A stretch of 64,000 bases of DNA from Phenylobacterium hankyongense. GTDB lineage: Bacteria > Pseudomonadota > Alphaproteobacteria > Caulobacterales > Caulobacteraceae. Location of the stretch: the NCBI RefSeq assembly GCF_003254505.1, contig NZ_QFYP01000001.1, positions 2,836,001 to 2,900,000 on the forward strand, given 5' to 3'. The notes under the pieces are model-generated. The model saw only the letters and a list, made by a program, of their open reading frames with translations, searched no databases and had not been told where the DNA came from. Of the stretch, positions 1 through 64,000 are shown in pieces. Positions within the stretch are counted from its first letter, which is position 1. Each line of letters starts with the position of its first letter. A program made the translations under genes and the position numbers.

Positions 1-942
1 CGACATGTTCAGCGACGGCAGGAAGAATTTGTCTCGCGACGGAGACAGCATGAGGTTCGTCGCGATGTACTGGTGGTTGTGCGGGTTCGACGCGGCTTCG
101 TTGATGAACGAGCGGTTGTTCGTTTTGACGTCTTGGTAATACAGCGACGGCGTGATGGTCACATTGTCGGTCGGCGCATAGGCGAGCGCCGCGCGCATCG
201 CGTAAGTGTCCGAATAGTCGGTGTTCTTCTGATTAACCCCGCCCGGGATTGAGCTGTAGTTGTCCACCACGCCGCCGTCCCGGCGGTAGTCGGCGCTGAT
301 GCGGAAGCCGAGCTTGTCCTGGATGATCGGTCCGCCGACCGCCGCCCCGGCTTCATACGACAGGCCGCCGCCGCTGGTGTCGGCGACTTCCCCGCGGGCG
401 TAGCCGCTGGAGCTCGTCAGGCTCGGCTGCGGCGTGATGAAGCGCACGGCGCCGCCCATGGCGCTGCCGCCGAACAAGGTGCCCTGCGGACCGCGAAGGA
501 CCTCGATCCGGTCCAGATCGAAGATCTTGGGCGTCGGCACGGTGGTCGTGCCGAACCCCTTGTTGAACAGCAGCGGCACGTCGTCGATGTAGATCGCCGT
601 GGTCGGGGGACCCCGCAGCGCATCGGCTGCGACCCCGCGGATGGTGATGTTGTTGGTCACGCCCGTCGACTGGAACGTCAGTCCCGGCGTGATCGCGGCC
701 AGGCCGTTGACGTCGCGCACGCCGCTCTTGTCGAGGGACTTCTCATCATAGGCGCTGATGCTGATCGGCACGTCCAGCAGGCGTTCCGCGCGCTTCGTGG
801 CGGTGACGACGATCTCCTCCACCTGAGTGACGGGCTTGTCTGCGGCCTCCTGGGCGGCCGCTGGCAAGCCGACCGACGTGATCAGCGCGAAAGCGGCGGC
901 CGAGCAGCAGAGCTTTCGCTTTTGCGTGAGTTGCACCCTCAT
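1..942 (-). CDS. TonB-dependent receptor, N-terminal part (truncated by window edge)
   Basis: Outer-membrane TonB-dependent receptor; only the first 314 codons are in the window. Read on the minus strand from ATG at 942, it begins with a basic n-region and a hydrophobic signal peptide ending around PAAAQ. A TonB-box/plug start of the EEIVVTATKR type follows. The plug domain contains the NNITIRGV stretch, YIDDVPL and the classic RGPQGTLFG motif, and the first barrel strands follow. An AGGGA sequence lies about seven bases before the ATG. The gene faces away from the deacylase cluster but carries the same GTYCC-N7-GGRAC palindrome in its upstream region, so it probably imports the substrate of that pathway. 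The family assignment is firm; the substrate (N-acyl-D-amino acids or peptides) is inference from neighbours. Confidence 0.93.
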   Translation of the reverse strand, partial: MRVQLTQKRKLCCSAAAFALITSVGLPAAAQEAADKPVTQVEEIVVTATKRAERLLDVPISISAYDEKSLDKSGVRDVNGLAAITPGLTFQSTGVTNNITIRGVAADALRGPPTTAIYIDDVPLLFNKGFGTTTVPTPKIFDLDRIEVLRGPQGTLFGGSAMGGAVRFITPQPSLTSSSGYARGEVADTSGGGLSYEAGAAVGGPIIQDKLGFRISADYRRDGGVVDNYSSIPGGVNQKNTDYSDTYAMRAALAYAPTDNVTITPSLYYQDVKTNNRSFINEAASNPHNHQYIATNLMLSPSRDKFFLPSLNMS

Positions 943-999
943 CGATGTTCCCTAATGTTTTGGTGAGCGGGACAGATATCCCACGTAGCGATAACCTAC

Positions 1000-1018
1000 C
1001 GTCCCGTAGACAGGGACG
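1000..1018. promoter_or_regulatory. Candidate IclR-type operator upstream of the TonB receptor
   Basis: A perfect inverted repeat CGTCCC-N7-GGGACG lies 58 bases before the receptor ATG. A weaker second copy (GTGCC-N7-GGGAC) follows at 1032-1048. The same architecture recurs at 4247-4265 and, with one base swapped in each arm, at 5391-5407. That the IclR protein encoded at 4288 binds here is inference. Confidence 0.55.
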
Positions 1019-1118
1019 CAATGTGCCAAATGTGCCGTTTGATGGGACGAATTGCGCGAGAACTGGGCAGGTCTGCCGCTCGGCTGTGCGGGAAGCGTGC
1101 GCCTTTGCGCTCCCGGGA

Positions 1119-2315
1119 TCAGAACCTGGTGTGGGCCAGCTCGACGATCCGCAGCGCGTCGTCGACGATCGGAACGACGCGCCATTTGTCGAAGGCGGTG
1201 CAGGGGTGGGAGACGCCGAAGATCACCACGTCGCCGACCTGCAGGTCGTGAGAGCATGACAGGAAGCCATGCTGATCGTTCAGCCGCACAAGCTCGACGC
1301 CGTCAGCGCTTCGACGGGGCCCGTCGCCCCCGGGGATGACCGCCAGGGCCGTCGGCAGCCCGGCGTCGTACGGGACGTCGCGCTTTCCGACATCGCAGAT
1401 GGCCAGGCCCGGCTCGGGGCAGGACAGGACGGTGCTGATGACCTCGATCGCCGGCCGAAACGCCGGATGCGGATCGCGGAACGGGGTCAGCGCGGCGTAG
1501 GCGCCATGGTCGTGGGTGACGTAGCAGCCGCTCCTCAGGACAACGCGTGTCGTCGCCCCCGGCAGGGGCCGCGTCAGCTCCTCGGCCACCAGGTCGAAAT
1601 ACACGCTGCCGCCGGCCGTCAGGATGACCTCGCCGTCCTGCCCGCAAAGGCCCAGGTCCACGAGCTCCGCAGCCAGGGACCAGATGCGGCGGAGGAAGCC
1701 GCGGACGTCCTCGTCGACGGCGGGATCCCGCGTCGAGCCCCCGAGGATGCCCTCGAAGCCGCCGACGCCGGCCAGCCGCAGATGCGGGGACGCGGCGATA
1801 CGACGCGCCACCTCCAGCCCCGCCTCCCGGGTCCTGACGCCGGCCCGGCCCTGCGACAGTCCGACCTCGAGCAGCACCGGCAGGACGCCCCCCGTAACGC
1901 CTCGCGCCAGGCGCTCGGCGCCTTCCAGGGAGTCGACGTAGCAGTAGACGGTCGGCCCGGCGTTGCTGAGCGTGGAGTTGAGCCAGGCGATCGCCGCCGG
2001 ATCGACCACCTCGTTGGCGATCAGGATGCGGGGACCGGCCTGGGCGCCGAGCGCGATGGCCTGCGAGACCGACGCCACCGTGACGCCCCAGGCGCCGGCC
2101 GCCAGCTGCCGTCGCACGATCTCGGGCGACATGGTCGTCTTGGCGTGCGGCGCCAGGTCGACGCCATGATCGCGGCAGTAGGCCGCCATCAGCTCGATGT
2201 TCCAGTCGAGGGCGGTTTCCCGCACCACCATCAGGGGCGTCGAAATCCGCGAGGACAGGGCGTACTCGCCCTGCAGGTCGCCCTGCGCGGTCGCCAGGCT
2301 CTTCGCTGCTTCCAT
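1119..2315 (-). CDS. D-serine dehydratase/D-threonine aldolase-like PLP enzyme
   Basis: Fold-type III PLP enzyme of the alanine-racemase-like family that includes eukaryotic-type D-serine dehydratase and D-threonine aldolase (398 aa). Lys59 in PHAKT is the expected Schiff-base lysine. The C-terminal HPCTAFDKW motif supplies His370 and Cys372, which coordinate zinc in D-serine dehydratases. It would eliminate or cleave a D-amino acid in the cytoplasm, for example to an oxo acid and ammonia. It lies 73 bases downstream of the N-acyl-D-amino-acid deacylase on the same strand with no evident promoter between, so the pair is probably an operon: the deacylase frees a D-amino acid and this enzyme breaks it down. 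Exact substrate and reaction (deaminase versus aldolase) cannot be read from sequence. Confidence 0.85.
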   Translation of the reverse strand: MEAAKSLATAQGDLQGEYALSSRISTPLMVVRETALDWNIELMAAYCRDHGVDLAPHAKTTMSPEIVRRQLAAGAWGVTVASVSQAIALGAQAGPRILIANEVVDPAAIAWLNSTLSNAGPTVYCYVDSLEGAERLARGVTGGVLPVLLEVGLSQGRAGVRTREAGLEVARRIAASPHLRLAGVGGFEGILGGSTRDPAVDEDVRGFLRRIWSLAAELVDLGLCGQDGEVILTAGGSVYFDLVAEELTRPLPGATTRVVLRSGCYVTHDHGAYAALTPFRDPHPAFRPAIEVISTVLSCPEPGLAICDVGKRDVPYDAGLPTALAVIPGGDGPRRSADGVELVRLNDQHGFLSCSHDLQVGDVVIFGVSHPCTAFDKWRVVPIVDDALRIVELAHTRF

Positions 2316-2388
2316 GGTCGTGCTCTGTGTTGGGATGCGAGTTCTGGTCCCGGCCGCGTCGACGAAACGGCCCGGACCGGTCGGGATT

Positions 2389-3987
2389 CTAGGCGGCGTA
2401 TCGAAGCAGGCGCCCCGATCGCGCGCCGGTCTCGGCGCCGGCTTCGAGCGCGACCGCGCCGTTGACGACCACCACCTCGACGCCCTCGGCCAGTTCGAAC
2501 GGATTGGTGAAGGTGGCGCGGTCGCTCACGCGGCTGGGATCGAGAATGGTGATGTCGGCGAAGCACCCCGGCGTCAGGCGGCCCCGATCGCGCAGCTTCA
2601 ACCGGTCGGCCGGGGCGGAGGTCATCTTCCGGATCGCCTCGGCGAGCGTCAGCGCGGCCTGGTCGCGCACGTAACGGCCGAGCACCCGCGGGAAGGAGCC
2701 GAAGCTGCGCGGGTGCACGCGGCTGCCGTCGTCCCTGGCCGGCAGGGCCAGCCCGTCCGAGCCGATGATGGCGAGGTCATCGCGCATGAAGCTGACGACG
2801 TCGGCCTCGTCCCGATAGTGGAGGACCACGTGCACTTCGTTGCCGAACTCCTCGACCAGCCGCAGCGCCAGCTCCTCGCCGGAAAGTGCGTGCCCGTCGG
2901 CCAGCTCGGCGATCGAGTGGCCGATCATCTCGTGGCATTGCGGCGGCGCGGCCGAGACGATGAACCGCTCCCACCGCCAGGGGCCCTCGACGGCCCACCA
3001 GCTCTGGCCCGCGTCGGCCAGGGCCTGGCGGCGGGTAGCCGGATCGCGAAGGCGCTCGCGCATGGCCTCCAGGCCGCCGGCCTGCACCCAGGACGGCAGG
3101 TACTGCGACAGCGACGAGGACGAGGCGTCATAGGGATAGACGTCGAACGCCACATCCACGCCGTCGGCGCGCAGCTTGTGGAACCGCTCGAGGACCTCGC
3201 CGCCCTTGCCCCAGTTGGACGGCTGATTGATCGCCAGGTGCGAGTACTGCAGGCGCACGCCGGAGGCCCGCGTGGTGGCCGCCGCCTCGTTGAAGGCCTC
3301 GAGCTCGGTCACGCCGCTGGCGCGGATATGCGTGGCGTACATGCGGTCGTAGGCGCTGGTCAGGTTCACCAGCTCCTGGACCTCTTCCTGGTCGGCGTAG
3401 CAGGAGGGCACGATCGACAGCCCGGTGGTGAAGCCGAACGCCCCCTGCTCGAAGGCCTCTGCGAGCAGCCGCGACATCCCCCCGCGGACATGGGCGGGGC
3501 AGGGGCCGGCCACGCCCCCCAGTCCCGCGGCGATCCGCAGGGCGCCGTGTCCCACCAGCGGCACGATGTTCAGCGCCGGCGCGGCCGCCTCGACCGCCCG
3601 GGCGTAGCCGTCGAGATCGGTCCAGTCGAAGCTGGTCTCGTGCAGCGAGACGACCTGCATCAGCTCCCGGTGCTGATCGCGATGCGCCTGGTTCAGGGGG
3701 AAGGCCGAGAGGCTGCAGTTGCCGATCACCTCCGTGGTGACGCCCTGGTGCAGCTTGCTCTGGCAACAGGGCTGGCAGACGGCCGACAGGTCCGAGTGCG
3801 TATGGATGTCGATGAACCCGGGGCTGATGAGCCGGTCGGTGGCGTCGATGGTCTTGGTCGCCGTGGCGTCTTCCGGAATGTCGCCGAGCGCGACGATGCG
3901 ATCGGCGACGACCCCGACGCCGCCGGCGCGCAGGTCTCCCGCGTCGTCGAAGTAGTGGCCGTTCCTGATGAGCAGATCGAAATGCAT
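2389..3987 (-). CDS. N-acyl-D-amino-acid deacylase (D-aminoacylase), amidohydrolase family
   Basis: Zinc amidohydrolase of 532 aa that hydrolyses N-acyl-D-amino acids, or a related D-configured amide, to a carboxylate and a D-amino acid. The N-terminal small beta domain leads into SPGFIDIHTHSD (metal ligands His62 and His64). VIGNCS provides Cys91, the bridging ligand of D-aminoacylases. His220 (ATHIR) and His250 (YSHL) fall exactly where Alcaligenes D-aminoacylase has its metal histidines, and GSDG supplies the catalytic Asp411. An unusual CQPCC cluster (71-75) sits just after the first metal motif. It is the first gene of the leftward pair with the PLP enzyme and is divergent from the IclR regulator. 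Family call is strong; preferred acyl group and side chain are unknown. Confidence 0.9.
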   Translation of the reverse strand: MHFDLLIRNGHYFDDAGDLRAGGVGVVADRIVALGDIPEDATATKTIDATDRLISPGFIDIHTHSDLSAVCQPCCQSKLHQGVTTEVIGNCSLSAFPLNQAHRDQHRELMQVVSLHETSFDWTDLDGYARAVEAAAPALNIVPLVGHGALRIAAGLGGVAGPCPAHVRGGMSRLLAEAFEQGAFGFTTGLSIVPSCYADQEEVQELVNLTSAYDRMYATHIRASGVTELEAFNEAAATTRASGVRLQYSHLAINQPSNWGKGGEVLERFHKLRADGVDVAFDVYPYDASSSSLSQYLPSWVQAGGLEAMRERLRDPATRRQALADAGQSWWAVEGPWRWERFIVSAAPPQCHEMIGHSIAELADGHALSGEELALRLVEEFGNEVHVVLHYRDEADVVSFMRDDLAIIGSDGLALPARDDGSRVHPRSFGSFPRVLGRYVRDQAALTLAEAIRKMTSAPADRLKLRDRGRLTPGCFADITILDPSRVSDRATFTNPFELAEGVEVVVVNGAVALEAGAETGARSGRLLRYAA

Positions 3988-4120
3988 GACGCTCTTTCCC
4001 GCTGGCGGACTGCGAGTTCGCGACGATCGGGGAGACGCACCCCGCGAGACCTGACGGGGACAGCTCGGCGCCGCAGGCCTACACTGGCATGGAACTTTCG
4101 GACCGTACAGTGGGACGAAG

Positions 4121-4137
4121 GTTCCTGCTCGCGGAAT
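4121..4137. promoter_or_regulatory. Candidate operator in front of the deacylase
   Basis: GTTCC-N7-GGAAT, one mismatch from GTYCC-N7-GGRAC, lies about 134 bases before the deacylase start in the 300-base divergent region. A further GGGAC half-site lies immediately next to it (4112-4116). Weaker than the other three copies, so presented as a candidate only. Confidence 0.35.
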
Positions 4138-4246
4138 GAGCGGGGCGGGCTATGAGATTGGGCGGTGCAGCCAGGGGCCGGGCATCGGCCCATCTACTTG
4201 CACGCGTGGATTGAACATGCGGTGCTCATGGGCCAAATAGACCGTA

Positions 4247-4265
4247 CGTCCCGATTGACGGGACG
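4247..4265. promoter_or_regulatory. Candidate IclR autoregulatory operator
   Basis: Perfect CGTCCC-N7-GGGACG palindrome ending 22 bases before the iclR-family ATG, a position that would overlap its promoter or ribosome-loading region and suits autorepression. Same spacing and arms as the copy before the TonB receptor at 1000-1018. The remaining divergent intergenic region (3988-4246) holds the presumed promoters of both directions; no clear -10/-35 pair was chosen. Confidence 0.55.
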
Positions 4266-4287
4266 CGCGCCTGCCCATGGATAGCTG

Positions 4288-5196
4288 ATGAACACCAAGA
4301 TCACAGCCGACGCCGCCAAGCGGGGTGACGAGCTCAAGGCGCGCGCCGTGCGGGCCTTGCCGAACGCCGCCGCGGCGGACACCTCCCGCAGCCCGCGCGG
4401 CCGGACGGAAAGCGATCCGGAGCGGTCCGGCGGCCGCTCCGTCGCCCGCACCTGCGCGATCCTGCGGCTGGTCGGGCAGGGCGAAGACGAAGGCGTCTCG
4501 CTGCTGGACGTGGCGGCGGCCACGGAGCTGCCGAAGAGCTCAGCCCACCGCTATCTCCAGGTCCTCGAAGCGGAAGGCTTCGTGGAGCGTGACGCGCGCT
4601 CCTCCCGCTACCGCCTGGGCATCGGCCTGATGGCGCTGCAGACCGGCTTCGTCGACCGGCTGATCCAGCGGACCCGCCCGTTCCTGGCCAAGGTTCGCGA
4701 CCGGTACGACGAGACGGTCAATCTGGGCATGCTGGTCGGGCATCAGATCGTCTATCTGGACATCCTGGAGAGCGCCCGGACCATGCGCCTGGCGGCGCGC
4801 CGGGGCGACACGGAGTCGATCCACGCCACCGCCCTTGGGAAGGCCATCGCCGCCCATCGCTCGGATCAGGAGGTGCTGGCCCTGCTGCGGCGCGGCGGCA
4901 TGCCGAGGCTGACCGGCCGCACGATCACCGAGCCGGAGGAGTTCCTGCGCGAGCTGGAACGGGTGCGAGCCAGCGGCTACGCCGTGGACGACCGCGAGAA
5001 CGAACCCGAGGGGCGCTGCGTGGCCGTGTTCGTGCCGGGCCTGAGCACGCCCACCGCCATCAGCCTGAGCGGGGTGGCGAGCCGCTTCCCCATGGAGAAG
5101 GCCCAGGAGGTCGCCGACAGCCTGCGCGTGGCCGCGATGGAAATCAGCGGCGAGAACATCGCGCCCATAAAGCCGCTGGCGCCCACCGAAGCCTGA
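4288..5196 (+). CDS. IclR-family transcriptional regulator
   Basis: DNA-binding regulator of 302 aa. An unusually long, charged, low-complexity N-terminal extension (about 48 residues) precedes the winged helix-turn-helix, with the recognition segment in ELPKSSAHRYLQVLE around residues 75-90. The IclR effector-binding domain follows, with LESARTMRLAARRG, IHATALGKAI, and GYAVDDRENEPEGRCVAVFV, all typical of the family. It is divergent from the deacylase-PLP enzyme pair and upstream of the aminotransferase on the same strand. Matching palindromes lie before the TonB receptor, itself and the aminotransferase, so it probably controls all of them in response to a pathway intermediate. A downstream ATG could shorten the N-terminus; the first ATG was kept because the frame has normal codon use throughout. 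Confidence 0.92.
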   Translation: MNTKITADAAKRGDELKARAVRALPNAAAADTSRSPRGRTESDPERSGGRSVARTCAILRLVGQGEDEGVSLLDVAAATELPKSSAHRYLQVLEAEGFVERDARSSRYRLGIGLMALQTGFVDRLIQRTRPFLAKVRDRYDETVNLGMLVGHQIVYLDILESARTMRLAARRGDTESIHATALGKAIAAHRSDQEVLALLRRGGMPRLTGRTITEPEEFLRELERVRASGYAVDDRENEPEGRCVAVFVPGLSTPTAISLSGVASRFPMEKAQEVADSLRVAAMEISGENIAPIKPLAPTEA

Positions 5197-5197
5197 G

Positions 5198-5218
5198 CCG
5201 GCCGGCCTCCACGGCCGG
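5198..5218 (+). terminator. Hairpin after the iclR-family gene
   Basis: Seven-base perfect inverted repeat CCGGCCG / CGGCCGG with a 7-base loop directly after the TGA. No T-run follows, so intrinsic termination is only possible. Confidence 0.35.
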
Positions 5219-5390
5219 TCCCGGGCGCGACGCCCAGAGCGATCGTTTCTGACAGCGCGCGGACGCGCGCGGCTGACGCCGTGCGCGCGCCTCGGCGCGT
5301 CCGCGGTTCCGCGGGAGCTCCAGGATTTCTGGATTCCATTCCATTTTGGAGTGGACTTTGCAGCATGCCGCCTGCATTTTTGGGACAACG

Positions 5391-5407
5391 GTTCCGCTAG
5401 TCGGAAC
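5391..5407. promoter_or_regulatory. Candidate operator upstream of the class III aminotransferase
   Basis: GTTCC-N7-GGAAC perfect palindrome, the same spacing as the GTCCC-N7-GGGAC copies elsewhere in this cluster. It lies inside the longest possible reading frame of the aminotransferase (ATG at 5346), which argues that the real start is downstream of it. Confidence 0.5.
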
Positions 5408-5492
5408 ATCGTGGTCATCCCCGTCCTTGCCGAGTGCGCCTTCAGCAGGCCGGTCCGGCGGCCGTGATCGCAGTGACGAGAGGAGCTCGACC

Positions 5493-6821
<1,329 letters not shown>

Positions 6822-6824
6822 GCC

Positions 6825-6846
6825 CCGTCCGCTCCGGAGCGGACGG
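6825..6846. terminator. Perfect palindrome between convergent genes
   Basis: A 22-base perfect palindrome (11-base arms CCGTCCGCTCC / GGAGCGGACGG, no loop) sits four bases after the aminotransferase stop and 33 bases beyond the convergent acyltransferase stop. Position suggests a two-way terminator; there is no T-run. Confidence 0.45.
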
Positions 6847-6878
6847 CCAAGACCGCGGCCGGGATCGGCGCTCGGGCT

Positions 6879-7928
6879 CTACGTCGCGGGCCGACGAATG
6901 GCCGCGCGCCTGCAGGGCGTCCACGTCGCCAGCCATGCCCTGACCGGCACGTCGTAGAACCTGTTCAGAAGGTAGGCCGCGATCAGCGGGACGATGAAAC
7001 CTGCCGCGACCAGGACCGCAGGATTTCGGATGTGGACCATCTCCGCGCCGCGCTGGATGACCCGCAGCAGGGGATGGTGGATGACGTAGATCGGGTAGCT
7101 CATCAGTCCCAGCCAACGGGCGACGCCATCCGCGCGGCTGGGGGCGGCGCCCGCGCCCACATAGACGATGACGGGAACCGCCAGGATCACCACCGCGGCC
7201 TGGCCCATCGCGCCGAGGTTGGGCGCCAGGAGTAGGGCCGCCAGGACCACCGGCAGGGCGAGCGCCAGGTGATTGCGCCACACCGGCAGGCGGCGGAGCA
7301 GCACGCCCATCGCGAACGGGAACAGCACCCGCGCAAATCCGTCGGCCAGATGGGGCCAGGCCCATCCGACGTCCAAGCCTCCGTTGCGCGCCGCCGTCCA
7401 GATGGTCAGGGCCACCGCGCCGATGACGACGGCGGCGAGCCGCGGGGTGGTCAGGCGCAGGACCAGCAGGCCGAAGGCGACATTGATCGCCACCTCGAAG
7501 GACAGGGACCAGAGCGGCGGGTCGGTGGGAAAGGTGAAGTTGTTGGTCACCGAGAGCGCTGAAGTCGGCAACAGGGCCATGTTGAGCGCCGTGGCTCCAA
7601 GCACGCCCAGCGCCGGAGCGTCGTGGTAGATCACGACGCGAGCCAGGACGACCAGCCCGCCGAGCACCGCGCCCAGCGCCGCCAGGGGCATCAGGCGGAT
7701 CGCCCGCTCGCGCATGAAGCCGCCGAACGACAGAACCGTCTTCAGCCTGTCCTCGTAGGCGTGCGCGATCACGAAGCCTGACAGGCAGAAGAAGAAGTCG
7801 ACCCCCAGGTGCGCCGACACCGGCCGAGGCTCGACATGCAGCACCTCGGTGATGTGCAGCCACAGGACGGCGAGGGCCGCGACGCCTCGAAGTCCGTCCA
7901 GCGTCTCGTAGCGCTTCGTCACGTGCAT
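6879..7928 (-). CDS. Acyltransferase 3 (OafA/YrhL-like) membrane protein
   Basis: Integral inner-membrane O-acyltransferase of 349 aa that would add acetyl or another acyl group to a surface polysaccharide or its lipid-linked repeat. The start YETLDGLRGVAALAVLWLHI, followed by GVDFFFCLSGFVIAHAYEDR, is the hallmark of this family: the RG and the FF.SGFV motifs define its active core. About ten hydrophobic segments follow. GGGGAC sits just before the ATG. It opens the polysaccharide region and shares its fold and motif order with the second acyltransferase at 9042-10115, with no close sequence identity by eye. The acceptor sugar cannot be predicted. Confidence 0.9.
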   Translation of the reverse strand: MHVTKRYETLDGLRGVAALAVLWLHITEVLHVEPRPVSAHLGVDFFFCLSGFVIAHAYEDRLKTVLSFGGFMRERAIRLMPLAALGAVLGGLVVLARVVIYHDAPALGVLGATALNMALLPTSALSVTNNFTFPTDPPLWSLSFEVAINVAFGLLVLRLTTPRLAAVVIGAVALTIWTAARNGGLDVGWAWPHLADGFARVLFPFAMGVLLRRLPVWRNHLALALPVVLAALLLAPNLGAMGQAAVVILAVPVIVYVGAGAAPSRADGVARWLGLMSYPIYVIHHPLLRVIQRGAEMVHIRNPAVLVAAGFIVPLIAAYLLNRFYDVPVRAWLATWTPCRRAAIRRPAT

Positions 7929-8059
7929 GGTCGTCCCCAGCCCGTGTGCGGCCGCCTACCGGATAGCCTGGAAGGTTAAAGGTTCAGCAAAGGTCGGCTG
8001 GGTGTTCCTGGTATTCGGTGATCGTCGGGCAGGAACTCACGACTCCGTTGGCGCAGGCC

Positions 8060-8971
8060 CTATTGGCGACTGAAGAAGATGTCGGTCTGGACATTGGGCA
8101 GGTTGTCGAGGATCTGCGGTTCCTCGCGGACGCGCCAGTTCAGATACCAGTCCCAGTCATAGCGGTTCCTCACCGCGCGCGCCGTGAAGCCGGCCGCACG
8201 GAAGCGGTCGAAGATGGCGTGCCAGGTCTCCGGAGCCTCGTCCGCGCTCGCCTCCACCAGCACGCTCAGCCGCCGCGGGTAGAGGTCCAGGGTGTCGAGC
8301 AGCCGGTTGAGAACCGGTCCCTCCGCGCCCTCGATATCGATCTTGATCAGCGAGACCGCTGCGCGCTCCTGGCCCGTCAGGATCTGATCGAGCGGCAGGG
8401 CAGGCACGCGGGCCTGCTCCCGGAACCCGCGGGTCGCGACGGTGGTGGACTTCCCGATGTTGGTCGTGGGACCGGCGTAGAGAACCAGCTCACCGGGCGC
8501 ATCCGACACCGCCACGGCGGCGACGCGCACGTTCTTGAGGTCGTTCATCGCGACGTGACGTTGCAGCCGCTCCGCGATCGGAGGCGAGGCCTCGATGGCC
8601 ACCACGCCGCCCGTCTCGCCGACCAGCTTGGCGGAGAGCAGGGTGAAGAAGCCGATGTTCGCGCCCACGTCGACGACCACGTCGCCAGGGCGGATCACGT
8701 CGTGGAACACCGCTGCGACGTCCGGCTCCCACACTCCGAAATGGGCGATGCGGCCCTGGATCAGGTCGCGGGTGTCGCACTCCATCCGCGCGCCGAAATA
8801 GGTCACCGACGTCCGTCGCGGCCACAGAGCGCCCGTGGCCTTGTTGTAGGCGCGCAGGAAGAGGATCAGCACCGGGAACGCGGCGCAGAGGCGCGCGAGC
8901 ACCCCAGGGGCAAGGCTCACCGCGCCGTTCGGGGCCTTCGCCAGGCCAACATTCTCGACGCGCGCGCCCAT
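8060..8971 (-). CDS. FkbM-family methyltransferase
   Basis: SAM-dependent O-methyltransferase of the FkbM type, commonly found in O-antigen and exopolysaccharide loci where it methylates a sugar hydroxyl. VVDVGANIGFFTLLSAKL is motif I, VVAIEASP the acidic ribose-binding motif, and LIKIDIEGAEGPVL the FkbM hallmark. The ATG at 8971 is preferred (303 aa) because GGGGGAT lies just before it. A longer frame opens at 9025, but its first 18 codons coincide with a promoter-like element that is duplicated in front of the next gene upstream, so they are probably untranslated leader. Confidence 0.9.
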   Translation of the reverse strand: MGARVENVGLAKAPNGAVSLAPGVLARLCAAFPVLILFLRAYNKATGALWPRRTSVTYFGARMECDTRDLIQGRIAHFGVWEPDVAAVFHDVIRPGDVVVDVGANIGFFTLLSAKLVGETGGVVAIEASPPIAERLQRHVAMNDLKNVRVAAVAVSDAPGELVLYAGPTTNIGKSTTVATRGFREQARVPALPLDQILTGQERAAVSLIKIDIEGAEGPVLNRLLDTLDLYPRRLSVLVEASADEAPETWHAIFDRFRAAGFTARAVRNRYDWDWYLNWRVREEPQILDNLPNVQTDIFFSRQ

Positions 8972-8994
8972 CGATCCCCCGAGGCGGTGAAGGA

Positions 8995-9027
8995 CGATAG
9001 TGGTCGAGAACACGGTGAAGCTCAACC
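8995..9027 (-). promoter_or_regulatory. Duplicated promoter-like module, copy A
   Basis: Read leftward this 33-base element contains TTGAGC, 17 bases, then CACTAT, an ideal -35/-10 spacing, ending 24 bases before the FkbM ATG. A copy with three or four mismatches, including an almost invariant spacer, lies at 10136-10168 before the acyltransferase. Conservation of the spacer suggests either recent duplication or a bound operator. Confidence 0.5.
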
Positions 9028-9041
9028 GCGGCCGGCGTTCG

Positions 9042-10115
9042 TCATTCTGCGGGCTCCCGGCGGCGCCAACGCGCGGCTTTCAGGGCGATGCGCTTCCGAG
9101 TGAAATCGGTCAGGCGCTTGCGGACGGGCTCGTCGTAGAAGCGCAACAGCAAGTAGGCGAGCGCCACGACCAGCAAGAACTCGGCGCATAGAGCACCGGC
9201 TTCACGAGCTCCTGTGAGACCATAGCTGCGGATTACGTGAGCGAACGTCGGAAAGAATGGGTAGTGGATGGCGTATATCGGATACGAGATCCGGCCACCA
9301 AGCAGGTAGATCCCAGCCTTGCGCGGCTGGTGGTTGGCCCCCGCGGCAACCACCAGGGGAAACACCACAAAGGCGCAGGCAAGATCGTAAGCCCAGGTAA
9401 AACCTGGTGAGGGAATGCACAGGGCGGCCAACAGCAGTCCGATGATCAGTGGTATCGGGAGGCTGATCGCAGGCCGGTGTCGGTAGATCAGCACGCCAGC
9501 GCTGAACGAGAAAACCACCCGCGACAGGCCCCATGGGTATTCCGACATCATCGAGCCTGGGAGCAGTCCATCCCCTGCATATGAGACCCACGCGAGCGCG
9601 AGGCCTGAAACCCCGAGCACCAGCCACAAGATGCGCGTGGCGAGGAACCTCAGGGACGCGGCGTATACGAAATTGGCCGCGACTTCGTAGAATAGCGACC
9701 AGTGCGCCGGGTTGAGCGGATAGGCCTGTGGGTAGTCGTCGCGCCCGATCTGCAGCGGCACGAGCAGAAGGCCTGCGACCAAGAGAACCGAGAGCAGAAC
9801 GGGATCGGGCGCTTGCTGCGCGGCCATCTTTGTGGCTTTGCCAACCACGCCGATTAGGACGCCGGCGATGATCATTGGCCACAGCCGGATTACACGCCTG
9901 ACGAAAAAATCGCCCAACGTCATGTTGGTCGTTAGGCGGCGCTCGTAGGCGGCAGCGATGACGAACCCGCTCAAAGCGAAGAAGAAGTCCACAGCCAAGT
10001 AGCCATGTGAGGCTGGCTTAATCGCGCTCGGCTGGGTGATGTGAAAAATGACTACCGCCAGCGCAGCGACACCCCGCAGCCCATCCAGCGTCGCATAGTG
10101 ATTTTTCTCGTCCAT
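9042..10115 (-). CDS. Acyltransferase 3 (OafA/YrhL-like) membrane protein
   Basis: Second membrane O-acyltransferase (357 aa). YATLDGLRGVAALAVVIFHI followed by FFFALSGFVIAAAYERR shows the diagnostic family core, and about ten hydrophobic stretches follow. The C-terminus ends in a basic tail. The ATG at 10115 is chosen because GGGGAC lies immediately upstream; the longer frame from 10166 would translate the duplicated promoter-like element. Codon use is visibly more A+T-rich than in the neighbouring methyltransferase, as is usual for horizontally shuffled O-antigen modification genes. Together with the FkbM gene it probably decorates the surface polysaccharide made by this region. The acyl donor and acceptor are not predictable. 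Confidence 0.9.
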   Translation of the reverse strand: MDEKNHYATLDGLRGVAALAVVIFHITQPSAIKPASHGYLAVDFFFALSGFVIAAAYERRLTTNMTLGDFFVRRVIRLWPMIIAGVLIGVVGKATKMAAQQAPDPVLLSVLLVAGLLLVPLQIGRDDYPQAYPLNPAHWSLFYEVAANFVYAASLRFLATRILWLVLGVSGLALAWVSYAGDGLLPGSMMSEYPWGLSRVVFSFSAGVLIYRHRPAISLPIPLIIGLLLAALCIPSPGFTWAYDLACAFVVFPLVVAAGANHQPRKAGIYLLGGRISYPIYAIHYPFFPTFAHVIRSYGLTGAREAGALCAEFLLVVALAYLLLRFYDEPVRKRLTDFTRKRIALKAARWRRREPAE

Positions 10116-10135
10116 CGCGTCCCCGCCGGTCAGTG

Positions 10136-10168
10136 CGATATTTGTTGAGAACACGGTGAAGCTCAACC
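10136..10168 (-). promoter_or_regulatory. Duplicated promoter-like module, copy B
   Basis: Leftward TTGAGC-N17-AAATAT, 20 bases before the acyltransferase ATG at 10115. The core of 25 bases matches copy A (9003-9027) with a single mismatch. Confidence 0.5.
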
Positions 10169-10237
10169 CACCCAGAGAGAGGCCAACGGGTCACGGCGAC
10201 ACGACGTGATGGGAGACACCAAGGTCCGTGGCGTCTA

Positions 10238-11206
10238 GTGTGGGTAAGCTTGGGGAGTCCGGGGTTGGCGTTGATCGAGGATGGCGGCGCGGTCGGCGTA
10301 TCGATCGCTGGTCCTGCGGCGACTCCACGGATCGTCGTGGTCGTCGCTTCGCTAGGACGGCCCGATGAATTGTCCACCCTCCTGGCGCACCTCGAAAATC
10401 AGTCGGTCAAGCCGAGCCGGGTGATCCTCTCCGTCACCGACAGGGCGGACGCCCCAGCGGCGGTCGGCGCGAACGTCGAGGTGGTGGTCGGGCCCAAAGG
10501 GTCGTCGCCGCAGCGCAATCTCGGCATCCGGCTTGCCCTGGCGGCCGGATGCGACGTCATGGTCTTCCTCGACGACGACTACGTTCCGACGGCGCGGGCG
10601 CTGGAACTGTTCTGCAAGGTGCTGGCGGATCGTCCCGACGTGGTCGGTGTCACAGGGACCGTTATTGCTGACGGCATCCGGGGGCCGGGGATTCCGACCG
10701 AGTTGGCCGAAGAACTGGTGCTCCGCTACGAGCACGAAGCGCCGCCCCTGACCACGACCTGCGTCGACACCACGGGCCTCTATGGCTGCAACATGGCCTT
10801 CCGGGCTTCGGCGATCGGCGATTGCCGGTTCGACGAGAACCTGCCGCTCTACGCCTGGCAGGAGGACATCGACTTCTCCCGGCAGATGCGGTCGAGCGGT
10901 CGCCTGGTGAGGAGCCTCGCCGCCACCGGTGTCCATCGCGGCGTGAAGCGGGCGAGGGCGCCGGGGTTCCAGCTCGGCTGGGCGCAGGTCGTCAATCCGG
11001 CCTATCTCGTCCGCAAGGGGACCATGCCCTTCACCTTCGCCGTGGCGCTGGTGATCCGCAACGTCATCGCCAACCACCTGCGTGCGCTCGCCCCCGAGCC
11101 ATGGGTCGATCGCCGCGGACGCGTCCGCGGCAACTGGGCCGGCATTCTGGAAGTCCTGCGCGGCCGCATCGACCCGTCGGCCGTCCTTAACCGGATATCG
11201 AGGTAG
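10238..11206 (+). CDS. GT2-family glycosyltransferase
   Basis: Cytoplasmic GT-A glycosyltransferase of 322 aa. RIVVVVASLGRPDELSTLL is the nucleotide-binding first strand, MVFLDDDYVP carries the DxD-type metal/UDP-sugar motif (DDD), and YAWQEDIDFSRQM provides the ED motif with the catalytic-base region. It would add one sugar to the lipid-linked repeat unit. The listed start is GTG at 10238; a TTG at 10265 has a good GGGGAG site seven bases upstream and may be the true start. It is divergent from the acyltransferase and followed 45 bases later by a GT4 enzyme on the same strand. Confidence 0.88.
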   Translation: MWVSLGSPGLALIEDGGAVGVSIAGPAATPRIVVVVASLGRPDELSTLLAHLENQSVKPSRVILSVTDRADAPAAVGANVEVVVGPKGSSPQRNLGIRLALAAGCDVMVFLDDDYVPTARALELFCKVLADRPDVVGVTGTVIADGIRGPGIPTELAEELVLRYEHEAPPLTTTCVDTTGLYGCNMAFRASAIGDCRFDENLPLYAWQEDIDFSRQMRSSGRLVRSLAATGVHRGVKRARAPGFQLGWAQVVNPAYLVRKGTMPFTFAVALVIRNVIANHLRALAPEPWVDRRGRVRGNWAGILEVLRGRIDPSAVLNRISR

Positions 11207-11251
11207 TCGAGCTACCTCCACGGCGCTGACGGCTGATCCCGGGGGACGAAC

Positions 11252-12442
11252 TTGGCGCGCGTGGCGATGGTCCAAAGCTATCCGTATGAAGCGGTGAGCA
11301 ACGGTGATGCCGCGTACATCGCGGCCTTGCGGGATTATTTGATCGGCCGCGGCCACGAGGTGTTCGGTTTTGTCACCGACATGACCCGGGGCAGGACTTC
11401 GCCCGTTTACCGAAGCGCATACGATCTCTCGGCGACCGCGGGCTGGAAGGTCCGGCAAGCCATCCGCGCGGAGCGCGCATTTGTCAGCGGTTCAGTGGCC
11501 CAGTGGGCCGAGCCGCTCAGGAAGAAGATCGGTCTTCGGAAGACCGAACCCACACGCGACAAATGGACCGCACCCGAAGCGAGGTGGTTGGCCCGCGAGC
11601 TGAAGCGTATCGACGCGTCCTGCGCGATCCTGTTCTTCGACGCCGTAGGGTTCAGCGCCTCAATCGGCCAGTTGACCACGGTCGTCGCGGCCCCAAGTTT
11701 CCTGAGGGGCCGGGAGATCAGTATCCTGCCGGAACAGAACACTTGTCGCATAGGCGATGACGAGGTCGCTGCCCAACTGTCATGGCTCAAAGGCGCTGAT
11801 TGCGTCGCCTTCAACAGTCGTGACGATATCGACTTCGCGCGCCGCTACGGTTTCGAAAAAGCCATCAAGATCAACATGGGCTTGCCGGACAAATCTCGCG
11901 AGGCGCCGCACCAAGACAGCTCAGAGCCGACAATCACGTTTGTCGGTGTTGCGGCCAAGCAGAATATTGAGAGCTGCCAATGGTTCCTGGATCGCTGCTG
12001 GCCAATCATTCGCGAAGCTCGCCCAGATTCCCGGCTGCGCCTCGTCGGGACTGTCGTGCGGGGGGTCGATGTCACGGCACTCCCCGGCGTTGATGCGGTC
12101 GGATTCGTGCCAGACCTTGAGCCGGAGTACCGCCGTGCGCAGGTGGTGGTGGCTCCGCTGGTCAGCGGAAGCCGAGGCGTCAAGGTGAAAGTCGCCGAGG
12201 CGCTGTCTTATGGCTGTCCGCTTGTCACGACGTCGATCGGAGTGGATGCCGGCGACCCCAATCAATTTGGCGAGGCGGTGGTCGTGGCAGACGAGCCCGG
12301 CGACTTTGCCAGAGCTGTTCTCGATCTGCTGAATGACCCGCGGCTGCGGCGGAAGCGGCAAGCTTTGGCTGCCGAGGCCTTCAATCAGAATTTTTCATTC
12401 GACGCCGCATTCTGCGAGCTCACCGAATACCTGAAACTATGA
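11252..12442 (+). CDS. GT4-family glycosyltransferase
   Basis: GT-B glycosyltransferase of 396 aa. The N-terminal Rossmann half has HEVFGFVTDM. The C-terminal half has TFVGVAAKQNIESCQWFLDRCWP (acceptor/donor cleft) and VSGSRGVKVKVAEALSYGCP, the usual EX7E-like donor-binding region of GT4 enzymes. A GGGGGAC sequence precedes the TTG start at 11252; in-frame GTG and ATG codons lie within the next five codons. Base composition is more A+T-rich than its neighbours. Its stop overlaps the stop of the convergent flippase by six bases. It probably adds a sugar in assembly of the exopolysaccharide repeat. Confidence 0.88.
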   Translation: MARVAMVQSYPYEAVSNGDAAYIAALRDYLIGRGHEVFGFVTDMTRGRTSPVYRSAYDLSATAGWKVRQAIRAERAFVSGSVAQWAEPLRKKIGLRKTEPTRDKWTAPEARWLARELKRIDASCAILFFDAVGFSASIGQLTTVVAAPSFLRGREISILPEQNTCRIGDDEVAAQLSWLKGADCVAFNSRDDIDFARRYGFEKAIKINMGLPDKSREAPHQDSSEPTITFVGVAAKQNIESCQWFLDRCWPIIREARPDSRLRLVGTVVRGVDVTALPGVDAVGFVPDLEPEYRRAQVVVAPLVSGSRGVKVKVAEALSYGCPLVTTSIGVDAGDPNQFGEAVVVADEPGDFARAVLDLLNDPRLRRKRQALAAEAFNQNFSFDAAFCELTEYLKL

Positions 12443-13816
12443 GGCCGGATCTTCTGTGTCTGCCGCCGGCGCCGCCGGCGATTGCGGGATCCTGTCTCCC
12501 GCCATCAGCTCTTTCAGGTGCTTGAAAACAAGTTGGGGCGCGGTCATCGCGGCCTGCAGCGCCTCGACGGCAAAGTCCCTTTCCTTGGTCCAGAGGCAAC
12601 CAAGCGACAGGAGGCTCAACAGAACTTCGGCGGTGACCAGGCCGATCGCGCCGCCTACCGGGCCCATGTAGTGGCCGAGGCCGGCGAGAAGGGCGAGATA
12701 GATTCCGGCGCAGCTGATCGTGATGCCCGACACCTCGCGGCTCCGGCCCAGCGGCAGCAGGAATTGCCTCGACAAGGTGCTTCCGACAGCCACGATCGCC
12801 GGAAGCAGGGCGAGCCACCGCAACACGGCGACGGACCCTGTGAACTTGTGCCCGAGCACAAGCTCTACGATGGGGCCGGCGAAGATCATCAGGCCGATGG
12901 TCAGCATTGTCCCGACCAGGATTTGCATCGCCAGCAGGATGCCGGCGAGTTCCGCGGCCGCTGACCGAGAGCGGCTTACAAGGGCGCTGACGCGCGGGTA
13001 CATGACCATGCCCACGGGTATGGTGATTGAGAGCACCATGCGGCTGATGCGCTCCGCGCCCGCAAAGATGCCGGTGGCTTCCATGCCCGAGACAAAGGTG
13101 AGCAGAAGCGGGGCGGCGGCCGTGTAGGCGATCCAGCTGCTCTGGGACAGGAAGTAGTGGCGGTAATCCAGGATCTGCCGAAGCGCGTCGCGAAAGGGGA
13201 AGCGCGGCCGACCGATATCGACGTACCGGGTGGCCACCAGGAATCCGGCGCCGCCGCCGATCAACCCACCTATGCCCTGGAGCGCGCAGGCGATCCAGGT
13301 GTCCTGGGGTCCGTGCACCAGTGCAAACGTCAGGATCACCACCAGCGTCCGGCCGGCGATCGAGTAGAGCGAGAACAACCCCATCCGCCCCATCCCCTGC
13401 ATCAGCCAATCGACGCTGAGGACCGCCCCGCAGATATTCAGGATGCCGGGAAGCAGCAGGTAAAGCGGCGAGGGGACCTTCTGCAGGGCCACGAGTACGC
13501 CAAGCCCCGCCAACGCCACCGCGGCGAGCAGCAGCTTCGCCGTCATGGTCCGCCAGACGATCTCGCGAATCGCCGCCGGCTCGCCATGCGCCTGGGCGAC
13601 GTCCTTGGTGGCCCCGAGCGAGAACCCCCAGTCGATGATCAACCACAGGTACGCGTTGGCGCCGATCACGAACGCCAGGGTCCCGTAGTTCGCGACGCCC
13701 AGGGTCCGTGTAAGATAGGGGAGATTCAGCAGCGCCAGGACATAGCCGCTCGCCTGGAAAACGGTCATCCAGGCGACGTTGCCCAGGAAGCGGAAAGTGT
13801 TGGCGCGAGAGGGCAT
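12437..13816 (-). CDS. Wzx-type polysaccharide flippase
   Basis: Multi-pass membrane protein (459 aa from ATG 13816) of the MOP/oligosaccharide-flippase superfamily. It would carry the undecaprenyl-linked repeat across the inner membrane. The N-terminus (FRFLGNVAWMTVFQASGYV, then LPYLTRTLGVANYGTLAFV) is typical: the LTR.LG...YG motif after the first helix recurs across Wzx proteins. About twelve to fourteen hydrophobic segments follow, and the protein ends in a hydrophilic tail. A TTG at 13855 would add 13 residues with no family character. It is convergent with the preceding GT4 gene. With the polymerases at 14097 and 25242 and the Wzc-like protein at 20246 it completes a Wzx/Wzy pathway. 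Confidence 0.9.
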   Translation of the reverse strand: MPSRANTFRFLGNVAWMTVFQASGYVLALLNLPYLTRTLGVANYGTLAFVIGANAYLWLIIDWGFSLGATKDVAQAHGEPAAIREIVWRTMTAKLLLAAVALAGLGVLVALQKVPSPLYLLLPGILNICGAVLSVDWLMQGMGRMGLFSLYSIAGRTLVVILTFALVHGPQDTWIACALQGIGGLIGGGAGFLVATRYVDIGRPRFPFRDALRQILDYRHYFLSQSSWIAYTAAAPLLLTFVSGMEATGIFAGAERISRMVLSITIPVGMVMYPRVSALVSRSRSAAAELAGILLAMQILVGTMLTIGLMIFAGPIVELVLGHKFTGSVAVLRWLALLPAIVAVGSTLSRQFLLPLGRSREVSGITISCAGIYLALLAGLGHYMGPVGGAIGLVTAEVLLSLLSLGCLWTKERDFAVEALQAAMTAPQLVFKHLKELMAGDRIPQSPAAPAADTEDPAS

Positions 13817-14096
13817 GCTCGTCACTGAAGGGGGCGTTCGCGTCCGTGCTGTCAAGGTTCATGGAAGGCTTGGCGTGCTACCGTTGGGCAAAGCTCGCGG
13901 CGTGGCGACGCCTTTCGCGAGCGCCGGGACGATTGCCGGGGTAGGGTGAAGCCTGATTGGGTGGGGCGGTTGTAGTGATCCGGGGGGATCGAGCCTGCGC
14001 GGCTTGTCAAAACGCGATTGAACTGGACTTGACGCCGCCGCCGCCTGACGGTGGCGCCACTATGAGTAGCAGTAGAGGGACTCCGAGACGTTCGCG

Positions 14097-15572
14097 ATGA
14101 GCTTTCCAGCGATAATCTTTGCGATCGCCCTGCTGGTCTGCCTGCTGTCCCGTGGCCCGGCGATCTTCTTCCTGTTCTTCGCGAGCTGGTCTTTCGGCGC
14201 CTTCGCCGCGGTGCCGCCGGAACTGGTGGGGGGCGTCAGCCTGACGCCGGCGTGGTTCTGCGCCGGGGCGATGGCCTTGAAGGTCGCCGGTGAGGAGGGA
14301 TTTGGGGAGACCTTCGCCACCCTGATCGATCCGCGCCGGCTGGGGCTCCTGAGCCTCTGCGCCGTCTACGGCGTGATCTCGGCGATGTTCTTCCCGAGGC
14401 TGTTCGCCGGGGTGATCGACATCATTCCCATGCGGTTGACGCTGAACCACGCGCCGCAGCCCCTGTCGCCGACCTCCGCCAACTTCACCCAGGCCTTCTA
14501 TCTGGTGATCACCGTGGCGGTGGTCGCGGCCTTCCACATGGCCTGCCGACGGCCCGAACGTCGCCGCGCCATCCTCAACGCCCTGCTGTTCGGCGGCGCG
14601 GTCGCAGTCGTAACCGGCCTGGTCGACTACGTCGCGGGCCTGACCGGCGCCGCGACCCTGCTGGCGCCCTTCCGCACCGCCAGCTACGCCCTGATGACCA
14701 ACGCCGAGGCGTTCGCGGGGTCGGGCCGCCGGGTGGTCGGGCTGATGACCGAGGCGTCGGCCTTCGCGGCCCTGGCCATCGGGTTCGTGGCGCCGCTGGT
14801 GCTGCTGCGCGACGCCTACCGCTCCGCTGTGACCCGCAATGTGCTGCTGCCGGCGGTGTGCCTGCTGCTGATCCTGCTGGTGTGGCTGTCGAAGTCTTCG
14901 ACCGGAATGGTCGGGGTCGCGGTCCTGGGGCTGGTGATGCTCGCCCACATGGCGCGGTCCCTGTGGCTGCGGCGCGCCGAGGCCGCGCCGGGCCTGGTGC
15001 TGCTCTATCTCGCCCCGCTGCTGGTGGTGGCCTTCCTCGTTCTCTTCCCGTCGCTCGCCGAACAGGCGATCCACACCGTGGACGTGATGGTCCTGCAGAA
15101 GAGCGCCTCGGAGTCCTACGTCGAACGCACGATGTGGAATCGCGTCACCCTGGACGCCTTCCGGCAGAGCTGGGGGCTGGGGGCCGGTCTCGGGTCGGCC
15201 CGGGCCTCGAGCTGGCCGGTCGCGGTGCTCGGCAACATCGGCGTCTTCGGCGCGGCGACGATGGCGCTGTTCATCGCCCGCATCCTGGTCGCCAGGCCGC
15301 CGCCGGGAGACCTGCTGTTCGACCGCCAGATGATCGGCGCCAAGTACGCCATCCTTCCGGGGCTGATCATGGGCGCGCTGGCCGGCACCTCCGTCGCCTT
15401 CGGCCTGCCGGTCGCCTGGCTGATGGGCATGATCGGCGGCATGTCGGCGGCGGCGGCGGCCCCGGCTCCCGCCCGCAACCGCAGCGTGCGCTCCCGCCTC
15501 GTCGGGCTGACCGTCTCGCCCCCCGGCCAGCTCCTGCGGTCCGGCCCCCGCCCGGACGGACTCGAGCCATGA
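14097..15572 (+). CDS. Wzy-like polysaccharide polymerase / O-antigen ligase-family membrane protein
   Basis: Polytopic inner-membrane protein of 491 aa with about a dozen hydrophobic segments and a large hydrophilic loop (LTLNHAPQPLSPTSANFTQ, residues about 115-135). A late segment (RVTLDAFRQSWGLGAGLGSARASSW) resembles the Wzy_C region, in which WaaL/Wzy proteins carry a G.G.G motif before the last helices. It would polymerise repeat units in the periplasm. No enzyme motif is fully diagnostic, so this is a topology-and-context call. Its stop overlaps the start of the GT2 gene that follows (ATGA). A second, different Wzy/ligase-type protein lies at 25242. Confidence 0.78.
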   Translation: MSFPAIIFAIALLVCLLSRGPAIFFLFFASWSFGAFAAVPPELVGGVSLTPAWFCAGAMALKVAGEEGFGETFATLIDPRRLGLLSLCAVYGVISAMFFPRLFAGVIDIIPMRLTLNHAPQPLSPTSANFTQAFYLVITVAVVAAFHMACRRPERRRAILNALLFGGAVAVVTGLVDYVAGLTGAATLLAPFRTASYALMTNAEAFAGSGRRVVGLMTEASAFAALAIGFVAPLVLLRDAYRSAVTRNVLLPAVCLLLILLVWLSKSSTGMVGVAVLGLVMLAHMARSLWLRRAEAAPGLVLLYLAPLLVVAFLVLFPSLAEQAIHTVDVMVLQKSASESYVERTMWNRVTLDAFRQSWGLGAGLGSARASSWPVAVLGNIGVFGAATMALFIARILVARPPPGDLLFDRQMIGAKYAILPGLIMGALAGTSVAFGLPVAWLMGMIGGMSAAAAAPAPARNRSVRSRLVGLTVSPPGQLLRSGPRPDGLEP

Positions 15573-16654
15573 GCCCGAGCGTCAGCGTGGTGATCATCAA
15601 CCACAACTACGGCCGCTTCCTCGGCGAGAGCGTCCGCAGCGTGCTCGCGCAATCGGCGCCGCCGGCCGAGATCGTGGTCGTCGACGACGGCTCGACCGAC
15701 AACTCCCGCGAGGTGATCGCCGGCTTCGGCGGTGCGGTCATTCCGGTCTTCCAGTCGAAGTCCGGGCACGTCGCCGCCTTCAACGCCGGCTTCGCCAAGG
15801 CCTCCGGCGACGTCCTGATCTTCCTCGACGCCGACGACCGCCTCTACACGCAATGCGTGCAGACCGTCGTGGAGAACTGGGAGCCGGGGCTCGCCAAGAT
15901 CCAGTACCAGCTCGACACCATGGACGAGCAGGGCGTCGATCAGGAACTATCGTTTCCGTACTTCCCCGAGGACCTGGGCCCCGACGAGGTGCTGCAGCAG
16001 CTGCTGAGGTTCGGCACCTATCCGTGGACCGTCTCCAGCGGCTGCGCCTTCTCCCGCCGGTTCCTGGAAGGGATCATGCCGATCGACGCGGACCTGATCT
16101 TCAAGTCGCCGGACGGCTACGCCAACAAGCTCGCGCCGCTGTTCGGCGCGGTGAAGTCCCTGAGGACCGTGCTCGGCGGCTATCGGGTGCACGGCCAGAA
16201 CGCCTGGGCGCAGGCGCCCGGGCCGCTGCGGGCCGGCCCCTTCACCCGCAACACCCGCTTCGACATCGTCATGCACGCGGAGCTGCGCCGGCTGGCCGCC
16301 AGCCGCGGCCACACGATCCCGGACTTCGACGAGATCTGCACGCCCAATCAGGTCGAGGTGAGGGCGCTGTCGTACCGCCTGGCGCCGAGCGAGCATCCTC
16401 AGGCGCGCGACACGCGGCGGCTGCTCGCCGGGCTCGGCCTGCGCTCGGCCCTGCGCGCGCCAAACACCTCAGCCATAGGGCGGCTGCTCTGGTCGCTGTG
16501 GCTGACGACGGCGACGCTTGCCCCCATATGGCTGGTGAGCCGCCTCTACCTCGGGTTTCGCGGTCAGAGCGGACGTTCGAGCCTGTCGCGGCACGTGCTC
16601 AACTTCGCGCGCGGACGCGCCGGCCGCTATGCGCCGCCGCCCGAGCGCGCCTGA
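15569..16654 (+). CDS. GT2-family glycosyltransferase
   Basis: GT-A glycosyltransferase (361 aa). VSVVIINHNYGRFLGESVRSV and IVVVDDGSTDNS are the canonical GT2 opening, and LIFLDADDRLY carries the DxD motif. The ATG at 15569 overlaps the stop of the polymerase gene in an ATGA, so translation is coupled. The open frame extends far upstream (from 14858), but that part is the out-of-frame shadow of the polymerase. A C-terminal hydrophobic stretch (TTATLAPIWLVSRLYLGF) may associate it with the membrane. It probably transfers a sugar to the lipid-linked intermediate. Confidence 0.9.
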   Translation: MSPSVSVVIINHNYGRFLGESVRSVLAQSAPPAEIVVVDDGSTDNSREVIAGFGGAVIPVFQSKSGHVAAFNAGFAKASGDVLIFLDADDRLYTQCVQTVVENWEPGLAKIQYQLDTMDEQGVDQELSFPYFPEDLGPDEVLQQLLRFGTYPWTVSSGCAFSRRFLEGIMPIDADLIFKSPDGYANKLAPLFGAVKSLRTVLGGYRVHGQNAWAQAPGPLRAGPFTRNTRFDIVMHAELRRLAASRGHTIPDFDEICTPNQVEVRALSYRLAPSEHPQARDTRRLLAGLGLRSALRAPNTSAIGRLLWSLWLTTATLAPIWLVSRLYLGFRGQSGRSSLSRHVLNFARGRAGRYAPPPERA

Positions 16655-16661
16655 TTCCGGA

Positions 16662-17747
16662 TCAGGCCGCGGCCTCGACCAGCCAGTCGAGCAGCTGGGC
16701 CGAGCTCCGCCGCCAGGTCTTCTGGCGCGCGTGGGCCTGGCCGCGCGCAGCCGCCTCGGCCCGGGCCGCCGGGTCCTCGATCAGCTGCAGGAGAGCCTGC
16801 GCCCAGGCCTCGGTGTCCTCGGTATCGGCATAGAGCGCGCCGTCGCCGCAGGCCTCGGGGATGGCTCCGGCCGTCGACACCACGGCCGGACAGCCGAGAT
16901 ACATGGCCTCCACCGGCGGCAGGCCAAAGCCCTCGGTGGTTGAGGGCAGGGCCATCGCCGCGGCGGACTCGAAAAGCGCCCTGAGCTCGGCGTCGCTCAC
17001 CCGCCCGGCGAACGTCACATTGGCCGGAGGGGCCCAGCCCGCCGCATCGAAGTCCGACGGTTGAGCCGCGCCGACCAGCACCAGCTGGGCCTTTGCGAAG
17101 TCCGGACGCCGGAAGACCTCGAACAGGCGCGCGATGTTCTTGTGCTTCTGGGTGTTGGCGAGCGCGACGACGAACCGCCCCGGCTCGAGCCCCAGGCGCG
17201 CCACGACGTGCGGGTCCGCCGGCGCTCGGGCCAGGTGGTCGACGCCGTTGTGGAGGACGCGGATCCGGTCGGGCTCGGCGATGCCGAAGCGGACCAGCAT
17301 GGCCTTGGAATACTCGGACACCGTCAGGATGAATTGCGAGCGGGCGCCGATCTGCGGCAGGGCGAACTGGTACCAGGTGCGGAACGCCGGCGAGTAGGAC
17401 TGCGGCGACAGGAACACCTGCGCGTCATGGATCATGGTGATGCTTCGCGGCGCCGCCAGCGGCGCAAGGTTGCACAGGTTCACCAAGAGGTCGTCACGGC
17501 AGCGCCACGGCAGTTCCAACTGCTCCCACGGCTGCCAGGTGAGCACGCCGGCTTCACGGCGCGGGATGCCGTTCAGCTCGGGCATGTCGCGGGCGTCGCG
17601 CGGATGGACCAGGTTGAATTCCGGCCTGTCGCCGCGCGGCTCCGCCGTGATCACCTCATCCACGCCGCGAATGAGCTCGAGCGCGACGCGATAGACCCCC
17701 GTGCGGGCGCCGCTGAAGAATTTCCCGTTGAAGCTGACGCGCCGCAT
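16662..17747 (-). CDS. GT4-family glycosyltransferase
   Basis: GT-B glycosyltransferase of 361 aa. The N-terminal domain starts VSFNGKFFSGARTGVYRVALEL, a glycine-rich acceptor-side loop seen in mannosyltransferase-like GT4 enzymes. Further on are ITMIHDAQVF, FILTVSEYSKAMLVRFG and the donor motif PSTTEGFGLPPVEAMYLGCP (EGFGLPPVE = EX7E). The gene follows the next GT4 (17764) by 16 bases on the same strand, so they are likely co-transcribed, and it is convergent with the GT2 gene. Role: a backbone or side-chain sugar of the exopolysaccharide; specificity unknown. Confidence 0.9.
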   Translation of the reverse strand: MRRVSFNGKFFSGARTGVYRVALELIRGVDEVITAEPRGDRPEFNLVHPRDARDMPELNGIPRREAGVLTWQPWEQLELPWRCRDDLLVNLCNLAPLAAPRSITMIHDAQVFLSPQSYSPAFRTWYQFALPQIGARSQFILTVSEYSKAMLVRFGIAEPDRIRVLHNGVDHLARAPADPHVVARLGLEPGRFVVALANTQKHKNIARLFEVFRRPDFAKAQLVLVGAAQPSDFDAAGWAPPANVTFAGRVSDAELRALFESAAAMALPSTTEGFGLPPVEAMYLGCPAVVSTAGAIPEACGDGALYADTEDTEAWAQALLQLIEDPAARAEAAARGQAHARQKTWRRSSAQLLDWLVEAAA

Positions 17748-17763
17748 CCGATCGACTGAAGGC

Positions 17764-18894
17764 CTAGGCCAGCGCCCGGATCGGACGCACGGGGATCAGG
17801 TCGCCCGTCGGCCGCAGCGGCGCACCCGCGAGCACCGCACGCCAGCGGCGTGCAAACGCTTCGGGCGTGAATTGCTGAGCCGCGCGGACCGCGTCGCCGG
17901 GCTTGAAATCGGGAAGCCACTCTTCGAACTGGACCATCGCGGCCTTCAGTCCGACGCGCCGGTCATAGAGGATGCCGGTGACCCGATCCTCGACCGTGTC
18001 GATGATGCCGCCCTCGTTGAGCGCGATGACCGGCCGGCCTGACGCGAGGATCTCAACCGGCACGATCCCGAAGTCCTCCACCCCGGGGAACAGGAGGCCG
18101 CGGCAGCGCGCCATCAGGCGGACCAGTTCCTCGCGCGACACCCGCCCGTGGTACTCGACGCCCTGGCCGGCGAACTGCTCGACGTACTTGCGCTCCGGTC
18201 CGGCGCCCACCACCACAAGGCGTCGGCCGAGGGCGACACAGGCGTCCACCGCGGCCCGCACGTCCTTGTAGGAAACCAGCTGCCCGGCGAACAGATAGTA
18301 GTCCTCGGGCGACTGCGGGGGACCGATATCGTCCTGAGCAACCGGCGGCGGGACCACCGACGCCTCCCGGCGATAATACTTTTGAATGCGCTGCGCCACG
18401 AAGGACGAGTTCGCGACGAATTCGTCGACGCGCATGGAGGAGACCACGTCCTGCTGCCGCAGACCGCCGGTGACGCTGTCGAACAGCGGCCGGACAAGCG
18501 CGGGGAGCTTCTTCCGATACAGGTGGCGTTGATCCCACAGGTAACGCATCGGCGAATGCATGTAGCAGATGTGCCGCGCATTCGGCCTGGGGATCACCCA
18601 TTTCGCCGGGCCGGATTCGCTGCTTACGATCAGGTCGTACGGGTTCATGTCGAGAGCTTCGAGCGCACTGGGCATGAGCGGCATGTACATGGGATAGGCG
18701 GTCTTGGCGTAGGGAAGCCTGTCGATCATGGTCGTGCGGGGACGCTCGCGGCCGTAGAACAGCTCTCCCGTCTGGACTGGATCATAGACGTTCGTGATCA
18801 CGTCGGCTTCGGGATGCAGGGCCATCAGCTGGCGAAGCACCTGTTCGCCACCGCGCATGTTGACCAGCCAGTAGTGGACAAGTGCGGTGCGCAT
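17764..18894 (-). CDS. GT4-family glycosyltransferase
   Basis: GT-B glycosyltransferase of 376 aa. It opens with RTALVHYWLVNMRGGEQVL, the G-G acceptor loop common to WbaZ/mannosyltransferase-like GT4 enzymes. HICYMHSPMRYLWDQ and FVANSSFVAQRIQKYY precede the second Rossmann half. That half has DYYLFAGQLVSYKDVRAAVDA and LLFPGVEDFGIVPVEILASG (EDFGIVPVE = EX7E). The HSPMRYLWD segment resembles mannosyltransferases of the WbaZ/RfbZ group, which is suggestive rather than proof. It lies between the initiating transferase and another GT4 on the same strand. Confidence 0.9.
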   Translation of the reverse strand: MRTALVHYWLVNMRGGEQVLRQLMALHPEADVITNVYDPVQTGELFYGRERPRTTMIDRLPYAKTAYPMYMPLMPSALEALDMNPYDLIVSSESGPAKWVIPRPNARHICYMHSPMRYLWDQRHLYRKKLPALVRPLFDSVTGGLRQQDVVSSMRVDEFVANSSFVAQRIQKYYRREASVVPPPVAQDDIGPPQSPEDYYLFAGQLVSYKDVRAAVDACVALGRRLVVVGAGPERKYVEQFAGQGVEYHGRVSREELVRLMARCRGLLFPGVEDFGIVPVEILASGRPVIALNEGGIIDTVEDRVTGILYDRRVGLKAAMVQFEEWLPDFKPGDAVRAAQQFTPEAFARRWRAVLAGAPLRPTGDLIPVRPIRALA

Positions 18895-18988
18895 CTTGGT
18901 CTAGGCTCCTGCCCCCGCCGGATCGATCCGCGCAGCTACGGGCTCAAAGGTGCAATATGCGCAGTCGAAGCGAACTGCAGGACGAAAG

Positions 18989-19687
18989 TCAGTAAGAGCC
19001 GTTACGACTGACAACAGCGGGAACAGTAGCGAGCAGAACCTTAAGATATAGATGTGGCGATCGCGTCTTCGTATAGAGCACGTCCATCGCCACACGACGC
19101 CTGTAGTCGACATCATTGCGGCCGCTCACTTGCCACAGACCGGTGATGCCCGGGCGAACCTCGCAATAGCGGCTGAACCAGCGCCCGTAGCGGCCGACTT
19201 CGGCGGTGACAATCGGGCGAGGGCCGACCAGGCTCATTTCTCCCGACAAGACGTTGAATAATTGAGGGAACTCGTCGAGACTCGTGACCCGTAGGAACGC
19301 GCCGAGCGGGGTCACGCGCGGATCGCGGCGCAGCTTGTGATCGGCTTCCCATTCGCGCCGGGCCACGGGGTCCCGGGCGAGGAGAGCGGCCAGTCGCGCT
19401 TCCGCGTCGATCTCCATGCTGCGGAATTTCCAGCAGCGGAACGTCCGCCCGCCGCGGCCGAGCCGGCCGTGGCCGAACAGTACAGGGCCGCCGTCCTGCA
19501 CCTTGATCGCCACCGCGATCGCAATCATCAGGGGAGCCATGAAGATCAGCACACCCAGGGCGATCAACAGATCCAGTGCGCGACAAGCATCGAGGCTCAT
19601 CGCTGAAGGGTACAAATCACGGCCGCCGTCGCGCACTTGCGACATGGCCGTCTGGATCTCGATGTCCTTTGTCCCGGAAAGGTACAC
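18989..19687 (-). CDS. Initiating sugar-phosphate transferase (PssY/WbaP C-terminal type)
   Basis: Monotopic phosphoglycosyl transferase (232 aa) that starts polysaccharide assembly by moving a sugar-1-phosphate onto undecaprenyl phosphate. After a short N-terminal tail comes the re-entrant membrane helix (LLIALGVLIFMAPLMIAIAV). Then come the catalytic core KVQDGGPVLFGHGR, FRCWKFRSM, TSLDEFPQLFNVLSGEMSLVGPRP (catalytic Asp-Glu pair) and the C-terminal RPGITGLWQVSGR. It lacks the long multi-helix N-terminus of WbaP, like PssY/PssZ/HfsE-size proteins of Caulobacter. The start is a GTG at 19687; in-frame ATGs 14 and 29 codons later are alternatives. It defines this region as undecaprenyl-dependent. 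Confidence 0.93.
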   Translation of the reverse strand: MYLSGTKDIEIQTAMSQVRDGGRDLYPSAMSLDACRALDLLIALGVLIFMAPLMIAIAVAIKVQDGGPVLFGHGRLGRGGRTFRCWKFRSMEIDAEARLAALLARDPVARREWEADHKLRRDPRVTPLGAFLRVTSLDEFPQLFNVLSGEMSLVGPRPIVTAEVGRYGRWFSRYCEVRPGITGLWQVSGRNDVDYRRRVAMDVLYTKTRSPHLYLKVLLATVPAVVSRNGSY

Positions 19688-19940
19688 GCCCCAACCCCCA
19701 ACCTTCAGCTTTCCTTTACCCTGCCAGGATCGTGCCAGCTAGGCCGTTCGGCGAACGAGTTGTCGAATTTGGCCGGCAAGTCGTTCGGCGCCGCCTTCAG
19801 GGCGCCCTCGCCAGACGGGCGGGAATCAGCTTAGCCAAGAGGCGGGTGAGATCGGGTCCCGAGGCGCCGTTAAGCGTGCCCGGAGACCAATTGTTAGGCC
19901 TCAGCCCATACCGTCGCCTGATCCTTGGGAGGAACTCGGC

Positions 19941-20210
19941 GTGGTCCAACCGTTGAACAGCCCGGACTCGCTCCGCCCGGCGGCCGTTTCGCCGCCTTGG
20001 GAGCCTGTTCGCGACGCGCCCGCGCTTCACGCCGCCGATGAAGCTTCCATCGCCGCCGACAGTCCGGCGCGGCGCCTTCAGGAAAATCTGGAGCGCAGCT
20101 GGGGGGAGGCGCAGCCGCGCTGGTCGGCCCGCCGCACCCTCGGCTTCGTGATCGCCACCAACACCCTGCTGTGGGCCGGCCTGATCTACGGTCTTCGGGC
20201 GCTCATCTAG
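19941..20210 (+). CDS. Small C-terminally anchored membrane protein, unknown function
   Basis: Protein of 89 aa with a disordered, proline- and alanine-rich N-terminal 60 residues, a WGEAQPRWSARRT stretch, and one transmembrane segment at the extreme C-terminus (FVIATNTLLWAGLIYGLRAL), so probably a tail-anchored inner-membrane protein. It is not recognised as a named family. It lies alone on the plus strand between the sugar transferase and the Wzc-like kinase, convergent with the latter with a gap of 35 bases. The 253-base region before it (19688-19940) holds its presumed promoter and that of the leftward transferase. Codon use is normal, which supports a real gene. Confidence 0.6.
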   Translation: MVQPLNSPDSLRPAAVSPPWEPVRDAPALHAADEASIAADSPARRLQENLERSWGEAQPRWSARRTLGFVIATNTLLWAGLIYGLRALI

Positions 20211-20245
20211 GCGGAGCCCACGGGCAGGGCGCTGCCCAACCGAAC

Positions 20246-22489
20246 TCAGCTCACGTAATACTTCTTGTACTCCGCGTAGTAGAAGCCGGGATCCCCGTAG
20301 CCGTACCGGGCCTGCTGCCTCATATCCATCTGCGTCAGCGCCACGCCGCCGAGATGCGCGCCCGTGCCGGCCAGCAGACGGAAGGCCGCCTCGATGGCGT
20401 GCTGCGGCGTCTTGCGCCAGCGGGCAAGGAAGATCACGGCGTCGGCCTTCGGCGCCAGCACGCGGGTGTCGGCGACCGGCAGCACCGGCGCGGTGTCGAG
20501 GATGACCAGGTCATAGCGCGCCCGCAGATCGTCGAGCAGCCGGTCCATGGCTGCCGTGCCGAACACGTCCCGCGGGGTGAAGGTGCTCTTCGCGAGCGGC
20601 AAGATGTGGACACCGGTCGGCTCGTCGACACCGATGGCCTGCTGGAGGGTGGCGTCGCCGCTCAGGACCTCGAGCAGTCCAACGGTCGGCTCCGATTTCA
20701 GCACCCGGTTCACCGTCCGGCGCCGAAGATCGCAGTCCACCACGATGGTGCGCGCGCCTTGCAGGGCAGACGCTCTCCCCAGGCAGATGGAGGTCGTCGT
20801 CTTGCCTTCCCCAGGCAGGGAGGAGGTGACCGCCACGACCTTTACCGGCTCGCCAAGGCGGGCATGGAGGATCGAGGTCTTCAGGTTGCGGAACGCCTCG
20901 GAGAAGGCTGAGAGCGGCTTGGCCACGACGTAGTCGATCGGCTCGATGTCGGCGTCGTCGGCCACGGAGCTGAGCAGCGGGATGGCGCCGAGACAGGAGA
21001 TGTCGAGCCGGCGCTCCACGTCCTCGGCCGTCGCGAGGCCGGCGTCGAGAACCTCGGCGAGTATGACCGCGCCCACGCCGGCGCCGAGCGCCAGCAGCAG
21101 GCCCAGCGCCAGGTTCAGGCCGACCTTCGGCGAGCTCTGTCCCGTCGGGATTTTCGCCTTGGAGACCACCCGGGCGTCCGACTGTTCAATGCCGCCCTGG
21201 GTGCTGGTTTCCTTGTAACGGCTCAGGTAGCTCTCATAGAGGGTGCGCGAGGCGTCGGCCGTGCGCTGCAACTCATTGAGCCGCACCATGGCGCGGTTGT
21301 TGGCTTCGAGGGCGCCCTTGGCGCCACCCAGGCTCCCGCCGATCGCCGCAGCGCGCTGGCGAGAAACCTGCACCTTGGCTTCCAGGTTGGAGATGATCCG
21401 CTGGATTTCCGCCTGAATCTGGCTGTCGATATCGGTCAGCTGACGCTTAGCCTTCAGCATCTCGGGGTGGCGGTCGCCGTAGCGGCCCTGGAGATCGGCG
21501 ACGGTGCGGCTGACTTCGGCCCTCTGACTCCGCAGTTGCTGGATGACCGGCGAACTCAGCGCTTCGCCGACATCGTCCCCGGTCGAGCCGCTGGAAAGCT
21601 GATCGCGTGCTGTCCGGAGGCGGGCGACGTCTTCGGCGACCTGCGCCTGTGCCTGCGTCAGGCCTTGATTGTAGTTCGAGATTTCCGCTTCGGTGAGGCT
21701 GGCGCCCGAGGCGCTGAGCAGGTTGTTGGCGATCTTGTATTGCTGGACCGCGGCGTCGTCGGCCTGCACCTGGCCCCGGAGTTCGGCCAGACGGGCGTTG
21801 AGCCACTGTGTCGCCTGTTGGTTGGCGTCAAACTTGGCTTCCATCTGCTCCAGCAGATAGAGCTCTGCGAACTTGTTCGCGATGACCGCGGCCTTGGCAG
21901 GCAGCGTGGACTCGAAGTTGACGTTGATGATGTAGGTCAAGCCGGCGCGCTTGACCGAGAGGTTGTGCAGCACCGCGTCGACGACCCGCTCGTGCTGCTT
22001 CTGGGCCTCCACGGTATTGGCCCGGGCTGCTTTTGGGGCGCCCTGGCCCAGGATGCCCTTGATGCCGCCGACCACCGCCTTCAGGCCGGTAGGCCTGGCC
22101 ATCAACGGATTGAACTCGGCGTCGTCCTCCAGCTTCAGGGTCTTGACGACGCGTTCCGCCAGTTGGCGCGACCGCAGGACCTCGACTTCGGTGTCGACCA
22201 CGCTGGAGTCCGCGGGAAGGCCAGACAGGACCTCCTCGACGTTGCTGACCTTCTCCTTGCGGGTGTCGAGCATGACGTTGGCCGTCGCCGTATATTTCGG
22301 CGTGGCTTGCAGCGTGAGCAGCACGGTGGCCAGCAGCACGGCCACGGCGACCGCCCCGAACAGCCGAAGGCGCCGCCGGAAGGCGTTCGCCAGGCGGCGC
22401 AGGTCGAGTTGTCTCGCGAAGGTGGACACCAGGGCCCCGGGCCCACCCGCATCAGGATCGCCAGTGGTCATGGGGCTGTGGACGTTCAT
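20246..22489 (-). CDS. Wzc-type polysaccharide co-polymerase / tyrosine autokinase
   Basis: Fused Wzz (PCP-2a) and BY-kinase protein of 747 aa. An N-terminal membrane helix (FGAVAVAVLLATVLL) leads into a large periplasmic coiled-coil domain ending in a GNVR-type region, and a second helix (LALGLLLALGAGVGAVIL) returns to the cytoplasm. The kinase has Walker A in SSLPGEGKTTTS, Walker A' in VVDCDLRR and Walker B in LVILDTAPVLP. The last 20 residues hold seven tyrosines, the autophosphorylation cluster. It would set chain length and couple polymerisation with export through the outer-membrane exporter at 27864. No cognate low-molecular-weight phosphatase gene is visible in the window. Confidence 0.95.
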   Translation of the reverse strand: MNVHSPMTTGDPDAGGPGALVSTFARQLDLRRLANAFRRRLRLFGAVAVAVLLATVLLTLQATPKYTATANVMLDTRKEKVSNVEEVLSGLPADSSVVDTEVEVLRSRQLAERVVKTLKLEDDAEFNPLMARPTGLKAVVGGIKGILGQGAPKAARANTVEAQKQHERVVDAVLHNLSVKRAGLTYIINVNFESTLPAKAAVIANKFAELYLLEQMEAKFDANQQATQWLNARLAELRGQVQADDAAVQQYKIANNLLSASGASLTEAEISNYNQGLTQAQAQVAEDVARLRTARDQLSSGSTGDDVGEALSSPVIQQLRSQRAEVSRTVADLQGRYGDRHPEMLKAKRQLTDIDSQIQAEIQRIISNLEAKVQVSRQRAAAIGGSLGGAKGALEANNRAMVRLNELQRTADASRTLYESYLSRYKETSTQGGIEQSDARVVSKAKIPTGQSSPKVGLNLALGLLLALGAGVGAVILAEVLDAGLATAEDVERRLDISCLGAIPLLSSVADDADIEPIDYVVAKPLSAFSEAFRNLKTSILHARLGEPVKVVAVTSSLPGEGKTTTSICLGRASALQGARTIVVDCDLRRRTVNRVLKSEPTVGLLEVLSGDATLQQAIGVDEPTGVHILPLAKSTFTPRDVFGTAAMDRLLDDLRARYDLVILDTAPVLPVADTRVLAPKADAVIFLARWRKTPQHAIEAAFRLLAGTGAHLGGVALTQMDMRQQARYGYGDPGFYYAEYKKYYVS

Positions 22490-22599
22490 GCCGAATCTCA
22501 GATTCAGGACGCACGCGTGACGTGTGCGTCATTAATACAGACCGCGTTAGCAGCCTTCACAATGGGCGCCACCCCGGGGAGATGGGTAGCGACGATATG

Positions 22600-23910
22600 T
22601 CAGTACTGCAGCGTGAGCGTGGCGCCGACCTTGTCGACGGTGAAGTCGCTCCCGCCGGGCGGCACTATGGCGGCGCCGCGCGAGGTCTGCTCGAAGTGAC
22701 TGTAGCCGACGGTCACGCCAACGCCGCGGTTCAGCAGGTAGGTGGCGTTGATGCCACCGGTGAACCGCCTGTCGGTGCGGTCGATGCCCCGATAGTCGTC
22801 GTTGCCGTAGCCCAGCTGGGCGCCGAGGATCACATTGCGCAACAACTCGTAATCGACCTGCGCGCCGATGTTGGAGGACAGGTAGCCGGAGGATCCGATG
22901 ATTCCGGCATCCTCGATCGTCCGCGAGCCGGTGAAGGTCACCGTGGTGAGCTGGGTGGCGAACCACTCCACCTGCGCGCGCGCGCCCAGGCCGGAGATGT
23001 CGCTGAACGCGGTGTTTTTGAAGCTCTGCTGGAGATAACCGACGCCGATCTCGCCGCGCACCAGGGCCGAAAGCTCGAAGTTGGCGCCGACCAGCGCCTC
23101 AAGACCCTGGGAATCACGGTTCGTGGTCGGTGAGATATCCAGCCGATAATTGCGATCGTTGCCGGCCACCTGCACGAACAGCGCCGTGTCGGGGCTGATG
23201 GCATAATCCGCGCGCGCCGTGACGACGGTCATCAGCCGATCACGGTCCTTCTCCAGCACCGGCGCACCGGTGCTCGTCACGCCGTTCAGGTAGTCGAACT
23301 GGCGCAGATCGAGGCGGCCGGAAACGCGCAGGCGGTTGAACTCGCGCGCGGCCGAGATAAAGGCTGAGCTGGTCTCATATTGGATCGGGTTCTTCGAGTC
23401 CGACGGCGACGAGGCCGACGTCCGCGGCTCCGTCAGTCGTGACCAGTCCACGCCGCCGTTGACCGTCTCGGTACGCAGGATGTCCAGTCGCCCGACGGCG
23501 CCCAGCGAATAGTCAGTGGTGTCCTCGGTGGAGACCTTCGAATAGCGGTTGATCGTCGAGCGGGCATAAGCCTGAAGCGAATGGCGCGACCAGTTTGAGG
23601 TGACGCTCAACTCGGGGACGACGTGCCAGACGGTGTCCGACAGCGGGCTCGCCGCCGTCGCCTTGATGTTGTCGTTGGACTCGACGGTCGTGGCCACCTT
23701 CGGCCAGATCATGAAGGCGCCGGCCCGAATTCCCAGCGCCTCGTAACCCTGGTGCGGTCGCTGCCGGACGCTCACGTTCCGATCCCGCTTGAAATCGGAA
23801 TAGGCGTCGCCGGCGCCAGCGAGCGCCGCCTGTTGCGCTTGCGCCGCGCCACAGTCGGCGGCCAAGGCGATCGCCAATCCGGCGAGAAGGATACGTTTGT
23901 TCGCAGTCAC
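22600..23910 (-). CDS. Outer-membrane beta-barrel protein of the exopolysaccharide locus
   Basis: Exported protein of 436 aa. A signal peptide ends near CGAAQAQQ, and the rest is alternating polar/hydrophobic beta strands of the beta-barrel porin 2 type that often accompanies Wza/Wzc genes. Strands such as NIGAQVDYELLRNVILGAQLGYG and the terminal VDKVGATLTLQY, ending in an aromatic residue, suit BAM insertion. It probably assists export or anchoring of the polysaccharide at the outer membrane. It lies 110 bases upstream of the Wzc-like gene on the same strand. The start is a GTG at 23910. No lipobox is seen. Confidence 0.82.
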   Translation of the reverse strand: MTANKRILLAGLAIALAADCGAAQAQQAALAGAGDAYSDFKRDRNVSVRQRPHQGYEALGIRAGAFMIWPKVATTVESNDNIKATAASPLSDTVWHVVPELSVTSNWSRHSLQAYARSTINRYSKVSTEDTTDYSLGAVGRLDILRTETVNGGVDWSRLTEPRTSASSPSDSKNPIQYETSSAFISAAREFNRLRVSGRLDLRQFDYLNGVTSTGAPVLEKDRDRLMTVVTARADYAISPDTALFVQVAGNDRNYRLDISPTTNRDSQGLEALVGANFELSALVRGEIGVGYLQQSFKNTAFSDISGLGARAQVEWFATQLTTVTFTGSRTIEDAGIIGSSGYLSSNIGAQVDYELLRNVILGAQLGYGNDDYRGIDRTDRRFTGGINATYLLNRGVGVTVGYSHFEQTSRGAAIVPPGGSDFTVDKVGATLTLQY

Positions 23911-24005
23911 GATGATGCCCTATCGGGACGCAGCCGTCGGCGCCCCGCGAACGACTGCAGTCCTCTCTATGTTAGTGAAACTGGCGGCGCGGACGCCGCA
24001 TGCCG

Positions 24006-24527
24006 CTATCGGTGCGTTCCGGGGTTTCCGGCGCCGCCGGGGCCGCTATTCGGCGGACCGCCGTTGTTGCCGTTGCCGTTGTTGCCGTAGTTGGCGCTAT
24101 TGCCGTTGTTGCCGTTGCGCGAATTGCCAACGGAGCCGGTGGCCGTCGCGCTCAGGGCTGCAGAAACGATCGTCGCCTGAGCCTTGAACGCCAGAGCGAC
24201 GGAATTGGCCGCCGTCGAATTGGCCGCCAAGAAAGAGGAAAGCGAGGTTTGCGCCAGGGTCAGAGCCGCCTGGGCGATCTGCGGGTCGGCGCCGTCGATC
24301 GCATTGGCGATGGCGTTGGCGACATTCGCCTCGACGGTCTCCGGCGTCGAGTTCTGCACGGCCTGCTCCACGGCCGCGGTGATTGCGGCCGCCAGGGCTG
24401 CAGCCTGTTGGGCCGGGCTCAGGGCTTGGGCCGTGGCCACTGCCGGAACCGCGACCACGCTCCCGACAACGGTCGTCGCCGCGAAGGCCCGCGCCAAGGC
24501 GCCGATCGAAATTGACTTGAGGCTCAT
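24006..24527 (-). CDS. Exported Ala-rich protein with Gly/Asn-repeat tail, unknown function
   Basis: Small secreted protein of 173 aa. A signal peptide (ALARAFAATTVVGSVVAVP..AQA) is followed by a strongly alanine-rich helical region (AQQAAALAAAITAAVEQAV and similar, about residues 35-125). The tail of about 40 residues is made of GN/NGN repeats (NSRNGNNGN, YGNNGNGNNG) and proline-glycine turns. The ATG at 24527 is preceded by GGGGGAG, so this start was chosen over the longer frame from 24584. It sits inside the leftward exopolysaccharide operon between the beta-barrel and the ligase-associated gene. Low-complexity GN tails occur in matrix, amyloid and adhesive proteins; whether this is such a protein is inference. 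I do not recognise a named family. Confidence 0.65.
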   Translation of the reverse strand: MSLKSISIGALARAFAATTVVGSVVAVPAVATAQALSPAQQAAALAAAITAAVEQAVQNSTPETVEANVANAIANAIDGADPQIAQAALTLAQTSLSSFLAANSTAANSVALAFKAQATIVSAALSATATGSVGNSRNGNNGNSANYGNNGNGNNGGPPNSGPGGAGNPGTHR

Positions 24528-24663
24528 CGCTCCCCCACCAGATAACATGCTCGGCCAGAGCGCCGTGGCCACCGTAGGCCACAACGGCGCCGCTTTCTCA
24601 AGCCGTTTTTAGCAACTGTTTAGTAATAGGTGTGCGCGCTGAGCAGATTTGGGCGCCTGGTGC

Positions 24664-25245
24664 TCATTTCGTCACGCCCGCCTCAAGTCGATTCAACCAT
24701 AGGGCGGCGGACAGTCGGCCTGCAGGGTTTCGGATCGTCGCGGCCATTTGCCTCAACTCACTACGCTTGTCCCCATTCATCCCCAGGGCGAACGCCTCGT
24801 TTCGAACATTCGCGCGTAGGTTGTGAGACAGCATCTGCGAGTTCTCGAGTGCGAACCTCACCCGCCACAGGCCGACGTCCGGATCGACGGCCACCAGCTC
24901 GTAGGACCGGCTGAGCAGGGCGCCGCCGGCCGGGGTCAGGCCGCGGTGTTCAAGAGCGTCCACATAGGCCAGGCGCAGCCAGGCGCTGGTGTCGTAGGGG
25001 AATTGTTCGATCGCGCTGCGGCTCAGGCTGGCGGCTTGCCGGCGATCGGCGGGCGAGGGCTCCGCGGACGCCAGCAGGATCTCCGCGCGCCGGTCGTACC
25101 CGGCGGCGAGCCGCAGCAGCGTCGCCGATCCCATCCGCGCCGCCCCGCCGGCGTTGAGGGCGATCAAGGCGAGAAGCGACAGGACGAAGGTGACGACCGC
25201 CAGCGCGCCAGCGCCGCCGGTCCAAAGGGCCTTGGCGCGGGTCAT
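24664..25245 (-). CDS. Membrane-anchored protein coupled to the O-antigen ligase-type gene
   Basis: Protein of 193 aa with one N-terminal membrane helix (ALAVVTFVLSLLALIAL) and a periplasmic helical domain (RRAEILLASAEPSPADRRQAA, LRLAYVDALEHRGLTPAG, and so on) that reads like TPR-type helical hairpins. Its ATG at 25245 overlaps the stop of the O-antigen ligase-family gene (ATGA), so the two are translationally coupled and probably act together. The open frame extends to 25497, but those codons are a shadow of the ligase gene. No named function was recognised; a partner for the Wzy/ligase protein or for repeat-unit handling is the best guess. Confidence 0.75.
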   Translation of the reverse strand: MTRAKALWTGGAGALAVVTFVLSLLALIALNAGGAARMGSATLLRLAAGYDRRAEILLASAEPSPADRRQAASLSRSAIEQFPYDTSAWLRLAYVDALEHRGLTPAGGALLSRSYELVAVDPDVGLWRVRFALENSQMLSHNLRANVRNEAFALGMNGDKRSELRQMAATIRNPAGRLSAALWLNRLEAGVTK

Positions 25246-26624
25246 CGACGGGAGCTCCCCTGCGACAGGCTGAACTGCAGGCCCAGGAGCCAGGCCCAGA
25301 GCGCGGCGACCGAGGGCACTTCCAGCCCGAAGTCCGTGGCCCCGTGCAAAAGGAAGACCGCGTCGATGGCGAGAAGCCCCGCCAGCAGGCCGGTCATCCG
25401 GCTGCGGCGCAGGGCGCCCCGCAAGACGGTGACGACGACCACCGCAATACACAGGAACATGGGCGCAGCGCCCGCCAGGCCGGCCTCCTCCAGCCATTGG
25501 AGATAGACGTTGAGGATTGCCTTGATGTTCCAGAGCAGCTCGTAGTTGGAGTGGCTGATCAGCGTCTTGTTGACCGTCTCAGCCGCGCCCAGGCCGTAGC
25601 CGAACAGCGGGGAATCCAGGAAGGCCCGCCAGTGGAAATCCCAAATGGCGGTGCGCACGATTCCGGCCTCGTGGCTCTGGAACAGGCGATCGACCAGTCC
25701 TTCGCCCGCCATGGTGACGACCGCAATCAGGGCCGCCAGGCCGACCAGGGCGGCTCCGAGGGCGCGCGAGGGTTTCAGGCTGCCCGTCGCCAGCTGGACC
25801 AGGATGAACACGACCAGACCGCCCAGCAGCGCCATCATCGCGCCGCGGGAAGCCGAGGCGAGCAGGCAGACCGCGAAGGTCAGCGTGGTGGTGGCGAGCG
25901 GCAGGATTCGGGTCAGGTCACCGCGGCGCATTCCGCCGCGCAACTGGCGGACCAACTCGGTGACGCTGAGCAGCAGCAGGACCGCGAACACGGTGCCGGC
26001 CGTATTCGGGTTGAGGAAGTGGGCCTCGAGGCGGCGGCCCTGGGTCTGGTAGATGCTCCCGGTCGCCGAGGCCAGGAACGCCCAGAGGCCAAAGACCAGT
26101 CCGCCGACAATCATCAGCCGCACGGCGTAGCGGGCGCGTTCATCCCGCGCCCCGGTGGCCGCGCCCACCGCGAACATGCAGGCAAGTCCCAGGAGCTGGA
26201 TGATCGCCACCAAGGTCGTCGACTTGTCGATGGTGGAGGCCCCGGGGGGAAGGCCCACATAGGCCCATACGGGATGCGGCCCCCCGGGGATCCACGGCGT
26301 CAGCGTCCAGAGCGCCACGCCGATCACGGCCGCGAACAGCAGGGCCGGGAGCCCTAGCCCCCTCAGGCGCAGCAGGTCGTCACGCAGCCGCGGCTGGATC
26401 AGCACCGCGCCCAACAGCAGGGCGGCGGCCATGCCCATGACCAGGGCCACGTCGCTGATCAAGGCGCCATAGATCCAGTGGGCCACGTAGATCAGGGCGA
26501 CGCCGCATGTCGGCAGCCAGGCGTCCTTGGGCGGCGGCCACAGGCGCGTGTGTTGCGCCGGCAAGCCGCGGCGCGCGCCTTGGCGACTTGCCTCCGATAC
26601 CTGTGCCACCCGGTCCGCCCCCAA
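25242..26624 (-). CDS. O-antigen ligase/polymerase family protein (Wzy_C)
   Basis: Polytopic inner-membrane protein of 460 aa. The Wzy_C-type region is clear: the second large periplasmic loop includes AHFLNPNTAGTVFAV, SASRGAMMALLGG and FLDSPLFGYGLGAAETV, with the conserved N.N..G and G.G.G elements, before a final group of helices. It polymerises or ligates lipid-linked polysaccharide. The TTG at 26624 opens the frame; a GTG six codons in is an alternative. It precedes the coupled helical membrane protein and follows the BTLCP protease by 17 bases, so they form one leftward operon. It is the second Wzy/WaaL-type protein in the region, so the two may act on different products or steps. Confidence 0.88.
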   Translation of the reverse strand: MGADRVAQVSEASRQGARRGLPAQHTRLWPPPKDAWLPTCGVALIYVAHWIYGALISDVALVMGMAAALLLGAVLIQPRLRDDLLRLRGLGLPALLFAAVIGVALWTLTPWIPGGPHPVWAYVGLPPGASTIDKSTTLVAIIQLLGLACMFAVGAATGARDERARYAVRLMIVGGLVFGLWAFLASATGSIYQTQGRRLEAHFLNPNTAGTVFAVLLLLSVTELVRQLRGGMRRGDLTRILPLATTTLTFAVCLLASASRGAMMALLGGLVVFILVQLATGSLKPSRALGAALVGLAALIAVVTMAGEGLVDRLFQSHEAGIVRTAIWDFHWRAFLDSPLFGYGLGAAETVNKTLISHSNYELLWNIKAILNVYLQWLEEAGLAGAAPMFLCIAVVVVTVLRGALRRSRMTGLLAGLLAIDAVFLLHGATDFGLEVPSVAALWAWLLGLQFSLSQGSSRR

Positions 26625-26641
26625 CTCGGGCGGAAGAGAGC

Positions 26642-27592
26642 TTATCGCAGCGAGGCGATCAAGAGGTCCTTGGGCTTGGCCATCGCGGGCTCCGCCGCCG
26701 CCGGCGCGGGAGCGCGCGTCGGATCTTCGATCATCGCCCAGGCGAAGGCGTCGCCGTTCACCTGCCGCTGGCGCCAGCGGTAGGGCGCCTGCCGCCAGGG
26801 CGTCACCCAGGCCGACATGTTGTCGAGCACGAAGTCGCCGGCCCGCGTGCTGACCAGCAGCACTGCGTGACCTTCGCCCCGGCTGGTGGTCACCAGCGCG
26901 ATGTTGAGCGCGCGTCGCGGCACGCCGGCGGCGATCAGCGCGCGCTGTTTCTCGAGGACGAAGTCTTCGCAGTCACCATAGCGTTGCCCGTCCTCGAGCG
27001 GCGTCGTCCAGTAGTCGGTCGTGCCATAGGTATCGAGGTCTGTGCGCTCGAGGATCGCCCGGTTCACCCGATCGTTGATGCGGTTCAGCTTGGACCACAG
27101 CTCAGGCGTCATGGCCGGCGGCCCCGCCTCCTGGGCCGCGTGCGCCTCTGTGGCGGGATCGACGAAGGCGACGCTGGTGACGATGTCGGCGCGGCGGACC
27201 ACCGCTTCCAGCGGCTCTGCGGCGGGGGCGAGCAGCTCCGTTGGCCAGGCCCAGCTAGCCTTGGTCAAGTGCGGATCCGGCTCGGAGATGGCGGCGGGCG
27301 CGCTGACCGCCGCGGCCGCCAGCTGATGCGGGGACATGAGGGCGGACAGCGCCGCGCGGTCGGCGTCGGCCCGGGCGGCGGCGGCGATCACCTGACCGGC
27401 GTCGCTGCCGCAGTCCAGCGGCTGGCGCTCGCAGAAAGCCACATAGGCCTGCGGCGGCATCGCCGTCGCGCCCAGCGTCATGGTCGGCTCCGGTCGCGGC
27501 GCCGCCAAGCAGGCGGACGCCGACAACCAGAGCCCTGCGGCGAGCAAAAGCTCGCGCAGAGTCTTGTTTTGAAACACCACACCATCACCCAA
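26642..27592 (-). CDS. Bacterial transglutaminase-like cysteine proteinase (BTLCP)
   Basis: Exported cysteine protease of the LapG-related BTLCP family, 316 aa. A signal peptide (LLAAGLWLSASACLA) is followed by a poorly conserved region of about 150 residues. The catalytic domain follows: RYGDCEDFVLEK (catalytic Cys), GEGHAVLLV (His) and FVLDNM (Asp). LapG-type enzymes cleave large adhesins in the periplasm under c-di-GMP control, but no LapD- or LapA-like gene is in the window, so here it may process a component of the polysaccharide or attachment machinery. The frame opens with TTG at 27592; in-frame GTGs four and five codons later are equally possible. It is the first gene of the leftward exopolysaccharide operon. 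Confidence 0.9.
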   Translation of the reverse strand: MGDGVVFQNKTLRELLLAAGLWLSASACLAAPRPEPTMTLGATAMPPQAYVAFCERQPLDCGSDAGQVIAAAARADADRAALSALMSPHQLAAAAVSAPAAISEPDPHLTKASWAWPTELLAPAAEPLEAVVRRADIVTSVAFVDPATEAHAAQEAGPPAMTPELWSKLNRINDRVNRAILERTDLDTYGTTDYWTTPLEDGQRYGDCEDFVLEKQRALIAAGVPRRALNIALVTTSRGEGHAVLLVSTRAGDFVLDNMSAWVTPWRQAPYRWRQRQVNGDAFAWAMIEDPTRAPAPAAAEPAMAKPKDLLIASLR

Positions 27593-27614
27593 TTAGTCTT
27601 ATTGAGTGTGGTGT
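27574..27614. promoter_or_regulatory. Inverted repeat at the divergent exopolysaccharide promoter
   Basis: ACACCACAC (27574-27582) and GTGTGGTGT (27606-27614) form a perfect nine-base inverted repeat separated by 23 bases, spanning the start of the BTLCP gene. The rest of the 271-base divergent gap up to 27863 is unusually A+T-rich around 27640-27730, fitting promoters for both directions. It could be an operator or an mRNA hairpin hiding the BTLCP start. Confidence 0.4.
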
Positions 27615-27863
27615 AGCTGTGCGGCTGTTAAGCCTGCCTCTACTTATGTAGTTATTCGGGAGTAAACTGCAACGTAACCTTACGCTTACTATTAAAAGTG
27701 GGTGAATTTACCGTTATGGCATTTTAAACCACGATCTCGGGGTGTCCCGGCCGGTCCGCCGCGCCCGCTCTGCGCGGATGGGCGTACGGCGTATTCCGAG
27801 CGCTATTCCGTGTCTCGCCGCAGTGCGGTATGGTTGAGGCAGGGGATACGCGTGCGGAGTTCA

Positions 27864-28451
27864 ATGGAAATGCGACGGGTTTCGGCGCCGGCGGCGATGA
27901 TGGCCGCCTGCATGGGAGTCATCATGTGCCTGGCGGCGACGCCTGGCGCGGCGCAGGCGCCCGCGATTGCAGCGACCGCGCCATCGGCGAACGCCGACTA
28001 TCGACTTGGCGCGGGAGACAAGATCCGCGTCATCACCTTTGGCGAGGAGGCCCTTACCGGCGAGTTCTTCGTCGGCGGGTCCGGCAAGGTGTCCCTGCCC
28101 CTGATCGGTGAGATCCAGGCCGCTGATCTCTCGGTTCGGGAATTCCAGAGCGAGGTCGAGACAGCGCTGAAGCAGGGCTACCTGAAAGAGCCGCGCGTAA
28201 GCGTGGAGGTGCTCACCTATCGCCCCTTCTATATTCTCGGCGAGGTGACCAAGCCCGGCGAGTACCCCTACACCAACGGACTGACGGTGCTCAACGCCGT
28301 CGCCACGGCCAATGGCTTCACCTATCGCGCCAACACCAAGAAGGTCTTTGTCCGGCACGCCGGCACCAAGGACGAGGCGGAAGTCCCTCTGACCAGCACC
28401 ACGCAGGTGGCGCCCGGCGACACTGTCCGGATTCCCGAGCGGTTCTTCTAA
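27864..28451 (+). CDS. Wza-like polysaccharide export protein (Poly_export/SLBB)
   Basis: Outer-membrane polysaccharide export protein of 195 aa. A signal peptide ends at PGAAQA; then comes the Poly_export domain (YRLGAGDKIRVITFGEEALTG and KVSLPLIGEIQAADLSV) and an SLBB domain (VEVLTYRPFYILGEVTKPGEY, LTVLNAVATANGF). It is short, lacking the C-terminal amphipathic helix of full Wza, like HfsD-sized exporters. An ATG at 27864 with a CGGAG-type site just upstream is chosen; the frame is open from 27702 but those codons look non-coding. It is divergent from the large leftward operon carrying the Wzc partner, and its stop overlaps the convergent GH-like gene by four bases. Confidence 0.92.
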   Translation: MEMRRVSAPAAMMAACMGVIMCLAATPGAAQAPAIAATAPSANADYRLGAGDKIRVITFGEEALTGEFFVGGSGKVSLPLIGEIQAADLSVREFQSEVETALKQGYLKEPRVSVEVLTYRPFYILGEVTKPGEYPYTNGLTVLNAVATANGFTYRANTKKVFVRHAGTKDEAEVPLTSTTQVAPGDTVRIPERFF

Positions 28452-29791
28452 AGAGCGGGCCTTGCCCGTCCCGCCGCTTGCAAGGGGCCGGACACCTCGA
28501 TGACCAGCGGACGGTCGGAAATCGGCAGCTGTAACCGATCGGCCGCCGTCGCGGCGGCCACCGGCTTGAGGCCGGTGAGCGGGTCGTAGGCCGTCACGTG
28601 GGCGAATCTGCCGCCGAAGTCGACGGTGATGGTGGAACTGCCCGTTGCGATCGGCGCGTGCCTGGCGTTGTCCCAGACCTGGGGTTCGTTCCAGACCACG
28701 ACATCGAAGGCGCCGCTCGACTTCTGGAGAACCAGGCTGAAGCCGCTGGACGGCAAGCCGGTGATCTGGACGGGCAGGGCCCCGACGGCAAACGTGCTCC
28801 CCGTTGCGCCGTCGTCTTTGAGGATAGCGCTCAGATTGTGGAGCGCGGTGGCGACGGGCTTGGCGTTGTTGCCGATGTCGAAGAAGCCGAAATGCCTCTC
28901 CTGGTCACGGTTCGTCGGATCCGGATAGGCATCGAGCAACTGATAGATATAGGTTTTCCTGTAGCCGAGCTTGGCCGCGTCCAGCAGCAGGTTGATCGTC
29001 AGCTTCGCGTGGGTCTGGAGATCCACCCCGCCCCAGCCAACGCCGTTGGGCAGGCTGTAGTAGCCGGTCTCGGTCATGACGACGGGCTTGCCGGGGGCGG
29101 CCCGAAGCTGTCGGGCCAGGGTGTCCGCCAACACCGGGTAGGGCTGGGCGCCCTCATGGGGATAGGGGTGGACGTTGCTGAAGTCGGCGGTCGCCGAAAA
29201 GTACGCGTTGTCCGTGAGGCTGAAGACCGGCGTGCCGCTCAGCACGGGGTCCGCAGAGACTCCGCGGTAGAGCGCCGACTGGTAGGCGAGGCCGGCCGCT
29301 GCGCCGGTGAGACCGCTGTAGGCGACCGGGAAGTTGTTGATCTCGTTGGGGCCCTCGATGGCCTCGACGGCGCCGGGATGGGCGCGCGCGAACTTGCCGA
29401 GCAACGACAGGCTGGGCCCGATGTCCCGTCCTTGAACGAACAGGTCGAACTTTATGCCTGCCGTGGCCAGCGCGTCGTAGCTGGATTGGCCCTGATTGGT
29501 CGGAATGAGCGTGGCGTCGCGCACATGGGTCACCCCGACGTAGGCGAGGTCGCTCACCACCTGGCTGATATTGGCGTACTTCCCGTCGGTGTATTCGACG
29601 TGCACGTTCACGCCGATAGAATTGAGGAAGTCCGCGGCGCGGATTGCCGTCGGCGCAGCCTGGCTGGCCGTCGCCTGGCCGAAGCTGTCGCTCGCCGACC
29701 CCGCCAGGCACAGCAGGGCCGCGGCGGCGAGTAGCGGTGACCGCCGCGAGCGGCCGGAGGCTCCGCACTGACTTCGCTTTCGATCCAACAT
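28448..29791 (-). CDS. Exported TIM-barrel glycoside hydrolase-like protein (clan GH-A type)
   Basis: Secreted protein of 447 aa. After a signal peptide (LLAAAALLCLAGSA) the domain begins FLNSIGVNVHVEYTDG and runs as a (beta/alpha)8 barrel. Candidate catalytic acids are the Glu after Asn in EGPNEINN (acid/base, strand 4) and the Glu in VVMTETGYY (nucleophile, strand 7), which is the clan GH-A pattern. A C-terminal beta-sandwich (VVVWNEPQVWDN, ITVDFGG) follows. It may trim or release the exopolysaccharide made nearby; the substrate is unknown. ATG at 29791 is chosen with GGAG upstream; the longer frame to 29890 lacks support. It is convergent with the exporter and divergent from the AGE isomerase. 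Confidence 0.8.
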   Translation of the reverse strand: MLDRKRSQCGASGRSRRSPLLAAAALLCLAGSASDSFGQATASQAAPTAIRAADFLNSIGVNVHVEYTDGKYANISQVVSDLAYVGVTHVRDATLIPTNQGQSSYDALATAGIKFDLFVQGRDIGPSLSLLGKFARAHPGAVEAIEGPNEINNFPVAYSGLTGAAAGLAYQSALYRGVSADPVLSGTPVFSLTDNAYFSATADFSNVHPYPHEGAQPYPVLADTLARQLRAAPGKPVVMTETGYYSLPNGVGWGGVDLQTHAKLTINLLLDAAKLGYRKTYIYQLLDAYPDPTNRDQERHFGFFDIGNNAKPVATALHNLSAILKDDGATGSTFAVGALPVQITGLPSSGFSLVLQKSSGAFDVVVWNEPQVWDNARHAPIATGSSTITVDFGGRFAHVTAYDPLTGLKPVAAATAADRLQLPISDRPLVIEVSGPLQAAGRARPAL

Positions 29792-29969
29792 GGACACGCT
29801 CCGTAGCGCCGGCCGGTATGCGTGGCGCGAGCTTTGCTTTTGATGAGGCAGACTACGGTGAGGGCGGCTTGTATTCCACGTCGATCCCACCGACGCGGCG
29901 GCCGGATTGCGGCGGCGGCGTCGTCTCTGGGACTGTCCTCAGCCGCCGGAATCCGGCAGGTAGGCGCCC

Positions 29970-31112
29970 ATGCCTTCACCTGAATTCCGCACCCTGACCG
30001 AAGCCGCGGCCTGGTACGACGCCTGGCTGCGCGAGGCGGCGCTGCCGCTTTGGGCCTCGGCGGGCGTCGATCCGCGGACCGGCGCATTCCAGGAAGCCCT
30101 GACCTTGCAGGGCGCGCCCCACGCGGCGCCGCGCCGGGCGCGGGTGCAGGCGCGCCAGACCTTTGTCTATGCGTCTGCGGCGACGGCGGGGTTCGGGCGC
30201 GAGTGGCTAGACCCGGCGCGGCGCGGCTTCGAGGCCTACCTGGCCAAGTACCGGCGGCCCGACGGCCTGTTCGCGGCGCTGGTCGACGCCGAAGGCCAGG
30301 TCGTGGACGCGACGGCGGGCCTCTACGAGCAGGACTTCTCGCTGTTGGCCATGGCGGCCCTGCACGTCGCCGACCCGCGCTACGGGAACATGGCGGCTGA
30401 GGCGGACCGCACGCGGCTGGCGCTCGGGGGCTTCCGCCATCCGGCGGGGGGCTTTCGCGAGGCCGGCGCTCATCCTTTCCAGTCCAACGCCCACATGCAC
30501 CTGCTGGAGACCGCGCTGGCCTGGGAAGGGGCGGGCGGGGAGGCGGCGTGGACGCAGCTCGCCGACGAGATCGTCGGGCTGGCGCTGGCGCATTTCATCG
30601 ACCCCCGCGGCCGGTTCCTGCGCGAGTTCTTCGACGGCGACTGGCGGCCCGCGCCGGGCGACGACGGCCGCTGGGTGGAGCCTGGGCACCAGTTCGAATG
30701 GGCCTGGCTGCTGGAGCGCTGGGGCGTGAAGCGCAACAACCCGGCCGCGCGCACCGCCGCGCGCGATCTCTTCGAGCGCGGCCGGCTGGGCGTGGACCGT
30801 CAGCGCGGGGTGGCGATCAACGTGCTTTGGGACGACCTGAGCCCTCGCGACGCCTCGGCGCGCCTCTGGCCGCAGACGGAGTATCTGAAGGCGGCCCTGA
30901 TCCTCGGCGAGGAGGCCGAGGCGATCACCGCCGCGCGCGGCCTGGCAGGCTACCTCGATGTTCCGACCCGGGGGACCTGGCGCGACAAGATGCTGCCCGA
31001 CGGCAGCTTCCTCGAGGAGCCTGCGCCCGCCAGCTCCTTCTACCACGTGATGGTGGCGCTCCTGGAGCTGCGCGACGCTGTCGGCATGGCGGTCCAATTG
31101 ACGCGGCCGTGA
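29970..31112 (+). CDS. AGE-family sugar epimerase/isomerase
   Basis: (Alpha/alpha)6-barrel sugar isomerase of 380 aa, of the N-acylglucosamine 2-epimerase / mannose-6-phosphate isomerase-like family. RVQARQTFVYASA, DATAGLYEQDFSLLAMAAL, PFQSNAHMHLLETAL and WVEPGHQFEWAWLLERW place the conserved His, Glu and Arg/Trp of the central cavity (notably the NAHMH.LE and EPGHQFEWAWLL motifs). It would interconvert aldose and ketose, or epimerise a sugar, feeding nucleotide-sugar precursors to the polysaccharide genes. Proteins like this are often annotated as ManA-type mannose-6-phosphate isomerase, which cannot be proven here. The ATG at 29970 is the first in frame. Confidence 0.88.
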   Translation: MPSPEFRTLTEAAAWYDAWLREAALPLWASAGVDPRTGAFQEALTLQGAPHAAPRRARVQARQTFVYASAATAGFGREWLDPARRGFEAYLAKYRRPDGLFAALVDAEGQVVDATAGLYEQDFSLLAMAALHVADPRYGNMAAEADRTRLALGGFRHPAGGFREAGAHPFQSNAHMHLLETALAWEGAGGEAAWTQLADEIVGLALAHFIDPRGRFLREFFDGDWRPAPGDDGRWVEPGHQFEWAWLLERWGVKRNNPAARTAARDLFERGRLGVDRQRGVAINVLWDDLSPRDASARLWPQTEYLKAALILGEEAEAITAARGLAGYLDVPTRGTWRDKMLPDGSFLEEPAPASSFYHVMVALLELRDAVGMAVQLTRP

Positions 31113-31137
31113 CTGCGACGACGGGCCCGGACCGGGG

Positions 31138-31314
31138 TCATTCGCGGTCGGTTGACGCCTCGGCCTCCACCTCGGCGGCGAGGCGGAGCCATCGCGCCGC
31201 CAGGTCGACGTAGGCGCGAAGGAACTCGAGGTCCTCGCAGCGATCGGCGAGATCCTGGGTCGCGCGAGCCATGTCCCGGTAGCGTGCAGCCCGCGCCTTC
31301 GAGCTCAGCTCCAC
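31138..31314 (-). CDS. Small alpha-helical protein (last gene of the kinase operon)
   Basis: Predicted protein of 58 aa, almost entirely helical and charged (SSKARAARYRDMARATQDLAD, then FLRAYVDLAARWLRLAAEVEAEA). It has no signal or membrane segment. The GTG at 31314 overlaps the end of the preceding 60-aa gene by ten bases, so translation is coupled; a longer frame from 31440 is a shadow of that gene. Small helical proteins of this kind are common in Caulobacterales but have no assigned role. Its place in a signalling operon suggests a regulatory or partner function, which is inference only. Confidence 0.6.
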   Translation of the reverse strand: MELSSKARAARYRDMARATQDLADRCEDLEFLRAYVDLAARWLRLAAEVEAEASTDRE

Positions 31315-31487
31315 GTCGGCTCGACCTCCAGCCCATCCAAGGCGTCCTGAGCCGGCGAACCCAGCTTGTCGCTGACGTATTTCAAGGCGTCCGACTGCAA
31401 CGCAAAGGACGCGGTCTCGCGGTCGTCTTCGATGACGCACCAGCGCGAGCTGACCAGCCGGATCTCAATCGGCGGCAGGAGGCTCAT
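31305..31487 (-). CDS. 60-aa microprotein in the kinase operon
   Basis: Short protein starting MSLLPPIEIRLVSSRWCVIE, with a beta-hairpin-like first half (WCVIEDDRETASFALQS) and a helix (ALKYVSDKLGSPAQDAL), like small single-domain proteins of the DUF2188 sort. Its ATG at 31487 overlaps the TGA of the larger upstream gene (ATGA) and its own stop overlaps the next gene, so it belongs to a tightly coupled four-gene operon. No catalytic residues can be named. Confidence 0.6.
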   Translation of the reverse strand: MSLLPPIEIRLVSSRWCVIEDDRETASFALQSDALKYVSDKLGSPAQDALDGLEVEPTWS

Positions 31488-32764
31488 GGCGCGGCCTCAA
31501 GCCGCGCGGCCTCACGAGGCGCAGCCTCAAGACGGCGGGGCCGACGAATGGCGGCGTGGCTGACACCGAGGGCAGCCGCAAGCCTGGCCTGCGCGGTCGA
31601 CGCCAGACCATAGAGCAGCAGCGACTTGGCCACCGAATGGGCGGCGGCGATCCGCGGCCTCGCCCAGACGACGAACTCGGCGTCGGTTGGCGGCGTCGCG
31701 CAGTCGAAGGCCAGGCCCTGAAGGCCCGCGCCCTTGAGCTGCTGGATCCGATGCGGGGTGCAGTCCTTCACTTGGCCCACCACCAGCAGCGAGAACGGGC
31801 GGATGAGGGCGGTTGTCGCGAGCACGATGCTGGGCGGAACCAACTCGACCTCGCAGAGCTGGCAGATCACCCCCTTGTCGACCAGCTCCCGCGCCTCCTT
31901 GAACGCACTGACGATTTGCGCGCGTCCGTCGAGATTGGAGAGGCTGGCGACCGAGACCGGCAGAATGATGCTGGGGTCCTTCGACCTTCCAGCTTCCGCC
32001 TTCAGTCCAGCCAGGCCCGCCGATATCGTCGCCAGATCGATGCGCAGGATGTCGCGCTGGGGCAGGGCGGCATATTCCTCCGGCGTGAGGTCCCGGCCCT
32101 CGTCGAGGTAGGTCGAAGTGCGGAGCAGACGGACGCCGATACGGGAGAGGCCGCGAAGCTCGTACACCGGCTCGAGCTCGCACGAGACCTGCACCGCCCG
32201 GCCGGATGCGGAGACGAAGGGGGTCCATTGGTGGACGGCCCGACCGCTGGGGGGCGGAGCCTCCGGGGCGATGATGCGCGGCGCGCTTTGGGCGGCGGCG
32301 CCCGCGATCACCCTCGGATCCATCGGGTCCACGCGCTGCGCCACAACGCCGTCGCCGGAGATGGCGAGGACTTCGTGGATCCTGAGGTCCCCCAGCTGGC
32401 TCTCGCCGAGGAAATGGCCAAGGATGTCGCGCAGGTAGCGCAGGCACGTCGCCTGGGCGGCGTGTCGCACCATGTCCGGCAGGCAGATCAGCGTGTCGGT
32501 GTCGGATGTCCGCAGGTAATAGCCCTGGTCGGTCAGATGACGATCAAGGTAGGCGTGCACATGCGCGTGCACCTGCTCGCGGCGCATCGTCCACCGGCCG
32601 CCGAAGCGCTCGACGACCGCGTCCAGCGCGATGATGTTCACCTTGCCCGCGGCGAGCAGCTCGGAGCTGGCGAAGTGCTCCAGCGCCGTCTCGAGACCCG
32701 GCGAGACGATCCGCGGCGGCTCCGAATGCTCCGGCTCCGACCTCATGGCGCTCGCCCCGCTCAT
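31484..32764 (-). CDS. Protein of unknown function, possible degenerate GGDEF-EAL module
   Basis: Cytoplasmic protein of 426 aa without signal or membrane helix. Residues about 40-115 run NIIALDAV, REQVHAHVHAYLDRHL, GYYLRTSDTDTLICLP, CLRYLRDILGHFL, the strand-helix-strand-helix order of a GGDEF domain with SDTD where GGDEF should be. The C-terminal half (DILRIDLATISAGL, SIILPVSVASLSN, CQLCEVELVPP, LQGLAFDCA) follows the order of an EAL domain without EAL or DDF residues. If so, neither synthesis nor hydrolysis of c-di-GMP is possible and a binding or scaffold role would remain. The tail repeats RLEAAP twice. Coupled by ATGA overlaps both to the hybrid kinase upstream and to the microprotein downstream. 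The fold assignment is my inference from pattern, not a match to a named family. Confidence 0.7.
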   Translation of the reverse strand: MSGASAMRSEPEHSEPPRIVSPGLETALEHFASSELLAAGKVNIIALDAVVERFGGRWTMRREQVHAHVHAYLDRHLTDQGYYLRTSDTDTLICLPDMVRHAAQATCLRYLRDILGHFLGESQLGDLRIHEVLAISGDGVVAQRVDPMDPRVIAGAAAQSAPRIIAPEAPPPSGRAVHQWTPFVSASGRAVQVSCELEPVYELRGLSRIGVRLLRTSTYLDEGRDLTPEEYAALPQRDILRIDLATISAGLAGLKAEAGRSKDPSIILPVSVASLSNLDGRAQIVSAFKEARELVDKGVICQLCEVELVPPSIVLATTALIRPFSLLVVGQVKDCTPHRIQQLKGAGLQGLAFDCATPPTDAEFVVWARPRIAAAHSVAKSLLLYGLASTAQARLAAALGVSHAAIRRPRRLEAAPREAARLEAAP

Positions 32765-34590
32765 CGCGCCGCCTCACGGGCGCTGGCGCCGATGATGGCG
32801 TTCGACCCGGCGTTGGGCGGGGGCGCCAGGACCCGCGCGATCGTGTCGAACAGCTCGCTGGCCCTGAGGGGCTTTGGAATGACGCAATCCATTCCCGCGG
32901 CTTCGTATTCGGCGATCTGGTGGGTCATGGTGTTCGCCGTCAGGGCGACGATCGGCGTCCGATCGTGGCCGCGCGCCGCCTCCCGCGACCGGATTTCCCG
33001 CGTCGCCGTTACGCCGTTCATCTCAGGCATCTGGACGTCCATCAGGACCAGGTCCCAGGCGCCGGTCTCCCAGGCTTCGATGGCCTCGCGGCCGTTGGGA
33101 ACGATCGTCAGCGTGATGCCGACCTGGTCGAGCAGGCTCTGGAGCACCAGCTGGTTGACGAGGTTGTCCTCGGCCGCCAGCACGCGGACGTGGCCAAACG
33201 CCGGCTGCGCCGCCGGAGGGCCGGTCTCCGGGCGTTCGCTGCTCGCCGAGCCTCCGGCGGCCGGCATCGGCAGGCGAACGGTGAAGGTCGAGCCGAGGCC
33301 GGGCGTGCTGGCGACCTCGACGGCGCCGCCCATCAGGCGCAGCAGCCGGTGGCAGATCGCCAGGCCCAGGCCCGCGCCTTCGAACCGGCGCGTCGAAGAT
33401 CCGTCGGCCTGGAAAAAGGTCTCGAACAGGTGGGGGATCTGGTCGGCGTAGATCCCGACGCCGGTGTCCGACACCCTAAAGCAGACGTCGTCGTCGAGCC
33501 GCTCAACCGAAAGCCGCACCTCACCCTGATCGGTGAACTTCACCGCATTGGAGACCAGCGCCTGAAGAACCCGTCGCAGGCGGGGCGCATCGCCCAGGCA
33601 CAGGCCCTCGGCCGCGGGCGCGATCTCGTGGTGAAACGCCAGCCCCTTCTGGCGGGCCGGATGCTCGAAGGCCATCGCCACACCGCGCACCAGGTGCGGC
33701 AGGTCGAATTCCGTGCGCATGGGTTCGAGGCGGTCGGCCTCGACCTTCGACAGGTCGAGAAGGTCGTCCAGCACCGACAACAGGCTCTCGCCGGAACGGC
33801 GGATCGTCTTCAGCCGCTCGCGCTGGTCGGCCGCGAGCTCACCCCCGGCCATCGCCTGGGCCATGCCGAGGACGCCGTTGAGCGGCGTCCTGAGCTCATG
33901 GCTCATGCAGGCCAGGAACTGGGACTTGGCGCGGCTCGCGGCGTCCGCGGCCCGCTCGCGCCTGTGGGCGTCGGCCGTGGCCAGGGTGAGGGCGGTCCAG
34001 GTTTCGTTGAGCTGCCGGTGGGCGGCCCAGAACAGCACCACGAAGAGCGCCGCCGTGGCGTAGGGGGTGAGGGCCGTGGCGACCTCGCCCTGCAGGATGG
34101 CCGCCCGGGTGAGGCCGAAGCCTATCCAGGTGAGGACGAGGATGTGGGGCGTGATGCAGGCCATGAAGACCGCGGACGAGCGAAAGTAGCGCATCAGCAC
34201 GTCGACCATCGAGACGGTCAGCATCGCGAAGGCGAATTCCCGCTGGGCGGCTTGGCCTGCGACGATCAGGCCGGCCGCCATCACCGCATAGAGCGCGGTC
34301 GAAACGCAGCGGAAGAGCGGGGCGACGAGGCTGATCCCGGGGCGGGCGCCATCCGCTTCGAAGCCGTACCTCGAAAAGAAGCGCTCCTCGCACCAGCTGC
34401 TCAGCAGCACCGCGGCCAGCCACGCAGCGATCATCGGCCACGGCGCTATCGGTGCGGCGGCCACGCAAACGAGCACCGCTGCGGCCAGCCGGGCGATGAC
34501 GCGCAGGCGAAAGCGCGACTGGATGACAGGGGCCTCGGCGGCGCCCGCCAGCGCCACAGCCGGTCCGGCCCGATCAGCTGAAAGCATCAT
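32761..34590 (-). CDS. Hybrid sensor histidine kinase/response regulator
   Basis: Membrane-bound hybrid kinase of about 609 aa. Five or six N-terminal hydrophobic helices form the sensor, without a recognisable periplasmic domain. HisKA contains SHELRTPLNGVLGMAQAM (phospho-His). The ATPase domain has LVSNAVKFTDQGEV (N box), RVSDTGVGI (G1) and GAGLGLAICHRLLRLMGG (G2). The C-terminal receiver shows VLAAEDN, LVLMDVQMPEMNG (phospho-Asp), ALTANT and the Lys in VIPKPL. ATG 34590 is preferred because AAGGGGGG lies four bases upstream; an ATG at 34611 would add seven residues. It heads a four-gene operon with the degenerate GGDEF-EAL-like protein. Output partner is unknown; a phosphotransfer protein is not visible nearby. 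Confidence 0.92.
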   Translation of the reverse strand: MMLSADRAGPAVALAGAAEAPVIQSRFRLRVIARLAAAVLVCVAAAPIAPWPMIAAWLAAVLLSSWCEERFFSRYGFEADGARPGISLVAPLFRCVSTALYAVMAAGLIVAGQAAQREFAFAMLTVSMVDVLMRYFRSSAVFMACITPHILVLTWIGFGLTRAAILQGEVATALTPYATAALFVVLFWAAHRQLNETWTALTLATADAHRRERAADAASRAKSQFLACMSHELRTPLNGVLGMAQAMAGGELAADQRERLKTIRRSGESLLSVLDDLLDLSKVEADRLEPMRTEFDLPHLVRGVAMAFEHPARQKGLAFHHEIAPAAEGLCLGDAPRLRRVLQALVSNAVKFTDQGEVRLSVERLDDDVCFRVSDTGVGIYADQIPHLFETFFQADGSSTRRFEGAGLGLAICHRLLRLMGGAVEVASTPGLGSTFTVRLPMPAAGGSASSERPETGPPAAQPAFGHVRVLAAEDNLVNQLVLQSLLDQVGITLTIVPNGREAIEAWETGAWDLVLMDVQMPEMNGVTATREIRSREAARGHDRTPIVALTANTMTHQIAEYEAAGMDCVIPKPLRASELFDTIARVLAPPPNAGSNAIIGASAREAAR

Positions 34591-35067
34591 ACAACCCCCC
34601 TTATGTGTCATGTACCCGACACATCCCCGACGTGATTGCCCCTACACTAAATGGTTGAAAATGCGCCTTCGATAACTAGATCGCCTATTCGAGAATTCTT
34701 CAAGATGTTCTTCGGTCAGGTGTCCGAAGTCTATCGAGATCATAAGTGTTCCTAAAGTCTGCTTGAGGAATGTTCCAATCGCATAACTTCGGTTGTCGAA
34801 CTATTGAATATACACCGGTCCATATGCTGGACGGTTGTCCCTCGGGGGTTAACAACTACAGAATATCAGAGGGTTGGCGCTCAAAGTCGGGGCCCATTTT
34901 GGGGCGGGCACCTGCAAATCGTTTCCGACGGCCACTTGCGCCGGTTCAATTTGTCGCAGAAGCTCCCCCAATGGTTGCAGCCACCCTGGTGAGCTGGGGG
35001 ACGACCGAGACTTGAGGTTCTTGGGGGCCAGGCATGCCGTGGCTCTCGGTCGCCGCATGGAGGGCCC
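34591..35067. other. A+T-rich intergenic stretch with no convincing gene
   Basis: About 480 bases between the kinase operon and a divergent regulator gene. Most of it (34640-34890) is markedly richer in A+T than the rest of the window and contains several short inverted repeats, for example CTTCGG / CCGAAG around 34710-34730 and GTCCA / TGGAC around 34824-34838. It probably carries the promoters of both directions. Small open frames exist here but show no coding character. Confidence 0.5.
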
Positions 35068-35670
35068 GTGCCGGAAAATGGGCCTTCCGACGTCGGCCGC
35101 GCGCAGCTCGCCGCGATCAGCGCCAGGTTTGCCGTCCCAGGTCCTCCCCTCGCATGGACGGCGACCGGGTCGGCTCCGCTATCGTGGCGCAGCCAGAGAT
35201 GGGCAAGGTGTGACTTGGTCTCGATGGTCCTCGGTCTCGTGGCGGAGAGGTATCCCTGCATCGCCAAGGACCTGTTGAAGCCGTTGCTCGAACTGCTGAC
35301 GGTGTCGCGCCAGGTCTGCGGCGGCGATATCGACAAGTTCCTCATTCTCCTCGTCGTGGGGGTCCGGACTGCGGAGCACCCGGTCTTCGCCAGCCTTTCA
35401 GCAAGCCAACTCGCTCGCGGCGACATACCCGTGCTTCCGAGCCTCGGGACAAACGCCCGCTCGATCGCCGACTCGATGGGCATTCCAAAGGAGACCATTC
35501 GGCGGAAGGTCGGCGAGCTGATCGAAGCCGGGTGGCTGGTTCGACGTGACAACGATCTGCTTCTGACCGGCCATGCGTTTGAGCAGCTCTCGCCCGTACG
35601 GGAGGCCGTCGAGATGCTGGCGGCCAGCAATTGGGGGACGGTGTCGGCCTTGTTGGCGGACGTCGGGTAG
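35068..35670 (+). CDS. Winged helix-turn-helix protein, single-unit member of a local family
   Basis: Putative DNA-binding protein. A helical N-terminal part (LLKPLLELLTVS, DKFLILLVVGVRTAEH) is followed by a winged HTH: ARSIADSMGIPKETIRRKVGELIEAGWLVRRDNDLLLT. This unit resembles each half of the 310-aa protein at 36558, so this looks like the one-unit form. The frame opens at GTG 35068 with GGAGG just before it (200 aa); an ATG at 35224 would leave the conserved unit nearly intact (148 aa). It lies just upstream of an XRE regulator on the same strand. No named family was recognised; regulation of nearby genes is inference. Confidence 0.65.
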   Translation: MPENGPSDVGRAQLAAISARFAVPGPPLAWTATGSAPLSWRSQRWARCDLVSMVLGLVAERYPCIAKDLLKPLLELLTVSRQVCGGDIDKFLILLVVGVRTAEHPVFASLSASQLARGDIPVLPSLGTNARSIADSMGIPKETIRRKVGELIEAGWLVRRDNDLLLTGHAFEQLSPVREAVEMLAASNWGTVSALLADVG

Positions 35671-35907
35671 CGGGTGGAACCGCACCAATTTCGCGTTCCT
35701 GTCCGACGCGGCGAACGAAGATCTGAACCTGGCCGCGCGCCGCCTCGGCCGCGCATAGAGCGGGCGTCGATGGCCCGCGCGCGTTGCGACAAGCCATTGA
35801 CTTGGCGGGGCCATCGGACACGTTTCAACATGTGAACCATGTTTTTCGATCGCGATTCGCCGACCGGCGGTCGCGTCCGAGGCCGGGAAGCCTGTGGGGG
35901 GCCAACG

Positions 35908-36393
35908 ATGGACGACGTGTCGGGGAGGGGTGGTGGCGACGCGGCGGCGAGTGACCTAGACGGGGCCGCGGCCGGTCGCGGCGCCCATCCCGCCGACCGC
36001 CACGTCGGGCTGCGCATCCGCATGCGGCGCACCGAATTGCGCCTCAGCCAGGAGAAGCTGGCCCAGGCCCTGGGTCTCACCTTCCAGCAGGTGCAGAAGT
36101 ATGAGCGGGCGGCCAACCGGGTCAGCGCCTCCAAGCTTTGGGAGGTCGCACGGGTCCTGAAGACCAACGTCGCCTACTTCTACGAGGGCCTGGCTGCGGC
36201 CGCCGCCACCGCGGGGCGGCCGGAGGACGAGCCGCCATCGGCGGCCGAGACGACGCAGGACGATGCGCCGGCGCCCTTCCTGAGCACCAGCGAGGGCGCC
36301 GAGCTGGCCACGACCTTCCCAAGGATCGCACGCGCCCATGTGCGTCGGCAGATCCTGGAACTGGTCCACTCCCTGGCTGAAGACCGTTCCTGA
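35908..36393 (+). CDS. XRE-family transcriptional regulator
   Basis: Helix-turn-helix protein of about 161 aa. The XRE domain covers VGLRIRMRRTELRLSQEKLA, QALGLTFQQVQKYERAANRVSASKLWEVARVLKTNVAYFYEG, with the Q-Q-V-QKYE recognition helix typical of small alphaproteobacterial regulators. A proline/alanine-rich linker leads to a short C-terminal helix (RIARAHVRRQILELVHSLAE) that could mediate dimerisation. The ATG at 35908 follows a run of six G; the longer frame from 35839 adds 23 residues. It sits between two related winged-helix proteins, suggesting a regulatory trio. Confidence 0.85.
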   Translation: MDDVSGRGGGDAAASDLDGAAAGRGAHPADRHVGLRIRMRRTELRLSQEKLAQALGLTFQQVQKYERAANRVSASKLWEVARVLKTNVAYFYEGLAAAAATAGRPEDEPPSAAETTQDDAPAPFLSTSEGAELATTFPRIARAHVRRQILELVHSLAEDRS

Positions 36394-36557
36394 GCGAGCG
36401 GATCGCCCCCATCGCCGGACGCGACTGAATCCGGCTTCGCAGTCGGCGTGCTGGCGCCAGCGCATTTTCCGATCTCGGGAATCTCCGCAGTCTGTGGTTC
36501 GGATAACGTGTTTTCGGTTTTCGGGGAGGTGAGCAGCTGGTCGGCTCGATCGCAGGA

Positions 36558-37490
36558 ATGCGGGTCGCTGGGCGCTTGGCGAACGCCTTCGTCCTCGATC
36601 TCGTCAAGCTCGGCGGCCACCGGCGCGACGTGGTGGATGCGCTGGTGCGGGCGGCGGTGCTCCAGGCAAACCTGGCGCACCTGATCCGCGACAGCGAGCT
36701 GCAGCGGCGATATGCGGGGCTCGAGCAGGATCCGCCGGACGAGCTGCGCCGACCGGCGAGCATCAATGCGATCGCCACCTCCCTGCGCCTGCCGTTCGAG
36801 ACCGTACGCCGGCGGGTGGGCGGTCTCACGGAGGCCGGGATTTGTGCGCTCACGCCGAAGGGCGTGATCGTCCCCCAGGGGGCGACCAGTTCACCGGAAT
36901 ATCGCGTCGCGCTTCAATTCCAATACGAGAAGCTTCGGGCGCTCTATGAGCGGCTCCGCGCCATCGACGTCGTCCAACCGCCCGAGGCTCTCGCGCCCTG
37001 GACGGGCGAGCCGCCGGTGCGCCTCGTCGGGCGCCTGGTGGTGGACTTTGTGCTGCGGTTCACCGAGCCGGTCCTCGAGCAGGTTCCCGATCCCGTCACC
37101 ACCCTCACGCTTCTGGAGATCATTCTCGCCAATACCGAGGCCCTCCCGGATGACGATGGCGGTGAGGAGGGGACGGGCGTCGCGGCCTTCGTCCCGGATT
37201 CCCGACGCGCCCCGGTGTCGGTGGGCGCGCTTCGGGCGCGTCTCGCCGTGCCGAACGAGACGCTCCGACGGCATGTGAAGCGGTTGTGCGATTCCGGGCT
37301 CTGTCGGCCGGTGAGGGGCGGGTACATCGTGTCGGCGGAGGCGCTCTCGCGCCCCGAGCTGCTGGCCTTCATGCTGCGCAATCACGCCAATCTCACCCGC
37401 ATGTTCGCGGGATTGGGACAGGCAGGGGTGCTCGCGCTCTGGGACCAGGCCCGCCCTGGGAACGGCGTGGGAGAGGTCGCCCACGGCTGA
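36558..37490 (+). CDS. Double winged-helix protein, apparent internal duplication
   Basis: Putative regulator of 310 aa built from two similar units. Each has a helical lead (LVKLGGHRRDVVDALVRA, then VVDFVLRFTEPVLEQV) followed by a winged HTH: INAIATSLRLPFETVRRRVGGL in unit one and VGALRARLAVPNETLRRHVKRL in unit two, each ending in a wing (AGICALTPKGVIV and SGLCRPVRGGYIV). The protein at 35068 matches one unit, with IADSMGIPKETIRRKVGEL at the equivalent place. There are no membrane segments or catalytic motifs. Two tandem wHTHs would let one chain bind a long or palindromic operator. I do not recognise a named family. Confidence 0.7.
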   Translation: MRVAGRLANAFVLDLVKLGGHRRDVVDALVRAAVLQANLAHLIRDSELQRRYAGLEQDPPDELRRPASINAIATSLRLPFETVRRRVGGLTEAGICALTPKGVIVPQGATSSPEYRVALQFQYEKLRALYERLRAIDVVQPPEALAPWTGEPPVRLVGRLVVDFVLRFTEPVLEQVPDPVTTLTLLEIILANTEALPDDDGGEEGTGVAAFVPDSRRAPVSVGALRARLAVPNETLRRHVKRLCDSGLCRPVRGGYIVSAEALSRPELLAFMLRNHANLTRMFAGLGQAGVLALWDQARPGNGVGEVAHG

Positions 37491-37551
37491 ACGTGGGCGT
37501 CAGGCGCCGCAGAACCCCTGGAGGGGGACGCGACACTCCGACTCCGCAGGC

Positions 37552-38430
37552 TTAGGCCTCCGCCTCGCCGACCACCTTGCGATAGAGGTGCCAGGTGGCG
37601 TGCCCGAGCACGGGCATCACGAAGATCAGGCCGACCAGGGCGGGCGCCGATCCCACGACCAGCGCGCCGGCGACGATCGCGCCCCACAGCGCCATGGGCA
37701 CGGGGTTGGCCGCCACCGCGCGCAGCGACGTGGTGATCGCAGAGCCGATGCCGACGTCGCGATCGAGCAGGAGCGGGAACGACACCACGCTGATCGCCAG
37801 CGCCACGGCCGCGAACAGGAAGCCGACGGCGAACCCGGTGACGATCATCGTCCAGCCCGCGGGCGTCTGGAACACGTCGTGGACGAAGCCGGCGACGGAG
37901 GCCGGCGGCGCCGGGCCCAGGGTGGCGGCATAGATGCCCCAGGCGGCGGCCATCCAGAGGAGGAAGAGCGTGAGCAGGACCGCCCCCAGGCCGAGGATCG
38001 AACTGAAGGCCGGCGATCGAAACACGTCCAGGGCGTCGACCCAATGCACCGGCAGGCCCGCCTCACGGCGCCGGCTGATCTCGTACAGGCCGACGGCGGC
38101 GAGCGGACCTAGCAACGCGAAGCCCGACACCAGCGGAAACATCAGGGGCAGCATGTCGTAGCTGAAGGCCAGCCGCGCCAGGACCAGGCCGGCGACCGGA
38201 TAGATCAGCCCGATGAACAGCACGTCGGCCCTGACGGCGGCGAAATCACCGACCCCCTTGCGCAGGGCGTCCCAGAGGTCGCTGACCGCAATGCGCCGGA
38301 CCACGGGGACCGTCCGGGCGACATGGAGGCGCGGCTTCGCCGTGAGCGCGCGGCCCGCGTCCGAGACAGCCCCGCTGAGCTGTTCGATCGCGACCTCGAA
38401 GGGATTTCGGATGTGATGTTCGGCCGACAT
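37552..38430 (-). CDS. DUF2189 integral membrane protein
   Basis: Inner-membrane protein of 292 aa. After a basic cytoplasmic N-terminus it has VRRIAVSDLWDALRKGVGDF, the conserved DUF2189 lead-in. Six hydrophobic segments follow (for example VLFIGLIYPVAGLVLARLAF, FALLGPLAAVGLYEISRR, LLTLFLLWMAAAWGIYA), and the protein ends VMPVLGHATWHLYRKVV. Function of the family is unknown. The ATG at 38430 has GGAG eight bases upstream; the frame is open to 38556 but the extra residues are not conserved in character. It is convergent with the double winged-helix gene and divergent from the small exported protein at 38710. Confidence 0.85.
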   Translation of the reverse strand: MSAEHHIRNPFEVAIEQLSGAVSDAGRALTAKPRLHVARTVPVVRRIAVSDLWDALRKGVGDFAAVRADVLFIGLIYPVAGLVLARLAFSYDMLPLMFPLVSGFALLGPLAAVGLYEISRRREAGLPVHWVDALDVFRSPAFSSILGLGAVLLTLFLLWMAAAWGIYAATLGPAPPASVAGFVHDVFQTPAGWTMIVTGFAVGFLFAAVALAISVVSFPLLLDRDVGIGSAITTSLRAVAANPVPMALWGAIVAGALVVGSAPALVGLIFVMPVLGHATWHLYRKVVGEAEA

Positions 38431-38709
38431 GCTCAATCTCCCGGACTTGAGGGTCTGGGGGCAGGGCCTGTCGAGCAGCACCGGCCGAACGGGCTCGTGG
38501 CTGAACGCAGACCACAACCCAATAACAATCCCCGACGCTAACACGGCGTTCGCCATGTGTCGTCGGCGCTCATGTGCGCGCGCCGGAGCGACCAGCCCTT
38601 CTCGCCAACCTGAACGAAGGCTGACCGGCCGGTTCCAATCGCCGTTAGGTGGGCTCCGGCAATGTTATTTCACGGCCGAAACATGCCGAGCACAAGGTGA
38701 GGACGAAGG

Positions 38710-39123
38710 ATGTTCAAGAACGCAGCATTGGCGGCGTTCGCCGCCGCCGTGTTGGCGGCGCCCGCAGCGGCCGCGGCGCAGCCCTACTACAGCCACCCTT
38801 ATGGGCGGCTCGACCGTGCACAGTATGACGCTCCACCCCGCGGGGACTGGTACCAGGGCGGCCGCTCTCGCTTCAGGGGCTACCCGGAATTCAGGGGGGT
38901 TGAGGCCCACATCCGCGAGGAGATTGTCGACGGCGTTCGAGACGACCTTATCGACCGCGACGACGCGCGCGATCTCATGGAACAACTGCACGACATTCAG
39001 TTGCAGGAAGCCCGTGAGTTCCGGGTCCATGGATGGAACCTGCCTGAGGATGACCGCAATCGCATCCGCGCGCAGCTGGACCAGCTCGACCAGCTGGTGG
39101 ATCAGATCGGCAGTGAAACCTAG
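38710..39123 (+). CDS. Small exported protein of unknown function
   Basis: Protein of 137 aa with a clear signal peptide (AALAAFAAAVLAAPAAAAAQ). The mature part begins with a Tyr/Pro/Arg-rich segment (PYYSHPYGRL, DAPPRGDWYQGGRSR) and then an acidic helical part (EAHIREEIVDGVRDDLIDRDD, LMEQLHDIQLQEA), probably periplasmic. It is reminiscent of small stress-induced periplasmic proteins with paired helices, but no named family is certain. An AAGGTGAGGACGAAGG region precedes the ATG. A similar exported small protein lies 210 bases downstream, so the two may respond to the same stress. Confidence 0.7.
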   Translation: MFKNAALAAFAAAVLAAPAAAAAQPYYSHPYGRLDRAQYDAPPRGDWYQGGRSRFRGYPEFRGVEAHIREEIVDGVRDDLIDRDDARDLMEQLHDIQLQEAREFRVHGWNLPEDDRNRIRAQLDQLDQLVDQIGSET

Positions 39124-39274
39124 CCGTCATGCAGATGACTCGCGAACGCCTGCGGCCAAGCCGCCCGCAAGGACAGGGCGGAAAGCCAGATGCCCGGACC
39201 GGTGGGCGACTGAACAGTCAACCGATGTGGCCTCTCCTTGGGAACCCTTCCAGCCGCGCTTCAGCGGCTGCATT

Positions 39275-39300
39275 GGAACCTCGTTTGCGGTTCACGGGTT
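39275..39300 (+). promoter_or_regulatory. Possible EcfG-type (general stress) promoter
   Basis: GGAAC, 17 bases, then GGTT lies 33 bases before the ATG of the next small exported protein. Alphaproteobacterial EcfG promoters have GGAAC-N16/17-CGTT, so the -35 is exact and the -10 has one mismatch. Candidate only. Confidence 0.3.
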
Positions 39301-39332
39301 TGGTCTCGCCTTGAGTGCAAGGAGCACATGAC

Positions 39333-39761
39333 ATGAAGAAAGCACTGGTACTGAGCGCGGCCCTCGTCACCCTGGCGGCGGGTGCGCCAGCATTCGCACA
39401 GCAAGTCCAGGAACAGACCACCGTCGTGACCAAGAAGCCCAGCGGCGGCGCGGCCGCCGGTGCGGCGACCGGCGCGGTCGCTGGCGCTGCGGTCGCGGGT
39501 CCAGTCGGGGCCGCCGTGGGCGCGGTCACCGGCGCTGTGGTCGGCCACACCGTCGCTCCGCCGACCGAAGTGCGCACCTACGTCACGACCCAGGACGTGC
39601 CTGCGGTGACCTACGGCCGTCCGATCGTGGTCGGTAAGGTCGTCGATGGCGACATCACCTGGCTCGAGGTGCCCTCCTATCCCAAGTACCGTTGGGCCTA
39701 TGTCGATGGTCATCGGGTCGTCGTCGACGCGACCACGCGTGACGTTGTCGCGGTCTACTAA
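39333..39761 (+). CDS. Exported DUF1236-like protein with glycine-zipper segment
   Basis: Protein of 142 aa. The signal peptide ends at PAFAQ. Next is a Gly/Ala-rich stretch with a four-residue periodicity (GGAAAGAATGAVAGAAVAG, then GAAVGAVTGAVVG), a glycine-zipper type membrane-active segment. The C-terminal domain YVTTQDVPAVTYGRPIVVGKVV..VPSYPKYRWAYVDGHRVVVD resembles DUF1236 proteins. AAGGAG lies eight bases before the ATG at 39333, which decides the start. A hairpin (AGCCGC / GCGGCT, 39251-39270) lies just upstream of the possible EcfG promoter. Envelope localisation is likely; function unknown. Confidence 0.8.
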   Translation: MKKALVLSAALVTLAAGAPAFAQQVQEQTTVVTKKPSGGAAAGAATGAVAGAAVAGPVGAAVGAVTGAVVGHTVAPPTEVRTYVTTQDVPAVTYGRPIVVGKVVDGDITWLEVPSYPKYRWAYVDGHRVVVDATTRDVVAVY

Positions 39762-39777
39762 GCGACACTGGATTCCC

Positions 39778-39815
39778 CGGGGGCGATCGGGCCGCAACGG
39801 GCTCAATCGCCCCCG
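39778..39815. terminator. Bidirectional terminator between convergent genes
   Basis: Ten-base perfect inverted repeat CGGGGGCGAT / ATCGCCCCCG with an 18-base loop, 17 bases after one stop codon and 49 bases beyond the stop of the convergent peptidase gene. No T-run. Confidence 0.5.
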
Positions 39816-39863
39816 AGAGGACTGCGCAGGATTGCGGCGCGCTGAGGCCGCGAAAGCCGACCG

Positions 39864-42035
39864 CTACTTATCGCCGCCCGCCAGGCCGCGGTGTTGCAGC
39901 ATCGGGCCGATATCCGGGTCCTTGCCATAGAAGGCGCGGAACATCGGGCCGTAGTCCAGCGTATGACCCTTAGACAGCACCAGGTCGCGGAACCGCTGGC
40001 CGTTGGCGCGGGTGAGGCCGCCGTTGTCCTTGAACCAGCTGAAGCTGTCGTCGGCCAGCATCTGGGTCCACAGGTAGGCGTAGTAGCCGGCGGCGTAGCC
40101 GTTGCTCCAGATGTGCAGGAAGTAGCTCGACCGGTACCTGGGCGGCACGTCGGGGAAATCCGCGCCGCCGGCCTTCAGGGCCTGCACCTCGAAGGCGTCC
40201 ACGTCCGCCTTGGGGGCGTCGGCGCCCAGCGCATGCCATTGCATGTCGAGCTCGGCCGCCGCGATCAGCTCGCCCATGCCGTAGCCCTGGTTGAAGCTGG
40301 AGGCCTTCTTGATCTTGTCGACGAGCGGCTGGGGGATCGGCTGGCCGGTCTTGTAGTGCACCGCGTAGTGGGGCAGCACCTTCGGGTCGAGCGCCCAGTT
40401 CTCGTTGAATTGCGAGGGGAACTCCACGAAGTCGCGGGCGACGTTGGTCCCCGACAGGGTCGGATATTCCTGGGCCGCGAACAGGCCGTGCAGGCCGTGC
40501 CCGAATTCGTGGAACATGGTGGTGACGTCGTCGAAGCTGATCAGCGCAGGCTGGCCGGGCGCGGGCTTGGTGAGGTTGGCGACGTTGTAGATCACCGGCT
40601 TCGTGCCCAGCAGCTTCGACTGGCCGACGAAGTTGCTCATCCAGGCGCCGCCCGCCTTGTTGTCGCGCTTGAAGTAGTCGAAGTAGGCCAGCCCGAGGAC
40701 TGAGCCGTCCTTGTCGTGCACCTCGAACACCCGCACGTCGGGGTGGTAGACGGGGAGGTCCTTCCGCTCCTTGAAGGTGATCCCGTAGAGCTGGTTGGCG
40801 GCGTAGAACACCCCGTCGCGCAGCACCCGGTCCAGCTCGAAGTACGGCTTGATCTCCTCCTCGTTGAGGTCGTAGCGCGCCTTGCGCACCCGCTCGGAAT
40901 AGCGGTTCCAGTCCCAGGGCTTGACCTGGAAGTGCTCGCCGCCCTGGTCGATGACCTTCTGGATGTCCGCCGCCTCGGCTGTGGACCGGGCGCGGGCGGC
41001 CGGCGACAGCTGGTGCATGAAGTCCTCCGCCGCCTGCGGGGTCTTGGCCATCTGGTCTTCCAGCACGTAAGCCGCGAAGTTCGGGAAGCCGAGCAGCTTG
41101 GCCTTTTCGGCGCGCAGCCGGGCGATGGTGGCGAGGGTCTCGCGGGTGTCGTTGGCGTCGCCGCGCTCGGTGCGGGTCCAGGCGCTGTTGTACAGCTGCT
41201 CGCGAACCCCGCGGTCGGCGAGGTCCTGCAGCAGCGGCTGCTGGGTGGTGTTCTGCAGCACGATGACCCACTTGCCCTTCAGGCCGCGCGCTTCGGCCGC
41301 CGCGGCGGCCGCGGCGATCTGCGCGTCGCTGAGGCCCTGCAGCTTGGCCTTGTTGTCGATCACCACGGCCCCGGCCTTGGCGCCGGCCAGCAGCTTCTGC
41401 TGGAAGGCGGTCTCCAGGCTGGAGATCTGTGCGTTCAGCGCCTTCAGCCGGGTCTTGTCGGCTTCAGCCAGGTTGGCGCCGGCGTGGACGAACTGCCGGT
41501 AGGTGACCTCCAGCAGCTGCTGCGCCTCCGGATCGAGCTTCAACCCGGCGCGACGGTCGTAGAGCGACCTCACGCGCTGGAAGAGCTTGGGGTTCAGGTA
41601 GATCGCGTCGCGGTGCGCCGTCAGCCGCGGCGACTCCTCGGTCTCGATCTTCTGCAGGGTGTCGTTGGTGTTGGCCCCGGTCAGCGCCGAGAAGGCGCTG
41701 TTGGCGCGGTCCAGCATCTGTCCCGAGCGCTCCATCGCCACGATGGTGTTCTCGAAGGTCGGCGGTGCGGGATTGTCGGCGATCGCGGCGATCTCCGCCT
41801 TCTGGCGGGCCATCCCGGCCTCCAGGCCAGGCTGGAAGTCGCTGTCCTTAATCTTGTCCCACTGGGGGGCATGCAGGAAGAGCGGGCTCGGCTCGGCGAA
41901 CACCGAGCCGGGAGCGGCCGCGGCGGCCGCCGCGGGGCGGCTCTTGGCGGGCGCGCGCGGCGCCGCCTCGGCCGTCGCGCCGACGGTCAGGGCGGTGGTC
42001 GCCACGCTCAGCAAAAGCAGTTGAAGTCGATGCAT
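39864..42035 (-). CDS. dcp: M3-family peptidyl-dipeptidase (Dcp type), exported
   Basis: Zinc metallopeptidase of 723 aa, thimet-oligopeptidase/M3 family, that removes dipeptides from the C-terminus of short peptides. The catalytic motif HEFGHGLHG (HExxH) is preceded by LISFDDVTTMF, and the downstream Glu of the M3 active site falls in FVEFPSQFNENWA. Large helical N-terminal and C-terminal halves match the family length (about 680-720). Unlike cytoplasmic E. coli Dcp it starts with a signal peptide (LLLLSVATTALTVGATAEAA), so it acts in the periplasm. The ATG at 42035 is the natural start. It is convergent with the DUF1236-like gene. Confidence 0.95.
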   Translation of the reverse strand: MHRLQLLLLSVATTALTVGATAEAAPRAPAKSRPAAAAAAAPGSVFAEPSPLFLHAPQWDKIKDSDFQPGLEAGMARQKAEIAAIADNPAPPTFENTIVAMERSGQMLDRANSAFSALTGANTNDTLQKIETEESPRLTAHRDAIYLNPKLFQRVRSLYDRRAGLKLDPEAQQLLEVTYRQFVHAGANLAEADKTRLKALNAQISSLETAFQQKLLAGAKAGAVVIDNKAKLQGLSDAQIAAAAAAAEARGLKGKWVIVLQNTTQQPLLQDLADRGVREQLYNSAWTRTERGDANDTRETLATIARLRAEKAKLLGFPNFAAYVLEDQMAKTPQAAEDFMHQLSPAARARSTAEAADIQKVIDQGGEHFQVKPWDWNRYSERVRKARYDLNEEEIKPYFELDRVLRDGVFYAANQLYGITFKERKDLPVYHPDVRVFEVHDKDGSVLGLAYFDYFKRDNKAGGAWMSNFVGQSKLLGTKPVIYNVANLTKPAPGQPALISFDDVTTMFHEFGHGLHGLFAAQEYPTLSGTNVARDFVEFPSQFNENWALDPKVLPHYAVHYKTGQPIPQPLVDKIKKASSFNQGYGMGELIAAAELDMQWHALGADAPKADVDAFEVQALKAGGADFPDVPPRYRSSYFLHIWSNGYAAGYYAYLWTQMLADDSFSWFKDNGGLTRANGQRFRDLVLSKGHTLDYGPMFRAFYGKDPDIGPMLQHRGLAGGDK

Positions 42036-42126
42036 AAAGTGGGCCTCGGATGCAGGGCAAGGTATGCCGTTTGGCTATGGCTACAGCATGCCTGCCCGAG
42101 CCCAAAGAGCTGAGGCGTGGCGACCG

Positions 42127-42152
42127 GCGCTAGACGTGTACTCATAATGCTC
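42127..42152. repeat. Imperfect inverted repeat, left arm
   Basis: Pairs with 44575-44600 in opposite orientation: the shared core is ATGAGTACACG with extended matches on both sides, about 24 of 27 positions by hand alignment. The two arms bracket 2.4 kb containing a lipoprotein gene and two hypothetical stretches. Confidence 0.55.
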
Positions 42153-42281
42153 AGGGCTCCCGGCAAGGCGCCAAGTGTGGGACCTGGCTGCGCCGACCCG
42201 CCGACAAGCGGACTTGCTGAATGTCTGAGAGGGGTGGAAGGCGGACGTTGACGCTCGTGGCAGGCATTCTATCGTCGCGGC

Positions 42282-42824
42282 ATGCGGTGGGCGGCGCTTG
42301 CGCTTATATTCCTATGCTCAGCATGTGTAGCGCCTCAGCCTGAGAGCGCTCGCACCGTCGCTGCTTTCGAAGTGCCGCTGCCCACATCCGAGGAACGTGC
42401 TGAGTTCTTGACGCTGCTTCAAAGGGCGGCGGAAACCGAAGGGCTCCACGTCGATGCATCCACCGCGGAAGAGTTAGATCAACTGTCAAAGGTATCGCCG
42501 ATGACCATTCATGCGGCTGTCTGGCGTGGCGCTGACGACGAAGAGGCTCTGGCATCTGTAATGGATGTGCCGGGAAACCTCGGTCGCGCGTGGATTACGT
42601 TCTCGAAGGGTGAAGACCCTGATCTCGCGACGAGGTTTCGCGAGCGCGTCATGAGGAAAATCCTTGAACGTTGGCCGAGAACTCAGAGCCTGCCCATTAT
42701 GCCAACAGGAGCGATCCCACTGCCACGGGACCTTCGTCAGACGCCAAATGGGTATCGTGTAGAACCGACCGCGGCCTCTCGATACGAATTGCTTCCCTCG
42801 TCGCCCCTCATAGCGCCGAAATGA
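42282..42824 (+). CDS. Putative lipoprotein of unknown function
   Basis: Protein of 180 aa with a lipoprotein signal: ALALIFLCSAC gives a lipobox with Cys15 as the lipidated residue. The mature protein has a helical part (SEERAEFLTLLQRAAETEG), a beta-rich middle (MTIHAAVWRGADD, GRAWITFSKGED) and the helix LATRFRERVMRKILERW, and ends with a proline-rich tail. No family recognised. Base composition is lower in G+C than in most neighbouring genes. It stands alone inside the segment bracketed by the inverted repeat at 42127 and 44575. Confidence 0.7.
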   Translation: MRWAALALIFLCSACVAPQPESARTVAAFEVPLPTSEERAEFLTLLQRAAETEGLHVDASTAEELDQLSKVSPMTIHAAVWRGADDEEALASVMDVPGNLGRAWITFSKGEDPDLATRFRERVMRKILERWPRTQSLPIMPTGAIPLPRDLRQTPNGYRVEPTAASRYELLPSSPLIAPK

Positions 42825-43230
42825 CCGGAAAGGGCGGACACGCAATGTCTGCAACGGGCGCGAAAGGCGCTCTTAGCCCGCGACCGCAGAGCAGACATTG
42901 GGCCAGTCTGCCAAGCAGCGGACCTTCCGAAGGTCGGCGCGGGGTGGCTCTAGGACAGTGGGGCGATGTTAAAGTGCAGCTATGCGCGCCCTGATCATCG
43001 CGGCCGTGTGCTCGGTCGCGGCCGGATGCCCGCGGGTTCGGCGACTCATCCCGTTGTAGGCCACTTCTGTTCGCCTTGACGCAATTAGCTCGTTAGTTTT
43101 CATCGCACTGACGCTCGCGGAAGCCGCAATCGGACCGCTTCACCGCGCGGGTGAGCACCCTCTGGAAGCTGAGCTTCGCCGCGCGTCACGAGGGCGCAAC
43201 TCCCCCCGACCTGTTTGCGGGTCAGGCTAA
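42825..43230. other. Gene-free stretch with dispersed intergenic repeat and a vestigial lipoprotein start
   Basis: About 400 bases with no full gene. It contains AATGTCTGCAACGGG at 42844 and a nearby inverted remnant (AGACATTGGGCCAG around 42892-42905). A very similar sequence (GTCGGCAACGGGTCGAAAG) recurs at 44494-44512, so this looks like an eroded dispersed repeat. The short frame at 42982 lies within it. Confidence 0.45.
42982..43059 (+). pseudogene. Possible remnant of a lipoprotein gene
   Basis: A 25-codon frame MRALIIAAVCSVAAGC.. has a perfect lipoprotein signal with lipobox but stops nine codons after the lipidated Cys. It may be a truncated gene; chance cannot be excluded at this length. 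Confidence 0.25.
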
Positions 43231-44328
43231 TCAGCTGTGCGAACCCTTCGGCCAAGAACGGACGGTCGATCCAGCGGGCTCGCCGGCACGGGGCGCGCAG
43301 TCGGTTCCGCACGCCTGAGCGTAGGCTGCGCGCCAGCTGTCCGCGTCACGGAGCCCCTTGGCCGCAGCGTCGTCGCCTTCGAGGAGCCAACGGTAGGCGG
43401 TGATCGCCCCGGCCAGATCAGACGTCACCGCACGCATTCCCGCAATGAGCCTGGTTGCGCCGCAGACATCCCGCAGCACGACCTCGTCGGTCGTGCCCGC
43501 CGGCGGCGTCTCGAACGACGTACCGATATCATTGGTGTCGTAGCCGAATTTCTTGCGTATCCGGGCGTCGAACCCGGCCCAGGCCAGGTTACGCAGACGC
43601 CGTTGGCCGCAATCGGCTTCGCGCAGCGCCCACGTCGCCGCTACGTCGCCGCGTAACTGCGCCCCGACCTGCGCCTCGTGAAAACGGTAGCGCATGTCGC
43701 CAACCTTCTCGATGTCGATCGAGAGGAGGATGGCGGAGCCCGCATCATCGATCGCCGCCACCACGAAAGGATGTTGGCTCTGAACCGCGAGCTCGATGCT
43801 GGGGATCGCGTCGGGTCCGCGGCCGGCCGCCAGCGCGTTCCACGCGGCAGACCAGGCCGGCATCGCCCCCAGCGACTTGGGCGTCCTGGCGGCGGTCAGA
43901 TGGGCCCTTCTCGCCTCCTGGAGGCTCGTCGCCGTGACGCTGGGCGCCGCGTCCAGGCCGTGGGGGTCGCAGAGCGAGCGCACCAGCAGCCGGTCGCGTT
44001 CCTCGCCTGGATCGCGCCACGGCTGGATCTCCGTGTCGATGCCGGTCTGCTGATCTACGCCAAAGAATTGCTGGCGCGTGCGGGTGCGCGCGCGTTGTTC
44101 GGCGCAATCGACTTCCTCTTCGCCTACCTGCGCCTCCACGTCGCTGGCGGTGGGGTAGAGCTTGAGTTGGAGAACGGGGAGCGCCGGGTTCCCGAGACCT
44201 GTCGTACGGCGGTGCTCCGGATCGACCGCTATCAGGCTGAACCTGTCCCAGTGCAAAATGCGCCAAGTCTCAGCCCGCGCCGCGCCGGCCCAGAGCGAAA
44301 GCAACATCGCGAACAAGAAGAGACGCAC
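43231..44328 (-). CDS. Exported protein of unknown function
   Basis: Protein of about 365 aa starting at GTG 44328, with GAGGGG upstream, and carrying a signal peptide (LFLFAMLLSLWAGAARA). The mature protein starts ETWRILHWDRFSLIAVDPEHR and contains two DCxxR-like segments (EEEVDCAEQRARTRTRQQFF, EADCGQRRLRN) followed by basic, cysteine-poor helical regions. These look like two copies of a small beta domain that measures an input value, each ending in a charged Cys-containing strand. The C-terminus has VTSDLAGAITAYRWLLEGDDAAAK, a helical region. The frame continues upstream to 45375, but that part is a shadow. No named family recognised; an envelope protein is likely. Confidence 0.65.
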   Translation of the reverse strand: MRLFLFAMLLSLWAGAARAETWRILHWDRFSLIAVDPEHRRTTGLGNPALPVLQLKLYPTASDVEAQVGEEEVDCAEQRARTRTRQQFFGVDQQTGIDTEIQPWRDPGEERDRLLVRSLCDPHGLDAAPSVTATSLQEARRAHLTAARTPKSLGAMPAWSAAWNALAAGRGPDAIPSIELAVQSQHPFVVAAIDDAGSAILLSIDIEKVGDMRYRFHEAQVGAQLRGDVAATWALREADCGQRRLRNLAWAGFDARIRKKFGYDTNDIGTSFETPPAGTTDEVVLRDVCGATRLIAGMRAVTSDLAGAITAYRWLLEGDDAAAKGLRDADSWRAAYAQACGTDCAPRAGEPAGSTVRSWPKGSHS

Positions 44329-44493
44329 GACGAAACCCCTCGTCCTTGCCAGGCAAGCGCTGCCTTGGAGGGAGGAGCTTAGTCCGTCACGCTGGAGGCA
44401 GTATCTATCAATTGGAACAATGTATTCGCGCGCCGCGGCGGACCGCCAACGCCGACCGCAAATGTCAGAGCCCGATAAGCGGCCCTCTCGAAC

Positions 44494-44512
44494 GTCGGCA
44501 ACGGGTCGAAAG
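44494..44512. repeat. Dispersed intergenic repeat, second copy
   Basis: GTCGGCAACGGGTCGAAAG matches GTCTGCAACGGGCGCGAAAG at 42847-42866 with one substitution and a one-base length difference. Both lie in gene-free DNA of the same 2.4-kb segment (here 44329-44593, otherwise without a gene). Confidence 0.4.
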
Positions 44513-44574
44513 TCGCCATAGCCTTCCCGCCAAGTAGCGGCCGTCGCCGGCGCCCTCAAGCGCTGATGGCGGCC

Positions 44575-44600
44575 GAGCTTATGAGTACACGCCCTAGTGC
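44575..44600. repeat. Imperfect inverted repeat, right arm
   Basis: Partner of 42127-42152. It runs through the stop codon of the small gene ending at 44594. Confidence 0.55.
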
Positions 44601-44899
44601 AGGAGCCGAGACTTGGCGGGTTTGAGGTCGACGGCCGCCTCCGGCGGCGTCTCTGCGGCAGGCGCTGGTTTCGACTGGCCGCCGTAGAACTGGCCGAGGA
44701 AACGGAAGCCGTCCCAGAGCTCGGAGCCGTACGGAAAGTCGGCGCCCAGGGCGTAGCGGATCGCGGCGGCGTCGTCGGCGAACGGCTCGGCCGCGACTTC
44801 GGCGCGGGCGCCCTGGCGGTCCATGCGGAAGAATTGATAGCGGCGCACGCGATCATCTCCGCTGCGCGCGGAGTCCCTGTCCCATACCCAAAACTCCAA
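44594..44899 (-). CDS. Small hypothetical protein
   Basis: Predicted cytoplasmic protein of 101 aa: EFWVWDRDSARSGDDRVRRYQFFRMDRQG reads as a beta-rich start with an acidic/basic loop, followed by AAIRYALGADFPYGSELWDGFRFLGQFYGG and a Pro/Ala-rich tail. The start is a TTG at 44899 and the frame remains open further upstream, so the true start is uncertain. A 31-base segment within it (44853-44883) is repeated at the end of the upstream methyltransferase gene, read there in another frame. No family assigned. Confidence 0.5.
   Translation of the reverse strand: MEFWVWDRDSARSGDDRVRRYQFFRMDRQGARAEVAAEPFADDAAAIRYALGADFPYGSELWDGFRFLGQFYGGQSKPAPAAETPPEAAVDLKPAKSRLLH
44853..44883. repeat. 31-base direct repeat, copy 1
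   Basis: Matches 45048-45078 with a single mismatch in 31 bases. This copy codes for part of the small hypothetical protein. Confidence 0.7.
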
Positions 44900-45047
44900 G
44901 TCGGACGCAGTGGTTCCGTCGGCCGCGCGCGCGTGCGAGGCATCCGGATGCCCGACGTCGCTCCGGCGATTGAGGCCCTCCGGAGGTCTCGCCGATGCCT
45001 CATGCGCCGCGAACGCCGACGACCCGCGATGGGCCGGCGCACCGAGT

Positions 45048-45078
45048 TCATCGCCGCTGCGCGCGGAGTCCCTGTCCC
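45048..45078. repeat. 31-base direct repeat, copy 2, overlapping a stop codon
   Basis: Starts exactly at the stop codon of the methyltransferase gene and supplies its last codons in a frame different from copy 1. The 150 bases between the copies hold no clear gene. Confidence 0.7.
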
Positions 45079-45881
45079 GTGGTCAGAACCCCGACCTTGG
45101 CTCGCGGGTTCCGCGTCGTGCGTCCCGAACTCTCGGCCGCGTCGCTCTTGGGCTGACGCAGCGGTTTGCGGGCGATGAAGACATGGTCGCCGCGGATCAG
45201 ACCGTAGCGAACGCTTTCCTCGCCGGTCGCGATGTGTTCGTCGACCGTGAAGCCCGCGTCCCGGATGCGGTCGCCGACATCTCGCCCGTAGAACCGCAGG
45301 TGGTTCCGCTCGCCGAAGTGGTGCGCACGCTCCTCCTCGGTGCGAACGGAGGGATTTTCGTAGGTGGACTCCCACCCCTGGACGAGCGGGACGGTGATGA
45401 TCAGGCGCCCGCCCGGCGACAGGACCCGCTTGAGTTCGGCCAAGGCCCTCCGGTCGTCATCGGCGTGTTCGAGAATATTGCTCGCCACGACGACATTGAA
45501 GGCCCCGTCCTGCGCCTCCAGTTGCTCGCTGTCTCGCAGGCCCGCAGGCTCGAAGGGGCCTACCCGGGCGCGCAGGTAGTTCGCCAGCGGCCTTTCGGGC
45601 GTGAAGTAGAGGACACGGTCATCCGCGCGCAGCAGCCGGGCGCGCTCCATGGCCAGCACGATGAGGCGCTGGCGCTCGAGCGAGCCGCATTCGGGACATC
45701 GGGCGTCGTAGCGGGGCGGGTGCCCATACATCCCGAACCGGCCGACGTAGCCGCAGCATGTGCACTCGCGCGGCCGCGTCCCCGTCACCCGTGGAAGCAC
45801 CTGGAGGACATAGAGCGACAGCACTCCGGCCGTCCGGATCGGGCGCGGCATGCGGTGCGCCAGTCTCCTTGCGATACTCAT
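45048..45881 (-). CDS. SAM-dependent methyltransferase with N-terminal zinc-ribbon-like motif
   Basis: Class I methyltransferase of 277 aa. The N-terminal third has a Cys cluster (RECTCCGYVG and ARCPECGSLERQR) that could bind zinc, as in a group of bacterial methyltransferases acting on glycans. The catalytic fold follows: RVLYFTPERPLANYL at the motif I position without the usual GxGxG, then FNVVVASNILEHADDDRRAL and LSPGGRLIITVPLV (motifs II-III). The ATG at 45881 is chosen; an upstream frame to 45950 lacks family character. The C-terminus (TTGQGLRAQRR) is encoded by the 31-base repeat, so the original end may have been replaced. Substrate unknown. Confidence 0.8.
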   Translation of the reverse strand: MSIARRLAHRMPRPIRTAGVLSLYVLQVLPRVTGTRPRECTCCGYVGRFGMYGHPPRYDARCPECGSLERQRLIVLAMERARLLRADDRVLYFTPERPLANYLRARVGPFEPAGLRDSEQLEAQDGAFNVVVASNILEHADDDRRALAELKRVLSPGGRLIITVPLVQGWESTYENPSVRTEEERAHHFGERNHLRFYGRDVGDRIRDAGFTVDEHIATGEESVRYGLIRGDHVFIARKPLRQPKSDAAESSGRTTRNPRAKVGVLTTGQGLRAQRR

Positions 45882-46085
45882 GGCTCGTGCATCTCCTCCA
45901 TGCCGCGGAACGCAAGGTGTGCGGGCCCCGGGACAAGCGCCCGGCGGCATCCGTTCAGTTGCGATCGCGCGGCCGCGGTCAACTCCATCAACGACGACCC
46001 CAAAAGGTCGTGCACGGATGCGCGCGACCTCTTGGCGGCCGTAGAATTGGACCTTGGCCCTGGGAGTTCCCTGGACGCATCAGAA

Positions 46086-46119
46086 CAGGGCGAGCAACGG
46101 AGATCCGCTGCTCGCCCTG
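46086..46119 (-). terminator. Strong hairpin downstream of the ECF sigma gene
   Basis: Perfect 11-base inverted repeat CAGGGCGAGCA / TGCTCGCCCTG with a 12-base loop, 60 bases past the sigma factor stop on the minus strand. There is no T-run. The remaining gap between the methyltransferase start and the sigma gene (45882-46178) shows no gene. Confidence 0.45.
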
Positions 46120-46178
46120 CGCCGCCCAACAGGTGAAGGGTGGAGGTTCGGTTGTAGGGAGACGGGTGTGTGGCGGGG

Positions 46179-46733
46179 CTACAGGGCCGCCGCGACCGGC
46201 CCGCTTGCGGCGTAGCGCATGGGCACGGGCCGACGCCGAGGCGTGCGCTCGGGCAGGTCGTAATCCATGATCTTCGCCAGCTGTTCGCGGGCCCGGCTAA
46301 CGCGGCTCTTCACGGTGCCCACCGCGCACCCGCAGAGCTCGGCGGCTTCCTCGTACGAGAAGCCGGCGGCGGCCACCAGGACCAGGGCGTCACGACCCGG
46401 ACCGGGCAGCTGGTCGAGGGCCTCCCGCAGATCGCCGTAGAGGCGATGCCACTCCTGGTCAGGCTCGCAGGACAGCTGCTGGGAGGTATTCTCCGGGAGC
46501 TGAAACATGCGAGGATGCCGTTGAATTTCCGAAAGAAACTGGTTTCTCAGGATCCGGAACAGCCAGGCCTTGAGGTTGGTGCCGGGCTGAAAATTCTTCC
46601 GGTAGAGCCAGGCCCGGGTGATCGCCTCCTGAACCAGGTCGTCGGCTTCGAACACCGATCGTGTGAGCACCGTCGCGTAGGCTCGCATCGAAGGTATCAG
46701 CGCGATCACGCCGTCGTTGAATTCGTCCGCCAT
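46179..46733 (-). CDS. ECF sigma factor, EcfG-like
   Basis: RNA polymerase sigma factor of 184 aa with only regions 2 and 4. Region 2 reads VFEADDLVQEAITRAWLYRK..GTNLKAWLFRILRNQF, and region 4 reads LPGPGRDALVLVAAAGFSYEEAAELCGCAVGTVKSRVSRAREQLA. The GTNLRAWLF and FSYEEAAE.CGCAVGT segments are typical of EcfG/SigT general-stress sigma factors of alphaproteobacteria. The usual partner genes nepR and phyR are not next to it, so it is more likely an accessory EcfG paralogue. The ATG at 46733 with GGAGAGG upstream is chosen. A CRP-like palindrome lies 101 bases upstream. Confidence 0.88.
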   Translation of the reverse strand: MADEFNDGVIALIPSMRAYATVLTRSVFEADDLVQEAITRAWLYRKNFQPGTNLKAWLFRILRNQFLSEIQRHPRMFQLPENTSQQLSCEPDQEWHRLYGDLREALDQLPGPGRDALVLVAAAGFSYEEAAELCGCAVGTVKSRVSRAREQLAKIMDYDLPERTPRRRPVPMRYAASGPVAAAL

Positions 46734-46833
46734 TGTCGTACCTCTCCAGGTCCGCCAGAACAATTGATTGTCAGGTGGAGCGTCCGCCGTGTGCGTGTCC
46801 CCGCTCTATTCGCGCACAGCGACAAGAGGGCGA

Positions 46834-46849
46834 CGTGACCCCGGTCACA
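46834..46849. promoter_or_regulatory. CRP-like palindrome upstream of the sigma factor
   Basis: CGTGA-N6-TCACA, a near match to TGTGA-N6-TCACA; the core GTGACC / GGTCAC is a perfect inverted repeat. It lies in the 265-base gap between the sigma gene and the gene ending at 46999. A second copy is at 48986-49001. Three Crp/Fnr-type proteins are encoded in the window. Confidence 0.5.
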
Positions 46850-46998
46850 TATTTGCAGTTTTCTTTGGATCGGGCCTACGCGGCCGAAATACGCGCCGGG
46901 GCCGGGCAGGGAGACTTATTGTCTATTACTCGACACTTGGCCGCGGGCCGAGATACACGCCGCGACGCCCGTGGGCGGTGGCCGGGCCCACCAGGCGT

Positions 46999-47490
46999 TC
47001 ATTTCGCAGCGGGGCCCCGCGCGGCGACCCTGAAGTCGGCCGCGCCCGGCGGCGGCAGGCTCGCGGGTCCGGTGCCATGTCCGTCCGGATTGTGCCGCCA
47101 GCCGCGGGCGTGGGCCCATTCGTGAGCCCGGTTGGCGTCCCACTCCCGGCGGCTGGGCCAGCCGTCGCGCGCCACCAGGATGACGGCGTCCAGCTTGGAG
47201 TTGTAGCAGCCCCAGTAATAGGCGGTGGTCGCCGCGCCGGCCGGCAGGCCCCCCATCGCCAGGCGGCAAAGATAATCCACCTGCTCGACGCGCGGCAGGA
47301 TCATCTCCCAGGTGGCGCCGGTCTGGGTCGGGCCGGCGGCGTAGGCGCGCGGGGGCGGCTCCACGGCGCGGACGAGCACGAACGCATACGCCGGCGGCGC
47401 TCCGGCCAGGAGCGCGCAGCCCGCGCACAGCATTCCCCGTCTCCCACCGGCGACCAGCAGGAGCCTGACGGCCCATGTCCCTTTGAACAT
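46999..47490 (-). CDS. Exported small protein with metzincin-type zinc motif
   Basis: Predicted secreted protein of 163 aa. The N-terminal signal (VRLLLVAGGRRG..ALLAGAPPAYA) is followed by a region with two cysteines (YLCRLAMGG, YYWGCYNSK) that may form a disulfide. Then comes RAHEWAHARGWRHNPDG, which fits the metzincin consensus HExxHxxGxxH exactly (His, Glu, His, Gly, His). Peptidases of this kind are usually larger, so it may be a minimal zinc protease or a zinc-binding relic. The ATG at 47490 is preferred over a TTG three codons earlier. It lies downstream of the Crp/Fnr gene on the same strand. No family beyond the motif was recognised. Confidence 0.65.
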   Translation of the reverse strand: MFKGTWAVRLLLVAGGRRGMLCAGCALLAGAPPAYAFVLVRAVEPPPRAYAAGPTQTGATWEMILPRVEQVDYLCRLAMGGLPAGAATTAYYWGCYNSKLDAVILVARDGWPSRREWDANRAHEWAHARGWRHNPDGHGTGPASLPPPGAADFRVAARGPAAK

Positions 47491-47537
47491 GGCCCGCAAA
47501 TCAAGGATTTAGCCGAAGCGTTCGGCTTGACCGTAGT

Positions 47538-47555
47538 GATCACAATCATGTGATC
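47538..47555. promoter_or_regulatory. Perfect inverted repeat between the Crp/Fnr gene and the zinc-motif gene
   Basis: GATCACA-ATCA-TGTGATC, seven-base perfect arms, 48 bases before the ATG at 47490. Next to it, AGCCGAA-GCG-TTCGGCT (47511-47527) forms a second hairpin. They could be an operator plus terminator pair; the sequence alone does not decide. Confidence 0.4.
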
Positions 47556-47617
47556 TGCGGCGCCGGCCGGGTTTCGTGGCCGCTGCTCAGGCCGGTCCCG
47601 ATCAGAAGTCCGACGTG

Positions 47618-48286
47618 TCAGGCTCCGGCGTAGAAGGCGGCCGGCTCACGGCGGAGCGAAACGGGAAAGGGCGCATCGCGCCTTTGCCGCGCGTGCGGCT
47701 CGTAGCGATAGCGGCGGCGGCCGGCGCGGGAGAGTTCGCCGCTCATTTCCTTGCGCCGGAACAGCCGGCTGACGGTTTCCGGGGCGATGGCCAGGAAGTC
47801 GGCGATGTCCTGTCGCGACATCGGCAGGTCGATGACGCGGGGCTCGGTCGCGGCGCCTTGATTGGCCACCCAGTCGAGGAACCAGGTGAGCCGTTGGTAG
47901 GCGCCCAGGTGGCTCAGCCGCCCCAGGTGACGCGCGAGTTCCGTGACCAGGGCGTCCGCTGAGAACAGCAAGGCCATGGCGGCCCGCGAATCCTGGGCGA
48001 TCAGCGTCCACAGGGAGGTGTTGGCGAAACGGGTGAGCACGGTGTCGGTCACCGCGTCGGCCGAGGCCCAGTGGGTCTCCAGACCCACACAGAAGGTGTG
48101 GCCGGGATAGACGAAGGCGATCACTTGCCGGCCGCCGCTCTCGTCCTCGAGCTGCAGGCGGACACAGCCGCTTTCCACGCGGTAGACGGCTTCGACCGGG
48201 TCCCCCTGGCGAAAAATGTTCTTACCGCGCAACGCGCCAACCAGACGATGGCTGGCCCCGTCGAGGGATCTTGAATCGTGGGTCAT
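47618..48286 (-). CDS. Crp/Fnr-family transcriptional regulator
   Basis: Regulator of 222 aa with an N-terminal cyclic-nucleotide-binding-like beta-roll (GKNIFRQGDPVEAVYRVESGCVRLQLEDE, VIAFVYPGHTF), a long dimer helix and a C-terminal winged HTH: MSRQDIADFLAIAPETVSRLFRRKE. The E.VSR recognition helix is that of the Fnr/FixK/Crp group. The N-terminal four-cysteine cluster of oxygen-sensing Fnr is absent; only Cys36 and Cys71 or so are seen, so it is not a standard [4Fe-4S] Fnr. AAAGGA lies upstream of the ATG. It shares the DIADFL.IAPETVSRLF helix with the truncated regulator at the window end. Confidence 0.9.
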   Translation of the reverse strand: MTHDSRSLDGASHRLVGALRGKNIFRQGDPVEAVYRVESGCVRLQLEDESGGRQVIAFVYPGHTFCVGLETHWASADAVTDTVLTRFANTSLWTLIAQDSRAAMALLFSADALVTELARHLGRLSHLGAYQRLTWFLDWVANQGAATEPRVIDLPMSRQDIADFLAIAPETVSRLFRRKEMSGELSRAGRRRYRYEPHARQRRDAPFPVSLRREPAAFYAGA

Positions 48287-48359
48287 CAGCGCATTCCTTT
48301 GATCGGGGAAACTTGTTTTTTCGGCACGCGAGAGAGACGATTTGACGAGCGGCGTAGGG

Positions 48360-48929
48360 TCACAGCGAAGGGCCGGCGCGCTGGCTGGCGCGTGGGCTCG
48401 AGGGTGGGGGCGCGAAGGTCCGTTGCCGGCGGAGCCGCCGATGTTCCAGCGCCGGCGCGGGCCTGCGGGCGACCGGCGCGTAGTAGTCGCGCTCGGGTGG
48501 CCGCCGCGGTTTCGAGAACGGCAGAATGTGCTCCAGCGAGAACAGTGCGGAGATCACCTCCATGGCGATGCAGTCTTCATCCTCGTCCAGGATGAACCCC
48601 GCCTCCGCGGCGGAAAATTCCAGACTGATGACGAGGTAGACGCAAAGCTGTTGGATCGGCCTCAATCTGCGGAAATTCTCCCAGTCGGAGAGATTGGCCG
48701 GGCGCAGAAGACGACCGTTGTCCGGCGTTGCTCTCGGCGGGAGCCCGGCGAGACGATGGCGAAGGTTTCGATACGCCATCGCCGGTTCTGCAGGCGGTTC
48801 GGCGTTCGCCAGGTCAGTGAAGAAGGTGACGAGGACATCGTCGGTCTCAGGCTTGGCCCGACCGCACAGTTCGGCGAAAATGCGCAACCGAGCTTGGTTG
48901 CAGACCACGAAGTCCATGGCCGGTTTCAT
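48360..48929 (-). CDS. Hypothetical protein downstream of a CRP-like site
   Basis: Protein of 189 aa without signal peptide. A helical N-terminal two thirds includes RLRPIQQLCVYLVISLEFSAAEAGFILDEDED, whose order of helices and the L-P-....A.ila.lEgFs..EAa-like spacing recalls sigma-70 region 4 or the PhyR sigma-like domain, here without the terminal recognition helix residues. The tail is Pro/Arg-rich and probably disordered. The ATG at 48929 is followed by another at 48917. A CRP-like palindrome lies 57 bases before the start. No named family is assigned. Confidence 0.55.
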   Translation of the reverse strand: MKPAMDFVVCNQARLRIFAELCGRAKPETDDVLVTFFTDLANAEPPAEPAMAYRNLRHRLAGLPPRATPDNGRLLRPANLSDWENFRRLRPIQQLCVYLVISLEFSAAEAGFILDEDEDCIAMEVISALFSLEHILPFSKPRRPPERDYYAPVARRPAPALEHRRLRRQRTFAPPPSSPRASQRAGPSL

Positions 48930-48985
48930 GACAAGCGCCCCTTCTATCCAGCAACTATAGTGGAGCTGCTTTCCGCGGCGGTTGT

Positions 48986-49001
48986 GGTGACCCAGGTCAC
49001 A
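48986..49001. promoter_or_regulatory. CRP-like palindrome, second copy
   Basis: GGTGA-N6-TCACA, with GTGACC / GGTCAC perfect arms, 57 bases before the hypothetical gene at 48360-48929. Same arms as 46834-46849. Confidence 0.5.
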
Positions 49002-49175
49002 CTTTGTTAAATATTTTGAGCGGGGTCACGATTCGGCCCAGCTCGACTATAGCCGATCCGCGCCCGACATCTTGGTTCTGAGCCCGGTGACGGCTCTCGC
49101 CAGGATGCAGGCGAACCCGAAAACTGACGGCTGACTTGAACCCACGCCGCCGCTGGCGAAGGCGGGCGCAGGACG

Positions 49176-49640
49176 TCAACCGGCGAGGAAACGCACACCG
49201 CTCCAGACCAGGCCGGCGACCGCGATCGACACCGCGTACGGCATCTTGCGCCAGTCTCCGCGCGCCAGCGTGCCCTCGGAGCTCGGAGCCACGCGCACCC
49301 ACACCAGCGTGCCGACGCCCTGCAGCCCGCCGGCGAGGCCGAGCAGGATGGCGAAGTTGGCGAGCTCCGGGAACGGGATCCAAAAGGCCGCCCCCGCCAG
49401 CAACTTCAGGTCGCCGCCGCCCATCAGCCCGCGAAGGTAAAGGGCCAGGCCAAGGACCGCGACCACCCCGACGCAGGCCAGGCGCGACAGCGCCTCCGCC
49501 GGCGTGGCCGGAAGGGCCAGGACCAGGGCCCCTGCCGCCAGCAGGATCGGCAAGATGTTGGGGATCCGGAAGGTGCGCAGATCGCACGCCGCAGCGATCA
49601 ACAGCACGGCGTTGAACCAGACGAAGGCCGCCACGGACAT
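49176..49640 (-). CDS. cpaA: Prepilin peptidase CpaA/TadV (A24 family)
   Basis: Inner-membrane aspartic prepilin peptidase of 154 aa that processes the Flp prepilins and TadE-like pseudopilins. The first catalytic Asp is in AACDLRTFRIPN and the second in GLMGGGDLKLLAG, the GGGD motif of this family. It lacks the cytoplasmic methylase domain of PilD, like other CpaA/TadV proteins. Six or so hydrophobic segments are seen. It is the last gene of the leftward tad operon, 10 bases after tadC, whereas in Caulobacter cpaA usually follows pilA. Confidence 0.92.
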   Translation of the reverse strand: MSVAAFVWFNAVLLIAAACDLRTFRIPNILPILLAAGALVLALPATPAEALSRLACVGVVAVLGLALYLRGLMGGGDLKLLAGAAFWIPFPELANFAILLGLAGGLQGVGTLVWVRVAPSSEGTLARGDWRKMPYAVSIAVAGLVWSGVRFLAG

Positions 49641-49650
49641 GGGCTCTCAC

Positions 49651-50577
49651 CTAGGTTTTCAGCAGGACGCGCGCGATGCGGATGATGATCGGGGTGAAGA
49701 TCACCGTGGCCAGGGCTGGGAAGATGCAGAGCACCAGCGGGAACGACAGCTTCACCGGCAGTTCGCCGGCCCGTCGCTCCGCCTCGATGTAGCGTGACTC
49801 CCGGATCTGCTGGGCGAAGACGCGCAAGGTCTGCGCGACGCTGGCCCCGAGCGCCTCGGACTGGATGAGCAGCGTGACCAGGGCGCGAACCTCCTCGGTG
49901 GGCGAGCGGTCCGCGAAGCGCTGCAGAGCCTCGGCGCGGCTCGACCCGGCCTGCATCTCGAGCAGCATGATCCTGAGCTGCTCGGACAGCACAGGGTGCA
50001 AATCCCGGAACTCCCTCTCGACCCGCTGGATGCCCGAGACCAGGGCGCCGCCGGCTTCGACACAGACGACCAGCAGGTCCACGGCGTCGGGCAGGGCCAC
50101 GGTGACGGCGCGGGCGCGCGCGGCGATCCTTCGGCCGAGAAGGAAATTAGGGATGAACAGCCCGATCGCCACCGCCAGCATGATCATGAAGAGCACGGTC
50201 AGCGAGCCTGGCAGACGGAACAGGGCGGTGATCAGCAGCGCGGCGACCCCAAAGCCGAGCGCGCAGAGCACGCGCACGCCATAGAAGGCCTCGATCACCC
50301 TGTCGGAGTAGAAACCCGCCTGGATCAGCCTGCCCCTCAGGGAGGCTCGGTCGACGCCCTCGAGCGAGCCTCGCCCGGCGATCTGGCCGACTTGCCGAAG
50401 CGTCTTTTCCAGCCGCGGAGCGATCCTGGCCATGGTGCGGCGTGGCCGGTCGCCGACGGTCCGAAGGCTGGAGAGCCGCGTCTCGAAGGCGCTCTGGCTG
50501 AAGACGATCATGGCGACAGCCGCCGCCAGCGAGAGGAGGGCCACGGCGCCCGCTGCGAGAACGAGAACAAGTTCCAT
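49651..50577 (-). CDS. tadC: Tad pilus assembly platform protein TadC
   Basis: Inner-membrane T2SF-domain protein of 308 aa that with TadB forms the platform on which the CpaF ATPase acts. One N-terminal and two or three further membrane helices flank the T2SF domain, with DAVDLLVVCVEAGGALVSGIQ, LLEMQAGSSRAEALQRFADRSPTEEVRALVTLLIQSEALG and the closing SFPLVLCIFPALATVIFTPIIIR. It follows tadB by nine bases. The family assignment is clear from these sequences and locus order. Confidence 0.94.
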   Translation of the reverse strand: MELVLVLAAGAVALLSLAAAVAMIVFSQSAFETRLSSLRTVGDRPRRTMARIAPRLEKTLRQVGQIAGRGSLEGVDRASLRGRLIQAGFYSDRVIEAFYGVRVLCALGFGVAALLITALFRLPGSLTVLFMIMLAVAIGLFIPNFLLGRRIAARARAVTVALPDAVDLLVVCVEAGGALVSGIQRVEREFRDLHPVLSEQLRIMLLEMQAGSSRAEALQRFADRSPTEEVRALVTLLIQSEALGASVAQTLRVFAQQIRESRYIEAERRAGELPVKLSFPLVLCIFPALATVIFTPIIIRIARVLLKT

Positions 50578-50586
50578 CGGTTCGCC

Positions 50587-51537
50587 TCAGATCTTCACGT
50601 TGACCATGCGCCAGATGATCATCGCGCCGACGGTGAGCATGATCGGCGCGAAGGCCATCATCGGCCAGAACAGGGGGTCGTTGGAGACCTCGGTGTAGAA
50701 GTCCGGCCGCATCAGCAGCAGCGCGCCGCCCACGACGATCGGCAGCGCCGAGACCACCCAGAACGACAGGCGTCCCTCGGCGGATATCGCATCTATTTTT
50801 TTGCGGAGCTGGGACTTGGCCCGGATCGCCTCGGCCAGCTTGAGGAAGACCTCGGCGAGATTGCCGCCGGTCTCGCGGGTCACCTCGAGGGAGGCCACGA
50901 ACATCCGCAGCTCCGGCAGAGGGAAGCGCTCGATCAGGTTCTGCAGGGCCGCGTCGCGGTTGAGCCCGTAGGTCATCTCCTGGATCACCAGGGCGAATTC
51001 CGGGCCGATCGGGTCGGCCATCTCCTTGGCGACGACGCCCATGGCGCTGCTCACCGGATGCCCGGCCTGCAGGCCGCGCGCGATGAGGTCGACGGCGTGG
51101 GGAAGTTGATCGAGGAAGCGTTTGCGTCGCCTGGCCACAAGTCCGTTCAGCACGACCGGCGGACCGGCCAAGCTAATCAGGACGGCCGGGGCCAGCGCCA
51201 GGAGAGGCGGCACGCCGATCGACCGCAACAGCAGGTACAGCGCGACCAGGAGCACGCCGGAGGCCAGGACGACCTGGAGCGGGGAAATCCGACTGCGCGA
51301 TCGCTCCAGCGTCGCCCGCAGCCACGGAATCCGCTGGTCGAGGAAACGGGTCACCAGGTCGTCAGGCGGCGGGGACTTGATTTGGGGATCGGCGGCGGCG
51401 CGCGCCCGCGACAGCCGGATGCTGACCGCCCGGCCTTCGCCGATCCGTCCCCTGACCAGGTACCAGAGGGCTTCCACGCCGCAGACCACCGCGATGAAGG
51501 CGGCGGCCGACACCAGGTAGGTGAGGAGGTGCGCCAT
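50587..51537 (-). CDS. tadB: Tad pilus assembly platform protein TadB
   Basis: Inner-membrane T2SF-domain protein of 316 aa, partner of TadC. A membrane helix at the N-terminus is followed by a cytoplasmic linker, two close helices (LQVVLASGVLLVALYLLLRSI and LALAPAVLISLAGPPVVLNGL) and the T2SF domain with QLPHAVDLIARGLQAGHPVSSAM, VIQEMTYGLNRDAALQNLIERFP and FVASLEVTRETGGNLAEVFLKL. The start at 51537 lies 10 bases from the CpaF stop, so they are one operon. Confidence 0.94.
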   Translation of the reverse strand: MAHLLTYLVSAAAFIAVVCGVEALWYLVRGRIGEGRAVSIRLSRARAAADPQIKSPPPDDLVTRFLDQRIPWLRATLERSRSRISPLQVVLASGVLLVALYLLLRSIGVPPLLALAPAVLISLAGPPVVLNGLVARRRKRFLDQLPHAVDLIARGLQAGHPVSSAMGVVAKEMADPIGPEFALVIQEMTYGLNRDAALQNLIERFPLPELRMFVASLEVTRETGGNLAEVFLKLAEAIRAKSQLRKKIDAISAEGRLSFWVVSALPIVVGGALLLMRPDFYTEVSNDPLFWPMMAFAPIMLTVGAMIIWRMVNVKI

Positions 51538-51546
51538 GATCGATCC

Positions 51547-52920
51547 TCATTCCGCCGGTCCGGCCAGCACGGTCGGCACGTGCAGGCCGCAGGTCCGAAA
51601 CGTCTCGAAGAAGCGGGGCCGGATCCCGGTCCAGCCGAAGCGGCCGTGCACGCGCCCCGCCTCGTCGATGTGGGTCTGCTCGAAGCGCATGAGTTCCTGC
51701 ATGGTGATCACGTCGCCTTCCATGCCCTCGATCTCCTGGAGGCTGACGAGCCGGCGGGCGCCGTCGGAAAATCGCTTCAGCTGGATGACGATCTGGATGG
51801 CGCTGGCGATCTGGGCCCGCATCGAGCGGGTGGAGACATCGACGCCGGCCATCCCGATCATCTGCTCCAGGCGGGTCAGCGCGTCGCGCGGCGTGTTGGC
51901 GTGCACCGTGGTCATCGATCCGTCGTGGCCGGTGTTCATGGCCTGGAGCATGTCGAACGCCTCGCCGGCGCGGACTTCGCCGACGATGATCCGGTCGGGG
52001 CGCATGCGCAGGCTGTTCTTCACCAGCTCGCGCTGGGTGACCTCGCCGCGCCCCTCGATGTTCGAAGGGCGCGTTTCCATCCGCACGACGTGGTGTTGTT
52101 GCAACTGGAGCTCGGCCGCGTCCTCGATGGTTACGATCCGCTCGTCTTCGCCCAGCGCTTCCGACATGGCGTTGAGCAAGGTCGTCTTGCCGGTGCCGGT
52201 GCCGCCGGAGATCAGGATGTTGAGGCGCGCCTTGACCAGGCCCGAGAGGAGGTCTGCGGTAGGGCTGGAGATCGTGCCGTTGGCGACCAGCCGTGGCAGG
52301 TCGTACGGCACGCGCGCAAAGCGCCGGATGGACAGCAGCGCCCCGTCGACGGCGATCGGCGGGACCACCGCATTGACGCGGCTGCCGTCGGGCAGGCGGG
52401 CGTCGACCATGGGCTGGGACTCGTCGATCCGACGCCCGACCTTGTCCACGATGCGCTCGATCACGCGCAGCAGGTGCTGCTCGTCGGAGAACCGGACCGT
52501 GGTGGGCTCGATCCTGCCGCGCCGGTCGACGTAGACCTCCTTGGCGGTGTTCACCAGGATGTCGGAGATCTCGGGGTCGCGCAGCAGGGGCTCCAGCGGG
52601 CCATAGCCCAGGAGCTCGTCCATCAGGTCCGCGTTGAGCCGTCGCAACTCGTCGGCGTTCAGCGGGTGCGCATCCTCCTGCAGCATGGCGATGACCAGTT
52701 CGGACACCTCGGCCCTGACCTGGTCCGGCGGCCGGCGGTCCAGCCCGGACAAGGTCATCCGCTCGATCAGGCCCCGGTGCATGCGGGTCTTGAGGTCGAA
52801 ATAGGCGTCGTCACGCTGCCCCCAGATCGCCCGCGTCTGGAAGCTCCGGTCCTCGGCGGGTTCGAGCCTCAGGTTGGTGACGGGCGCAGGAGTCTGGGGA
52901 TCCACGAAGGACAGTCTCAT
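51547..52920 (-). CDS. cpaF: Tad pilus secretion ATPase CpaF/TadA
   Basis: Cytoplasmic type II/IV secretion hexameric ATPase, 457 aa, that powers Flp pilus extension and, in Caulobacter, retraction. The Walker A box GGTGTGKTTLLNAM is in the C-terminal half, followed by RIVTIEDAAELQ (Asp box), HVVRMETRP and DRIIVGEVRAGEAFDMLQAMNTGHDGS (Walker B and His box). Its ATG at 52920 overlaps the stop of cpaE (ATGA). The frame continues beyond to 53319 but that is a shadow of cpaE. It directly precedes tadB and tadC. Confidence 0.96.
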   Translation of the reverse strand: MRLSFVDPQTPAPVTNLRLEPAEDRSFQTRAIWGQRDDAYFDLKTRMHRGLIERMTLSGLDRRPPDQVRAEVSELVIAMLQEDAHPLNADELRRLNADLMDELLGYGPLEPLLRDPEISDILVNTAKEVYVDRRGRIEPTTVRFSDEQHLLRVIERIVDKVGRRIDESQPMVDARLPDGSRVNAVVPPIAVDGALLSIRRFARVPYDLPRLVANGTISSPTADLLSGLVKARLNILISGGTGTGKTTLLNAMSEALGEDERIVTIEDAAELQLQQHHVVRMETRPSNIEGRGEVTQRELVKNSLRMRPDRIIVGEVRAGEAFDMLQAMNTGHDGSMTTVHANTPRDALTRLEQMIGMAGVDVSTRSMRAQIASAIQIVIQLKRFSDGARRLVSLQEIEGMEGDVITMQELMRFEQTHIDEAGRVHGRFGWTGIRPRFFETFRTCGLHVPTVLAGPAE

Positions 52921-54092
52921 GCGGCCTCTCCGGCGAGTTGCGGCCGGGCGGGGACCCGGACCTTGACGAGTCTCTGTTGAACCTTGCCGGCGGCGCCCTT
53001 GAGGTCGCGTGACACCCGGCTGTTGGAGTAGGCTTCGACGACCAGATCGCCGCGGTCGGCGGCCTTGGCGGCGCTCAGGTCGAAGGCGACGGTGGCGTCG
53101 ACCGTGACGTCGAGGGTGCGACCCACGCGCTGCGGCTTCTCGAACGCGTCGACGACGCCGCTCAGCTTGTTGAGCATGAAGAAGACCGGCGTCGTCACCT
53201 TGGCCGTTCTCAGCGCCGTCAGGGTGCGGCGGGTGCGGAGCACGCTGGAGACGGTGGCGGTCGCCACCAGCACGATCAGGTCCGAGCGCTTGAGCACCGC
53301 CGGGGTCCAGTCCGCCCATGAGCCGGGCAGGTCCACGAACGTCAGGTCGTGCAGACGCGCCGACTGATCGAGGATGTCCACGGCGAAGGCGGAGGCCAGG
53401 GCGTCGAGCGGCAGCAGCGTGGGCGCCGGCGCCAGCACCTTCAGGCCCTGCCGATGTTCCGTCAGCACGCTTTGCAGGAACCGGCCGTCCAGGCGGCTCT
53501 CGGCCCCCAGAAGGTCCAGAACCGTGCTGCGCGGCTGAAGGTTCAGCGCGACGTCGGTGTCGCCGAACTGGAGGTCGAGGTCGAGAAGGGCGGTCGAGCG
53601 CCGCGGTTGCTTGCGCCGCGGGTCGCCGCGCGCCAGCACCTCGGCGAGATTCAGCGCCACCGTGGTCGCGCCCGCCCCGCCGACGGCCTTGATCACGGAG
53701 ATCACCGTCCCTCGCGCGCCGGACGCCTGCGCGTTCATCGCGAACACTTCGCTGAGCGCGCCCTGCACCGCCTCGAGCGTGAACGGGCTGGTGAGCACGT
53801 CGGCCGCACCGGCCCGGAAGAGCCGTCGCACGTCTTCGCTGTCGGCGCCGCGGGCGGCTGCGATGATCTTGCGCTCGGGCATGGTGCGCGCGAGCGCGCC
53901 CAACTCGTCCAGCGCGCCGTGGTGTCTGAGATCGATCTCCACCACCACGGCGGCCGAAGCGACCGCCGCGCCGTTCAGGGATCCGAGGCCGCCCGGCGAC
54001 GCGAACTCGACGTCGATGTCGGACAGCCGTTTGCAGGCGGTGGTGAGTTCCTCGTCCCAGGCCGCGATGATGACCTTACGGTTCTTCGTCAC
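52917..54092 (-). CDS. cpaE: Pilus localisation ParA/MinD-like protein CpaE/TadZ
   Basis: Cytoplasmic protein of 391 aa with an N-terminal receiver-like domain (KVIIAAWDEELTTACKRLSDIDV) and a C-terminal ParA/MinD ATPase-like domain that places the pilus machine at the pole. The P-loop is the variant KAVGGAGATTVALNLAEVL, where the catalytic Lys is replaced as often in TadZ proteins. TALLDLDLQFGDTDVALNLQP, FVDLPGSW and LIVLVATATVSSVLR follow. A GTG at 54092 overlaps the preceding TadE-like stop by one base. The long frame to 54563 is not coding upstream of that. Confidence 0.9.
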   Translation of the reverse strand: MTKNRKVIIAAWDEELTTACKRLSDIDVEFASPGGLGSLNGAAVASAAVVVEIDLRHHGALDELGALARTMPERKIIAAARGADSEDVRRLFRAGAADVLTSPFTLEAVQGALSEVFAMNAQASGARGTVISVIKAVGGAGATTVALNLAEVLARGDPRRKQPRRSTALLDLDLQFGDTDVALNLQPRSTVLDLLGAESRLDGRFLQSVLTEHRQGLKVLAPAPTLLPLDALASAFAVDILDQSARLHDLTFVDLPGSWADWTPAVLKRSDLIVLVATATVSSVLRTRRTLTALRTAKVTTPVFFMLNKLSGVVDAFEKPQRVGRTLDVTVDATVAFDLSAAKAADRGDLVVEAYSNSRVSRDLKGAAGKVQQRLVKVRVPARPQLAGEAA

Positions 54093-54682
54093 TAGGGAGG
54101 TCCTTCTTTCTGGTCTTCGCCGACGCTGGTGGCGTCGAAGCCAGGCATGGTGATCGCCCCGAGGCTCGCGAGGAGCGGGAGCTTGTCCAGGGCCACGAAA
54201 TTGTAGGTGAGCCCGGTGGTGCGGACGGTGATCAACGGGATCGGCCTGCCGCGTCCGACGAAGCCCATGCCGGAGCCGCGAAGCTGCACGCTGACATCGG
54301 CAGGGGTGAGGAAGGGCGCGTACGAGCGCATCTGCGCCAACATCCGGCAGAACACCGTGGTGGGCGGCGACGCGCAGGAGGCGCTGGTGATGGTCGAAGA
54401 CCAGGCGAGCGCGCTGGCCGCCTCCGGGATCTGGGAGCACGGCGTGCCGGCAGCGGCGGTCGTCGCGACAAAGCAATCGGCGACGTTCGCCTGAATGGGA
54501 CCGCGGGTCGCCAGGTAGCGGGCCCCGATGATGGTCGCCTTTTCGGCGGCGGCGTATTCCCACAGCGCGTGACCGAATTCCACGAGGCCGAAGATCAGCA
54601 TCAGCAGCAGCGGGAAGACGATGGTGGTCTCCACCAGCGTCGAGCCGCGGTCGTTGCCCGCAAGGACGCGTAGCCGGCCCAT
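54092..54682 (-). CDS. TadE-like pseudopilin with insertion
   Basis: Pilus-associated pseudopilin of 196 aa. The N-terminus RGSTLVETTIVFPLLLMLIFGLVEFGHALWEYAAAEKA is the TadE hydrophobic helix, with the E of LVE at the mature N-terminus after processing by CpaA. The mature domain holds several cysteines (DCF, PCSQ, SCASPP, FCRM) and an insertion of low-complexity Ala/Ser/Thr, and ends with VRTTGLTYNFVALDKLPLLASL. Its ATG at 54682 overlaps the preceding gene's TGA by one base. It is the second of two TadE-like genes; it could be called TadF. Confidence 0.85.
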   Translation of the reverse strand: MGRLRVLAGNDRGSTLVETTIVFPLLLMLIFGLVEFGHALWEYAAAEKATIIGARYLATRGPIQANVADCFVATTAAAGTPCSQIPEAASALAWSSTITSASCASPPTTVFCRMLAQMRSYAPFLTPADVSVQLRGSGMGFVGRGRPIPLITVRTTGLTYNFVALDKLPLLASLGAITMPGFDATSVGEDQKEGPP

Positions 54683-55194
54683 CACCATACCTTCAGCTCC
54701 TCGTGCGAGACGCTGAGGGTGATCGGGGACACGCCGACGGCGCTCAGCATCCCCAGGTCCACATATGGCGCGGTGGCGGTCACCGTGATCCGCGGCAAAC
54801 CTCCACCGAGCGGCCGCAGGTTGGCGACGCAGTCCGGCGGGTCCGTGCTCAACGTGACCGTCGCCGGGTTGGTCCAGGTCCTCAGCAGCGGCGTCGAGCC
54901 GCTGAGGGAGCCATAGATCGCCAGGTGTTTGGCCTGAGTGACGTAGCTGCTCCAGGCCGGCGCGCCGACGGGATCGACGACCCCGGTGCACGGCGGGTGG
55001 GCCGGGACGGCCGCCAGGTAGCGGGCGGCGTCGCGGACGCCCTTCTCCATGATGTGGTACTGGCGAAGGGCGAGGCTGAATTCCGCCAGGCCGCACATCA
55101 GGCTGATCAGCACCGGCGCGAGCAGGGTGAACTCCACCAGCGCCGCGCCGCGCGTTTCCCGTCCCAGCTGCCGAAGGTGAGCGAGCAGACCCAT
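54682..55194 (-). CDS. tadE: TadE-like pseudopilin
   Basis: Pilus-associated pseudopilin of 170 aa. RGAALVEFTLLAPVLISLMCGLAEFSLALRQYHIMEKGVRDAARYLAA is the diagnostic TadE N-terminal segment, with the CpaA cleavage site before ALVEF. Two cysteines (PPCTGVV, PPDCVANL) suggest a disulfide, and the C-terminal half is beta-rich (RITVTATAPYVDLG). It sits between TadG and the other TadE-like gene. The ATG at 55194 is immediately downstream of the TadG stop codon. Confidence 0.9.
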   Translation of the reverse strand: MGLLAHLRQLGRETRGAALVEFTLLAPVLISLMCGLAEFSLALRQYHIMEKGVRDAARYLAAVPAHPPCTGVVDPVGAPAWSSYVTQAKHLAIYGSLSGSTPLLRTWTNPATVTLSTDPPDCVANLRPLGGGLPRITVTATAPYVDLGMLSAVGVSPITLSVSHEELKVW

Positions 55195-55198
55195 GGCG

Positions 55199-56431
55199 TC
55201 ACCTGTACAGCTGCACTTCTTCGTGCAGGACGGTGGGGTCGGTCTTGGACGTGATCAGGCCGATGGGTTCGACAAACAGCGTCTTGCTGCTGGTGCCCTC
55301 GGCCGGCGTGATCATGAAGGCCTTGAGGTAGGCCCCGGGCGTCACGTTGGGGCAGGAGAGCACGGCCAGGTACATCAGGCGCCGCTCCTGGGTGCTCGTG
55401 GGCGTGCCGCCGCTGGGCCTGCCGGCGGTCGGAATCTTTCCGGCGGCGCGTTCGGCCTGGTAGACGGCGTAGCGGGACGCGGTGGCGGCGGTGGCTGTGG
55501 CGGTGCATCCCGTCGGCTTCGCCAGCCCGTCCGATGCATGGTTGGCGGCCCAATATGCGGTGCAGTTCCAGCCGGTTCCGCCGGTGATGTCCTGCGAATA
55601 GGAGCTGAAGTTGACGATGTCGGTGTCGGAAGGCTGACTGGCCGTCGAACCGATGCCGAAGCGGGTGTTGACGCCGTCCTGGGCCTTGTTGGTCTTGTTC
55701 CCCGGCGCGGGGTCCGCCGCGTCCGTAACGCAGAAGCTCGGCGTGGTGCTGGCCAGCGTGTCGTGGACGCAATTGGCGCTGTTGCAGCTGTCGCCGGAGA
55801 CAAAACCCTTGTTGCCGCCGTAGGTGCTCCAGGCGTCGAAGGCCACGCCCGGCTGCCACGTGGCCGTTTCGCACAACATCATCACCGGGGCGGCGGCGCA
55901 GAGCGATCGGCGGAAGCCGGCGACCGCGGTCCGCTGGACCAGGGCGGTATGCTGGCTGCTCACCGCGTCCAGCAAGCTGTTGCGGTGGGTGAGCTGCTGG
56001 GTGGTGACTTCGAGGAACTTCGCGCTGGCGTCGGTCGTGGCGACCTGGGCGGCGGCGATCGCCGTGCTGTCGTTGGCGGGCAGGGTGCTCAAGCACCGGG
56101 GGCTGCCGGCGGCGATGGTGACGGCGGAGGCGCCGCCCACGGCGAAGCGCTGCCGGTTGGTCACGTTGGCGGCCATGGTCGCGGCCCGGCCGCAGGCGCC
56201 CGACTGCCCGTCCAGCTGCGAGGCGCCGGCGAGCGCCGCGCCATCGGCCGCCGCCTGGGCCTCGGAGTGGGTGATCGTCGCCCGCGAGGCGTCGAGCGCC
56301 AGGCCCGCCATCCCCATCAGCACCGCCGCGGTTACGGTGACGTAGATCAGCACGTTGCCGCGCTCGTCTCCGCCCAGGGTCCGCAAGCGCTGCCCCAGAC
56401 CCGCCGTCCTTGATGAGAGGTTGGTCCGCAT
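55199..56431 (-). CDS. tadG: Tad pilus-associated protein TadG
   Basis: Large membrane-anchored Tad protein of 410 aa. DERGNVLIYVTVTAAVLMGMAGLALDASRATITHSEAQAAADGAALAGASQL is the TadG/TadE-type N-terminal helix with the AAADAAALAGA motif. The periplasmic part holds several cysteines (GACGRAA, PRCLST, SLCAAAPVMMLCET, NSANCV, PSFCVTD, WNCTAYW) that probably form disulfides. It lacks a visible von Willebrand MIDAS in the residues I checked. It lies between a small lipoprotein and the two TadE-like genes in the operon. Confidence 0.9.
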   Translation of the reverse strand: MRTNLSSRTAGLGQRLRTLGGDERGNVLIYVTVTAAVLMGMAGLALDASRATITHSEAQAAADGAALAGASQLDGQSGACGRAATMAANVTNRQRFAVGGASAVTIAAGSPRCLSTLPANDSTAIAAAQVATTDASAKFLEVTTQQLTHRNSLLDAVSSQHTALVQRTAVAGFRRSLCAAAPVMMLCETATWQPGVAFDAWSTYGGNKGFVSGDSCNSANCVHDTLASTTPSFCVTDAADPAPGNKTNKAQDGVNTRFGIGSTASQPSDTDIVNFSSYSQDITGGTGWNCTAYWAANHASDGLAKPTGCTATATAATASRYAVYQAERAAGKIPTAGRPSGGTPTSTQERRLMYLAVLSCPNVTPGAYLKAFMITPAEGTSSKTLFVEPIGLITSKTDPTVLHEEVQLYR

Positions 56432-56435
56432 GGCC

Positions 56436-56717
56436 CTATTTCCCGGGAGAGCCCGTCGTGGTGGTGGCGTAGCCGCCGATCACGGAGGTGGCCTGGGTCT
56501 CCAGCCTCTTCACCTCGCCCTTTTCGTAGCGGCCGATGGCGGCGACGCTGCGCGCGGCGGAACTCTCGGGCGGAAGGTCCGACACGGCCACCGGGATGAC
56601 CTGCGCCTGCATCGTCGCCACCGCCTGGCCGAAGGCGGGCGACAGCGGCGCATCAAGCGGCGCGGCGCAACCGCAGAGGCCGGCGGCCGCCAGGAAAACA
56701 GGGAGGAGGGTGCGCAT
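56436..56717 (-). CDS. Small lipoprotein of the tad locus
   Basis: Lipoprotein of 93 aa: signal LLPVFLAAAGLCGC gives the lipobox, with lipidated Cys near residue 17. The mature part includes FGQAVATMQAQVIPVAVSDLPPESSAARSVAAIGRYEKGEVKRLE, a helix-turn-helix-like pattern. It takes the position of CpaD, the pilus lipoprotein, in the locus order, but is much shorter than typical CpaD. It may assist secretin assembly; no CpaD-like or TadD-like protein is seen elsewhere in the operon. It starts 11 bases after the secretin stop. Confidence 0.7.
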   Translation of the reverse strand: MRTLLPVFLAAAGLCGCAAPLDAPLSPAFGQAVATMQAQVIPVAVSDLPPESSAARSVAAIGRYEKGEVKRLETQATSVIGGYATTTTGSPGK

Positions 56718-56728
56718 GGTCGGGGTCC

Positions 56729-58747
56729 TCAGGGGGTTACAGGCGCGGACGATGCGGGGACGCTTGTGGACGACGAGGGGGCGGTGGCCACCCGCCTGTC
56801 CGATGTCCCCTCGATCGAAGCGACGCCGATCACGGGCTTGGAGAGGGGCGGCGGCTTGGCGACCGTGGCGTTGAGCACCAGGAGGGCGGGCGCCGAGGTC
56901 TTGGCGATCACCGGCTTGGTCACAGGCGGCGGCTTGGCGACTCTGGTGGCGAGCACCGAAAGCGCCGGCGCCGAGGTCGCCCCGATGACCGGCTTGGCGA
57001 CAGGCGGCGGCTTGGCGCTGGTCCTGTTGGGCGCCAGGGGGGCCGGCGCCGAGGCTTTGGCGATAACCGGCTTGGCTGCGGGCGCCGGCTTGGCGACCCT
57101 GGCGGCGAGCATGGAAGGCGCCGGCGCCGAGCTCGCCGCCATGACGGGCCTCGTGACGACGAGCGGCTTCGACGGTCCGGGGCGGCGGGCGGGGGCGGCC
57201 GGCGCCCGGCTCGCGGTGGCGACCACCGGGATCACGGCCGGCCGCATTTCTGGCGGCTTGTCGAGGGCCAGGGCCGTGGCGGCCGGCGCCGGCGTGGTTG
57301 CGGCGACTGGCTTGACCGGGAGTGCCTCGACCACCGCGCCGCCCGGCGGGGGTCGGGGGGCGACGGCGGGCGTGTCGGTGGCTCCGCCCAGGTAGAGCGA
57401 CGGGCCGTCAGGGCCGTGGCTCAGGTCGGTCGGAAGCAGCAGGTTGCGCCGATCTGTCGGCTTGGCGAGCTGGGCGGTGACGACGATCACCACCTCGGTC
57501 TCGTTGTTCTGGTAGCCGGTGGAGCGGAACAAGGAGCCGAAAATCGGCAGGTTGCTGGCGCCTGGCAGCCCGCGCATGCTGTCGCTGAATTCGCGGCGGA
57601 TCAGGCCGGCGATGGCGAAGCTCTGTCCGCTGCGCAGCTCGACCGTGGTCTTCGCCCGCCGGGTGGTCAGGCCGGGAATGCGGAAGCCCAGAAGCTGAAC
57701 GCTGTTGGCCGGATCCAGCGCGCTCACCTCCGGCGCCACCAGCAGGTTGATGGTGTCGCCGTAGACCGTGGGCGTGAAGCCGATGCTGACGCCGTACTGC
57801 TTGTACTCGATGGTGATCGTGCTGGCGCCGGCGACGTTCCCAAGCTGGGGAACGGGCACCGGGAATTCGCCGCCGGCGAAGAACACCGCGGTCTCGCCGG
57901 ACAACGCCACCAGGTTCGGCTCCGCCAGGGTGGAGGCGTAACCCTTGCGCTCCAGGGCGTCGAACAGCGCCTGGACCGTCCAATCCTTTCCGCTCGTGGA
58001 GCGTCCGAAGAGGTTGGCGACAGCATCGGGATTGAGGGCGAAGGGCAGGACTCCGGTCAGCGGGGTCAATCCGTCCGGCCGTTGCCAAAGCGCGTTGATG
58101 TTGTTCAGGCCAAGCTGTCGCAGGGCGGTGCGCTGCACCTCCGCGACGCGCACAGACAGCATCACCTGCTCGGCGCCGCGGATGCTGGTGAGGTTGAGCA
58201 CATGGCCGGGCGCATACTGTTCCGCCACGGCGGCGGCCCGCGCCGCGGCGACGGCGGAGGACATCAATCCCGTCAACACCACGCCCTCGCCGCGGGCGCT
58301 GACCTCGAGCGGCTCGCCCGGCATGATCTCGCGCAGGGCGCGCTGGGTGGCGTCGACGTCGTAGCCGACCCGCAGGTCGAGGGTGGCCATGGGCCCCGCG
58401 CCGCCGCCACGCGGCAGCACCGTCAGGCTGGTGCTTCCCGGCGCCTTGCCCAGTACGTAGAGGGTGCGCTCACCGAGCGGGATCACGTCGCCGACCTTCG
58501 GCTCGCCGAGCAGGATCCGGCCGATGGGCTGGCTGAACCGCAGGATCCGCGAGCCGCCGACCGGCAGGGAGAGCTGGCCGCCGTAGCCGGCGGAATCGGC
58601 CGTGACCTCGCGCACCGAAGCCTCTGCGACGTAGCCCTTGGGGGCGCACCGCGCCTCGGCGCTGGCGAAGAAGGCCAGGGCGCCGATGAGCAGGGCGACC
58701 GGTTCGCGCAGGGTCGAACGACGATGAGGGCGTCGGAGGGTGATCAT
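56729..58747 (-). CDS. cpaC: Tad secretin CpaC/RcpA with repeat-rich C-terminal tail
   Basis: Outer-membrane secretin of 672 aa. A signal peptide (LLIGALAFFASAEARCA) is followed by the pilus-type N0/BON-like domain (SRILRFSQPIGRILLGEPKVGDVIPLG) and a N-domain with VMLSVRVAEVQRTALRQLG. The secretin barrel includes FVLALSGETAVFFAGGEFPV-like and TTVELRSGQSFAIAGLI, then RGLPGASNLPIFGSLFRS. The secretin core appears to end near residue 430. The remaining 240 residues are Ala/Pro-rich and contain about five units of roughly 26 residues of the type AKPPPV.KPVI..TSAPAL (residues 521-644). CpaC proteins are usually about 450-550 aa, so this tail is extra. Confidence 0.9.
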   Translation of the reverse strand: MITLRRPHRRSTLREPVALLIGALAFFASAEARCAPKGYVAEASVREVTADSAGYGGQLSLPVGGSRILRFSQPIGRILLGEPKVGDVIPLGERTLYVLGKAPGSTSLTVLPRGGGAGPMATLDLRVGYDVDATQRALREIMPGEPLEVSARGEGVVLTGLMSSAVAAARAAAVAEQYAPGHVLNLTSIRGAEQVMLSVRVAEVQRTALRQLGLNNINALWQRPDGLTPLTGVLPFALNPDAVANLFGRSTSGKDWTVQALFDALERKGYASTLAEPNLVALSGETAVFFAGGEFPVPVPQLGNVAGASTITIEYKQYGVSIGFTPTVYGDTINLLVAPEVSALDPANSVQLLGFRIPGLTTRRAKTTVELRSGQSFAIAGLIRREFSDSMRGLPGASNLPIFGSLFRSTGYQNNETEVVIVVTAQLAKPTDRRNLLLPTDLSHGPDGPSLYLGGATDTPAVAPRPPPGGAVVEALPVKPVAATTPAPAATALALDKPPEMRPAVIPVVATASRAPAAPARRPGPSKPLVVTRPVMAASSAPAPSMLAARVAKPAPAAKPVIAKASAPAPLAPNRTSAKPPPVAKPVIGATSAPALSVLATRVAKPPPVTKPVIAKTSAPALLVLNATVAKPPPLSKPVIGVASIEGTSDRRVATAPSSSTSVPASSAPVTP
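56818..57187 (-). repeat. Tandem repeat in the cpaC coding tail
   Basis: Roughly five imperfect units of about 78-87 bases coding for Pro/Ala/Lys-rich repeats of about 26 residues with AKPPPV.KPVI as core. Read inside the secretin frame. The first and last units are degenerate. Confidence 0.7.
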
Positions 58748-58793
58748 TGGCTTGGCATGGCCCCGGTTGAGGCCTCCCTTGTTGTTGAGACCG

Positions 58794-59675
58794 TCAGCCG
58801 ACCGACGCTTCGCGGGGGGCGAGCACGCTCACCACCGACTGAGCGCCGCGATAGATCTGGATCATCGCGCCTGGCGGCGTCGGCCGCCGGACGACAGGGC
58901 GGCGGGCGGCGATGCGCACAGGCTGGGGCTTAACCGCGCCGGCGAGCCGCAGGTCGTCGATCCGGGTGGTCCCCGGGCCGGTCTCCCCGGCGCTCGCGAG
59001 CGGGTCCACAGCGCCGCGCAGCGCGAGCGACAGCGTGCCGACCTGGGCGGCGAGCGCGAGCTTCTGCGCCTGGTCCGGCGTGACCTCGATGGTCGCGGCC
59101 TTCGCCACCACGGGATCGTTCTTGTTCTCATTGGCGAGCTGGTCGACCGCCAGCACCCGGACACTCTGCAGCAGCAGGTCGGTGCGCATGTCGGCCTCCG
59201 CGGCGCCGGGGCGCTTGGCGTCGGTCCGGGTGAGCAGGACGTCGACGAAATCGCCGGGCAGGACGAAACCGGCCACGCCGAACACGTCGTTGACGCGGAT
59301 GGTGGTCGCCCGCATGCCGCCGCGGATGACGCCGGAGAGCGTCGCGCGGCCGCCGGGTCCGGAGATGCGCGTCGCCAGCACGGGTTCGTTGGCCGCGATC
59401 GCGCTGAGCGCCACGCGCTTCTGGCCCGTGGTGAGTTCGGCCGGGGTTCGGAACGAGCCTTGCGGCTGCGCGCCGCGTGGCCAGGCCTGAACGCGCAGCA
59501 GCTCCGGCGTCAGCGTCTCGCCGAATCCGATGGGCCGGCTGGCGACCACCACGGTGGTCTGACCGATCCGGTTGTCCGGCGCAGCGCGCGCCGCGCTCAG
59601 GTTGCGCACGCCCCAGACGGCGACCCCGCCCAGCAACAGCGAGACGATCAACAGGATAAAGCCGATGTTGCGCAT
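58794..59675 (-). CDS. cpaB: Tad pilus assembly protein CpaB/RcpC
   Basis: Inner-membrane-anchored protein of 293 aa. One N-terminal helix (GFILLIVSLLLGGVAVWGV) is followed by the SAF-type domain (TTVVVASRPIGFGETLTPELLRVQAWPRGAQP and NEPVLATRISGPG) and the RcpC domain with VFGVAGFVLPGDFVDVLLT and QSVRVLAVDQLA. It interacts with the secretin in the periplasm. The C-terminal 45 residues are basic and proline-rich. It follows the Flp pilin genes and a hairpin and precedes cpaC by about 46 bases. Confidence 0.93.
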   Translation of the reverse strand: MRNIGFILLIVSLLLGGVAVWGVRNLSAARAAPDNRIGQTTVVVASRPIGFGETLTPELLRVQAWPRGAQPQGSFRTPAELTTGQKRVALSAIAANEPVLATRISGPGGRATLSGVIRGGMRATTIRVNDVFGVAGFVLPGDFVDVLLTRTDAKRPGAAEADMRTDLLLQSVRVLAVDQLANENKNDPVVAKAATIEVTPDQAQKLALAAQVGTLSLALRGAVDPLASAGETGPGTTRIDDLRLAGAVKPQPVRIAARRPVVRRPTPPGAMIQIYRGAQSVVSVLAPREASVG

Positions 59676-59703
59676 TGGTGCTCACTCCGCAGAAGAGCTC
59701 AGG

Positions 59704-59738
59704 AACTGGCGGGCGGGCCGGAGGTCTGCCCGCCAGTT
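59704..59738 (-). terminator. Hairpin between the second pilin gene and cpaB
   Basis: AACTGGCGGGC / GCCCGCCAGTT, a perfect 11-base inverted repeat with 13-base loop, just after the pilin stop codon. An equivalent hairpin follows the other pilin copy. It could attenuate transcription into cpaB or protect pilin mRNA ends. Confidence 0.5.
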
Positions 59739-59743
59739 AGTTT

Positions 59744-59944
59744 TCAGGCGCCGATCGCGGTCTGCAGGCTGGTCCATTGGTTGGCGATCCAGGCGCCGAC
59801 CAACTTGATCGTGGCGACCGCGGCCACGGTGATGAGTCCGATGAGCACCGAATATTCGACGAGAGCCGCGCCGCTGCGGTCCTCAGCCAAACGGGCTTTG
59901 AGTTGCGCGACGACGTTGGTCGCAGCCACATACGCCTTCAGCAT
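59744..59944 (-). CDS. Flp-family type IVb pilin, second copy
   Basis: Prepilin of 66 aa. A short basic leader (MLKAYVAATNVVAQLKARLAE) precedes the cleavage site DRSG-AALVEYSVLIGLITVAAVATI, where Glu5 of the mature chain is the conserved pilin residue; the hydrophobic helix forms the fibre core. AAGGAG-type site (AAGGAGCTCGAA) immediately precedes the ATG. It is 57 of 66 residues identical by hand alignment to the copy at 60026, so the pair arose by tandem duplication. CpaA, the processing peptidase, is at the far end of the operon. Confidence 0.95.
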   Translation of the reverse strand: MLKAYVAATNVVAQLKARLAEDRSGAALVEYSVLIGLITVAAVATIKLVGAWIANQWTSLQTAIGA

Positions 59945-59988
59945 TTCGAGCTCCTTGGATTAGGCAGATCGTTCCTGTCGGGGACATT

Positions 59989-60017
59989 TGGCGGGCAGGC
60001 TCGGGGTCTGCCCGCCA
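59989..60017 (-). terminator. Hairpin after the first pilin gene
   Basis: TGGCGGGCAG / CTGCCCGCCA, ten-base perfect arms with a 9-base loop, nine bases after the stop of the upstream pilin copy. Homologous in position and sequence to the hairpin at 59704-59738. Confidence 0.5.
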
Positions 60018-60025
60018 GTGCGTTT

Positions 60026-60226
60026 TCAGGCGCCGATCGTGGTCTTCAGGCTGATCCATTCATTGGCGACCCAGGTGCCGACCAATTTGATTGTGGCCAC
60101 GGCGGCCACGGTGATCAGGCCGATGAGAATCGAATATTCGACGAGGGCCGCGCCGCTGCGGTCCTCGGCCAAGCGGTCCTTGAGTTGCGCGACGCGGTTG
60201 GTCGCAGCCACATACGCCTTCAGCAT
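60026..60226 (-). CDS. Flp-family type IVb pilin, first copy
   Basis: Prepilin of 66 aa and first gene of the leftward tad operon. DRSG-AALVEYSILIGLITVAAVATIKLV contains the cleavage site and the hydrophobic assembly helix. The ribosome site AAGGAGCTCGAA is the same as in the other copy. The nine differences from that copy are mostly conservative and cluster at the C-terminus (VANEWISLKTTIGA versus IANQWTSLQTAIGA) and in the leader. The 309 bases up to the next gene (60227-60535) carry its presumed promoter; no motif is assigned with confidence. Confidence 0.95.
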   Translation of the reverse strand: MLKAYVAATNRVAQLKDRLAEDRSGAALVEYSILIGLITVAAVATIKLVGTWVANEWISLKTTIGA

Positions 60227-60535
60227 TTCGAGCTCCTTGAGCTAGTCACATGGTCCTGGTTGGCCGGGAGGCCCTCGGGGTCGATCACAGCAGATCGAAC
60301 AATGACGCTATCGGGCCGAGAGGGTGTCCGCGCCGAGCGAGGTTCGATGAACCACGGCATCGGATCGTGGTAATCATTGAAATGTATAAGGTAACCGGCG
60401 GTCGCGCGGCGTTGCCGAAACTAGTTTGCGTCCGCGTTCCGGAGGTTGATGGGACCCGAGCACGGGTTTTTTCACCACCTGTCGGAACCAGCTCCTCCGA
60501 GCGCCAATTCTGAGGCCTCGACGGGAGGCGCCCTC

Positions 60536-61606
60536 ATGACATGGAGCATGGAGACCCACGGGGGACCGCTTGCTGCGCTCGCCGCGCCCTGGGCCGGCGA
60601 CCTGACGCCGCGACCGGAGGCGGCGGCGCTCAGACTGCCGAACCACGCGGTCGTCTCCGCCCTGTTCGGGGCGATGATGGCCGCCGGGCCGAACGCCGGC
60701 GACTGCGGGTGGCGCACCGCTGGCCAGTCAGTGAGCAATGTCCAGCGTATTGGGCTCAGCTGGCTGGAAGTCCGTCTCGAGGCTGCGCACGTGGACGACG
60801 CCTGGCTGGCCTTGCGCGGGGTCTCTCCGCTCTGCGTGGACGTCCTGGCGCTGCTGATGTCAGGACCGAGCGAGGGCGGCCCGGCCGGCGTGCGTCTCAT
60901 CCGGGCCGCGGATATCCTCGAGGCCAAGGGCTATCGTCGGTGGGGCGACGAGCGTCGCGGGCTGGAGCGGCAGCTGGCTTGCGAGATGCTGATCCTGCGG
61001 CGCCTTAGCGCCGGCCTGGCCGGCGAGCTGCTGTTCAAGCTGTCGCCCCTGGATGCGGGGGGCTGCGATTTCGTCTACGAGCCCGGGGCCTGGTTGAACA
61101 CGCTGCTCCAGTCCGCTCCGCCTCAGTTCCTCGACGCCCGGATCCTGCGGTTCGACCACCGGGCCAATCGCGGAGCCGACGTGCTCGCGAAGAAGCTGGC
61201 GGTTCATCTCACCTGCTCCACGGCGGCCCGCGGGTCGGCCGTGCGCACCGTGAGATCGCTGCTGCAGTCGGCCGGCGTGCCCAGGCAGGACCTGGCGTCC
61301 CGGCGCGGCCGCGGCGGCCGCCTTGTGGATCGGTTCGACGAGGCGGTGCTCCGCCTGCAGGAGCACGGGCTCTTCCAGCTGCGCTACCGCGGTCGCCCTT
61401 CCACCGGCGCCCCCGCCGACCGGGTGAAGGGCTGGGTGCGGGAATGGTTGGACACTGAGATGGCGATCCGCCGTCTGCGCCCCGCCGAGGCGCCGCGCGC
61501 CCAGGTGGCGGCGCCTATGGTCCCGGAGGCGTTTATGGCGCCCGTTCACGAGGATTTGCGGCGAGGCGTGACCCGGATCACGGCCCCAAGGTCGGAGGGC
61601 GGGTAA
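60536..61606 (+). CDS. Unknown protein with replication-initiator-like C-terminal half
   Basis: Cytoplasmic protein of about 356 aa. The central part (RLIRAADILEAKGYRRWGDER, LACEMLILRRLSAGLAGELL, FVYEPGAWLNTLLQSAPPQFLDARILRFDHRAN) and the following winged-helix-like region (LAKKLAVHLTCSTAARGSAVRTVRSLLQSAGVPRQD, FDEAVLRLQEHGLFQLRY) follow the order of replication initiators of the RepA/TrfA kind: a linker helix, YEPG, and an HTH with long helices. There is no sign of a plasmid here, so it is more likely a domesticated or regulatory relative. GGGAGG precedes the ATG at 60536; an ATG at 60446 would add 30 residues. It is divergent from the pilin gene. No named family is certain. Confidence 0.6.
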   Translation: MTWSMETHGGPLAALAAPWAGDLTPRPEAAALRLPNHAVVSALFGAMMAAGPNAGDCGWRTAGQSVSNVQRIGLSWLEVRLEAAHVDDAWLALRGVSPLCVDVLALLMSGPSEGGPAGVRLIRAADILEAKGYRRWGDERRGLERQLACEMLILRRLSAGLAGELLFKLSPLDAGGCDFVYEPGAWLNTLLQSAPPQFLDARILRFDHRANRGADVLAKKLAVHLTCSTAARGSAVRTVRSLLQSAGVPRQDLASRRGRGGRLVDRFDEAVLRLQEHGLFQLRYRGRPSTGAPADRVKGWVREWLDTEMAIRRLRPAEAPRAQVAAPMVPEAFMAPVHEDLRRGVTRITAPRSEGG

Positions 61607-61646
61607 GCCATCAGAGCACGTTCGATCCGACCGCTGGAGGTCTGTC

Positions 61647-61970
61647 ATGGGACGGGTGGCTGCTCTCGCAAGCATATTGATCGTTCTCGGCGCGGCCGAG
61701 GGGGCGCAGGCGGCTCCGCGCGCGATGGTGGTGAAGGTGTCCGACCTGAACCTGGCCACCGCGAGCGGGGCCGCCGTAGCGCTCGAGCGGGCCAAAATCG
61801 CCGCCGCGAGGGTGTGCGGACGCCGCGATTTCCGCCGGCAGGTCCTGGAGTTTCCCAACGCCAGGTGTCGCGCTCAGTTGGTTCAAAAGGCGGTCGACGC
61901 CATGAACGCGCCGCTGGTCAGGGACTTCCATAACGCGACCGAGATTGCGGCGATCGGGGCCAGAGGCTGA
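61647..61970 (+). CDS. UrcA-family protein
   Basis: Exported protein of 107 aa: signal peptide (ALASILIVLGAAEGAQA), then MVVKVSDLNLATASGAAVALERAKIAAARVCG, which is the UrcA core, and a Cys (NARCRAQL) that can pair with the earlier VCG cysteine. UrcA proteins are small periplasmic proteins of unknown role, frequent in Caulobacter and Sphingomonas relatives. It starts 41 bases after the unknown gene at 60536 and may share its transcript. Another UrcA protein lies at 62879 on the opposite strand. Confidence 0.85.
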   Translation: MGRVAALASILIVLGAAEGAQAAPRAMVVKVSDLNLATASGAAVALERAKIAAARVCGRRDFRRQVLEFPNARCRAQLVQKAVDAMNAPLVRDFHNATEIAAIGARG

Positions 61971-62089
61971 CCGGCCGAGCTTCGCCGAGCGACGAGGAAT
62001 TTCGCCCACAGCTGCGAGCCCGACGGGGTGTCGGCTGCGATGCCGCGCGCCATGATCCCGGTGCGCCGGCGAGCCTTGAGAATTCTCGT

Positions 62090-62749
62090 TCAGGCCCCCA
62101 AGCCGCTCCGCACGATTTCACGCAGCTGTTCGGCCGCCCTCAGGCGGACGCCGGACCGGGTGACCTCCACCCAACCGCGCCCGACCCAGTCGTGAAGCTT
62201 GCGGTTCACCCGCTCGCGCGAGGCGTTGAGGCGCGCGGCGATCTCGGTCTGCGTCAGGCCGATGAGCCCGCGGGTGTTCTGCTCGGCGATCAGCAGCCGG
62301 GCCAGCCGGCCGCCAAGATCGAGGCGGGCATAGGCTTCCAGCGCCTGATTGGCGTCGGCCAGGTGGCCGCTCAACTCGGCGATCAGCGCGCCGGCCGCCT
62401 GCGGCTCGCGCTGGAGAACCTCGATCACCGCGAGGCGCGGAAGGCCCCAGAGGCGGGAGCGGCGCACGGCCACCAGGCTCGACGACCTCACGGCGCCGGC
62501 GACCGACGCCAGCTCGTCGATAAGTGTCCCCGGACGCACGATCGTCGGACGGGCCGAGCCGCCCGGCCCATGCCGTCGCGCCTCCAACTGCCCCTCGATC
62601 ACGATGAAGAGGATTTCCGCCGCCTGGCCTTCGACGAAGACGGTTTCCCCCGCGTGCCACTGGGCCGCTTCACCCAGCTGGGCCAGCGCCCGGCGCTTCG
62701 CCGGACTGAGGACATGCAGAAGCTCGCTCGTCTCGAACGCCGCGAGCAC
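62090..62749 (-). CDS. Crp/Fnr-family transcriptional regulator
   Basis: Regulator of 219 aa with an N-terminal cyclic-nucleotide-binding-like domain (GETVFVEGQAAEILFIVIEGQLEARRHGPG, RPGTLIDELASVAGAVRSSSLVAVRRSRL), a dimer helix and a winged HTH (GLTQTEIAARLNASRERVNRKLHDWVGRGWVEV). The RERV.RKL recognition helix is closer to Crp than to Fnr. It lies between two UrcA-family genes, one on each strand, and 129 bases from the start of the nearer one, whose terminator hairpin separates them. No cysteine cluster for iron-sulfur binding was found. Confidence 0.88.
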   Translation of the reverse strand: MLAAFETSELLHVLSPAKRRALAQLGEAAQWHAGETVFVEGQAAEILFIVIEGQLEARRHGPGGSARPTIVRPGTLIDELASVAGAVRSSSLVAVRRSRLWGLPRLAVIEVLQREPQAAGALIAELSGHLADANQALEAYARLDLGGRLARLLIAEQNTRGLIGLTQTEIAARLNASRERVNRKLHDWVGRGWVEVTRSGVRLRAAEQLREIVRSGLGA

Positions 62750-62838
62750 GTGCTCCAGGTCCTGCGGCCGGGTAGGGATGGAAGGGCTCCTCGTGCGTGG
62801 CCCGAGGCCGCCTCGCTGGCCGGGCGTGTGGGACTAAA

Positions 62839-62866
62839 GGTGGTGCGCGCACACGCACACACCACC
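62839..62866 (-). terminator. Intrinsic terminator of the leftward UrcA gene
   Basis: GGTGGTG / CACCACC perfect arms, extended to about 11 pairs with a bulge, on the minus strand followed by TTTAG. It lies 12 bases beyond the UrcA stop codon. Confidence 0.55.
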
Positions 62867-62878
62867 CTTGGCGGGGAG

Positions 62879-63208
62879 CTAACGCCGATCGTTCTGGGCG
62901 AGCCTCACCGTCGTCTCAGGCTGGTAGAGGGCCGTGACGCGCGGGGCGCCGAGGGTCCGCACGGCCTTGGCCGTCATCTGCTTGTGGCAGCTGTCGCGCT
63001 GGGCGCGGTCCGAAAGCGACATCGGCATGGCCGGGCCGCAGAAACGCGTGGCGGCGTTATCGATGCGGCGCAGGGCGACCTGGGCCCCCGCCGAATTGTT
63101 GAGATTGAGGTCGCCCACCCGGACAGACATGGAGTCCTGCGCCTGCACAATGCCGGCGCTGAACAGGGTGAACACCGACGCGGCGGCGCAGACACTGATG
63201 CGGTTCAT
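62879..63208 (-). CDS. UrcA-family protein
   Basis: Exported protein of 109 aa: signal peptide (CAAASVFTLFSAGIVQAQ) followed by MSVRVGDLNLNNSAGAQVALRRIDNAATRFCG, the UrcA core, and a second Cys (RDSCHKQMTAKAV). It is a paralogue of the protein at 61647. GGAGGCCC lies about ten bases before the ATG. The 398-base region upstream (63209-63606) holds no gene but contains a CRP-like half palindrome, so regulation by one of the flanking Crp/Fnr proteins is possible. Confidence 0.85.
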   Translation of the reverse strand: MNRISVCAAASVFTLFSAGIVQAQDSMSVRVGDLNLNNSAGAQVALRRIDNAATRFCGPAMPMSLSDRAQRDSCHKQMTAKAVRTLGAPRVTALYQPETTVRLAQNDRR

Positions 63209-63304
63209 GATGGGCCTCCTGTCGCTTTGTCTTTGTGCGACGCCCGACTCTGAGCGGCCTCGCGCCAGGAAAAACTGACGTCGATCACAGGTTCTGTGTC
63301 GGCC

Positions 63305-63320
63305 TGTGACTTCGGTAACA
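63305..63320. promoter_or_regulatory. CRP-like site with one mismatch upstream of the UrcA gene
   Basis: TGTGA-N6-TAACA, one base off TGTGA-N6-TCACA, 97 bases before the UrcA ATG. Nearby, CACAG-GTT-CTGTG (63286-63298) is a short perfect inverted repeat. Both lie in the gene-free stretch 63209-63606. Confidence 0.4.
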
Positions 63321-63606
63321 CCGGCCGCCGGTGCGATATTTCGAGGCTGTCGCCGGTCGATCTTGGCGGTCGAATAGCGCCGAACGCCTTCGGAGGATGG
63401 CCGGCGTGGGTCAAGCGGTTCAGCGGCTTAGACGAAGATCTGGTCAGGTTGCGTCAAGGTGACTCCAATGGAGCCGGCGACGCGATCGCGGTGGCCTCCA
63501 GAGCGCCAGGGCGAAACACTTGCGCATCTGGTCGTCGTTGTCGGGGCCGGGCGCACTACGGCCGTCATGTCTTTCGAATGACCCGTCCGCGAGGCGGCCG
63601 CGGGCG

Positions 63607-64000
63607 TCACATCCGCGGCGACTGGCCCAGGCCGGACTGTGGCGTCCGCTCGCCCGCGCCGGCGAACAGGACGCAGTGGTGCCCGCCCGTACGCCGCAGT
63701 TCGCCACGGGTTTCCAGCCGCAGGAACAGCCGGCTGACGGTCTCCGGGGCGATGCCCAGGAAGTCGGCGATGTCGCGCCGGCCCATCGGCATGTGCACCG
63801 CGCCCGACCCGTCCTTGCAGGTGCTTCTCTGTGACAACCATTGGAGGAACCAACGCAGACGTGCGCCGGCGTCAGAATGGCTGAGCAACGCCAGATGGTG
63901 GGCCACGTCGTCGAGCAGGTCGTCAGCCGAGAACAGCAGCGCCAGCGCCGCATCCGACCGTTGTGAGATGAATTCCCACAGCAGGGGCAGGGAGAAGACC
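63607..64000 (-). CDS. Crp/Fnr-family regulator, C-terminal part (truncated by window edge)
   Basis: Only the last 130 or so codons are in the window; the start lies beyond 64000. The visible part has the end of the dimer helix (LLFSADDLLDDVAHHLALLSH) and the winged HTH with MGRRDIADFLGIAPETVSRLFLRLETRGELRR, then a short tail. The recognition helix shares DIADFL.IAPETVSRLF with the regulator at 47618-48286, and the dimer helix is also alike, so these two are paralogues of one branch, distinct from the regulator at 62090. Confidence 0.88.
   Translation of the reverse strand, partial: VFSLPLLWEFISQRSDAALALLFSADDLLDDVAHHLALLSHSDAGARLRWFLQWLSQRSTCKDGSGAVHMPMGRRDIADFLGIAPETVSRLFLRLETRGELRRTGGHHCVLFAGAGERTPQSGLGQSPRM

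Follow-up and report, generated by a model that had tools for sequence, protein, structure and literature searches.

Candidate operators of an IclR-family regulator at the promoters of a D-amino-acid gene cluster in Phenylobacterium hankyongense

Genes of the cluster and palindromes at their promoters

The window analyzed here, a stretch of 64,000 nucleotides (64 kb) from Phenylobacterium hankyongense, opens with three genes on the reverse strand. Positions 1-942 hold the 5' part of a gene encoding a TonB-dependent receptor of 777 aa, which runs beyond the window (ORF L080:12609-14942; Pfam Plug and TonB beta-barrel domains). The second gene (1119-2315; Pfam D-ser_dehydrat and Ala_racemase_N) encodes a PLP enzyme resembling D-serine deaminase and D-threonine aldolase, with the D-serine deaminase 3gwq as its best PDB match, and the third (2389-3987; Pfam Amidohydro_3) encodes an N-acyl-D-amino-acid deacylase-like amidohydrolase with PDB matches to 9g5m (an amidohydrolase), 3gip (N-acyl-D-glutamate deacylase), and 1m7j (D-aminoacylase). 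Divergently oriented on the forward strand is a gene for a regulator of 302 aa (4288-5196) with the recognition helix LPKSSAHRYL; its matches to HTH_IclR (PF09339, 53.8 bits against a cut-off of 22) and IclR_C (PF01614, 126.3 bits against a cut-off of 24) place it in the IclR family, and its PDB matches include the IclR transcriptional regulator 1mkm and TtgV (2xrn). A class III aminotransferase gene follows on the same strand (5493-6821, start codon uncertain), whose product matches HemL proteins and, lower down, D-phenylglycine aminotransferase; the next gene in the window lies on the opposite strand. Based on these domain and PDB matches, "D-amino-acid cluster" appears to be a fair name for this gene set.

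The initial annotation reported the palindrome GTYCC-N7-GGRAC as exact at 1001-1017, 4248-4264, and 5391-5407 and with one mismatch at 4121-4137, and all four sites were recovered as described; a second site at 1032-1048, an additional box at 5382-5386, and a degenerate palindrome at 4100-4116 had been overlooked. At the receptor promoter, the exact copy GTCCCGTAGACAGGGAC (1001-1017) has its center approximately 67 bp before the start of the receptor gene (942), and the one-mismatch copy at 1032-1048 is located 31 bp from it (i.e., about three helical turns), with its center at -98; this promoter also carries a weak two-box element, GGGAC-N4-ATCCC (969-982), with one mismatch to GGRAC-N4-GTYCC. 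On the deacylase side, the site at 4121-4137, centered at -142 from the deacylase start at 3987, is part of a forward three-box arrangement with one mismatch (GGGAC-N4-GTTCC-N7-GGAAT, 4112-4137), and 21 bp from this site lies the degenerate palindrome GGACCGTACAGTGGGAC (4100-4116), which has two mismatches and takes part in two-mismatch three-box places. The exact palindrome GTCCCGATTGACGGGAC (4248-4264) starts 40 bp before the iclR ATG at 4288 and is centered at -32 from it.

The aminotransferase promoter carries a three-box arrangement on the forward strand, GGGAC-N4-GTTCC-N7-GGAAC (5382-5407), which contains the exact palindrome 5391-5407, centered at about -94 from position 5493. Since an open aminotransferase frame extends back to a TTG at 5346, thereby taking in 5391-5407, and an ATG start is not evident, this palindrome is intergenic only if the gene starts near 5493; a start near 5493 is suggested by strong conservation with a related locus (L081, see below), which begins near that position. 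A TGGAC and GCATT pair, noted by eye, is located just before the aminotransferase boxes and is conserved in both loci; a consensus scan identified no sigma-70-like promoter, and a single weak terminator-like match at 5359-5376 is no more than shuffled sequences yield.

Clustering of the sites and conservation in a second genus

The exact palindrome was found at 16 places in the whole 3.84-Mb genome as compared to 13 for a reversed control pattern, which does not represent an enrichment, but three of the 16 are inside 4.4 kb of one cluster. Since the bare pattern shows no genome-wide enrichment, it cannot define a regulon by itself. At the genome's own density, the Poisson probability of three exact copies in this given 4407-bp stretch is approximately 1e-6, or approximately 9e-4 once all stretches of 4407 bp are allowed for. 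A search across the regions 943-1118, 3988-4287, and 5197-5500, free over spacers of 0 to 12 and one degenerate arm position, found a palindrome family common to all three gaps in only 2 of 36,045 dinucleotide shuffles and a family common to three regions in 124 of 46,926 random triples of real sequence (window positions 7000-64000). The placing of the three exact palindromes in the cluster is thus not due to chance.

Outside the cluster, a fourth exact copy in the window was found at 30960-30976, and 18 places in the window carry the palindrome with at most one mismatch (12.2 expected; 9 of 100 shuffles reach 18). The loci of 12 of the 13 other exact places in the genome (all but 3452082) were considered; 10 of the 12 lie under stop-to-stop frames of at least 150 aa, a weak test in GC-rich DNA, and the remaining two are located between TetR-like and HNH-like genes and in a phage-like region (all named by eye). 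With regard to the three-box pattern, 5382-5407 is the only place in the genome that matches with zero mismatches, and 4112-4137 is one of four one-mismatch places, the other three being found together near 3.451 Mb in a stretch that looks repetitive. The pattern with at most two mismatches is rarer (25 forward and 34 reverse places) than its reversed control (70 and 71); the three-box pattern is therefore not enriched as such, and its best matches simply fall in the cluster.

In a search of 390 genomes of the family, nine, including that of the window, encode a homolog of the IclR protein at an E value of 1e-30 or better, and only one homolog (genome G103) reaches 80% identity, with the rest at 31-33%; in a sample of 398 genomes of the phylum, 26 entries passed, the window's genome included, and identity among the matches listed was at most 38%, the protein's own match aside. 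The G103 locus (L081; contig JAQGII010000397.1), from a Caulobacteraceae metagenome-assembled genome, retains the order deacylase-iclR-aminotransferase with 76-83% DNA identity to the window, and the receptor and PLP enzyme genes are absent from the contig. A fumarylacetoacetate hydrolase-family gene (L081:4694-5557) follows the aminotransferase gene there. The L081 aminotransferase promoter carries GGGAC-ATCT-GTCCC-N7-GGGAC (L081:3256-3281), with the spacings found in the window; 13 of 15 box positions are identical between the two loci, as compared to 5 of 11 spacer positions and 21 of 40 and 13 of 40 flanking positions. The counterpart of the iclR site (L081:2084-2100) is a one-mismatch palindrome (GTCCC/GGGAT) that starts 41 bp before an in-frame ATG (40 bp in the window), with identities of 9 of 10 in the boxes, 3 of 7 in the spacer, and 19 of 40 and 8 of 23 in the flanks. 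Over both sites, 22 of 25 box bases are kept in L081. The iclR and aminotransferase promoters are thus footprinted in the second genus, and the deacylase promoter failed this comparison, as neither an exact nor a one-mismatch site was found on the deacylase side of L081.

This difference could mean that true operators are confined to the iclR and aminotransferase promoters and that the deacylase and receptor sites are chance or weak look-alikes, i.e., that the regulon is smaller than proposed. One-mismatch copies are common by chance, and only the two footprinted promoters have a conserved site in L081. On the other hand, the receptor promoter carries an exact copy (1001-1017) with a one-mismatch copy 31 bp off, and the deacylase arrangement 4112-4137 is among only four one-mismatch three-box places in 3.84 Mb, the other three of which share one repetitive-looking stretch. 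On balance, we regard this smaller regulon as rather unlikely and favor operators at all four promoters.

The protein predicted to read the sites

Only two proteins with an IclR_C domain are encoded in the genome of the window, one of which is the product of the cluster's own gene. We surveyed 253 loci, from which four without a helix were left out, yielding 249 IclR homologs, and scanned 360 bp upstream of each. Among the 16 homologs with a K-S-x-x-H-R recognition helix, eight are preceded by an exact palindrome, as compared to two of 233 others (Fisher 1.7e-9, a value that, as for the other Fisher values in this survey, overstates independence because the loci are related by descent); after removal of 57 loci whose helix and a 60-mer recur in another locus, the counts are 8 of 16 and 2 of 176. 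In the first homolog sets, all seven K-S-x-x-H-R homologs are preceded by an exact (five) or one-mismatch site, as are 6 of the 132 other homologs (none exact). Among 110 loci taken after the rule was formed (the best 100 among the matches listed from a class search, plus 10 others), exact sites were found for three of nine K-S-x-x-H-R homologs and 2 of 101 others (p 0.0036), and sites with at most one mismatch for 4 of 9 and 9 of 101, respectively. The reversed control pattern gave no exact upstream match in any helix class.

The association is found chiefly within one genus. Of the 16 K-S-x-x-H-R homologs, the window's genus contributes nine (seven with exact and two with one-mismatch sites) and G103 its ortholog (one mismatch); the remaining six belong to the same class but not to the Caulobacteraceae, and among these L226 alone has a site. 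Overall, the 360-bp scan revealed neither an exact nor a one-mismatch site for five of the 16. Helix and box are thus firmly linked within the window's genus and weakly beyond it, and the finding that only one of six such homologs outside the family has a site lowered our confidence in the main reading, which nevertheless remains high: the palindromes are probably operators of the cluster's own IclR-family protein (4288-5196). As a separate observation, the IclR genes of four loci in the window's genus (L025, L028, L029, and L298) have GTTCC-N7-GGAAC together with a second full, partial, or half copy about 20 bp further on; a neighbor in L025 was identified by eye as a MmgE/PrpD-like gene.

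More distant homologs were found next to related genes: among 79 actinobacterial loci that surround IclR homologs of 33-38% identity, 32 hold a relative of the deacylase or the PLP enzyme. Eight Planobispora/Planomonospora loci (L088, L092, L098, L102, L104, L110, L132, and L139) share TTGTG-N5-CACAA before a deacylase gene adjoining the IclR gene, and six of seven Arthrobacter loci looked at have GTTGC-N7-GCAAC before the PLP enzyme gene, accompanied by a third box at N4. At four Arthrobacter PLP-deacylase promoters (L091:13103-13119, L094:13096-13112, L101:11814-11830, and L130:12397-12413), GCAAC (GCAAT in L130) is located 4 bases upstream of the palindrome, so that the three-box geometry recurs with a different box sequence. 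We rejected these actinobacterial palindromes as an extension of the window's operator because their boxes differ.

It is improbable, in our assessment, that another protein reads the sites, whether the second IclR-family regulator, a DeoR-like protein (a candidate named by eye upstream of a Gfo/Idh gene in L080), or LexA. The second IclR-family protein likewise has a His-Arg helix (LNRSTVHRLA), but no GTYCC palindrome was found in the 300 bp upstream of its gene, and in the window's genus the site accompanies the K-S-x-x-H-R helix. LexA sites also include boxes with GTTC/GAAC; in Alphaproteobacteria, however, LexA boxes are direct repeats (GTTC-N7-GTTC) rather than the inverted repeats found here, and the cluster is metabolic, and LexA was set aside on these grounds. 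Still less credible is a reading of the inverted repeats as hairpins in leader RNA or as products of chance. Every inverted repeat is able to form a stem, the paired Y/R changes are equally compatible with one, and the L081 iclR copy (GTCCC/GGGAT) would retain a G-U pair. However, a single hairpin does not account for the third boxes, whose spacing is constant in the two species; other IclR genes are preceded by the same palindrome, and the shuffles disfavor chance. The initial proposal that the palindromes are operators of the cluster's IclR protein and link the cluster promoters is supported by the L081 footprint, the association between helix and operator, the presence of only two IclR_C proteins, and the actinobacterial gene neighborhoods; its weak point is the deacylase site, for which L081 has no counterpart with one mismatch or fewer.

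Relation to published IclR operators and the predicted regulon

Suvorova and Gelfand 2021 (PMC8222616) describe a group 1 IclR motif, GKTYCRYW3-4RYGRAMC, with a subgroup (ii), GTT-11-AAC (GTTYCRYW3RYGRAAC), that comprises 54 orthologous groups and 1364 sites; they also report tandem arrangements for 94 groups (18-22 bp between sites, with a less pronounced excess at three turns) and three-box sites for 32 groups, and most site centers lie at -20 to -80 relative to the start of the gene. As in the GTT-11-AAC sites of group 1 described there, the window's sites are odd palindromes of 17 bp with equal spacing, found upstream of gene starts and accompanied by tandems at about two or three turns and a three-box form; their G-T-Y-C-C arms depart from the published ones by a C at position 3 in some copies. 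The initial suggestion that the site is apparently new thus does not hold: the 17-bp geometry and the tandem and three-box forms have already been described in IclR regulators (PMC8222616), and further IclR genes in the window's genus are preceded by the same palindrome.

Site by site, 5391-5407 fits the published arms GTTYC/GRAAC (PMC8222616) and 4121-4137 has one end mismatch, while 1001-1017, 4248-4264, and both L081 sites have a C at position 3 (GTCCC/GGGAC) as opposed to the T of the subgroup consensus; the window's central positions follow the published RYW3RY only partly. The position-3 C was also found upstream of the homologs L226 (one arm) and L281 (both arms). The published residue/base correlations (Lys28 and, weakly, His32) fit the IclR protein and were considered as an explanation of the C variant, but do not account for it, since this position is T in the sites of homologs that share these residues. 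Tandem spacings of the published kind (PMC8222616) are present at two of the four promoters, i.e., 21 bp between 4100-4116 and 4121-4137 and 31 bp between 1001-1017 and 1032-1048, and the alternating third box is present at 5382-5407 (kept in L081) and, with one mismatch, at 4112-4137. The centers of 4248-4264 and 1001-1017 fall within -20 to -80, and those of 1032-1048, 4121-4137, and 5391-5407 are farther out.

Among individual regulators covered by the same source (PMC8222616), PcaU, PobR, and HmgR have three-box operators that, as here, combine a palindrome with one external half-site, but their box sequence differs and they act in catabolism of aromatic compounds. The GenR operator ATTCC-N7(5)-GGAAT (PMC8222616, Table 1) is nearly the window's box at the same N7 spacing, with A/T instead of G/C as the end base and a role in the Corynebacterium gentisate pathway. 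In NCBIfam, the window's IclR protein scores best against BhcR, known from Paracoccus denitrificans, with which it shares a divergent gene arrangement (PMC11323563), and the PLP enzyme scores best against BhcC; identification of the IclR protein as BhcR was rejected, given a score of 161.6 bits against the equivalog cut-off of 350. Our literature search revealed no study in which an IclR protein controls D-aminoacylase or N-acyl-D-amino genes; the regulon may thus be undescribed, and the type of site is known.

In the mechanism that we propose, a dimer of the IclR protein would read one 17-bp GTYCC-N7-GGRAC site, and where extra boxes occur at 21 or 31 bp, a second dimer would join on the same helix face, as in IclR-family tetramers. 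The protein would control its own gene, the divergent deacylase and PLP enzyme genes, the aminotransferase gene, and the TonB receptor gene, and a small ligand from the pathway, presumably a D-amino acid or an N-acyl derivative, would alter its binding. We infer that it would act mainly as a repressor: the location of the iclR site 24-40 bp before the ATG suggests repression, as does that of the aminotransferase boxes just downstream of a possible -35/-10 pair (identified by eye), since TGGAC and GCATT, if these are the -35 and -10 elements, would place the boxes at the transcription start. Because the consensus scan yielded no promoter, site position does not by itself distinguish repression from activation.

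Outside the window, beyond the receptor, lies a set of forward genes encoding a Gfo/Idh protein, an SDR, an M81 peptidase (MlrC), a RidA-like protein, and an MFS transporter. Directly before this set is a three-box arrangement with two mismatches (L080:7285-7310; G000:C1:2829285-2829310), which includes a one-mismatch palindrome (L080:7294-7310; G000:C1:2829294-2829310) about 20-36 bp before the first ATG, and this site may extend the regulon. More tentatively, and with less than even probability, one IclR protein could run an entire island for uptake and breakdown of N-acyl-D-amino acids, including this second operon, through promoter-specific operator layouts; if so, the different layouts (single, three-box, 21-bp tandem, and 31-bp pair) and the position-3 C box would give each promoter its own response.

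While these sites open no new class of regulation, they provide a concrete candidate operator and a candidate regulon for a D-amino-acid cluster, with a regulator whose close ortholog was found, among the genomes searched, in only one other genus of the Caulobacteraceae. In the window's genus, the K-S-x-x-H-R recognition helix accompanies the GTYCC-N7-GGRAC box.
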